IMG/VR virus record: IMGVR_UViG_3300030380_001472
Location: 1-22,935 of that record
Strand: one strand, 5' to 3'
DNA: 22,935 nucleotides
Source of the DNA: a virus
Shown: positions 1-22,935 of the stretch, one piece after another
How positions within the stretch are numbered: position 1 is the stretch's first letter
Layout of the letters: every line of letters begins with the position of its first letter
Notes under the pieces: model-generated
The model's database searches: none
Seen by the model: only the letters and a program-made list of their open reading frames with translations
Told to the model about the DNA's origin: nothing
Made by a program: the position numbers and the translations under genes

Positions 1-3000
1 TTTGTGTGCCTGTTGTTGTAATCGTTCCACTTGCTCCACTAATAGGTTGGGTCGTGGTCGGTGAGGCGGTAGGCGTGATTTCTGTTTGTGTGAAACCCTC
101 TGGTATAACAAAGGTTGAGTCAAAATCACCGTCGTTAACGTTAACTTTCATATTATTTTTTCTAATTTTCATAATCTCTGGATATGCTAAGTTAAATGGA
201 TTAACTATATCTCTACCTAGTTCTAGTCTTAGTTCTCTAAAGTTTTGATTAAATGCCTGTCTCACCCCTGCCCCTGGAGTATAGGGTAGATATCTTCCTG
301 TAATTATAGACTGTCTTTCAGCTTTAGTGACACGACCTAACTCTTTGATGACTTTACCTCTTTTAGCTCCTAACAATAATGCATCTTTGTATAGGTTATG
401 CATCTGTTTAAAGTTTTGAAATCTTACTCTTTCTGATTTAATGTATTGTTGCACTATTTCTTCAGGAGAAACAAGTCCTCCTTTTAATACATCACCAACA
501 AATGACGCTCTTGCACTATCATTCTTTTTATTGAAATCAGTAACAATAAAAGGCATCGCTTTGACAGGGTCAGCTTCAATGGCTCTGAACCCAAAGATAC
601 CGCCGACCTCATCGCTCATATCAAAAACTTGTCCATACTTATCTGGGCGCTTATCAGTCAAACCAAAAGCTCCTGCTTTAAATAATCTATTTATTTGACT
701 TACAGAACCGGGAGCGAATGTTTCTAGAACATGCATACCACCTTTGTAAATTTTTTCTCCTGTAGAATCTCCTGCTCTAAATACTTGTCGACCATCTCTT
801 GATCTCCCGTTTCTGGCAACGATGTCTGCAAAAGCTTCAAAGAAAATAGACTCTGAAATAAAAGGTTTTGATAATTCAAAAAAACTTGTAGCTCCTGCGT
901 CTAATAAATATTTATTTAAACTTTCTCCTGTTTGTTGTCCCTTAGCTGCTTCATTTAAAATTGTATTAACAGGGCGAACTAAAGTGTCGTAAGGAAAGAT
1001 ATAACTTAAATCTACGTATTTTACTTTCCCTGTTTCTTCGTCTTTACTAATAGGCATCAACAAACCATTGGTTGACCAAGAGGGAACAAAACTTCTAAGC
1101 GCTCTCATTTCATCATCAGTCATATTAGCTAGTGACTTACCAAACTCTACTAAACCTGCAGGAACAACTGCTGCTGTTGTGGCAACACCAGCTAATCTTC
1201 TCATACCTGTTTGTTTAAAACCCTTTACTTGTAGTTCTCTTAAACCTCTTTGAATGGTATTATATCCTGTTCTAATAACTTCAGCGGGGAAAGCTACAAA
1301 GGTACCAAGAGGTAATCTTCTTAATGTTTTAATAAACTCTCCAACATATTCGTAGTTAGGTATGTTGTGTTTTGTAATCTGAGCAGCCATGTTTTCATAG
1401 AAAGTTTCTAATAGTTTATCCCCTTCCATTTTAACTCCCCCAGTCATATTTAAAAATTTACCATCAGGACTAATGTCCACCACACGATCAAAGATAGGAT
1501 CGTTCCTTGTTACTTTTCTACCAAGAAGTTTACTGTATGCCATGAGGTTTTTAGGATCAAAAATATTATCTGCTGTCACCCCTAAGGTATTAAAGTTATT
1601 TTTGACGGATATTAATTCTGCTTCGAAATTAAAATTTTTCCATAGATTATCTTCAGCAAGATATGCTCGTCTTGCTTTTTCTGCTAATTTAGAAACGCTA
1701 GTTAAAGTTTTATTCATACCTTCATTAAAGTTTCCTGTGTAAAAATCTGTTCCTACATCTTTAGCTAATCTATCCGCTTCCCCTGCTACAGGGTTTGTGC
1801 CATTAATTCCTAGACGAGTGTTTCTTAATCTTCTCGCTTTATCTACTGCGCTGTTACCTGTGACATCTTTAAAAGCTGCTTTAAAAAGTCTCGCTGTTTG
1901 AGCAGGGTTTTGAAATAAAATATTACCATTCATGGTAGTAAATAAAGCTGCAGATATCACGTTTCGAATATGAGTGAAAGGAGAATAAATAGTTTTAGCT
2001 TGCTGCGATAAACTCTTTGGTATTAAGACCATCCACTTATATAAATTATTTAAAGTATTATCAGCCAAAGCTTGATCTCCACTATTGATTGCATCTGCTA
2101 CGGCTTTAAAAGTAAACTTACCATCCAATACACTAGGAACGACGTCGGCGTTGTTTGTTTTTATAGGAACTATATCCTCAGGATCTATATAAACATCTTT
2201 GTATTCTGGTAAATTTTTTAATGTGGTAACAGCTTCTTGTCTTGAGTCAAAAAATAAATTGCTTTTCACTGCTCCACCCGACCCCGGTATAGCACTACGC
2301 TTTAGAGTGTCTTGATAAAGTTTGTTGTGAGTTTGAAGTTGAGCCATGATCTGTGCTTGTTTCGAGTTTGTGTTAGCAACATTGTAAAAAGGATCTTCTA
2401 TTTCGCCTAATAACTCTTTAATAACTGGGTTCTTTAAAGTTCTTTCTTTAAATACTCCCTCATCTAATTCTATTTTAGCTTCATCTTTTAATAACTTTTT
2501 AAAACCTGCCATGCCTATGTCAGGCTTTTCAAACAAGCTTCTACCTCTAGTAGTCACTATTAATTCGACTGCTTCAGCAGCTTTTTTCGGAGCAGTGTTT
2601 TCAAAATAATCTTTAGCCATACGATCTAGTTCTTCATCAATAGCTTTTTGTTTACTTATTTTTCTTTCTCTCTCCATTAAAGGATCTCGCCTTGAAGTCA
2701 TAGGTTGTGTTTGACGTTGCGCCGCTCTTCTCTCCACTGCGTCTACCGCAGCTTTTTTTGTTCGTTCACTATTTTTCCAAGCTTGAGTTATAGCTGTTCT
2801 ATAAACACGTTCGGCTTTTCCAATTATTTCTGCTGTAGGTTTAAATTCTCCGCTAGAGAATAGTTTATTAACCAATCCTTTTTCTGTTTTAAATATTTTA
2901 TATTCTCTGTTCATATATTTACCTAACTGACTAGAGAATGTGTCGCTCAACTCTTCGAGTGTTGTTTTTATCTCTTCAACATTTCGTAATTCTTTTTGAG

Positions 3001-4369
3001 GTAAGCTAGCCTCATCAATAACATCTTTAGCTTCTTTGATTAAAGGTTTTAAAAATGATTCGTTAAGTCTTAAAGAGTTTAAATCTATTTGATATCTACT
3101 TTCATATAATAAATTTTCTAATTGTGTTATATCGTCGTCGGACGCTTTTAGAGTATTCTTCATATAGTCGTGAAGTCTTTGTCTTTTTTGGAAAGCAGGA
3201 TTGTTGACTTCAAACTCTCTACCCCTCGCATTGACTTTTGTTTTTACTCTTGGAATTGAGTAAGAAGTATTTGCTGCGGGGCCATCAATAATAAGTCCTT
3301 TTTCATCAACCACAAAATCTGATTTTTTAAAATCACCAAAATCTTTTAATCTTTGATCTATTAATTTTGTAAACTTAGTAAATACTTCTTGCTTGTCACC
3401 ACCTGCAACCTTCAAACCTTGCTTTGCAATTTTCTCTGCAAGTTGTCCTAGATCTTCACTTATCTGTTGAGACTTTAAAATAAATGTTGTTGCTGCTTGA
3501 TCTCCATCTTTTAAAATATTAAAAGCTTTACCTCCTAATACACCATCAGAAGTAAGTTTATTTAAACTTGCACCTACTTGACTTTGAAGAGGACTACGGT
3601 CAAATTGTCTAGCTAAAGGTGTTTGTTTTACAGCTTTTGATATGCCAGAAATGGTAGCCCCAAGGCCTGCTCCGATGGCTCCACTTTCTACTGCAAACTT
3701 AAAACGATTAGTAAATTTTCTAAAGGCTTCATCTCTACCTTCTAGTCCTTCGCTTTTATCTGTTTCTGTAGGACCTCCAATTGCGTCACCAATTGTTCCA
3801 AAGTCTTCAGTATACGCCAAACCTTCACCAGCAGTGGATCCTAATAATCCTCCACCACCAATTTTTAATTTACTTTTTAAATCTAGTTTAAATAAATCTT
3901 TATCAATATCTTGTCTTTCTCTTAAACTTTTTCCAGCAACATTTTTATCTAAATATTGGCCTGTTCTTTTTGCATTAACTGCTCTCCTAGCAAGACCTGC
4001 ACCTATTTTATAACCTGCGATTCCCGGTATACCTAACTGTATAAGTCCTTCGGTTAGTTTGCCTGTTAAACTTTGTTCTGCTATTTCTTCAAAGGGATTT
4101 AATTTATCAAAAAATTCTTCAACACCTGTGGCTGTATCTGTGTCAAATCCTAAATCAATAAGTTCTGCTCCTAAAGAAACAAAACCTTCTGGTATTTTTA
4201 AGGCACCTGATGCTATGCCTGAAAAGAAAGATTTAAAAAAGCCGGGAGACTTATCTTCTTTTGCCTCGTCCTCCTCATTTAAGAAATTTTTTATTTTTAC
4301 TTCGGCTTCTTGTTGAGATAATCCGTCTTTTAGTTCAAACTTTTCGCCTTGATATTCATAGATGGCCAT
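1..4369 (-). CDS. Very large virion-associated protein, 3' end outside window (at least 1456 aa)
   Basis: An uninterrupted minus-strand frame runs from ATG at 4369 to the left edge, giving at least 1456 residues with no stop reached. AGAGAGG lies about 8 nt upstream of the ATG. The N terminus reads MAIYEYQGEKFELKDG, followed by Gly-rich hydrophobic patches around residues 110-130 and 170-185. The centre is mostly charged and helical. A segment near residues 795-815 contains SPFTHIRNVISAALFTT and one near 1016-1036 contains LPLGTFVAFPAEVIRTGYN; both could be amphipathic or membrane-interacting helices. The visible end is Thr/Pro-rich. The size, the position last in the structural operon after three Gly/Ala/Gln-rich proteins, and the lack of a typical tape measure suggest an ejected internal virion protein, like T7 gp16 or P22 gp16 in role. 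I see no lytic transglycosylase, protease or polymerase motif in the visible part. The ORF is certain; the function is inference. Confidence 0.85.
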   Translation of the reverse strand, partial: MAIYEYQGEKFELKDGLSQQEAEVKIKNFLNEEDEAKEDKSPGFFKSFFSGIASGALKIPEGFVSLGAELIDLGFDTDTATGVEEFFDKLNPFEEIAEQSLTGKLTEGLIQLGIPGIAGYKIGAGLARRAVNAKRTGQYLDKNVAGKSLRERQDIDKDLFKLDLKSKLKIGGGGLLGSTAGEGLAYTEDFGTIGDAIGGPTETDKSEGLEGRDEAFRKFTNRFKFAVESGAIGAGLGATISGISKAVKQTPLARQFDRSPLQSQVGASLNKLTSDGVLGGKAFNILKDGDQAATTFILKSQQISEDLGQLAEKIAKQGLKVAGGDKQEVFTKFTKLIDQRLKDFGDFKKSDFVVDEKGLIIDGPAANTSYSIPRVKTKVNARGREFEVNNPAFQKRQRLHDYMKNTLKASDDDITQLENLLYESRYQIDLNSLRLNESFLKPLIKEAKDVIDEASLPQKELRNVEEIKTTLEELSDTFSSQLGKYMNREYKIFKTEKGLVNKLFSSGEFKPTAEIIGKAERVYRTAITQAWKNSERTKKAAVDAVERRAAQRQTQPMTSRRDPLMERERKISKQKAIDEELDRMAKDYFENTAPKKAAEAVELIVTTRGRSLFEKPDIGMAGFKKLLKDEAKIELDEGVFKERTLKNPVIKELLGEIEDPFYNVANTNSKQAQIMAQLQTHNKLYQDTLKRSAIPGSGGAVKSNLFFDSRQEAVTTLKNLPEYKDVYIDPEDIVPIKTNNADVVPSVLDGKFTFKAVADAINSGDQALADNTLNNLYKWMVLIPKSLSQQAKTIYSPFTHIRNVISAALFTTMNGNILFQNPAQTARLFKAAFKDVTGNSAVDKARRLRNTRLGINGTNPVAGEADRLAKDVGTDFYTGNFNEGMNKTLTSVSKLAEKARRAYLAEDNLWKNFNFEAELISVKNNFNTLGVTADNIFDPKNLMAYSKLLGRKVTRNDPIFDRVVDISPDGKFLNMTGGVKMEGDKLLETFYENMAAQITKHNIPNYEYVGEFIKTLRRLPLGTFVAFPAEVIRTGYNTIQRGLRELQVKGFKQTGMRRLAGVATTAAVVPAGLVEFGKSLANMTDDEMRALRSFVPSWSTNGLLMPISKDEETGKVKYVDLSYIFPYDTLVRPVNTILNEAAKGQQTGESLNKYLLDAGATSFFELSKPFISESIFFEAFADIVARNGRSRDGRQVFRAGDSTGEKIYKGGMHVLETFAPGSVSQINRLFKAGAFGLTDKRPDKYGQVFDMSDEVGGIFGFRAIEADPVKAMPFIVTDFNKKNDSARASFVGDVLKGGLVSPEEIVQQYIKSERVRFQNFKQMHNLYKDALLLGAKRGKVIKELGRVTKAERQSIITGRYLPYTPGAGVRQAFNQNFRELRLELGRDIVNPFNLAYPEIMKIRKNNMKVNVNDGDFDSTFVIPEGFTQTEITPTASPTTTQPISGASGTITTTGTQ

Positions 4370-4381
4370 GACCTAGCCTCT

Positions 4382-5521
4382 CTACGTAGCCCTTTTTACT
4401 TCAGGTTCTTCTGAGGTAAACATAGGTGTGCCGAATTCTTGTTCAATAGCGTCGTTTGCTTTCTCTCTTGCCTCATCTCCAGCACCTAATTCTGCTTCAT
4501 AAAATCTCAAATACTCTGTGTATCTTTCAGCTCTAAGTTCACCAACTGTTTTACCTGATTTTTGAGCAAATACTTCTTCTGCTTTTTCTAAAGCTTTTTC
4601 TCTACTAAATCCCTCATTAACAAAATCTTGAACCAATTGACCAAAATTTCCAACCTTTTGAGTTCTAGCCATTTCATCTTCAGCACCTTTTATAGCTAGC
4701 ATATCAATTGCTCTTTCGTCTTTCATAGCTTCTCTACCTAGAGCTGCAAAAGTTTGTAGTGGATCTTTAGCTGACTTTGCAATTTTCTCTGCAAAACTAC
4801 CTCCTTTGGCAGAAGCTAAATTTAAACCAAATTGTGCTAGTTGTAATAGACCTTGTTGTTTTAATCCTTCTTTGGGATCTCCTAAAATCTGTTTATATAA
4901 ATCAGACCTCTCTCTAACCATAGCTTCTAGTGCCGATAGTTTATCTTTTTCAGGGCCAAGAGGATCATCATCATTTTCTTGTTTCTCTGGTAATTTAATA
5001 TCTTGTCCTGGTCCTTCTTGTTTTAAGATTGCTTCTCTTAACTGATCGGGATTTTCTGCGTCTTGAATTTCTTTTGGCACAGGAGTTGAAGTAGCTTCTA
5101 TTTTTTGTTCCTCTGAACCTGTAGTTGCTTTTTTTTCAGCTAGCTCTGCTTTTAATTTTGGAAGTTCTGCTTGTGCCTCAGCAGCTTTATCTTCACCATA
5201 AAAATCAGGGTTAGCAATAATTCTTTCTAGAGCAGCAATTCGACCTTCTAAATTTTTTACTCCTTTTTTTGCATATTTCTCAACCATAGGTGTATAACTT
5301 TCAGGATCGGTAATGGTCTCCATTACTGTACGAGAATCTTTTGTTTGACGAAGTGCTTTATCATCATATTGATATCCTGGAGGAATAGTCACTCCTTCTG
5401 AACCAGATCCTTTGTTAAACTTTTGAACCACACCACCATTAGCGAATGCAGGAATACCATACATACGGAGTTGTTCCGTGGGCAGTCGACGTTGAAACAT
5501 GGGTCTATCTAATATAGCCAT
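4382..5521 (-). CDS. Hypothetical virion protein, coiled-coil and charged (379 aa)
   Basis: No enzyme motif is visible. The N terminus carries IPAFANGGVVQKF (about residues 23-35), a short Gly-Gly element also seen in other marine phage structural proteins. A likely coiled coil follows at about 92-135 (LEGRIAALERI and AQAELPKLKAELAEKK). A disordered acidic Pro/Glu stretch covers about 145-195. A helical block around 195-300 includes GLLQLAQFGLNLASAKG. The Glu/Lys-rich C terminus includes GFSREKALEKAEEVFAQK. The ATG overlaps the upstream stop as TAATG, implying translational coupling to the 324-aa gene. Twelve nt separate its stop from the giant downstream ORF. Context suggests a minor structural or ejected protein; this is inference from position only. 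Confidence 0.8.
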   Translation of the reverse strand: MAILDRPMFQRRLPTEQLRMYGIPAFANGGVVQKFNKGSGSEGVTIPPGYQYDDKALRQTKDSRTVMETITDPESYTPMVEKYAKKGVKNLEGRIAALERIIANPDFYGEDKAAEAQAELPKLKAELAEKKATTGSEEQKIEATSTPVPKEIQDAENPDQLREAILKQEGPGQDIKLPEKQENDDDPLGPEKDKLSALEAMVRERSDLYKQILGDPKEGLKQQGLLQLAQFGLNLASAKGGSFAEKIAKSAKDPLQTFAALGREAMKDERAIDMLAIKGAEDEMARTQKVGNFGQLVQDFVNEGFSREKALEKAEEVFAQKSGKTVGELRAERYTEYLRFYEAELGAGDEAREKANDAIEQEFGTPMFTSEEPEVKRAT

Positions 5522-6495
5522 TATGATAACAAGCTAATGCCTGCTCCTGTTCCCCCTAATGCACCTAGTGTACTAAGTCCAGCTATACCTAATCCTGCAA
5601 CCTGTTGGAAGAGTGAAGGAGAAGGTTGAGAGGTATATTGAATTTGTGAAGTAGGAACTCCTCTTAAAATATCAGAAGCAAATCCTGCTCTTCTAAATGG
5701 TTCTTGTTGTCTTGCTAGTTCAGTTTGTCTAGCGGCTTCTAAAGTATTTTGTTGTTGTTGCTGTTGAACTCCACCGACACTTAATAATCTATTTATATCT
5801 ACACCACCGAGTTGTTGTGTTAAAGATCCTAAACCTGATTGTGCTTGAGCTACACCTAAAGTTTGACTCCCCAATGATCCTAGTTGTTGCGCCGTTGCTC
5901 TTTGTGCGGCTTGAGCCTGTAAATAATTTCTTGATAAGTCTTCAAAAATTCTTTGTGATTTTACTTGTGCTAAGTTTCTAGCTTCTTCCGCTTCCCGGAC
6001 ACCGAACCTCGAACCACCAAAAGCCCCTGCAGCTACTGCTTCAGCTGATGTTCTCTGTCCTTGAATTGCAGCTTGCCTATCTAATTCTGCTAAGGCAGCT
6101 TGCGTAACATTTTGTTGATAAGGATCCATATAAGTTGAAACTTGTGATGGGTCTAAGGCTTGAACTCCAGAAGAGATTGCCCCTAGACCTGCTTCAACAG
6201 ATTTACCTGAAGCATCTAAAAAGGGTTGATAAGCTCCTAGACCTTCTTGTGCTTTTTGTATTGCAGTTAACTGTGCTTGTTCTAAAGGAGCAACTTGTTT
6301 AGCTGGAACTCCTTGTGGAATACCTGATAGCCCTTTAATTCTTAATTGATATTCTTCTTCTGTTTCTCCCGGTAGTCTTGGAGGAAGAGTCTCTCCAGGG
6401 GCCAAAGGAACACCGAAAACAGAACCTAATAACTGCTCTGCTCTCTCTTCAATAAAAGGAGCCTGTCTTGAATATTGAACTATTTCTTCTGCCAT
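5521..6495 (-). CDS. Ala/Gln-rich virion protein of marine phage type (324 aa)
   Basis: The middle of the protein is rich in Ala and Gln. It carries DPYQQNVTQAALAELDRQAA and AAGAFGGSRFGVREAEEARN (about 123-175), a pattern I recognise from many marine phage structural proteins of unknown exact role. A long helical region follows, with a run of six Gln near residue 245. The last 30 residues are hydrophobic and Gly/Leu/Ala-rich (VAGLGIAGLSTLGALGG), suggesting membrane contact. The start is ATG in a TAATG overlap with the upstream stop, with GAAGGTAG just before it. It lies between two other Gly/Ala-rich proteins, which is the arrangement expected for ejection or inner-core proteins of podoviruses. 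That role is inference. No catalytic motif is seen. Confidence 0.82.
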   Translation of the reverse strand: MAEEIVQYSRQAPFIEERAEQLLGSVFGVPLAPGETLPPRLPGETEEEYQLRIKGLSGIPQGVPAKQVAPLEQAQLTAIQKAQEGLGAYQPFLDASGKSVEAGLGAISSGVQALDPSQVSTYMDPYQQNVTQAALAELDRQAAIQGQRTSAEAVAAGAFGGSRFGVREAEEARNLAQVKSQRIFEDLSRNYLQAQAAQRATAQQLGSLGSQTLGVAQAQSGLGSLTQQLGGVDINRLLSVGGVQQQQQQNTLEAARQTELARQQEPFRRAGFASDILRGVPTSQIQYTSQPSPSLFQQVAGLGIAGLSTLGALGGTGAGISLLS

Positions 6496-7253
6496 TACGC
6501 TACCTTCTTTTCTAATTTGTGCATCATTTCATACATGGTTTTTGCACCTTGACGACGTTGCTCTATCTTATCATTTTTTTTAGCACCCTTCAATGCACCT
6601 AATCCTCTAACTGCTTTTGCAGTCATAACAAACTCTCCATCACTTAACATGGCAGGAATGTCATCAGACTTTTCTGTGCCGGGGCCGTCGATCTGTCCTG
6701 TCTTTCTAGGAAAACCTCCGTCTTTTAAACTTCTGTATGTTGGTGCTGATGCACCATATTCTCCTGTGGACTCATCAAAATAAGTTACAGGTGCACTCCT
6801 CATATCTAAAGGAGCGATGCTACCTGCTTCTGGTGAAGGAGAAATATTTGATTCTTCTTCCTCCTCATCCATTGAAGATAAGGCAGCTATAGCACCTAAA
6901 CCTAATGCGCCTTTTGTTAAACCACTCATTCCCTTAAATGCTTCTACTCCTCTTTGAAAAACACCAGGTGTTGTAGCTACTTTACCACCAAGACCACCTG
7001 GAGCATTGGCTATTGGTGGAGATACCATAGTTTTTGCACTAGACCCTAATGCTCCTAGTCCTTGTCCTCCAACTAAACCTGCACTAGCTCCAAAACTTCC
7101 TAAACCAAAACCCATCAATGCTGACGTTGCAATGTTAGCGGGATTGTCTCCTCTAACTGCCGATCCTAAACCTGCGCCTATAGAAGCACCAACGGGCCCT
7201 GCAACTGCAAAACCTATTGCTCCTGTTATTGCTGGTAGAATCTTTTTAAACAT
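6495..7253 (-). CDS. Gly-rich hydrophobic virion protein with conserved C-terminal motif (252 aa)
   Basis: The first 130 residues are Gly/Ala-rich and hydrophobic (PAITGAIGFAVAGPVGASIG), like small membrane-penetrating internal virion proteins. An acidic run of five Glu separates this from a C-terminal region with IPAMLSDGEFVMTAKAVRG, a motif common in marine phage structural proteins. The last 30 residues are basic and helical (QGAKTMYEMMHKLEKK). The start is ATG at 7253 behind CGGAG with 8 nt spacing, and 3 nt after the upstream stop. The stop overlaps the next ATG. The hydrophobic Gly-rich N terminus and context fit an ejection protein, but no homologous function can be read directly. Confidence 0.82.
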   Translation of the reverse strand: MFKKILPAITGAIGFAVAGPVGASIGAGLGSAVRGDNPANIATSALMGFGLGSFGASAGLVGGQGLGALGSSAKTMVSPPIANAPGGLGGKVATTPGVFQRGVEAFKGMSGLTKGALGLGAIAALSSMDEEEEESNISPSPEAGSIAPLDMRSAPVTYFDESTGEYGASAPTYRSLKDGGFPRKTGQIDGPGTEKSDDIPAMLSDGEFVMTAKAVRGLGALKGAKKNDKIEQRRQGAKTMYEMMHKLEKKVA

Positions 7254-7256
7254 TTT

Positions 7257-7508
7257 TTACTCCGGCATTGTTCTCGCACCAGCAAATACATTAGGAGCCG
7301 TGACGTGCACATCTCTTCTTATATCTGCCTCGGTTGTTTCTGTTTCAGGATTGTCAATATCTGCCTGACATTCCTCATGTGAATTATACTCTTGCCCTGT
7401 CTTTGTGTTGGTAACCGTGGTTTCTACCTTTGCACTATAAACAGGAACTTTTTCGCCGTCGATTTCGTCATAACGCAAAATCTTAGGCTCATCTATAATT
7501 TTTGCCAT
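7257..7508 (-). CDS. Small conserved marine phage protein (83 aa)
   Basis: An acidic soluble protein with no enzyme motif. A beta-rich N-terminal half (EKVPVYSAKVETTVTNTKTG) is followed by an acidic linker and the segment ETTEADIRRDVHVTAP, which I recognise as a recurrent element in small proteins of marine phage structural operons. The start is ATG at 7508 with no clear Shine-Dalgarno, but a 7-bp inverted repeat lies 4 nt upstream. Its stop is 3 nt before the next gene. A minor structural role is likely from context; function unknown. Confidence 0.75.
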   Translation of the reverse strand: MAKIIDEPKILRYDEIDGEKVPVYSAKVETTVTNTKTGQEYNSHEECQADIDNPETETTEADIRRDVHVTAPNVFAGARTMPE

Positions 7509-7512
7509 AGTA

Positions 7513-7534
7513 TAGTTTTATAGTTGAAAAACTA
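7513..7534 (-). promoter_or_regulatory. Inverted repeat (7-bp stem, 8-nt loop) just upstream of the 83-aa gene
   Basis: On the plus strand TAGTTTT (7513-7519) and AAAACTA (7528-7534) are perfect reverse complements. The repeat sits in one of the few true gaps (39 nt) of this region, 4 nt upstream of a start codon that lacks a Shine-Dalgarno. It could be a weak RNA hairpin affecting translation or RNA processing, but the stem is AT-rich and could be chance in such sequence. Confidence 0.3.
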
Positions 7535-7547
7535 GGAAATCAATAGG

Positions 7548-7904
7548 TTATTGTTGTTGTTTTATTTCTAATACAGATACTTCAATCATGGCTCTAGAAG
7601 CTGCGTTTGCTTGAACTTTCAAACTCTCTCCTTGTTCATAAACCATACTTGAATTTATAGTATTTGTGTCGGAAGCAGATACATCTACTTGAAATATTTG
7701 AAGATCAGATGAGCCATTATTATGGTCTATATTCACTGTGACAGCGGCACTACCATCATAATTATGAGTATTTATAGTCTTTACTATAAAAGTTGATACA
7801 GGTACTGGAGGGGAAGCAGCCACATTAGCTGTAGGAACTGTAAATATTGTAGTCAAATCAGTTGTTGTTACATTCGCTATAAAAGATCTAAATACATCAG
7901 CCAT
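7548..7904 (-). CDS. Beta-rich minor structural protein, hypothetical (118 aa)
   Basis: The protein opens with MADVFRSFIANVTTTDLTTI and is made of alternating hydrophobic and polar residues throughout (STFIVKTINTHNYDGSAAVT), ending in EVSVLEIKQQQ. It looks like a compact beta sandwich such as a small decoration or tail protein. No metal or catalytic motif is visible. The ATG at 7904 lies inside the end of the 56-aa gene (8-nt overlap), so the two are probably co-translated. The family appears regularly in marine phage structural clusters, but its exact role is not known to me. Confidence 0.78.
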   Translation of the reverse strand: MADVFRSFIANVTTTDLTTIFTVPTANVAASPPVPVSTFIVKTINTHNYDGSAAVTVNIDHNNGSSDLQIFQVDVSASDTNTINSSMVYEQGESLKVQANAASRAMIEVSVLEIKQQQ

Positions 7905-8067
7905 TCAAAAACCACGCTCTTCTTGTTGCTTCTTCTTGTGTATCTAAAGTATACGAACTATTAAGTTGTTGAATTAAATCTTCAAGCTGTCTTATTAGCT
8001 CTGCTGACTGTTGAGCATCATACTCAGGTCTAGGATCTGGAAATCTTGTTAATGTTAATTTTGCCAT
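7897..8067 (-). CDS. Small helical conserved protein (56 aa)
   Basis: A short frame from ATG at 8067 to TGA at 7899-7897. It begins MAKLTLTRFPDPRPEYDAQQ, followed by a single predicted helix (AELIRQLEDLIQQLNSSY) and ends TRRAWFLNG. It overlaps the oxygenase gene upstream by 13 nt and the 118-aa gene downstream by 8 nt, the same tight coupling as neighbouring genes. The Asp-Pro-Arg-Pro-Glu-Tyr opening and terminal Trp-Phe are features I associate with a recurrent tiny protein in marine phage tail clusters. Function unknown. It could form a small coiled-coil assembly with a neighbour. Confidence 0.72.
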   Translation of the reverse strand: MAKLTLTRFPDPRPEYDAQQSAELIRQLEDLIQQLNSSYTLDTQEEATRRAWFLNG

Positions 8068-8723
8068 TTATCAAAAAAATATACAACATTGTATCGCCAA
8101 TTTCCATTTGAATATTCCTTATGATTATCAATATAACCGCCGTGAGGAATATCCCCATCAAAAATCACACATCTATTGAACTTAGATTGAATTATATGTT
8201 TTTTAATATTTTGTTCATCTATGTCTATTTTAATGTCTTCATATTCTTGTTCTCCACCAGAGGTTTTATAATTAGGTAATTTTTCATAAAGAGCTGTTCC
8301 TCCACTACATGTTTTATCCATATACACAAGAATATTTTGTGATGGGTCTTGATGAGGTACAAACTGATATTTTTGTTCAGGAGGATTTATCCACGTAAAT
8401 ATATTTGTAGCAATAGTCTCACAATGATGATTATCGAGTTTAAGTAAAGATTTTAAATAGTCAGTAGTTTTGTTTTCATTCTCGAAACCATTTTCTTGTA
8501 AAGATATCCAAGTTCTACAATCAAAATAATCTTTAAAGTTACGTCCATCTTTTTTAATTTTCCAATTAGGAACCCAAGATTCTTTTAACATGTCATAAAT
8601 ATCATCAGCTCTTTTGTAAAAATTATCTATAACAATGTATTTGTAAGGACCAATATATTTTTCTTGTGCTAGTAAGTTGTCGTTAATCTCAAATAGATGA
8701 TGATGAATATAAGGTGTTGTCAC
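8055..8723 (-). CDS. 2-oxoglutarate/Fe(II) oxygenase-like protein, DUF6445 type (222 aa)
   Basis: The double-stranded beta-helix iron site is readable: HQD at 124-126 (FVPHQDPSQN), a second His at 194 in CVIFDGDIPHGG, and an Arg at 210 (NWRYNVVYFF) placed to bind 2-oxoglutarate. Between them GGTALYE is the usual turn before the core strand. N-terminal IVIDNFYKRADDIYDML matches the leading helix of the family. The layout resembles DUF6445-type oxygenases; the substrate is unknown. The start is GTG in a GTGA overlap with the upstream oxygenase gene, and no in-frame ATG occurs until residue 45, so GTG is the best start. It is one of five oxygenase-like genes within 5.5 kb. Hydroxylation of a virion or host-surface molecule is inference. 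Confidence 0.8.
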   Translation of the reverse strand: MTTPYIHHHLFEINDNLLAQEKYIGPYKYIVIDNFYKRADDIYDMLKESWVPNWKIKKDGRNFKDYFDCRTWISLQENGFENENKTTDYLKSLLKLDNHHCETIATNIFTWINPPEQKYQFVPHQDPSQNILVYMDKTCSGGTALYEKLPNYKTSGGEQEYEDIKIDIDEQNIKKHIIQSKFNRCVIFDGDIPHGGYIDNHKEYSNGNWRYNVVYFFDKWQN

Positions 8724-9253
8724 AGTATAGATATATTTGCTGATAAAACTATTCTACTTTTATCTTTGTTTGGCTTTACTTCGTGAGGAACATAGCTTGG
8801 AAATAAAACCATTTTGTTTTTAGCAGGTGATATATTCATTTCAGGACCTTCACAATAAGGGTGCCCAGGTTGATAAAAAGTTGTTGAAGTAGAATCGTCA
8901 CTACATTGTATATAGTATATCAAGGAATGTTCATGTATTTCTCTTCCATGTGCATGAAGTCCATGATGATGACCTTCTGCATAACATTGAATCCATGATC
9001 TAGTAATTTTAAAATCATTTTTATTTAATATTTGTTTTGTATACATTGTAAGATATTGTTTTAAATGATTATAAAAATCATTTAATTGTTCAGATTTATC
9101 AAATATATTTTTACAATCATAAAAAGTGGTAAGCATATCCTCTTTGTCAAAAGAATAATTCTTTATAAAAGAAAGTGTTGAGTCTAGGTTAAACTCGGTT
9201 TGTATATCGTAAATTGTTGTTTGAAATATATTTCTGTTTACTTGTATTTCCAA
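8720..9253 (-). CDS. 2OG-Fe(II) oxygenase-like protein, 2OG-FeII_Oxy_5 (PF13759) type (177 aa)
   Basis: This carries the pattern of the PF13759 group: SWIQCYAEGHHHGLHAHG with HxH at 100-102, then HSLIYYIQC, a distal His at 157 in LFPSYVPHEV, and Arg 167 in KSRIVLSANI for 2-oxoglutarate. Length matches the family. The start appears to be TTG at 9253, directly after the stop of the 608-aa gene. The first in-frame ATG is residue 40 and would cut into the conserved N-terminal part. The gene overlaps the next oxygenase by 4 nt. The group is common in cyanophages and other marine phages, but substrates are not established. It differs in sequence from the other four oxygenases here, so it is not a recent duplicate. 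Confidence 0.82.
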   Translation of the reverse strand: MEIQVNRNIFQTTIYDIQTEFNLDSTLSFIKNYSFDKEDMLTTFYDCKNIFDKSEQLNDFYNHLKQYLTMYTKQILNKNDFKITRSWIQCYAEGHHHGLHAHGREIHEHSLIYYIQCSDDSTSTTFYQPGHPYCEGPEMNISPAKNKMVLFPSYVPHEVKPNKDKSRIVLSANISIL

Positions 9254-11080
9254 TTATCTTCTTCCATCTGGTTGTATGTCAAAACGTTGTGTTCCTAATC
9301 TCCAAGCTGTGCCTGTAGTATTTGAAACTAGGTTGACTGTAAATTCTCTACCTCTACCTCTTAAACTCACAAAGTCTGTGGTATCTGAGAAGCTTGTAGT
9401 TTTAGTTACACTAATACTATTGTTTGGATAATTCTTAAATTCAAGTTTTGCATTTAATACACCTGCTTGATTTTCAACGTCAGGAATAATTTTAGATACA
9501 AAAGCAAATTCGTCGCCTTGAGCTATTTGTACTACTCCTGATTTAACAAAAGCAGTAATTGCCTCTCCGTCAGCATCATTTCCTGTTTCGTGTAAAAACA
9601 TTTGTGTAGCTCCATCTGTAAGACCTAATATGACCTCGTTGTTTGCCGTGGTCGATGGTAAGTAGTCTGATGCCACAGGGTTATCAAAAACTTCTCTATC
9701 AATCCATGTTGTTCTGTCAAGAGTTCCTGTCCACCAAGTTTGTTCTAAATAATTATAAGCTACTATCGCATTTATCTCGTTAGAGCCTGTTCTAGGATAA
9801 AACCACATAATCTCATTGAATTCACCATTGTGCCCTGCAAAAGCGTTTTCAGAACCTGTTACATTAATATTGTCAAATACAAACTGTTCCACAGTGCACG
9901 GTAATTTTTTAACTGAACCATCAAATAAGAAGAAAGAATCTTGTGACATCCAATAGCTTATACCATTAATGTCTATACCTGCGTGCATACCTATTATGCC
10001 ACAATTCTGACCTAATTGTCTTAAACCAAAAGTAAATGGTGGACCAATAAATTGTAGCCCATGAAGAGATGTGTCTGTCCAAACAAGTATCTGACCTCTT
10101 GATCTTTCAGCGGCCACGATTCGTGATCCGTCGGCAATTCTTAAAGAGCCCGCAGTATTTTCTGCTGTTGGTTGATAAGTATTTATATCTTCTTGACTAG
10201 AAAATCTAATCAATAAATCATCTTGGCTGTTAGGTGTTGCAATAGTTTTCTCAGTACCCATAAACAGTAAGTGTCTGTCTGGAGTTGAAACTAAACTTAT
10301 TCTTGATGCTGTTGGTGCGCTTGCTATAGCTGTTGCTCTTGTTGATACACCTGTTGAAGGCTTCCACTCAAAAGCTCCACCATTTAAAACAGTGGCAACT
10401 AAATTTTCACCGAAGTTATCTAAAGACCATTGTCTTGCTTCTAGAGTAACATTAGATGTGGATCTTGGCGTGTTCCATGTTGATATACCATAAGTATCTG
10501 TACCCCAACCAAAAGCAGGAACTGAAAATTCAGGACCTAAATTAAGTTGATAGTTCATGTTACCAGTGCCTCCACCTGCAGCGGTAGAACCTGAAGCAGT
10601 GCCTGTATGAGTTACCACATAAGCAGCAGTATTGACGACAGAGGTAACTTCGAACTCCTTATTCATATCTAATCCATCAATGGCTGAAAAAGAATCAAAA
10701 GTCACAAAACTACCTTGAACACATCCATGACCTGCATCAGTGACCACCACAGAAGTAGTAGCGTTTGTGGTAAAAGGATTTGTTCTTGCTTGAGTTCTTC
10801 TAATTGGTGTTATGTCGTAAGCTAAACCTTCTTGTATTAAGTAAAGTTTTCTGTCAGTGCCTATAGCGTTCTGTCTTACTCCGTCTAAAGATACCCATGC
10901 GTGTTGGTCTCTAGCGGCTCCTACTAATGTAGTAGAAATAAACTTTTGCCATCCCTTGATTTTTTGTGCAGATCCTTGGAAAAAGCGAACCATATCACCA
11001 TCAGTCCACTTACCCTGACCTGTATAATCAGTAACTTCTTTGTTAATACCGGGTGCGGGTCTAAAATTTACTAGGGGCAT
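9254..11080 (-). CDS. P22 gp10-like tail/stabilisation protein (608 aa)
   Basis: A large beta-rich protein. It opens with LVNFRPAPGINKEVTDYTGQ and has VRFFQGSAQKIKGWQKF, as in many marine phage tail proteins. The centre has ILVWTDTSLHGLQFIGPP and GISYWMSQDSFFLFDG, repeating blade-like segments. The C terminus (residues about 555-608) contains DFVSLRGRGREFTVNLV and WRLGTQRFDI. The domain order (N-terminal site-listing strand, propeller-like middle, Arg-rich beta C terminus) resembles the P22 gp10 'phage stabilisation' type that plugs the tail after DNA packaging. Assignment rests on recalled similarity. The start is ATG with no clear Shine-Dalgarno. It is flanked by oxygenase genes on both sides, which is unusual for such a core tail gene. 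Confidence 0.8.
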   Translation of the reverse strand: MPLVNFRPAPGINKEVTDYTGQGKWTDGDMVRFFQGSAQKIKGWQKFISTTLVGAARDQHAWVSLDGVRQNAIGTDRKLYLIQEGLAYDITPIRRTQARTNPFTTNATTSVVVTDAGHGCVQGSFVTFDSFSAIDGLDMNKEFEVTSVVNTAAYVVTHTGTASGSTAAGGGTGNMNYQLNLGPEFSVPAFGWGTDTYGISTWNTPRSTSNVTLEARQWSLDNFGENLVATVLNGGAFEWKPSTGVSTRATAIASAPTASRISLVSTPDRHLLFMGTEKTIATPNSQDDLLIRFSSQEDINTYQPTAENTAGSLRIADGSRIVAAERSRGQILVWTDTSLHGLQFIGPPFTFGLRQLGQNCGIIGMHAGIDINGISYWMSQDSFFLFDGSVKKLPCTVEQFVFDNINVTGSENAFAGHNGEFNEIMWFYPRTGSNEINAIVAYNYLEQTWWTGTLDRTTWIDREVFDNPVASDYLPSTTANNEVILGLTDGATQMFLHETGNDADGEAITAFVKSGVVQIAQGDEFAFVSKIIPDVENQAGVLNAKLEFKNYPNNSISVTKTTSFSDTTDFVSLRGRGREFTVNLVSNTTGTAWRLGTQRFDIQPDGRR

Positions 11081-11092
11081 TGTGCGAATATA

Positions 11093-11560
11093 CTATAAAA
11101 TTGGTACAAAATCCATAGCGACTGTTATTCTATCGCTTTTTACTTTATCAACACCATGTAAGGCGTCTGATTTGAACAATATAGCAAACCCTTCTTTTTC
11201 TTCAACATGTTGTTTTTTGTCATTAATCATAAAATATAAACAATTATTGATAGATGGTTTGATTATAATAATAAGAGAATATTCTTCGGGTTGATGATGA
11301 TGAAGTTTTGTCCAATTGAATTTTTGATAGTAGTTAACCCACCAAGATGATTTTTTCCATTTATGACTATTATTTACTTTAGGCAATATATTCTCAATAA
11401 CAAAATCACCAATATCATGTAAAAATTGATAGTTGGGATTAAATCCTGATGTGAGTGATTTAACGTTTTTTAAGTCTTTTTCCCAATTGTCTTTTTCTTG
11501 ATAAACAAAATTAGAGATATTTACACAATCATTATGTGGTATCTCAAAGGTTATAAACAC
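11093..11560 (-). CDS. 2OG-Fe(II) oxygenase-like protein, short HxH type (155 aa)
   Basis: A short protein with the iron-site pattern H87-x-H89 (FNWTKLHHHQPEEYSLII), a distal His at 135 in LFKSDALHGVDKV, and Arg 144 in KSDRITVAMDF that would bind 2-oxoglutarate. The Trp-rich stretch WWVNYYQKFNWTKLH matches the strand leading into the HxH of PF13759-like proteins. It is shorter than its neighbours but all core elements are present. The start is GTG at 11560, 4 nt after the glycosyltransferase stop; no alternative ATG lies near. It stands between the 608-aa tail gene and the glycosyltransferase. Replacement of the usual HxD by HxH is a known variant in phage members, but activity is not proven by sequence. 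Confidence 0.75.
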   Translation of the reverse strand: MFITFEIPHNDCVNISNFVYQEKDNWEKDLKNVKSLTSGFNPNYQFLHDIGDFVIENILPKVNNSHKWKKSSWWVNYYQKFNWTKLHHHQPEEYSLIIIIKPSINNCLYFMINDKKQHVEEKEGFAILFKSDALHGVDKVKSDRITVAMDFVPIL

Positions 11561-11564
11561 GAGA

Positions 11565-12383
11565 TTATTTATTTGCTTTTTGCACGAGAGAACCTACATG
11601 GCCTTTAAAGGCTCTATTACCAAAGTGTGTTAATGGCATAGCTAAGTCTGCCCATATCTCACCACCACACTCTTGCCATAATCTTGAGAAGTAATAATCT
11701 TCAGAGAGATATCTAATTTGTGTTTTGCCATCTCTTGTTTTCGTTTCATAAGGACCTACAGCGAACAGATCATAACAATTGTCTGACTTGTAACTTTGTC
11801 CATTTACAATTTGATCTGACTCATATTTTCTTTCAGGAAATTTTTTCATCATAGTCCTAAACACCTCTCTCTTAACAAGCATCATTCCTGTAGCAGCTTC
11901 TTGTACAGGAAAAAAACCTTGCTCCCCTTTTAAATTAAGAGGATCATCAAAGTTTACATTATACCCCAAACACCTAGCTTCAATTTCATCTGGTTGTGCA
12001 TTAGGGTTTTCTTCTAAAATTCCTTTTATCTTTTCTATATAAAGATGTTTTCTAGGGTAAATTCCACATGCAACATCTTTGTCTGCACATATTAATCTTT
12101 CAATATTTTGCCAATTAAATCCTATGTCAGCATCTATAAATAATAAATGAGTAGCTGCAAAATCAGTTTGATCCATCATCATAGAAACAATGGTATTTCT
12201 AGCTCTAGTAATTAAACTTTCATTACCCATAGTCTGTATTCTTAAATGTACATTATTAGTTGCAGTCCAAGATTGAAGCTCTAGCAAACCATGCATTGTG
12301 CTTTCAGTAAGCATGCCACCGTACATTGGCATACCTAAAAATATTTTTAAATTCTTATCTTTTATTTCTTCTGGTTTAATCAT
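11565..12383 (-). CDS. Glycosyltransferase-like protein, GT-A fold with DxD (272 aa)
   Basis: The protein starts IFLGMPMYGGMLTESTMHGL, a typical first strand of GT-A transferases. Conserved NESLITRARNTIV (54-66) and the DxD motif D84-A-D86 in LLFIDADIGFNW follow, which in this fold binds the metal and sugar nucleotide. VACGIYPRKH and AATGMMLVKREVF build the core. Late elements LSEDYYFSRLW (227-235) and LTHFGNRAF (251-259) fit the catalytic acid and closing His seen in many phage and bacterial relatives. Donor and acceptor are unknown. The ATG lies in a TAATG overlap behind a strong AAGGAG, unlike the neighbouring oxygenase genes. Its place between oxygenase genes and close to tail fibre genes suggests modification of virion proteins or host surface glycans; this is inference. 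Confidence 0.85.
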   Translation of the reverse strand: MIKPEEIKDKNLKIFLGMPMYGGMLTESTMHGLLELQSWTATNNVHLRIQTMGNESLITRARNTIVSMMMDQTDFAATHLLFIDADIGFNWQNIERLICADKDVACGIYPRKHLYIEKIKGILEENPNAQPDEIEARCLGYNVNFDDPLNLKGEQGFFPVQEAATGMMLVKREVFRTMMKKFPERKYESDQIVNGQSYKSDNCYDLFAVGPYETKTRDGKTQIRYLSEDYYFSRLWQECGGEIWADLAMPLTHFGNRAFKGHVGSLVQKANK

Positions 12384-12997
12384 TATTTTCTCCTTGACGA
12401 TTCACTGTAACCTATGTTTGGTCTACTATCATATGCCCATTCAGGATAATGTGGCCCTTCCATATCAATATAATGAAGGAAGCATTGCGCACAATGATCT
12501 CCCTGTAGTTTGTTTCTCCAATGCACCAACTCTTCCCCCATGTAAATAATACCATCTCCAGGGTTCATAGTTATTTCTGCTTCCATAGAATAACCATTCT
12601 CTATATCTTCACCTTTATTTAATTTTCCAAAATAAATTGGCCAAGGTTCTCCACCAAAATTAATAGTTACTGAATATTCACAAGACTCTCTATCTCTATG
12701 AGGCTTTAGAGTTTCACCTCTAGTATAAACTCTTGAATAAGAGTATGTAGGACATAAGTTCTTTTTTGTAATTTCAGATATAGTAGGTAATAAAATACCT
12801 GACAAAGTTTCTGTGGTAATGTCAGAATAACAGTATCTTATATATTTAATTGCACTATCTTCCTTGGAATTAGAAAATTCAAGGTTGGTACATGCTTTGA
12901 TTATTAAATAATTATAAATAAAACTTGATATTTTTGGATCTACTAAATTTGGAACGTGTACATAATCATTTTTTTTAAAATATTCTATTCTGTCCAT
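12383..12997 (-). CDS. 2OG-Fe(II) oxygenase-like protein, HxD type (204 aa)
   Basis: The iron site reads H100-R-D102 in LKPHRDRESCEYSVTINFGG and distal His 159 in GIIYMGEELVHWRN, with NPGDGIIYMG just before it as in known 2OG oxygenases. The later AQCFLHYIDMEGPH segment is the usual last core strand in this marine phage group. The N terminus (FKKNDYVHVPNLVDP) has the classic 'Gly/Asp-Tyr-Val-x-x-x-Asn-Leu' opening of phytanoyl-CoA dioxygenase-like proteins. The ATG is at 12997, 13 nt inside the end of the upstream oxygenase gene, with GGTGA upstream. It is the only one of the five oxygenase genes with an ATG start. Substrate unknown. Confidence 0.82.
   Translation of the reverse strand: MDRIEYFKKNDYVHVPNLVDPKISSFIYNYLIIKACTNLEFSNSKEDSAIKYIRYCYSDITTETLSGILLPTISEITKKNLCPTYSYSRVYTRGETLKPHRDRESCEYSVTINFGGEPWPIYFGKLNKGEDIENGYSMEAEITMNPGDGIIYMGEELVHWRNKLQGDHCAQCFLHYIDMEGPHYPEWAYDSRPNIGYSESSRRK
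12390..12395 (-). promoter_or_regulatory. Strong Shine-Dalgarno of the glycosyltransferase gene
   Basis: AAGGAG is formed by the last codons of the upstream oxygenase gene, 6 nt before ATG at 12383. It contrasts with the weak or absent sites before most oxygenase genes in this cluster. Confidence 0.7.
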
Positions 12998-13563
12998 ATC
13001 ACCAAAACTTTCCTAGTCCCTTTTGTTAAAGGTGTTACGCTATGAGGAAACATAAAATTAGAGGGAAAACAAACAACATCTCCACGATCTATTTTGATAC
13101 CCTTCTGTGAATTTTGAACGAATAACTCTCCTCCTTCATATTCCTTAGGATCGTTTAATCCAATTAATAAGGTAAGTGCCCTTGGAGCATCTTTAAAATA
13201 ATCAGTGTGATAATCATAATGACCACCATTTTTGCCTTCATAATATAAAAATTCGAAATAGTTATTGTTAGAAAAATACCATGATGAAATCTTTTCTCGA
13301 TATTCATTTTCAATAGTGCTTGTAAATCTTTTTAAATCATTGAATATAATTCTTCTACTTATTGAATTACCAATATCTTTTTCATATAGACTAGTGCTTT
13401 TTACTGTTCTAATTTTTTCGTTAAGCCCAGATGCTGTGGAAGCTTTTTCCCAATCATCAACGTTCCTGTATATCTCTTCATTAATTAAATTTACTAAAGA
13501 TGGTTTCATAGCATCTTTAATAATCAGAGAATACTGAAGAACTTCTTTTTTGAGGTTAAGCAC
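12985..13563 (-). CDS. Prolyl-4-hydroxylase-like 2OG-Fe(II) oxygenase (192 aa)
   Basis: This is the clearest prolyl-hydroxylase-like member. YDYHTDYFKD holds H119-x-D121; LTLLIGLNDPKEYEGGELFV is the core with the Gly-Gly-Glu-Leu turn; CFPSNFMFPHSVTPLTKGTR contains His 174 and the basic residues (K181, R184) that bind 2-oxoglutarate; VLVIW closes the fold. This matches the 2OG-FeII_Oxy_3 pattern. Known relatives hydroxylate proline in proteins, though substrates of phage members are mostly unknown. The start is GTG at 13563, overlapping the upstream stop by 8 nt. The first in-frame ATG is residue 19. It is the oxygenase closest to the fibre genes, so fibre proteins are the simplest candidate substrates (inference). 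Confidence 0.85.
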   Translation of the reverse strand: MLNLKKEVLQYSLIIKDAMKPSLVNLINEEIYRNVDDWEKASTASGLNEKIRTVKSTSLYEKDIGNSISRRIIFNDLKRFTSTIENEYREKISSWYFSNNNYFEFLYYEGKNGGHYDYHTDYFKDAPRALTLLIGLNDPKEYEGGELFVQNSQKGIKIDRGDVVCFPSNFMFPHSVTPLTKGTRKVLVIWTE

Positions 13564-14026
13564 CGAGGATAGTGTTTTTAGCTGAGGTTGCAGAAGTTTG
13601 TGCTGCTGTTTGTGCTGCAGCTACATCTGAATCATAACTTGCTGAAGTAGAATCTAGTCCAGATAGCGCATTATCATATTCGGTTTGATATGTTGTCCAA
13701 TATGCTTTTTCGCCATTCCAACGAGTAACCATTGTATTAGCCCAAGCAGGTAGACTTGAAACATCTATCTCTTGATTTTGTGCAGTGCCATCAAACTCAA
13801 TATGTCCTGTACTTGTAGAACCACTGAATTGTAAAGCATGTACATTAGAAGGTATGATGTCTTTACCATTGATATTAAGATAAGATTGACCATCTATAAT
13901 TACATCTGCCTCTGTGTCCCCAGAAAACTCTTTAGGGCCATTACTAGCATTACTTGGATTGATATCAGCATCATTAATAATAGTAAGTCTATTATTTATT
14001 GTTACGCTGTTTATTGTTATTGCCAT
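13556..14026 (-). CDS. Small fibre-associated structural protein, hypothetical (156 aa)
   Basis: The N-terminal half is beta-rich (MAITINSVTINNRLTIIND) with DTEADVIIDGQSYLNIN. A middle Trp-containing segment (AWANTMVTRWNGEKAYWTTY) follows, then a C-terminal Ala/Ser/Thr helix (VAAAQTAAQTSATSAKN) that could form a coiled coil. I do not recognise a named domain. It follows the three fibre paralogs and a Cys-containing protein and overlaps the latter by 35 nt, so a role in fibre structure or assembly is plausible but inferred. The start is ATG at 14026; the Lys-codon-rich end of the upstream gene precedes it. The GTG start of the next oxygenase gene sits in its last codons. Confidence 0.72.
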   Translation of the reverse strand: MAITINSVTINNRLTIINDADINPSNASNGPKEFSGDTEADVIIDGQSYLNINGKDIIPSNVHALQFSGSTSTGHIEFDGTAQNQEIDVSSLPAWANTMVTRWNGEKAYWTTYQTEYDNALSGLDSTSASYDSDVAAAQTAAQTSATSAKNTILGA

Positions 14027-14459
14027 TTTTTTTAACTACCTTTTTAGTACCTTTCTTCTTTTTAACACTTTTTTTATTTTGAAGCAACTGAATATCTTCA
14101 TCTATATCCTCTCCGTTTGCAAGAGCTTCTTGACTGTCTGATATCTTTGTCCAAAAACTACCAACAGGGTTTTGTTTTTGTTCAGCTTCTTTATTCTTTT
14201 GATCTACTAGAGCTAAGGTTACCATATTGGCTTTCACCATTTCGTTTCTAAAAGACTCAACAGCAGAATTAGTTTGAACTTGTTTGCCTGTATTTTCAAC
14301 TAAAAGTAAGGGAATCCATGCTATGGAACAACCCCACTCTTGTACGTTTTGACCTGTTTGTGGGTTTTTTCCTTGAAGCATATTGTACCAAACACATTGA
14401 TGTTTCATACACTTCTTATTTATAAGAGGACACTTACCATCAGGATCGAATATTGGCAT
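13992..14459 (-). CDS. Cys-containing conserved marine phage protein with basic tail (155 aa)
   Basis: Four Cys at 10, 17, 22 and 44 lie in CPLINKKCMKHQC and EWGCSIAWIPLLLVEN, an arrangement I recognise from a conserved small protein near tail fibre genes of marine phages. The spacing could make a small metal site but this is not shown. The centre is helical (SFRNEMVKANMVTLAL). The last 30 residues are Lys/Asn-rich (KKSVKKKKGTKKVVKKNGNN) and overlap the next gene by 35 nt; the basic tail may partly reflect this overlap. The start is ATG at 14459, 19 nt after the fibre stop, with only a weak AAG-rich site. Function unknown. Confidence 0.74.
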   Translation of the reverse strand: MPIFDPDGKCPLINKKCMKHQCVWYNMLQGKNPQTGQNVQEWGCSIAWIPLLLVENTGKQVQTNSAVESFRNEMVKANMVTLALVDQKNKEAEQKQNPVGSFWTKISDSQEALANGEDIDEDIQLLQNKKSVKKKKGTKKVVKKNGNNNKQRNNK

Positions 14460-14478
14460 TTCTTAGGATAGTTTACAA

Positions 14479-15522
14479 TTAATCCTTAGAACATGCAATG
14501 ACATTTGCAAATTTAATATCCATGTCTGGAACTGTCAAATCTGTCGTTGCCGAAACACTACCTGATAAAGATACACTTCCTGAAATTGGGTGACTATGCG
14601 TTCCGCCTCCACCCGTGGAACCAGTGCTTCCGCCACCTCCTGATGGTCGAGGTGGATCTCCACCTGGTTGACCACTACGTCCACTCATGTTATTTGGGTG
14701 ACTGTGAGAAGGTATCGTTGGTGTGGAAAGAGTTGTATCTCCGACAGCTAAAGTTCCTGTTGAAGCACCTGCACTTGAGGCATCATCAAAAGTAATAGGG
14801 CCAGAGGCAGTTGATTTTGTACCTGTAAACACTGTAGCAAAGGCATCGGAACCTGCTAATCCACCACCAGAACCTGTAACAACTTGAAGTGTTGTTGTAT
14901 TTATCGTAGCAGAAGTATTTTGTGTCCAACCACTAGGAGCAGATCCTTGAAAAAATAAAGCAGTAGAACCTGAGGGTATGCTTGATACTCCTGTTAAAGC
15001 AGAGCCATCTCCAGAATATGCAGTAGCATTAATTGTACCGTTTGCAGCAGTCATTACTGTACTGTCAACAGTCAAAGAATTTAGAATACTTAAATCACCT
15101 AATGAGTTTGCAAACAAATCAATCATATCATTGCTAGCATTATTATAGGCAATGGTGTGAGATCCTTGTGTAATAACTAACGCATTAGCTGTATGGCCTG
15201 TGGCACAAACACTTAAAGTTTGAGATCCTGTAGTGTTATTAAAAAAAATATAGTTTGATTCTACCGCAGGAATAAAAACTTTTATGTCACCTGTTAAGGC
15301 TCCTGTGAACTCTATAACTTTATTAGACGCTTCTGCGGTGGGACTTGCATCGGCTGTTGTAAGTGTAACATCAGCAGAACCTGCTACGGACTTTGATAAA
15401 TATCCTGCTGTAAAGGCATCAACCACTTCAAGATTATTATTTGTGTTTGTTCCCCAAGTTCCTGAGTTAGCTCCTGTTTGTTGAAGTTCTAATTTATATC
15501 TATCTGAATAAGTGCTTGTCAT
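14479..15522 (-). CDS. Tail fibre/collar protein, paralog 3 of 3 (347 aa)
   Basis: Residues 1-150 form a conserved anchor domain (TYSDRYKLELQQTGANSGTW, then EASNKVIEFTGALTGDI and VESNYIFFNNTTGSQTL). Residues about 185-235 form a tail-collar-like domain (APSGWT, GGGLAGSDAFATVF). The tip starts at IPSHSHP (HSH 273-275), then a variable Gly/Pro/Ser-rich loop to GGGGTHSHP (HSH 309-311), and ends in MDIKFANVIACSKD. HSH pairs in T4 gp12/gp37-like fibres bind metal along the trimer axis, so a trimeric fibre tip is likely. Cell-surface binding is inference from domain type. It follows paralog 2 by 2 nt and uses an AAGGA site made by that gene's last codons. Confidence 0.88.
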   Translation of the reverse strand: MTSTYSDRYKLELQQTGANSGTWGTNTNNNLEVVDAFTAGYLSKSVAGSADVTLTTADASPTAEASNKVIEFTGALTGDIKVFIPAVESNYIFFNNTTGSQTLSVCATGHTANALVITQGSHTIAYNNASNDMIDLFANSLGDLSILNSLTVDSTVMTAANGTINATAYSGDGSALTGVSSIPSGSTALFFQGSAPSGWTQNTSATINTTTLQVVTGSGGGLAGSDAFATVFTGTKSTASGPITFDDASSAGASTGTLAVGDTTLSTPTIPSHSHPNNMSGRSGQPGGDPPRPSGGGGSTGSTGGGGTHSHPISGSVSLSGSVSATTDLTVPDMDIKFANVIACSKD

Positions 15523-15524
15523 TT

Positions 15525-16565
15525 TTAATCCTTTGTCGCTATTATACTATCTGCAAATTTTAAATTCATCGCAGGAACACTCGCAGCCACGGTAGAAGAA
15601 AGACTACCACTTAGAGATATACCTGACAAGGTGTGACTGTGAGAGCCACCACCACCTGCACCACCTGTGCTTGATCCACTTGAACCTGTTGCTATTGGAG
15701 AACCACGACCTCTTGAGGGTTGTGGACCACCTGCACTAGTTCTAGGATGACTATGAGAGGGTATTTGAGGGGTACTCAAAGTTGTTGCTCCTGCAGTTAA
15801 ACTACTAGTATCTACTGTTAAACTACCTGTGCTAATTGGAACACTCGCCTTTGAAGCTGACTTTGATCCTGTAAACACTGTGCTAAAAGTATCAGAACCA
15901 CCTGTGCCACCACCTGTGCCATTAACTACTTGTAAACAACATTCTGTTAAAGTAGCAGAGGTATCTGTCGTAAAACCTGTCGGAGCTGAAGTTTGTACAA
16001 AAGTTGCTTTGGTTCCTGCGGGAAACTCTTGCACTCCAGTCAAACCTCCACCATCTCCTTTTAAGGTTGTTGCTGAAACTGTGCCATTTGCAAAAAGATT
16101 AATGTTATTTCCAATCGCAATCTTACCTTTAGCTGAAACGTTACCGAAAGAATTAGCAAATAAATCTACCATTCTATTACCCTTACAATACATAATCGTA
16201 TGGGCACCTTGCACTATTGCTACTCCATTAGCTGTATGTCCTGTAGGAGCAACAGTCAAAGTTTGTGATCCCGTTGTGTTGTTAAAGAAAATATAATTAG
16301 ACTCAACGGCAGGCACAAAAACTTTAATATCGCCTGTTAATGCTCCTGTAAATTCAATTACTTTGTTAGATGCTTCAGCATTAGGATCTGAGTTGTTTGT
16401 GCTTAAAGTTATATCTGCTGATCCTGCCACACTTTTAGCTAAAAAACCTGCATTAAAAGCATCAATAACTTTTAAATTTGTATTTGTATTATCTCCCCAT
16501 GTGCTTGCATTAGCACCTGTTGCCATCAATTCTAATTTTAATCTATCTGAATAAGTTGAGGCCAT
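15525..16565 (-). CDS. Tail fibre/collar protein, paralog 2 of 3 (346 aa)
   Basis: It shares the architecture of its neighbours: anchor TYSDRLKLELMATGANASTW, EASNKVIEFTGALTGDI, collar-like APTGFT and GGTGGSDTFSTVF, tip HSH at 271-273 and 309-311, end MNLKFADSIIATKD. The segment between the HSH motifs is Pro/Arg/Gly/Ser-rich and unlike the other two copies. It also has an unusual MYCKGN and a Cys pair (ECCLQ, 209-210) that the others lack. The start is ATG at 16565, one nt after the paralog 1 stop, behind AAGGA with 5 nt spacing. Probably a receptor-binding or accessory fibre; whether it makes homo- or hetero-trimers with its paralogs cannot be read here. Confidence 0.88.
   Translation of the reverse strand: MASTYSDRLKLELMATGANASTWGDNTNTNLKVIDAFNAGFLAKSVAGSADITLSTNNSDPNAEASNKVIEFTGALTGDIKVFVPAVESNYIFFNNTTGSQTLTVAPTGHTANGVAIVQGAHTIMYCKGNRMVDLFANSFGNVSAKGKIAIGNNINLFANGTVSATTLKGDGGGLTGVQEFPAGTKATFVQTSAPTGFTTDTSATLTECCLQVVNGTGGGTGGSDTFSTVFTGSKSASKASVPISTGSLTVDTSSLTAGATTLSTPQIPSHSHPRTSAGGPQPSRGRGSPIATGSSGSSTGGAGGGGSHSHTLSGISLSGSLSSTVAASVPAMNLKFADSIIATKD
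15529..15533 (-). promoter_or_regulatory. Shine-Dalgarno of fibre paralog 3, made by the last codons of paralog 2
   Basis: The final Lys-Asp-stop codons of paralog 2 read AAGGATTAA; AAGGA lies 6 nt before the ATG of the next fibre gene. The site is thus part of a conserved protein end. Confidence 0.7.
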
Positions 16566-16566
16566 A

Positions 16567-17598
16567 TTAATCCTTACTACAAACTATTACGTTTGCCCTT
16601 TTTATATCCATACCTGGAACAGAAAGAGCAATTGAAGGTGCTCCCATTGTTCCTGTTAAATTTCCTGATCCACTGACAGGGTGAGTGTGAGAGCCACCAC
16701 CTCCTGTAGATCCAGTTGAACCACCTGGTCCAATTCTTGACTGAGGACCACTATCAACATTAGGACCACCACTTATTGATTGAGAAGGGTGAGAGTGAGA
16801 TGGAATTTCAGGTGTTGACAAAGTCACATCACTTGCAGATCCCCCTTCGATTGTTAAAGGAGATATATCAACTGTACCCGCTCCTGAGGTAGCTTTTGAT
16901 CCTGAAAAAACTGAATTAAATAAATCTGAACCACCTGTTCCTGCAGTACCAGAAGTTATAACTCTTAGTGTTGCATTGGTTAAAGCCGCTGCAGTATTTT
17001 GAGTCCAACCTGTTGGTGCGGACGCTTGTAAAAAAACCATTTGTGTATCTGCGGGTAAGGTGCTTACTCCTGTTAGATCTCCACCTGCACCAGTAAATGA
17101 AGAGGCAACAACCTGTCCATTTGATTTTACTTGTACAGATCCACCAACCGCACCCGCACCTTTAAAACTGACAGTGCCTAATGAAGATGCAAACAAGTCA
17201 ACAACTTTGTTACTTGCATTGTTGTAAGCAATAGTGTGCGCTCCTTGTTGTATTGTAATTGAGTTTGCAGTATGACCTGTTGGCGCTACCTTTAAAGTAT
17301 GTGAGCCAGAGGTATTGTTAAAAAATATATAATTATTTTCTACAGCGGGAATGAATACAATAATATCTCCTGTTAAAGCACCAGTAAATTCTATAACTTT
17401 ATTAGCAGCTTCTGCCGAAGGATCAGCATCTCCTGTTGTTAAAGTTATGTTAGCGGAACCTGCTACAGATTTAGCAAGAAAGCCTCCACCGAATGTATCA
17501 ATAGTATTAAGATTGTTATTTGTTCTAGTGCCCCAAGTGTTGGCGTTTGCGCCACTTGCCATGAGTTCTAGTTTTAATCTATCTGAATATGTACTCAT
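16567..17598 (-). CDS. Tail fibre/collar protein, paralog 1 of 3 (343 aa)
   Basis: The first translated of three tandem fibres. Anchor TYSDRLKLELMASGANANTW, then AANKVIEFTGALTGDI and VENNYIFFNNTSGSHTL; collar-like APTGWT and GTGGSDLFNSVF; tip HSH at 268-270 and HTH at 304-306; end MDIKRANVIVCSKD. The variable loop between the histidine motifs (SQSISGGPNVDSGPQSRIGP) differs fully from the other copies. The ATG at 17598 has only a distant AAGG, 13 nt upstream. The Gly-rich segment recalls polyglycine adhesin tips of T-even-like phages, but no true collagen Gly-X-Y run is present. Likely a virion adhesin; receptor unknown. Confidence 0.88.
   Translation of the reverse strand: MSTYSDRLKLELMASGANANTWGTRTNNNLNTIDTFGGGFLAKSVAGSANITLTTGDADPSAEAANKVIEFTGALTGDIIVFIPAVENNYIFFNNTSGSHTLKVAPTGHTANSITIQQGAHTIAYNNASNKVVDLFASSLGTVSFKGAGAVGGSVQVKSNGQVVASSFTGAGGDLTGVSTLPADTQMVFLQASAPTGWTQNTAAALTNATLRVITSGTAGTGGSDLFNSVFSGSKATSGAGTVDISPLTIEGGSASDVTLSTPEIPSHSHPSQSISGGPNVDSGPQSRIGPGGSTGSTGGGGSHTHPVSGSGNLTGTMGAPSIALSVPGMDIKRANVIVCSKD
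16571..16575 (-). promoter_or_regulatory. Shine-Dalgarno of fibre paralog 2, made by the last codons of paralog 1
   Basis: AAGGATTAA at the end of paralog 1 places AAGGA 5 nt before the ATG of paralog 2. It has the same sequence and reading as the site at the next junction. Confidence 0.7.
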
Positions 17599-17636
17599 TT
17601 TTTAATAAAAACCTTTTTTTGAATATATTGAAGTTA

Positions 17637-18623
17637 TCACGCTGCGTCAACCTCTGTCCAAGTGTTGCTCGCTCCTGTAACAACATTTGCCCATGGTGTA
17701 GAGAAGGGATCTCCAGGAACTATAGATAAATCTAATCCTGTCACATTTACTGTGGCACCACCTGTAGCTGTTTCTGTGCCTGTTGCAAAGCTTAAAGCTA
17801 CAGTTGAAACACTTACAACGACACCTGTTCCAACCTCAATAGTAGGTGTTCCTAATGCAGTATTCATGGCGACACTACTTAAAGTGCCTACCTTATCTGC
17901 TGAAACACTTACTGTTCCAAGTGCAGAAGTCATGGCCACCGAAGGAGAATCTACCTGTGTAAATATGTCGATAACAGGGGTTCCGATAGCAAAATCTAAT
18001 TGATCAGAAGGAGCAATGACTCCTACGTTTCCTTCTCCTGCAATACCTGAAGCTCCTGATAGGGCTGCACCTATTGTTAAACTGTCTAATGTAACTAAGG
18101 AAGTACCTGTTTCGGTCGTATCGCCTAGAGCACTTGTCATCTCTAGCCCTGTTACGGAAACTATAACACCTGATCCTACTTCTACTGCAGGAGTTCCCAA
18201 CGCAGTAGACATCGTAACGCTACTGACATTGTTTATGAATTCAATGTTGGCGTTCCATTCAAAAGAACCCCATTCTGCTCTTCCCCAACCTGCATCAACA
18301 GAACCTGAGGCAGTTTCAGTTCCTGTTGTAAATGCCATAGAAAGACTTGGCAGAACAACGCCTGTGCCTTCTCCTACAGTTACTCCAGATAATTGTGTTT
18401 CAAATGTAACGGGTGTTACAGAAACAACGTGTTCAGGTTCACCTATCGCCGTACCTGTGGCTGATGTTACTTGAAGTGAATCAAGTGTGACTACAACGTC
18501 ACCAACAAAGGTTTCGGTGCCTAGTGTTGTAGTTGTCGATAACCCAGTAACAGATACTGTGACCGAACTTTGTTGGCCCCAAAAGCCTTGTCCCCACGTG
18601 CCCTCATTCCAAGAATCTGCCAT
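17637..18623 (-). CDS. Repeat-built beta-rich tail protein (328 aa)
   Basis: The N terminus WNEGTWGQGFWGQQ and an internal GWGRAEWGSFEWNAN (about 110-125) are Trp-Gly repeats typical of a marine phage tail protein group. The rest consists of about twelve copies of a 20-25 residue unit with consensus Val-x-x-(Leu/Val)-x-(Met/Thr)-x-(Ser/Thr)-Ala-Leu-Gly-(Thr/x), for example VSSVTMSTALGTP, VTGLEMTSALGD, SPSVAMTSALGTV and SSVAMNTALGTP. This fits a beta-solenoid or string of strands. It ends in TPWANVVTGASNTWTEVD. ATG at 18623 sits 7 nt behind AAGGA. It lies between a 147-aa virion protein and the fibre genes, so a tail spike, fibre base or decoration role is likely but not proven. Confidence 0.82.
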   Translation of the reverse strand: MADSWNEGTWGQGFWGQQSSVTVSVTGLSTTTTLGTETFVGDVVVTLDSLQVTSATGTAIGEPEHVVSVTPVTFETQLSGVTVGEGTGVVLPSLSMAFTTGTETASGSVDAGWGRAEWGSFEWNANIEFINNVSSVTMSTALGTPAVEVGSGVIVSVTGLEMTSALGDTTETGTSLVTLDSLTIGAALSGASGIAGEGNVGVIAPSDQLDFAIGTPVIDIFTQVDSPSVAMTSALGTVSVSADKVGTLSSVAMNTALGTPTIEVGTGVVVSVSTVALSFATGTETATGGATVNVTGLDLSIVPGDPFSTPWANVVTGASNTWTEVDAA

Positions 18624-18640
18624 GGCAATTCCTTTTTATA

Positions 18641-19084
18641 TTAAGATAGTCTTAATATAGCACTTGAAGCATCATTAGTTGGGAATGCGATTGTAAATGT
18701 ACCGTTTGTTGATGTTTTAACACTTCCGAAATCAAGAACACAAATAGCTGCATTCGTATTAGCTGCAGATCTATTATAGATCAAAGCTGCTTGAGCAGAA
18801 ATTGTTGCTGATGTAAAACTTGCGTTTGCAAAATCAACAAATGCTGTTGAAGCTGTTGCACTAGTTGCTGTTAAGCCAATGGTTGGACTTGTTAAAGTTA
18901 TACCACCTGCTGCGTATGTTCCTGATGCGCCTACTTCGTTTGTTGCGGAATAGGCTGTTGTGTTTCCGTTTAAAGTTACTGAATTTGTATACAGAGCGAG
19001 ATTAATTGTATCATTATCAATATCGTGGTCCCCTGCTAACAGCTCCTTTTTAAAGGAAGCACAGACTGCTTGGTTTATTGCCAT
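18641..19084 (-). CDS. Conserved marine phage virion protein, Ala/Thr/Ser-rich (147 aa)
   Basis: The protein reads AVCASFKKELLAGDHDID near the N terminus, then INLALYTNSVTLNGNTTAYS, and a beta-rich remainder with AFVDFANASFTSATISAQAA and LIYNRSA. This is a family I recognise from many marine phages as a small virion protein of uncertain position (tail or decoration). No enzyme motif. It has the best Shine-Dalgarno in the window, a perfect AGGAGGT 8 nt before the ATG, so it may be made in large amount. It starts 2 nt after the 231-aa gene ends. Confidence 0.82.
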   Translation of the reverse strand: MAINQAVCASFKKELLAGDHDIDNDTINLALYTNSVTLNGNTTAYSATNEVGASGTYAAGGITLTSPTIGLTATSATASTAFVDFANASFTSATISAQAALIYNRSAANTNAAICVLDFGSVKTSTNGTFTIAFPTNDASSAILRLS

Positions 19085-19086
19085 TT

Positions 19087-19782
19087 TTAACTACCTCCTG
19101 GGTCTACTGATTTTAAGGGGAGTCGTAATACTCCATCACTGTACTCATCCCTACGTTTACGTCCCATCTGCTCTTGTGCAAATAACTGCAGAGCTTGTTG
19201 GAACCTCTGGTCGTATAATTGCATATCTTGTGTATTTTTCAAGTATGAATATGCTTCGGCAACTGTGCCGTAAATTAAAACCTCTGGTGCGTTATTAGAT
19301 AAAAATGTTGTAGTGGTCGTTGTGCCCGAACCATTGCCTAATCTTTGTGGAGTTTCGTCGTACCACATTTCTACTGTATAGGCCACATTAGGAGTAGGCG
19401 CCACAATCAAAGTTGTTGCGTCCCAGTTTCCCCAATACTTTGGCTTGCCTGTAAAATTTGTATCAGTTGTGGATCTTTCGGGAGAATATTCATCCATAAA
19501 CGTAGCATCTCTTTGTTCAATCCAAGTTCTAGTTCCGTCAGTTTCTACTAATTGTAGTCCTCTAGCAAATCTAAATCCACCTTCGGGCCCGGATACATCT
19601 AAGAAAGCATTGTTGGCTTCAAAGGTTGTAGTAGCGTATCTTCTCTGATCATCACTATCAACTTCTCTTGCAATTTTATTTTCTACATTTGTGATAAAAA
19701 CATTAATAACTGTGTTTGTTAAAACATCAGATGTTACTTCGGTATAATTTCTTACATTGTCTAAAAGTTCAGAATAATTCAT
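19087..19782 (-). CDS. Neck/adaptor-type structural protein (231 aa)
   Basis: The opening MNYSELLDNVRNYTEVTSDV and NTVINVFITNVENKIAREVD is the helical start of a phage adaptor protein type (DUF6682-like) often found after head genes. Later segments FARGLQLVETDGTRTWIEQR and PKYWGNWDATTLIVAPTPN form beta strands, and EVLIYGTVAEAYSYLKN with QDMQLYDQRFQQALQLFAQE returns to helices. This helix-beta-helix order fits adaptor proteins that connect portal and tail. ATG overlaps the zinc-ribbon gene's stop (ATGA), so both are likely coupled. Assignment is by recalled similarity and context. The final codons form the Shine-Dalgarno of the next gene. Confidence 0.78.
   Translation of the reverse strand: MNYSELLDNVRNYTEVTSDVLTNTVINVFITNVENKIAREVDSDDQRRYATTTFEANNAFLDVSGPEGGFRFARGLQLVETDGTRTWIEQRDATFMDEYSPERSTTDTNFTGKPKYWGNWDATTLIVAPTPNVAYTVEMWYDETPQRLGNGSGTTTTTTFLSNNAPEVLIYGTVAEAYSYLKNTQDMQLYDQRFQQALQLFAQEQMGRKRRDEYSDGVLRLPLKSVDPGGS
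19093..19099 (-). promoter_or_regulatory. Perfect Shine-Dalgarno AGGAGGT before the 147-aa virion gene
   Basis: The heptamer is fully complementary to the 16S anti-SD and lies 8 nt before ATG at 19084. It is built from the Pro-Gly-Gly-Ser end of the upstream gene. Confidence 0.8.
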
Positions 19783-20108
19783 GATATCACCACGGCCACT
19801 GTACCAACTGCTGACGATATTATCAAGTCATCTCTAATAGGTGCAGGTTGCATACCAACACTTTGAAAAGGAGTGCTATTTGGAAATCCAACAGGAACAA
19901 CTATTGGTTCAATTCTATCTGGTCTAGGATTTTGTAAAGCCTCTGGATCGGGTCTTGAGTATGGAGGATCGAGTTGTGGATGTTTTGGTTCATAACACTC
20001 TGGGCAAACCATGAGTCCGTTCCATTCCTTTCTTATATCTAAATAAGGATATTGATAACCACATCTATCACAAATTGCTTGTGACTGTTTTCCAACTGCA
20101 AAAGCCAT
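19779..20108 (-). CDS. Small zinc-ribbon structural-cluster protein (109 aa)
   Basis: Two CxxC knuckles, C13-C16 (AICDRCGYQYPY) and C35-C38 (LMVCPECYEPKHP), form a classic zinc ribbon over the first 40 residues. A Pro/Asp-rich linker (HPQLDPPYSRPDPEALQNPR) leads to a short hydrophobic C-terminal strand (AVGTVAVVIS). Proteins of this build recur between adaptor genes of marine phages. The ribbon may bind protein or DNA at the neck, but no partner is shown. ATG lies behind AGGA made by the upstream gene's end (TTTTTTAGGACTTAA); the stop overlaps the next ATG by 4 nt. Confidence 0.8.
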   Translation of the reverse strand: MAFAVGKQSQAICDRCGYQYPYLDIRKEWNGLMVCPECYEPKHPQLDPPYSRPDPEALQNPRPDRIEPIVVPVGFPNSTPFQSVGMQPAPIRDDLIISSAVGTVAVVIS

Positions 20109-20110
20109 AA

Positions 20111-20776
20111 TTAAGTCCTAAAAAAATTTTGAGGCACTAAATGCACTGAAGTTCTTTGACCATCTTCTGTTAATGCTCTTTGTAATTCGTCTTCATAATA
20201 AAGTTTCATTTCTTGAACTCTTCCGGGATTATGTTTTTGAGATAGATAAAAAGATAAACCAGAAACCATGCAAGGCAAAAATCTGTAAGGAGCGTCAGGA
20301 GTAGCTGTATATTTTCCTGCATCTTCAATCCTTGCAACATAATAATAATTAATTTGTGTGTCTGTCACATTAGGAGTTAGATATAAATTAATTTCAACGT
20401 TAGATAAATTTCTTCTGACATAATATTGAGAAGGTGTTCCTTGTGATGATTTATTTGGTATTGCTTGATACTCTGATCTTGAAATTTTAGTCATAGTAGT
20501 ATCTGTACTGCCATTTCTAAAAACTGCTTCTAAGACATCACTTGTGTTTGCAGGTGCAGTATAAGTTGTTGTCCCTGCAGTTAAATTTTGAGTATGATTA
20601 GTAACTTTCCAAAGATGAACTCCTCTATTGCCCCATTCAGATAACAACAGATTTAAACTTCTTCTAGCTGATTTAATATCATAGCCTGTTCTGACTTGTC
20701 TACCAATCCTCTCGAAAGATTCTTCGATAATCTCGTCAATATCTAAATTAAAATCTGTTGTACCTGATGTAGCCAT
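20111..20776 (-). CDS. P22 gp4-like head-tail adaptor protein (221 aa)
   Basis: The N-terminal helices (DIDEIIEESFERIGRQVRTG, then ARRSLNLLLSEWGNRGVHLW) match the start of the gp4/gp6-like adaptor group, in which a helix ending in Glu-Trp packs against the portal ring. A beta domain follows (TTYTAPANTSDVLEAVFRNG and VEINLYLTPN), then a C-terminal helix pair (FLPCMVSGLSFYLSQKHNPG and MKLYYEDELQRALTEDGQ). The protein should form the ring below the portal that prepares tail attachment. ATG overlaps the stop of the 49-aa repeat gene (TAATG). Function is by recalled similarity and gene order; I consider it likely. Confidence 0.82.
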   Translation of the reverse strand: MATSGTTDFNLDIDEIIEESFERIGRQVRTGYDIKSARRSLNLLLSEWGNRGVHLWKVTNHTQNLTAGTTTYTAPANTSDVLEAVFRNGSTDTTMTKISRSEYQAIPNKSSQGTPSQYYVRRNLSNVEINLYLTPNVTDTQINYYYVARIEDAGKYTATPDAPYRFLPCMVSGLSFYLSQKHNPGRVQEMKLYYEDELQRALTEDGQRTSVHLVPQNFFRT

Positions 20777-20925
20777 TATTTTTTCTTCATCATCATTCCG
20801 CCGCCACGCTTCTTCATGACTTGCTTCTTCTTGGCCATCATTCCGCCGCCAGCTTTTTTCTTAACTTGCTTCTTCTTGGCCATTCCTCCGCCTCTTTTTT
20901 TGATTACTTGCTTTTTTTTCATCAT
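20776..20925 (-). CDS. Tiny highly basic repeat protein, K/G repeats (49 aa)
   Basis: ATG at 20925 (a second ATG follows directly) to TAA at 20778-20776. The protein consists of three units: MMKKKQVIKKRGGG, MAKKKQVKKKAGGG and MMAKKKQVMKKRGGG, then MMMKKK. Nearly half of all residues are Lys or Arg and there is no acidic residue. AGAGG lies about 9 nt upstream, formed by the end of the 191-aa gene, and the stop overlaps the adaptor gene as TAATG, so translation is well supported. Such a peptide would bind nucleic acid or an acidic partner; DNA condensation or a head-linked role is inference. It is shorter than common gene-calling limits. Confidence 0.75.
   Translation of the reverse strand: MMKKKQVIKKRGGGMAKKKQVKKKAGGGMMAKKKQVMKKRGGGMMMKKK
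20797..20925 (-). repeat. Three tandem 42-45 bp in-gene repeats
   Basis: Units at 20925-20884 (42 bp), 20883-20842 (42 bp) and 20841-20797 (45 bp) share AAGAAGAAGCAAGT and GGCGGCGGAATG blocks. Units 2 and 3 are the closest at DNA level. They are richer in GC than the surroundings and encode the K/G peptide, so expansion by slippage or unequal recombination is plausible. Confidence 0.75.
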
Positions 20926-20930
20926 GACAA

Positions 20931-21506
20931 TTACCTCTTCTTATTAAGTTTTTCATACGTACGTTGCCTTTCAGCTACCACTTCTTCATAGTAGTCTTTA
21001 GGCCATTTCTCATAATAGCCTATCTTATGTAGTTTGCAACTTGCATCATAGAGTTGTTTAAACTTTTGTATAAGCATCATGGAATATTCTAAATCTGAAT
21101 GTTCTACAGGTTCCTCTGTGGGATCGCATAAAAACTCTTGTTCATTAGGGTCAGCAGGAGTTTCGGGGTGAAATCCCATAAAATATACATCTTTTCTGTT
21201 GTAGGTTTTATTGTAGAAATCTATCTTGTCTTGAAACTGTTCGGGAGAGTATTGTTCAAAAAAAGGGTCACAATAGATAATTATATCGTGTTGTTTTTTA
21301 TTCCAAGATTTAATAACTGAAGTTAATTGTTTTTCGTATTTAGATTTGTCCATGCGAACTTCTATTCGTAGTTTATTATCTCTTCTCCATTTAGCGGCAA
21401 ATGGACAGGCAGGGAAACCTATGTGTTTGTTAACTGGTTCTAAGACAGTCTTAGACCAATTAACTACATCAAGTTTTATTTTTTCTGCTTGTTTTTTTCT
21501 TGACAA
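20931..21506 (-). CDS. Conserved marine phage protein with CPFA and FHP motifs (191 aa)
   Basis: A soluble mixed alpha/beta protein. VVNWSKTVLEPVNKHIGFPA leads into CPFAAKWR, a later HDIIIYCDPFF strand, then DVYFMGFHPETPADPNEQE and a C-terminal helical part (MMLIQKFKQLYDASCKLHKI, GYYEKWPKDYYEEVV). The spaced Trp-x-x-x-Val, CPFA and FHP elements recall the DUF1415 group of bacterial proteins, but similarity is limited and may be chance. Proteins like it occur in cyanophage and other marine phage genomes without known function. The start is TTG at 21506, inside the end of the 91-aa gene (38-nt overlap); the first in-frame ATG is residue 52 and would remove the conserved part. Confidence 0.75.
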   Translation of the reverse strand: MSRKKQAEKIKLDVVNWSKTVLEPVNKHIGFPACPFAAKWRRDNKLRIEVRMDKSKYEKQLTSVIKSWNKKQHDIIIYCDPFFEQYSPEQFQDKIDFYNKTYNRKDVYFMGFHPETPADPNEQEFLCDPTEEPVEHSDLEYSMMLIQKFKQLYDASCKLHKIGYYEKWPKDYYEEVVAERQRTYEKLNKKR

Positions 21507-21744
21507 ATGTTCTTGCTCTTGAGGGTGTAGGCCCTGTATTTGATTTAGCTTGTTTTCTTCTAACGGCTCCTGCTTTTTGTCCTTTAGACATGGCCCTTGC
21601 TTTTGCTATTGGGACGCACTTGGGGTAGTTTTTTCTTTTTTCTCCGCCACTTCTACCACATTTAGGATAAGAACCATCAGATTTTTTATTGGCTATATCT
21701 ACCCAATTTTCTTTTACCCAAGATCTAAGTCCTTTTTTTGCCAT
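21469..21744 (-). CDS. Small basic conserved protein, KGLRSWVKENWVDI type (91 aa)
   Basis: The start is ATG at 21744 behind AAGGA. It begins MAKKGLRSWVKENWVDIANK, has YPKCGRSGG and NYPKCVPIAKARAM with two Cys (29 and 43), and ends in a Lys/Arg/Thr-rich tail (SRARTFVKKKTSRKNK). I recognise this small family from cyanophages, other marine phages and some giant viruses (DUF5872-like, from memory). No function is established. Basic charge suggests nucleic acid contact. It overlaps the upstream 97-aa gene by 20 nt and the downstream 191-aa gene by 38 nt. Confidence 0.8.
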   Translation of the reverse strand: MAKKGLRSWVKENWVDIANKKSDGSYPKCGRSGGEKRKNYPKCVPIAKARAMSKGQKAGAVRRKQAKSNTGPTPSRARTFVKKKTSRKNKT

Positions 21745-22018
21745 GTTGTTTCCTTATACTATTTTTACCGCTTTTGAATATAGAAGCCACTTTATTTTTA
21801 CCCATAACTTTAGCTCTTTGTTCTCCTACAGTGAGGATTTGAATTTTGCGTGCGTAACTTTTGTTGACTTTTTTAACTTTCGAAACAGTTTTGCGTGCAT
21901 CCGTTGGAGTAGCAAACTTAATACCGACAGTATCTTTTGGATTCTCATCTGTATAAAGTCTTCTACCAGACCCTTTTGGTTTTTTACCTGTTCCTACTTT
22001 GGGGTCTTTTGTTTTCAT
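21725..22018 (-). CDS. Small basic conserved protein, KPKGSGRRLYTDENP type (97 aa)
   Basis: It opens MKTKDPKVGTGKKPKGSGRR, then LYTDENPKDTVGIKF, an element I recognise from small proteins of cyanophages and other marine phages. The middle helix (VNKSYARKIQILTVGEQRA) and basic end (SGKNSIRKQHGKKRT) give a strongly positive protein. ATG overlaps the upstream stop (TAATG) and the gene has no Shine-Dalgarno of its own, so it is probably translated by coupling. Likely a nucleic acid- or capsid-linked small protein; function unknown. Confidence 0.8.
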   Translation of the reverse strand: MKTKDPKVGTGKKPKGSGRRLYTDENPKDTVGIKFATPTDARKTVSKVKKVNKSYARKIQILTVGEQRAKVMGKNKVASIFKSGKNSIRKQHGKKRT

Positions 22019-22281
22019 TACAGACGTTTAGTTACTTTTCTTCTGTTCTCCATGACGCCACCACAACCTTTTGCGATACCACCTTGCTTAAAACTAGAAA
22101 CTTTTTTTCTTTCTTGTGATACTTGATTTATCATACCACCATCAGCTTTTTTATTTTTTTTACCACCTGGAGTAACTTTTCCAGAACATACTGCGCCTGC
22201 ATACATATTAGCATAAGCGCTAGGGTAGACTTTAAATTTCCGCTTTGCGGCGGCTTTTCCTTTTGCGCATAGTTTTGCCAT
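22018..22281 (-). CDS. Small basic conserved protein, KLCAKGKAAAKRKFKVYPSA type (87 aa)
   Basis: The start MAKLCAKGKAAAKRKFKVYP followed by SAYANMYAGAVCSGKVTPGG is the mark of a short family found in marine phages and some giant viruses. The C-terminal part carries KKADGGMINQVSQ and KQGGIAKGCGGVMENRRKVT, a Gly/Lys/Cys tail often seen separately at the ends of marine phage proteins, so the protein looks like two joined modules. Function unknown. ATG at 22281 follows the Cys-rich gene by 8 nt, with GAGGAG in the end of that gene. Together with the 97-, 91- and 49-aa genes it forms a group of small basic proteins. Confidence 0.8.
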   Translation of the reverse strand: MAKLCAKGKAAAKRKFKVYPSAYANMYAGAVCSGKVTPGGKKNKKADGGMINQVSQERKKVSSFKQGGIAKGCGGVMENRRKVTKRL

Positions 22282-22289
22282 TTTTCTTT

Positions 22290-22430
22290 TTACTCCTCAC
22301 TCCCGGTTTCGTTATTTGTTGTCTCATCTGAGCTCGGCTGATCGTCATGCACGCACCTCGGACACTCGCACATACATGGCGTTCCTAAACTGCAGTGACA
22401 AGAACATCCACATATCTGACATTGTTTCAT
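22290..22430 (-). CDS. Cys-rich metallothionein-like small protein (46 aa)
   Basis: ATG at 22430 to TAA at 22292-22290. The N-terminal half MKQCQICGCSCHCSLGTPCM and CECPRC holds nine Cys at residues 4, 7, 9, 11, 13, 19, 21, 23 and 26. They form CxxCxCxCxC and CxCxCxxC clusters with one His, while the C-terminal 20 residues are acidic and polar (DDQPSSDETTNNETGSEE). This density and CxC spacing are those of metallothioneins binding several Zn, Cu or Cd ions as thiolate clusters. Zn-binding is more likely if the His takes part. The ATG overlaps the upstream micro-ORF stop as TAATG. Metal binding is inferred from spacing only; an alternative is a disulphide-rich peptide, less likely in cytoplasm. 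Confidence 0.72.
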   Translation of the reverse strand: MKQCQICGCSCHCSLGTPCMCECPRCVHDDQPSSDETTNNETGSEE

Positions 22431-22489
22431 TAATGAATTGTACCAATTTCAAAATCAGGTTCAAATACAATATCTGACTCCTCTTCCAT
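22430..22489 (-). CDS. Acidic micro-ORF (19 aa), possible coupling peptide
   Basis: ATG at 22489 to TAA at 22432-22430 encodes MEEESDIVFEPDFEIGTIH. Both ends are TAATG overlaps: its ATG shares a base with the stop of the membrane protein gene, and its stop shares a base with the ATG of the Cys-rich gene. It fills the otherwise unused gap of 58 nt exactly. It may be a true micro-protein or only a device that carries ribosomes to the next start. No Shine-Dalgarno of its own is seen. Confidence 0.45.
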   Translation of the reverse strand: MEEESDIVFEPDFEIGTIH

Positions 22490-22719
22490 TAAAATTCTTT
22501 GTAGTTCTTTATCAAGAACTCTTCCATCCACGACATCTTATCGTTTACAGATTGAATCTGTGTTTTAATCACTGCTATATCTTGTTGCATTTCTGCAACA
22601 CTATCGGCTTTCTTTTCAACTGCATTTAAACGTTCTGACCACATACCCCATGTCATAGCTAATGTGGCTAATAATACCAAATATGGTAGAACTGATTTAA
22701 CGTCTATCTTAAACGACAT
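22489..22719 (-). CDS. Single-helix membrane protein with coiled coil (76 aa)
   Basis: I choose ATG at 22719, with GCGGA 6 nt upstream; an in-frame TTG two codons earlier is possible. Residues 1-10 (MSFKIDVKSV) are followed by a transmembrane segment LPYLVLLATLAMTWGMW (11-27). A coiled coil follows (NAVEKKADSVAEMQQDIAVI and KTQIQSVNDKMSWMEEFLI). The layout fits small phage membrane proteins of the holin or inner-membrane spanin kind, but no lysis gene is near and the match is by shape only. The start lies inside the 15-aa CxC micro-ORF in another frame, so its translation may depend on it. The stop overlaps the 19-aa micro-ORF. Confidence 0.75.
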   Translation of the reverse strand: MSFKIDVKSVLPYLVLLATLAMTWGMWSERLNAVEKKADSVAEMQQDIAVIKTQIQSVNDKMSWMEEFLIKNYKEF

Positions 22720-22751
22720 ATACAATCCGCATCTGTTTTACAATCACACAT
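22704..22751 (-). CDS. Cys micro-ORF (15 aa) overlapping the membrane protein start
   Basis: ATG at 22751 to TAG at 22706-22704 encodes MCDCKTDADCICRLR with two CxC pairs. It has one of the best Shine-Dalgarno sites of the window (GAGGAG, 6 nt spacing), whereas the membrane protein gene whose ATG (22719) it overlaps out of frame has only GCGGA. The last 16 nt are shared. It may be a leader or coupling ORF, or a tiny metal-binding peptide related in style to the 46-aa Cys-rich protein. Confidence 0.45.
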   Translation of the reverse strand: MCDCKTDADCICRLR

Positions 22752-22757
22752 TATTTA

Positions 22758-22763
22758 CTCCTC
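22758..22763 (-). promoter_or_regulatory. Shine-Dalgarno GAGGAG of the 15-aa micro-ORF
   Basis: GAGGAG overlaps the TGA stop of the upstream coiled-coil gene and lies 6 nt before ATG at 22751. It directs ribosomes to the micro-ORF rather than to the membrane protein start 32 nt further on. Confidence 0.6.
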
Positions 22764-22935
22764 ATTTTGATTTAGCTGACATTCCACTTAAAGGGTTATT
22801 TAAAGCCTTATCTATCTTCAAGTCAAGACTTTCTTCTAGTAATTTCATTTCATTAAGAAGCTCTCTATTATCTTCTTTTTGCCTATCTTCCACGTCATTT
22901 ACAATTTCAGTAATGTGTCGAATATCTCCAGATTG
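22762..22935 (-). CDS. C-terminal end of a coiled-coil protein, 5' part outside window (57 aa visible)
   Basis: An open frame enters from the right edge and ends at TGA (22764-22762). The visible 57 residues are charged and helical with heptad-like spacing (DIRHITEIVNDVEDRQKEDN, then LLNEMKLLEESLDLKIDKAL), ending in NNPLSGMSAKSK. No domain is recognisable. It could be the end of a head or portal-region protein or a small coiled-coil protein; nothing here decides between them. It precedes the 15-aa micro-ORF by 10 nt and is probably co-transcribed with it. Confidence 0.65.
   Translation of the reverse strand, partial: QSGDIRHITEIVNDVEDRQKEDNRELLNEMKLLEESLDLKIDKALNNPLSGMSAKSK

Follow-up and report, generated by a model that had tools for sequence, protein, structure and literature searches.

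Ocean phages frequently carry 2OG-Fe(II) oxygenase genes, which are unexplained and usually read as host-metabolism genes. The present locus raises the question of why five of them should sit together among the tail genes of a single phage. We analysed a window of 22,935 nucleotides, meaning here the whole stretch and not the oxygenase cluster within it. The first-pass annotation had listed five oxygenase-like genes, and all five frames exist, with products of 2OG-Fe(II) oxygenase type by their conserved iron-binding residues: g5 (12985-13563), P4H/PKHD-type with an HTD...H...R motif; g4 (12383-12997), with a predicted HRD-type oxygenase fold and a family labelled 'ferrochelatase'; and three accessory genes, namely g3 (11093-11560) and g2 (8720-9253), both HxH-type, and g1 (8055-8723), with a predicted DUF6445-type oxygenase fold and an HQD...H...R motif. 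These genes, and all others named below for the window, lie on the minus strand.

Between g3 and g2 lies a gene for a stabilisation-type virion protein (9254-11080; phrog_3287 virion structural protein, 5.1e-86), whose relatives carry the annotation 'stabilization protein' and which served as lineage landmark; compared for placement in the HTVC023P-type lineage, it is 39% identical to its HTVC023P and HTVC027P counterparts. A 118-aa gene (7548-7904) is the island's right-hand landmark. On the other side, two small genes separate g5 from the fibres: up (13556-14026), with no informative family, and up2 (13992-14459), with no family match at all, among Pfam and PHROG profiles. Beyond them stand three tandem tail-fibre-like genes (14479-17598; individually 14479-15522, 15525-16565 and 16567-17598), which form a single sequence cluster and carry two HxH motifs each; the first matches phrog_12796 tail fiber (2.2e-4). 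A further gene inside the cluster (11565-12383), absent from the first-pass list, probably encodes a glycosyltransferase (GT), judging by its sequence: it matches phrog_1574 (unknown function, 4.5e-37) and phrog_34859 glycosyltransferase (6.4e-5), with no match in Pfam, NCBIfam or PDB sequences. The genes are close-packed, overlapping by 4 bases (g1/g2), 1 base (GT/g4), 13 bases (g4/g5) and 8 bases (g5 and the next gene). Together, five oxygenase-type proteins and the probable glycosyltransferase share one close-packed run with tail fibres.

Profiles, motifs and predicted folds place the products of all five genes in the 2OG-Fe(II) dioxygenase superfamily, with 2OG-dependent oxidation as their predicted activity. 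Membership in the superfamily comes from matches above Pfam cut-offs for g5 (PF13640, 2.2e-16; also phrog_61, 6.3e-29) and g2 (PF13759, 6.4e-9; PF13640, 2.5e-6; also phrog_81, 1.9e-27), from DUF6445 for g1 (8.4e-6, barely above cut-off and its sole Pfam family above it) and from phrog_81 '2OG-Fe(II) oxygenase' for g3 (2.3e-13), whose PF13759 match (0.0041) falls below cut-off. NCBIfam models of PKHD-type dioxygenases also match g5, below their cut-offs. The iron triad HxD/E/H...H is present in all five, as HxH rather than HxD in g2 and g3. In g1, H124, D126, H194 and R210 are invariant in 6 sequences; in g2, H100, H102 and H157 are invariant in 10 sequences and R167 is kept in at least 90%; in g3, H87, H89, H135 and R144 are invariant in 11 sequences; and in g5, H-x-D..H and an R/K at H+10 are each found in at least 85% of 94 cluster members. 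A double-stranded beta-helix is predicted for g4 and g1, and the g3 family profile points to it by matching PDB 3bvc (2.2e-5) and 2rg4 (6.2e-5). The g1 model (AF2 pLDDT 79.8) matches 2OG dioxygenases (VIA-align Z 12.3 for PolD and 11.9 for P3H1), including the protein hydroxylases collagen P3H1, algal P4H and mimivirus lysyl hydroxylase. The order claimed initially, an HxD or HxH pair, a distal His and a basic residue, holds in every part for g1, g2, g3 and g5; g4 has the triad, with no conserved basic residue at the usual place. The contrary outcome named beforehand, three or more proteins failing to fold as such oxygenases, was not seen, and both folds predicted (g4 and g1) are of the right kind.

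The case of g4 deserves separate treatment. It matches phrog_2954 (1.6e-44) and no Pfam family, so its assignment rests on fold and triad: H100, D102 and H159 are invariant in 25 sequences, and the protein is predicted to fold as a 2OG oxygenase (AF2 pLDDT 87.4). Its model matches 2OG dioxygenases such as SnoN and PHD2; the matches include the protein hydroxylases PHD2 and P. putida P4H, and the best of them also include the small-molecule enzymes SnoN, EvdO1 and GriE. No conserved R/K occurs 7-16 residues past the distal His. In some 2OG enzymes the basic residue is located elsewhere, and the Arg residues of g4 that are invariant in the 25 sequences, R161 (H+2), R89 and R103, could serve as the one that binds 2OG. 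The g4 profile found one chance match only among PDB sequences.

Phage databases and papers name the g4 family "ferrochelatase". We rejected this candidate on profile evidence: with E values up to 10 allowed, PF00762 hit none of 15 records, although 10 of 14 controls rang, and a scan of 25 g4 proteins gave no match to it either. The name is also missing from the best 50 g4 matches listed by Foldseek and by VIA-align, an absence that excludes nothing. The PF00762 result also counts against the proposal that the oxygenases are auxiliary metabolic genes acting on 2-oxoglutarate/nitrogen balance or, following the 'ferrochelatase' name, on haem. Such a reading is common in the portions of the literature available to us (PMC9599517, PMC9602691, PMC11561400, PMC5628999), and the annotation of phage Mosig places a putative haem oxygenase and a putative phycocyanobilin:ferredoxin oxidoreductase directly beside the cluster. 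We nevertheless give it very little credence, as it offers no reason for the co-divergence with the fibre tip described below or for a large exchangeable pool at one place.

We examined how far the arrangement is kept in relatives. The lineage sample comprised 86 loci, counted after dropping L090, L091, L092, L094, L100 and L103 (same contigs as earlier loci). The whole interval from tail fibre to structural gene was available in 32 of them, a set that is not dereplicated and includes both the window and L011, whose contigs are identical over the genes compared. Gene order in the lineage runs tail fibre, small genes, g5, g4, variable genes, GT, variable genes, stabilisation-type gene, and the island sits between tail-fibre genes and virion genes. 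Among the complete intervals, the g5 cluster is found in 31/32, g4 or a g4-g5 fusion in 30/32, and GT and the 118-aa gene in 32/32. Each locus holds 3-10 oxygenase domains with a median of 5, so that the five genes of the window, taken at first as unusual, are simply the lineage median. The accompanying estimate of one or two per marine phage was too low as well: the available text of PMC9602691 gives 24 such genes for cyanophage S-SCSM1, other cyanophages are said in print to hold 9 and 10, and HTVC008M has five oxygenases in a row beside its neck genes.

The near-constant g5-g4 pair and GT are accompanied by roughly 30 oxygenase clusters and by further tailoring enzymes, which together form an exchangeable pool. 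We give the figure as approximate because the 34 clusters called count two end-truncated fragments (cluster 161, from g5, and cluster 178, from g4) and the g4-g5 fusion (cluster 62). As the iterated g2, g3 and g5 profiles drifted into one another, we defined the families anew, using single-linkage clustering and a test for conservation of the triad. In relatives the same slots hold sulfotransferases, halogenases, methyltransferases and glycosyltransferases, with an epimerase companion too. A set of 47 aligned proteins, putative oxygenases and doubtful ones, gave 19 matches to PF13759, 13 to PF13640 and 4 to JmjC_2 (some proteins match several), together with one epimerase match and one match to a phosphatase-type family; hence not every accessory ORF there is a classical oxygenase. 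Accessory gene content is exchanged almost freely (mean Jaccard distance 0.90 among 30 loci). This lends no support to the 'multi-step' system that had been suggested, for members besides g5 and g4 come and go, and it is more in keeping with interchangeable decorations, or with cargo, than with a fixed pathway.

The clustering itself is not due to chance. In 13 related records, 45 of 46 places matching PF13640 or PF13759 lie within 8 kb of the same virion gene, where 14.4 were expected; HTVC033P, which has no stabilisation-type position, and HTVC008M, a T4-like myovirus with scattered matches, were left out of this test. A cluster is kept in relatives, with no independent scattering of its genes seen. 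In the close pair of the window and L012, dN/dS is low for g1 (0.04), g2 (0.04), g3 (0.13) and g4 (0.14), with too few changes in g5. Since many within-cluster pairs approach saturation, we drew no conclusion from their medians, which range from 0.036 to 0.703 (g5 0.70, g4 0.54).

We then compared divergence across the island. Of the 86 loci, 36 entered the test, the other 50 being without a long enough main-cluster fibre or without a landmark; dereplication at 98.5% identity removed 6 of the 36, including the window, which is represented by L011. The pace at which g5 and g4 diverge is similar to that of the fibre tip (mean distances 0.63 and 0.55, versus 0.61 for the C-part of the fibre), with which they co-diverge, and distances are lower elsewhere (backbone 0.145, 118-aa gene 0.19, gene beyond the fibre 0.29). 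Controlling for backbone distance gave partial Mantel correlations with the tip of 0.87 for g5 and 0.79 for g4, whereas the 118-aa gene (-0.18) and the gene on the far side of the fibre (-0.09) showed no such correlation. The small genes up and up2 likewise co-diverge with the tip (partial Mantel 0.70 and 0.81). Inside the tip group of the window (21 loci) the correlation was 0.78 for g5 and 0.74 for g4. Loci L024 and L017 illustrate the pattern, with stabilisation-type proteins 94% identical and tips 24%, g5 25% and g4 28% identical. Some loci are coupled loosely: the tips of L084 and L069 are 71% identical, yet their g5 and g4 proteins only 44% and 45%. With these results, and with the positions near the virion gene and the near-constant pair, the initial view that these are not stray auxiliary genes gains support.

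The exchanged block is contiguous, from within the fibre gene to about g4, and physical linkage by itself could yield the co-divergence. The oxygenases might then be mixed cargo of a recombination hotspot, hitch-hiking with the rapidly exchanged fibre gene and unrelated in function. Besides the contiguous block, the nearly free exchange of accessory genes is in keeping with such cargo, as is the loss of the correlation between accessory content and tip after correction for g5 or g4 (0.035 and 0.025). The persistence of g5 and g4 in nearly all complete intervals argues otherwise, as do the low dN/dS of four of the five genes in the close pair and the recurrence of the g4-fibre association in unrelated myoviruses, and we consider hitch-hiking distinctly improbable.

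We looked for the association in 16 named records with g4, eight fetched from a 16-row listing and eight hand-picked (for S-T4, S-SCSM2R and Syn10, 6 kb per side were examined). Within about 9 kb of g4, 11/16 (raw count) have a fibre gene, a collar gene or a Gly-rich protein that resembles a fibre, and 5/16 have no fibre near g4. For a further 78 g4 loci, many of them on short contigs and not dereplicated, a crude detector reported a fibre or Gly-rich protein at most 4 genes away in only 31. In HTVC008M, oxygenase matches are also scattered across the genome. S-PM2, S-H9-2 and S-SM1 have a helicase on the other side of the cluster, which would suit oxygenases that modify or repair DNA, as proposed in the available parts of PMC9146016 and PMC11288001. 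Similarity to AlkB- and TET/JBP-type enzymes is weak (PF13532 in 4 of 25 g4 proteins, best 0.018; Tet_JBP 0.071 in g5), the podovirus relatives viewed have no annotated DNA-repair or replication gene adjoining the oxygenases, and the neighbour common to podoviruses and myoviruses is the fibre, so that a role on DNA appears scarcely probable at all.

Another explanation is that the enzymes alter host surface glycans or the envelope during infection, for receptor masking or superinfection exclusion, and adjoin the fibre since both concern the same receptor. Companions of the sulfotransferase, methyltransferase, epimerase and glycosyltransferase kinds typically belong with surface glycans, g4 has sugar- and antibiotic-type oxygenases among its fold matches (SnoN, EvdO1, AviO1), and in S-SCSM2R g4 is accompanied by several glycosyltransferases with no fibre in the 6 kb fetched per side. 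Against this, no transporter or envelope-assembly gene was found among the scanned genes of the run in the window, and the change of g5 and g4 with tip sequence is not explained by such a role alone. Overall it seems to us unlikely.

Our preferred explanation, to which we give an about even chance, is that the cluster is a tail-fibre-linked tailoring island whose enzymes modify the fibre tip or its partners. As g5 and g4 change together with the tip, the enzymes may chemically finish the fibre. They would be produced together with the fibres, and in the infected cell g5 and g4 would use iron, oxygen and 2-oxoglutarate to hydroxylate residues of the tip or of the small partner proteins. Accessory oxygenases would add further variable decorations, as would the sulfotransferases, halogenases, methyltransferases and glycosyltransferases of relatives. 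The outcome would be a chemically diversified adhesin, exchanged between phages along with its own enzymes. Support for this tailoring comes from the co-divergence, the conserved gene order, the other tailoring enzymes in shared slots, the fibres near g4 in most named records and the protein hydroxylases among the fold matches. It is weakened because linkage could suffice, coupling is loose in places and accessory content ceases to follow the tip after correction for g5 or g4; because five named records have no fibre near g4 and fewer than half of the further loci have one; and because HTVC008M matches are scattered, g4 also matches small-molecule enzymes and the usual basic residue after the distal His is missing from g4.

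Hydroxylation of a fibrous protein followed by glycosylation is the model offered by viral and cellular protein hydroxylases. Mimivirus L230, collagen P3H1/LH3 and algal P4H resemble g1 in fold; they differ in being eukaryotic or from a giant virus, without an exchangeable island linked to a fibre tip. The available text of PMC9301287 mentions collagen tail fibres in discussing a viral prolyl 4-hydroxylase. Among known systems close to our locus are HTVC023P-type pelagiphages, related phages in which several non-orthologous 2OG oxygenases lie close together and 'ferrochelatase' always has an adjacent oxygenase (Wittmers et al. 2022, PMC9599517); there the genes are read as metabolic, with the haem enzyme as partner, and the portion available draws no link to a fibre tip, whereas here the partner has a predicted oxygenase-type fold and co-diverges with the tip. 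In metaviromic islands of marine phages (PMC3909814), variable tail-fibre regions include Fe(II)-dependent oxygenases, which make up 8 of 390 genes and are listed under 'host recognition', but the available part gives no mechanism, families or g5-g4 pair. T4-like cyanophages and pelagimyophages (S-SCSM1, HTVC008M, Mosig, S-SM1, syn9) carry these families in runs, g4 among them and frequently close to fibres, but in larger genomes, with scattered copies too and without the stabilisation-type landmark. Alteromonas phages exchange modules of tail fibre and cognate chaperone (PMC10579305, as far as available); there too a host-recognition module travels with a helper gene, but the helper is a chaperone, where here the helpers would be enzymes. 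Co-location of oxygenases in HTVC023P-type pelagiphages was thus already published; the present analysis adds the island layout, the co-divergence with the tip and the proximity of g4 to fibres in most of the named phages.

It is possible, though short of an even chance, that marine phages carry a modular fibre-modification system, in which tip, small partners and a cognate hydroxylase pair travel together as an exchangeable cassette and tailoring enzymes shuffled from a common pool write a variable, receptor-tuning chemical decoration on the adhesin. The pelagiphage 'ferrochelatase' and the clustered oxygenase 'metabolic genes' would then be parts of that system. If the oxygenases do finish tail fibres, reports built on phage 'ferrochelatase' (phrog_2954) would need rereading, a class of 'auxiliary metabolic genes' would move to host recognition, and phage adhesins would gain a chemical layer beyond sequence.

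The record that holds the window is 23,446 bases long, and the main genes of the window lie on the minus strand and resemble a podovirus-like phage's block of virion genes. As the landmark of this lineage we used a virion protein of stabilisation type (9254-11080); it is 46% identical to that of DSL-LC04, and its identity to the versions in two Pelagibacter phages, HTVC027P and HTVC023P, is 39%. Three tandem tail-fibre paralogues (14479-17598) each carry two HxH motifs, a kind of motif that binds metal in the fibre tips of T4. Three adjacent small Lys/Arg-rich frames of 91, 97 and 87 residues (21469-22281) are possibly nucleic-acid-binding virion proteins.

The first-pass annotation had proposed five oxygenase genes, each with an iron triad followed by a basic residue. 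All five open frames were found: g1 (8055-8723), g2 (8720-9253), g3 (11093-11560), g4 (12383-12997) and g5 (12985-13563). The triad residues are present in every one, being invariant in g4 (25 sequences), g3 (11), g2 (10) and g1 (6) and kept in at least 85% of 94 relatives of g5. In the basic residue g4 departs from the others, as no Arg or Lys is conserved at the customary position past its distal His; R161 (H+2), R89 and R103 are its invariant Arg residues in the 25 sequences and could serve instead. Pfam searches placed g5 above the cut-off for PF13640, g2 above those for PF13759 and PF13640, and g1 barely above that for DUF6445; all Pfam matches of g3 fell under the cut-offs and g4 matched no Pfam family. 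In PHROGs, g3 matched phrog_81 and g4 matched phrog_2954, labelled 'ferrochelatase'. The g3 family profile matched PDB entries 3bvc (2.2e-5) and 2rg4 (6.2e-5), both unnamed proteins, and VIA-align matched the AlphaFold2 model of g1 (pLDDT 79.8) to PolD (Z 12.3), collagen prolyl 3-hydroxylase P3H1 and an algal prolyl 4-hydroxylase (both 11.9). We consider it nearly certain that the five genes encode oxygenase-type proteins. The PHROG families phrog_274, phrog_2297 and phrog_1644 go by the names 'DNA endonuclease V', 'DNA endonuclease' and 'minor coat protein' and match the window's g1, g2 and g5, and phrog_274 matches 23 of 47 proteins of a mixed oxygenase set; because they match these oxygenases, the labels look wrong or too wide.

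The name 'ferrochelatase' stands under the match in 19 of the best 30 phage records for g4, GenBank and RefSeq copies being counted separately. The AlphaFold2 model of g4 (pLDDT 87.4) has eight strands downstream of the first helices, and its best Foldseek matches are SnoN (1.6e-8), proline hydroxylase H11, EvdO1 and GriE. VIA-align superposed it on SnoN with Z 16.8 (3.3 A over 173 residues) and on the HIF prolyl hydroxylase PHD2 with Z about 16 (best 16.0, 2.9 A over 164). With E up to 10, the ferrochelatase profile PF00762 found no match in 15 phage records, whereas 10 of 14 control genomes were positive; it also matched none of 25 g4 proteins. By profile, then, g4 is no ferrochelatase. As modelled, g4 is an oxygenase-type fold. 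Accessible parts of a 2022 pelagiphage paper treat such genes as ferrochelatase partners of oxygenases (PMC9599517), and those of a 2024 time series report an enrichment of phrog2954 'ferrochelatase' among seasonal phages (PMC11561400); a pair of adjoining oxygenase-type genes is the better description of this partnership. Fused forms exist, since the first half of phrog_3531 (362 positions) matches g4 and the second half g5. Likewise, g4 family members of 370-386 residues occur in three loci (L037:2591-3751, L067:5438-6574 and L086:3586-4698), the C-terminal domain being confirmed for L086 only, as a PKHD-type domain at 205-365. The domain order of the fusions, g4 then g5, is the opposite of the usual gene order.

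We surveyed the island in the best 80 of 459 IMG/VR stretches coding for a stabilisation-type relative. The tail fibre is usually followed by two small genes (or others), then by g5 and g4, and after some variable genes by a probable glycosyltransferase (11565-12383 in the window); next come variable genes, the stabilisation-type gene, variable genes, a 118-residue gene (7548-7904), variable genes and structural genes. Where the full interval is available (32 loci), it holds 3 to 10 oxygenase domains (median 5). Of these loci, 31 have the g5 cluster, 29 have g4 and one more has the fusion, and all 32 have the glycosyltransferase. Single-linkage clustering at 30% identity groups the oxygenases into 34 clusters, or roughly 30 without fragments and the fusion. 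Modules move: in the window, L061 and L089 the g1 family lies past the stabilisation-type gene, in three other loci (L038, L069, L071) upstream of the glycosyltransferase. Other enzymes in the slots, each identified from one scanned representative, include sulfotransferases (1e-12; 4.7e-11), tryptophan halogenase (3.3e-102), methyltransferases (3.7e-20; 6.8e-13), a sugar-nucleotide epimerase (5e-43) and a protein of JmjC/cupin type (1.4e-8). Four of the seven members of a carbamoyltransferase family (2.3e-50) occupy slots, and the scanned member lies directly before the fibre. A frequent accessory gene (L072:1326-2048, cluster of 33) has DUF6065 as its sole match (9.2e-7). Tryptophan halogenase-type genes occur among or near oxygenases in unrelated phages (L049:12615-14105, syn9, Sf-CH3 and HTVC008M), and might act on protein instead of making an antibiotic.

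PF13640 or PF13759 matches 46 places in 13 related records (E up to 0.01), and 45 of these are no more than 8 kb from the stabilisation-type gene, against 14.4 expected; 100,000 random draws gave at most 29. The single place beyond is in one record, G005. T4-like HTVC008M differs, carrying a run of five oxygenases plus many scattered matches. More distant relatives hold fewer, DSL-LC04 one and Roseobacter phage CRP-901 none.

We compared mean protein distances across 30 dereplicated loci and computed partial Mantel correlations with the distance of the stabilisation-type protein (backbone) controlled. Mean distances were low for the stabilisation-type gene (0.145), the 118-residue gene (0.19), the glycosyltransferase (0.20) and the fibre N-part (0.33), and 0.29, from fewer pairs, for the gene beyond the fibre, on the side away from g5; they were high for the fibre C-part, or tip (0.61), g5 (0.63) and g4 (0.55). 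Accessory gene content had a mean Jaccard distance of 0.90. Correlation with the tip was 0.87 for g5, 0.79 for g4, 0.81 and 0.70 for the two small genes before g5 (13992-14459 and 13556-14026, respectively) and 0.35 for accessory content, all at p = 0.002, the permutation floor. It was weak, at 0.25, both for the glycosyltransferase (p 0.018) and for the N-part of the fibre itself (p 0.006), and absent for the 118-residue gene (-0.18) and the gene beyond the fibre (-0.09). Within the tip group to which the window belongs (21 loci), the values were 0.78 for g5, 0.74 for g4, 0.30 (p 0.004) for accessory content and 0.26 (p 0.006) for the glycosyltransferase, with -0.19 and -0.23 for the 118-residue gene and the gene beyond the fibre. 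The accessory signal across loci was gone once g5 or g4 was controlled (0.035, 0.025).

Between loci L024 and L017 the stabilisation-type proteins are 94% identical, but the tip only 24%, g5 25% and g4 28%. Over 24 pairs whose backbones are close but whose tips differ, identity averages 33% for the tip, 38% for g5 (17 pairs) and 59% for g4 (12 pairs); the pairs with distant backbones and similar tips, only four, average 73%, 63% and 72%. In one of these four, L084 and L069, the tip is 71% identical, yet g5 only 44% and g4 45%. The exchanged block seems to start inside the fibre gene and to end at about g4. Such a block would arise if the tip and its enzymes form a functional unit, but also if they are mere neighbours.

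g4 is widespread, with at least 600 matches in an IMG/VR scan, and another oxygenase lies within two genes in 77 of 78 further g4 loci. A fibre or collar annotation or a Gly-rich fibre-like tip lies within about 9 kb of g4 in 11 of 16 named phage records (HTVC023P, 023Pt_psg01, HTVC033P, HTVC008M, S-SM1, Mosig, S-H9-2, S-SM2, Sf-CH3, ACG-2014b and S-PM2); the stretches viewed of S-T4, S-SCSM2R, Syn10, syn9 and ACG-2014f had no fibre near g4. A 'tail assembly chaperone' separates two oxygenases in S-H9-2. Fibre tips in the window's lineage come in at least two kinds, HxH-motif or Gly-rich, and the small genes that follow them usually differ. Relatives of g4 were found in bacterial and archaeal assemblies too (69 loci); some such assemblies may hold phage contigs. 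In Mosig, an annotated putative haem oxygenase and a putative phycocyanobilin:ferredoxin oxidoreductase (L185, 10990-12226) follow directly after the oxygenase run.

Published proposals for such oxygenases, in the accessible portions of the papers, include DNA repair (PMC9146016, PMC11288001) and nitrogen or host metabolism (PMC5628999, PMC9602691). Excerpts of PMC3909814 include a table that puts island oxygenases under host recognition, and those of PMC9301287 discuss a viral prolyl 4-hydroxylase with collagen in viral tail fibres, calling its use cryptic. The accessible literature on oxygenases or hydroxylases and phage tail fibres, preprints and most subscription journals lying outside the search, yielded no fibre modification by these enzymes. 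The S-SCSM1 virion proteome, as given in the available text, lists 45 proteins, none named oxygenase and 13 with unknown functions (PMC9602691), which would fit enzymes acting in the cell. The island enzymes, their chemistry judged from family and fold, would chemically finish the adhesin or its partners, and their exchangeable companions would transfer sugar, sulfate, methyl and halogen groups. We give this tailoring of the fibre about even chances; it is the simplest reading, because the enzymes are encoded with the fibre, the near-constant pair tracks the tip and the companions are exchangeable.

What the first reader, a model, noticed from the sequence alone, without database searches (positions are those of the whole stretch)
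22290..22430. Metallothionein-like 46-aa protein with nine Cys in CxC clusters
Nine Cys within the first 26 residues, in CxxCxCxCxC and CxCxCxxC patterns, followed by an acidic tail. This is below most gene-calling limits and lies in a coupled gene chain. A phage metallothionein could buffer Zn or Cu for virion assembly, supply the zinc-ribbon and HSH fibre proteins of the same operon, or sequester metals during infection.
Basis: partly seen in the sequence, partly recalled or inferred. Interest (0 to 1): 0.66.

Follow-up and report, generated by a model that had tools for sequence, protein, structure and literature searches.

The report
Conserved metallothionein-like gene in marine phages
A tiny gene that standard databases miss makes a 46-residue, cysteine-packed protein that is conserved across many uncultured marine phages and has exactly the number of metal-gripping residues found in a bacterial zinc metallothionein, so these phages probably carry their own metal-binding peptide, although no metal binding has been shown.

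Summary
The ORF is real; it lies on the MINUS strand (22430→22290), with a start coupled to the gene before it. None of 400 shuffles of the window gives such an ORF. It belongs to an unannotated family: 99 close relatives in IMG/VR, a second branch (type B) of 148, and one unannotated divergent copy in the cultured SAR11 phage HTVC023P. No member of a 34-sequence alignment has a convincing match in Pfam, NCBIfam, PHROGs or PDB. The core is C-x2-C-x-[C/H]-x-C-H-C-x(3-5)-C-x(1,2)-C-x-C-x2-C-x-H: 9 Cys + 2 His in the window, 8 Cys + 3 His in type B, 11 Cys/His sites in 43 of 44 distinct cores. One ligand site swaps Cys for His, synonymous sites are diverged, and dN/dS is 0.11-0.16. Eleven is the ligand count of the Zn4Cys9His2 cluster of SmtA, though no sequence relationship to the bacterial metallothionein family was found. 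Best reading: a phage metallothionein-like Zn(II) (possibly Cu/Cd) cluster peptide encoded among the virion genes. Metal binding is inferred from conservation, not shown; the physiological role is open.

The parts
22290..22430 (-). Metallothionein-like gene, 46 aa, 9 Cys + 2 conserved His (ATG at 22430, TAA ending at 22290)
   Evidence: family; selection; start coupling
22347..22421 (-). Ligand core C4..H28: C-x2-C-x-C-x-C-H-C-x5-C-x-C-x-C-x2-C-x-H (ligands C4,C7,C9,C11,H12,C13,C19,C21,C23,C26,H28)
22293..22346 (-). Variable acidic tail (DDQPSSDETTNNETGSEE), weakly constrained (dN/dS 0.56); its last codons GAGGAG look like the Shine-Dalgarno of the next gene
22430..22489 (-). Mini-ORF of 19 aa, MEEESDIVFEPDFEIGTIH, joined by TAATG overlaps to the TM gene before it and the Cys gene after it; conserved in about ten variants, absent in other members
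22489..22725 (-). Upstream small membrane protein with predicted coiled coil, 78 aa (only weak spanin-like PHROG matches); upstream partner in the window-type neighbourhood
22018..22281 (-). Downstream 87-aa basic protein (phrog_27331, 'YPSAYAN' motif), used as synteny anchor

Best explanation
A translated phage gene for a metallothionein-like peptide. Shown: the ORF is under purifying selection, 11 Cys/His positions are retained in nearly all relatives found, and the residues between them drift. Inferred: the 9 Cys and 2 His wrap a Zn(II) (or Cd/Cu) thiolate-imidazole cluster of three to four metal ions that itself makes the fold, as in SmtA (Zn4Cys9His2). Inferred with low certainty: it is made with the virion genes and buffers metal in the dying host cell, for example Zn set free as host proteins or ribosomes are dismantled, rather than being a part of the virion.
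For: Family with conserved spacing in 99 viral relatives plus 148 type-B relatives. In 44 distinct cores: eight Cys and His12 in all, site 3 Cys 39/His 5, last site His 42/Cys 1/Asn 1; 43 of 44 keep 11 C/H ligands. Cys-to-His swaps at a ligand site fit metal coordination, not disulfides. dN/dS 0.156 (5-loop) and 0.108 (3-loop); ligand codons vary only silently, non-ligand core 0.38, tail 0.56. Cores are 40% Cys with about 0.5% aromatics. Cys number rises to 13 in relatives with an added MCEGCDxLCxKCES module. 45 of 46 distinct start contexts overlap or nearly abut the stop of an upstream ORF. AF2: moderate confidence in the core and no helix or strand of 3+ residues, as expected of a metal-organised fold, though weak evidence. 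SmtA has a Zn4Cys9His2 core (PMC10119931); the Pseudomonas protein Zn3Cys9His (PMC7387436).
Against: No metal binding measured. No sequence match to a metallothionein family or structure. The invariance counts are partly built in by the search patterns (the Cys sites and CHC); the final His and the non-ligand sites were not. M20 and E22 inside CxCxC are also conserved, so structure or a partner contact beyond the ligands is possible. Type B has a conserved NALDEFWKR helix that looks like a docking motif, which is unlike a metallothionein.
Confidence: 0.6

Rival explanations
1. A structural zinc mini-domain: the 11 ligands hold two or three Zn ions that rigidify a small adaptor which binds a phage or host protein (membrane/lysis partner, RNA polymerase, ribosome). 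The metal is structural, not buffered.
For: Type-B relatives keep a conserved C-terminal ALDEFWKR helix (pN 0.09 at pS 0.78; helix 30-45 at low confidence). M20 and E22 between ligands are conserved in type A. Type A often follows directly a small membrane or coiled-coil gene in both neighbourhoods.
Against: In type A, the window's own branch, the tail is weakly constrained (0.56) and aromatic residues are almost absent; five CxC steps are typical of metal clusters and unusual in single-site zinc fingers (own knowledge).
Confidence: 0.25
2. A Cys-rich redox peptide or Fe-S carrier: thiols buffer oxidants or bind an iron-sulfur cluster, possibly serving the phage's 2OG-Fe(II) oxygenases.
For: The same window carries 2OG-Fe(II) oxygenase genes, a known trait of HTVC023P-type phages (PMC9599517).
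Against: Kept His ligands and Cys-to-His exchange fit Zn/Cd coordination better than disulfides. A link with oxygenase genes across the family was not tested.
Confidence: 0.08
3. A spurious ORF: a chance open frame in a gap between late genes.
For: Only 46 aa, no database match for the window protein.
Against: Conserved across about 100 relatives with dN/dS 0.11-0.16 and coupled starts; 0 of 400 shuffles.
Confidence: 0.01

Closest known systems
SmtA/BmtA bacterial metallothioneins (Pfam PF02069 Metallothio_Pro)
   Same: Small, 9 Cys plus His ligands; the SmtA core is Zn4Cys9His2, 11 ligands (PMC10119931), the same count as here; rich in CxC.
   Different: No detectable sequence relationship: PF02069 rings in Synechococcus elongatus as control but not in this record, and no member of the alignment matches it. 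SmtA is 56 aa with a zinc-finger-like part; here all ligands lie within 25 residues.
Pseudomonas metallothioneins (PflQ2MT, Zn3Cys9His)
   Same: Nine Cys with His in the cluster and an intrinsically disordered region (PMC7387436).
   Different: Bacterial chromosomal genes; no profile match.
Eukaryotic metallothionein Metallothi_Euk2 (PF12809)
   Same: One of 34 members gives a weak match, E 0.026, probably from Cys content.
   Different: One member only and weak; no homology claimed.
HTVC023P-type pelagiphages (carrier genomes)
   Same: Share late genes with the window (SU10-like adaptor, YPSAYAN protein, stabilisation protein); HTVC023P has one unannotated divergent member, core at 29077-29175.
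   Different: HTVC027P, 023Pt_psg01 and DSL-LC04 have no match over their whole genomes.

Membership tests
Metallothionein (functional class) | Small and Cys-rich, with CxC/CxxC motifs | tested here: met
   46 aa, 9 Cys, five CxC and two CxxC steps
Metallothionein (functional class) | Few or no aromatic residues | tested here: met
   Cores: about 0.5% aromatic
Metallothionein (functional class) | Ligand positions conserved above other residues | tested here: met
   partly selected by the search pattern, but the final His and the codon contrast were not
Metallothionein (functional class) | Binds several d10 metal ions in a thiolate cluster | not testable with these tools
   Needs purified protein, ICP-MS and native MS
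Bacterial metallothionein PF02069 (SmtA/BmtA) | Match to the family profile | tested here: not met
   No match in 34 members nor in the whole record, with S. elongatus positive as control
Bacterial metallothionein PF02069 (SmtA/BmtA) | Eleven Cys/His ligands as in Zn4Cys9His2 | tested here: met
   9 Cys + 2 His in the window; 43 of 44 cores have 11 C/H; SmtA from PMC10119931
Zinc-finger/zinc-ribbon mini-domain | Match to a known zinc-finger family or fold | tested here: not met
   Pfam, NCBIfam, PDB sequence and Foldseek negative; the fold test is weak because the models are of low confidence
Zinc-finger/zinc-ribbon mini-domain | Conserved partner-binding surface or helix | tested here: inconclusive
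   Present in type B, not seen in the type A tail

The most novel reading that the evidence does not exclude
A virus-specific superfamily of 11-ligand metal-cluster peptides, in several branches that trade Cys for His and gain extra Cys modules or docking helices, used by abundant marine phages to manage host zinc or copper during infection, for instance capturing Zn released as infection strips host ribosomes.
Probability: 0.3. Interest if true: 0.8.

Novelty: new variant of a known kind. Interest (0 to 1): 0.6.

Why it matters
Metallothioneins are described for bacteria and eukaryotes; the literature searched here (open-access PMC only) held no report of one encoded by a phage. If binding is confirmed, trace-metal buffering becomes a phage function in relatives of SAR11 phages, in an ocean where zinc is scarce. 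It also shows a family of genes of about 40-65 codons, conserved in at least two hundred viral contigs, that standard profile libraries do not contain, with one copy left unannotated in a cultured phage, HTVC023P, which can be tested in the laboratory on Pelagibacter HTCC1062.

Tried and rejected
tblastn of the window protein in cultured phages gave nothing; BLAST's low-complexity filter may hide Cys-rich queries, so a profile search of whole records was run as well. A nine-Cys DNA pattern scan of viral contigs was mostly swamped by low-complexity Cys repeats. A search of bacterial and archaeal genomes for type A found none; for type B one partial match at the end of a 40-kb contig in a Flavobacteriales MAG, which may be a phage contig. 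AF2 of types A and B gave low pTM, and Foldseek and VIA found nothing. PDB profile search: only Ms13-1 at E 8.7, taken as chance. Rfam: none. Promoter/terminator scan: no excess over shuffles. The idea that the gene feeds zinc-ribbon or fibre proteins was dropped for lack of any specific linkage. The 'metallothionein' in the Ab31 phage paper appears in a table of the bacterial genome analysis, not as a phage gene.

Full report
Observation. The ORF is real and the stated coordinates are right, but it lies on the minus strand: MKQCQICGCSCHCSLGTPCMCECPRCVHDDQPSSDETTNNETGSEE. Nine Cys fall between residues 4 and 26. The window lies in a virus record of 23,446 bases, GC 36.7%. None of 400 dinucleotide-preserving shuffles produced an open frame with nine Cys in 26 residues.

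Gene reality. Starting from the downstream 87-aa neighbour (phrog_27331), 80 related viral loci were fetched; homologues of the Cys ORF sit upstream of it in several. An alignment of seven recovered 99 relatives in IMG/VR, of which 80 were kept. Among 31 distinct five-loop genes dN/dS is 0.156 in the core and 0.56 in the tail; among 26 three-loop genes it is 0.108 in the core. Ligand codons change only silently (TGT/TGC, CAC/CAT), with a selection caveat because the search pattern itself demanded the Cys. In 45 of 46 distinct contexts the start overlaps or nearly abuts the stop of an upstream ORF of 15 codons or more; three of these contexts are type B. The exception is HTVC023P, where the start codon is uncertain. 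In the window the chain is: TM gene (22489-22725), TAATG, 19-aa mini-ORF (22430-22489), TAATG, Cys gene, whose final codons GAGGAG TAA look like the Shine-Dalgarno of the gene starting at 22281.

Anatomy. Over 44 distinct cores, eight Cys and His12 are invariant; the third site is Cys in 39 and His in 5; the last is His in 42, Cys in 1 and Asn in 1; 43 of 44 keep 11 Cys/His ligands. The loop between the two halves is 3 or 5 residues. Some relatives carry an N-terminal MCEGCDxLCxKCES module, raising the count to 13 Cys. Searching with the His-type members revealed a second branch, type B, with 148 relatives, sequence close to C[RK]NC[ED]H[EG]CHC-x5-CxxCxCxxCEHNALDEFWKR, with 8 Cys + 3 His and near-saturated synonymous change. 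Profile-profile comparison of A and B gives P 1.2e-4, probability 55%: probable but not proven homology, since shared Cys content inflates such scores.

Context. Type A occurs in two main neighbourhoods: capsid ... membrane protein - Cys - YPSAYAN protein - SU10-like adaptor (the window), and portal - HTVC027P gp46-like membrane protein - Cys - about 1 kb - GroES - gp56 - capsid. Type B occurs in still other places, often about 2 kb downstream of the start of the tail stabilisation protein gene. So the gene moves within virion-gene regions and is tied to no single partner. Late timing is inferred from this position only; in HTVC027P the temporal clusters are mosaic (PMC12753301). Of four related phage records searched whole by profile, only HTVC023P has a member (29077-29175, an unannotated ORF whose 5' part may overlap gp44). 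That sequence was itself in the profile, but it had been found beforehand by pattern.

Comparison. No member matches NCBIfam, Pfam or PHROGs beyond noise (best is one member against PF12809 Metallothi_Euk2, E 0.026). PF02069, the SmtA family, rings in Synechococcus elongatus as control and not here. There is no PDB relative by sequence or fold; AF2 confidence in the core is moderate (blocks 73-78, pTM 0.36) with no helix or strand of three or more residues. SmtA holds Zn4Cys9His2 (PMC10119931) and the Pseudomonas protein Zn3Cys9His (PMC7387436). The window peptide has the same 9 Cys + 2 His as SmtA's ligand set. It looks like a metallothionein on the sequence criteria, but it is not a member of any described metallothionein family.

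Mechanism. [quoted passage not shown] What it is for is open. One testable idea: pelagiphage-infected SAR11 cells lose detectable ribosomal RNA (PMC11066056), and bacterial ribosomes carry Zn-binding proteins (own knowledge), so such an infection could set zinc free. HTVC027P shows this effect without having the gene, so the gene is not needed for it. The host of the window's phage is unknown; records with a related stabilisation protein include phages of Pelagibacter, Roseobacter and others.

Verdict. Real, conserved, unannotated, metallothionein-like; metal binding highly plausible (my estimate about 0.85), cluster-type metallothionein function likely (0.6), physiological role unproven.

Noticed in passing
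window 22430-22489 (-): A 19-aa mini-ORF MEEESDIVFEPDFEIGTIH, coupled by TAATG on both sides, conserved at protein level in about ten variants among relatives.
   Followed up: partly
L122:5049-5162, L151:5175-5312, L184:3222-3347, L186:1733-1915, L187:5748-5861: A third Cys/His peptide ('type C'...KLCEIVCKIFGITQCLCDHDCNCK) lies in the same region upstream of the YPSAYAN gene, never together with types A or B in the loci seen.
   Followed up: partly
window 8055-13563 (-): Several 2OG-Fe(II) oxygenase-like genes among the tail genes, a known trait of HTVC023P-type phages.
   Followed up: no
window 14479-17598 (-): Three consecutive similar fibre/collar-like genes of 343-347 aa with IPSHSHP motifs.
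   Followed up: no
window 20776-20925 (-): A 49-aa peptide made of lysine-rich repeats of the type KKKQVxKKxGGGM.
   Followed up: no
L204:2484-2645 (HTVC023P 29014-29175): Divergent family member in a cultured SAR11 phage, not annotated; its 5' part may overlap gp44 (PurM) and its start codon is uncertain.
   Followed up: partly
L360:1-108: Type-B-like tail (CLNCEHNPLDEFWKDLKKS) at the end of a 40-kb contig of a Flavobacteriales MAG, possibly a phage contig.
   Followed up: no
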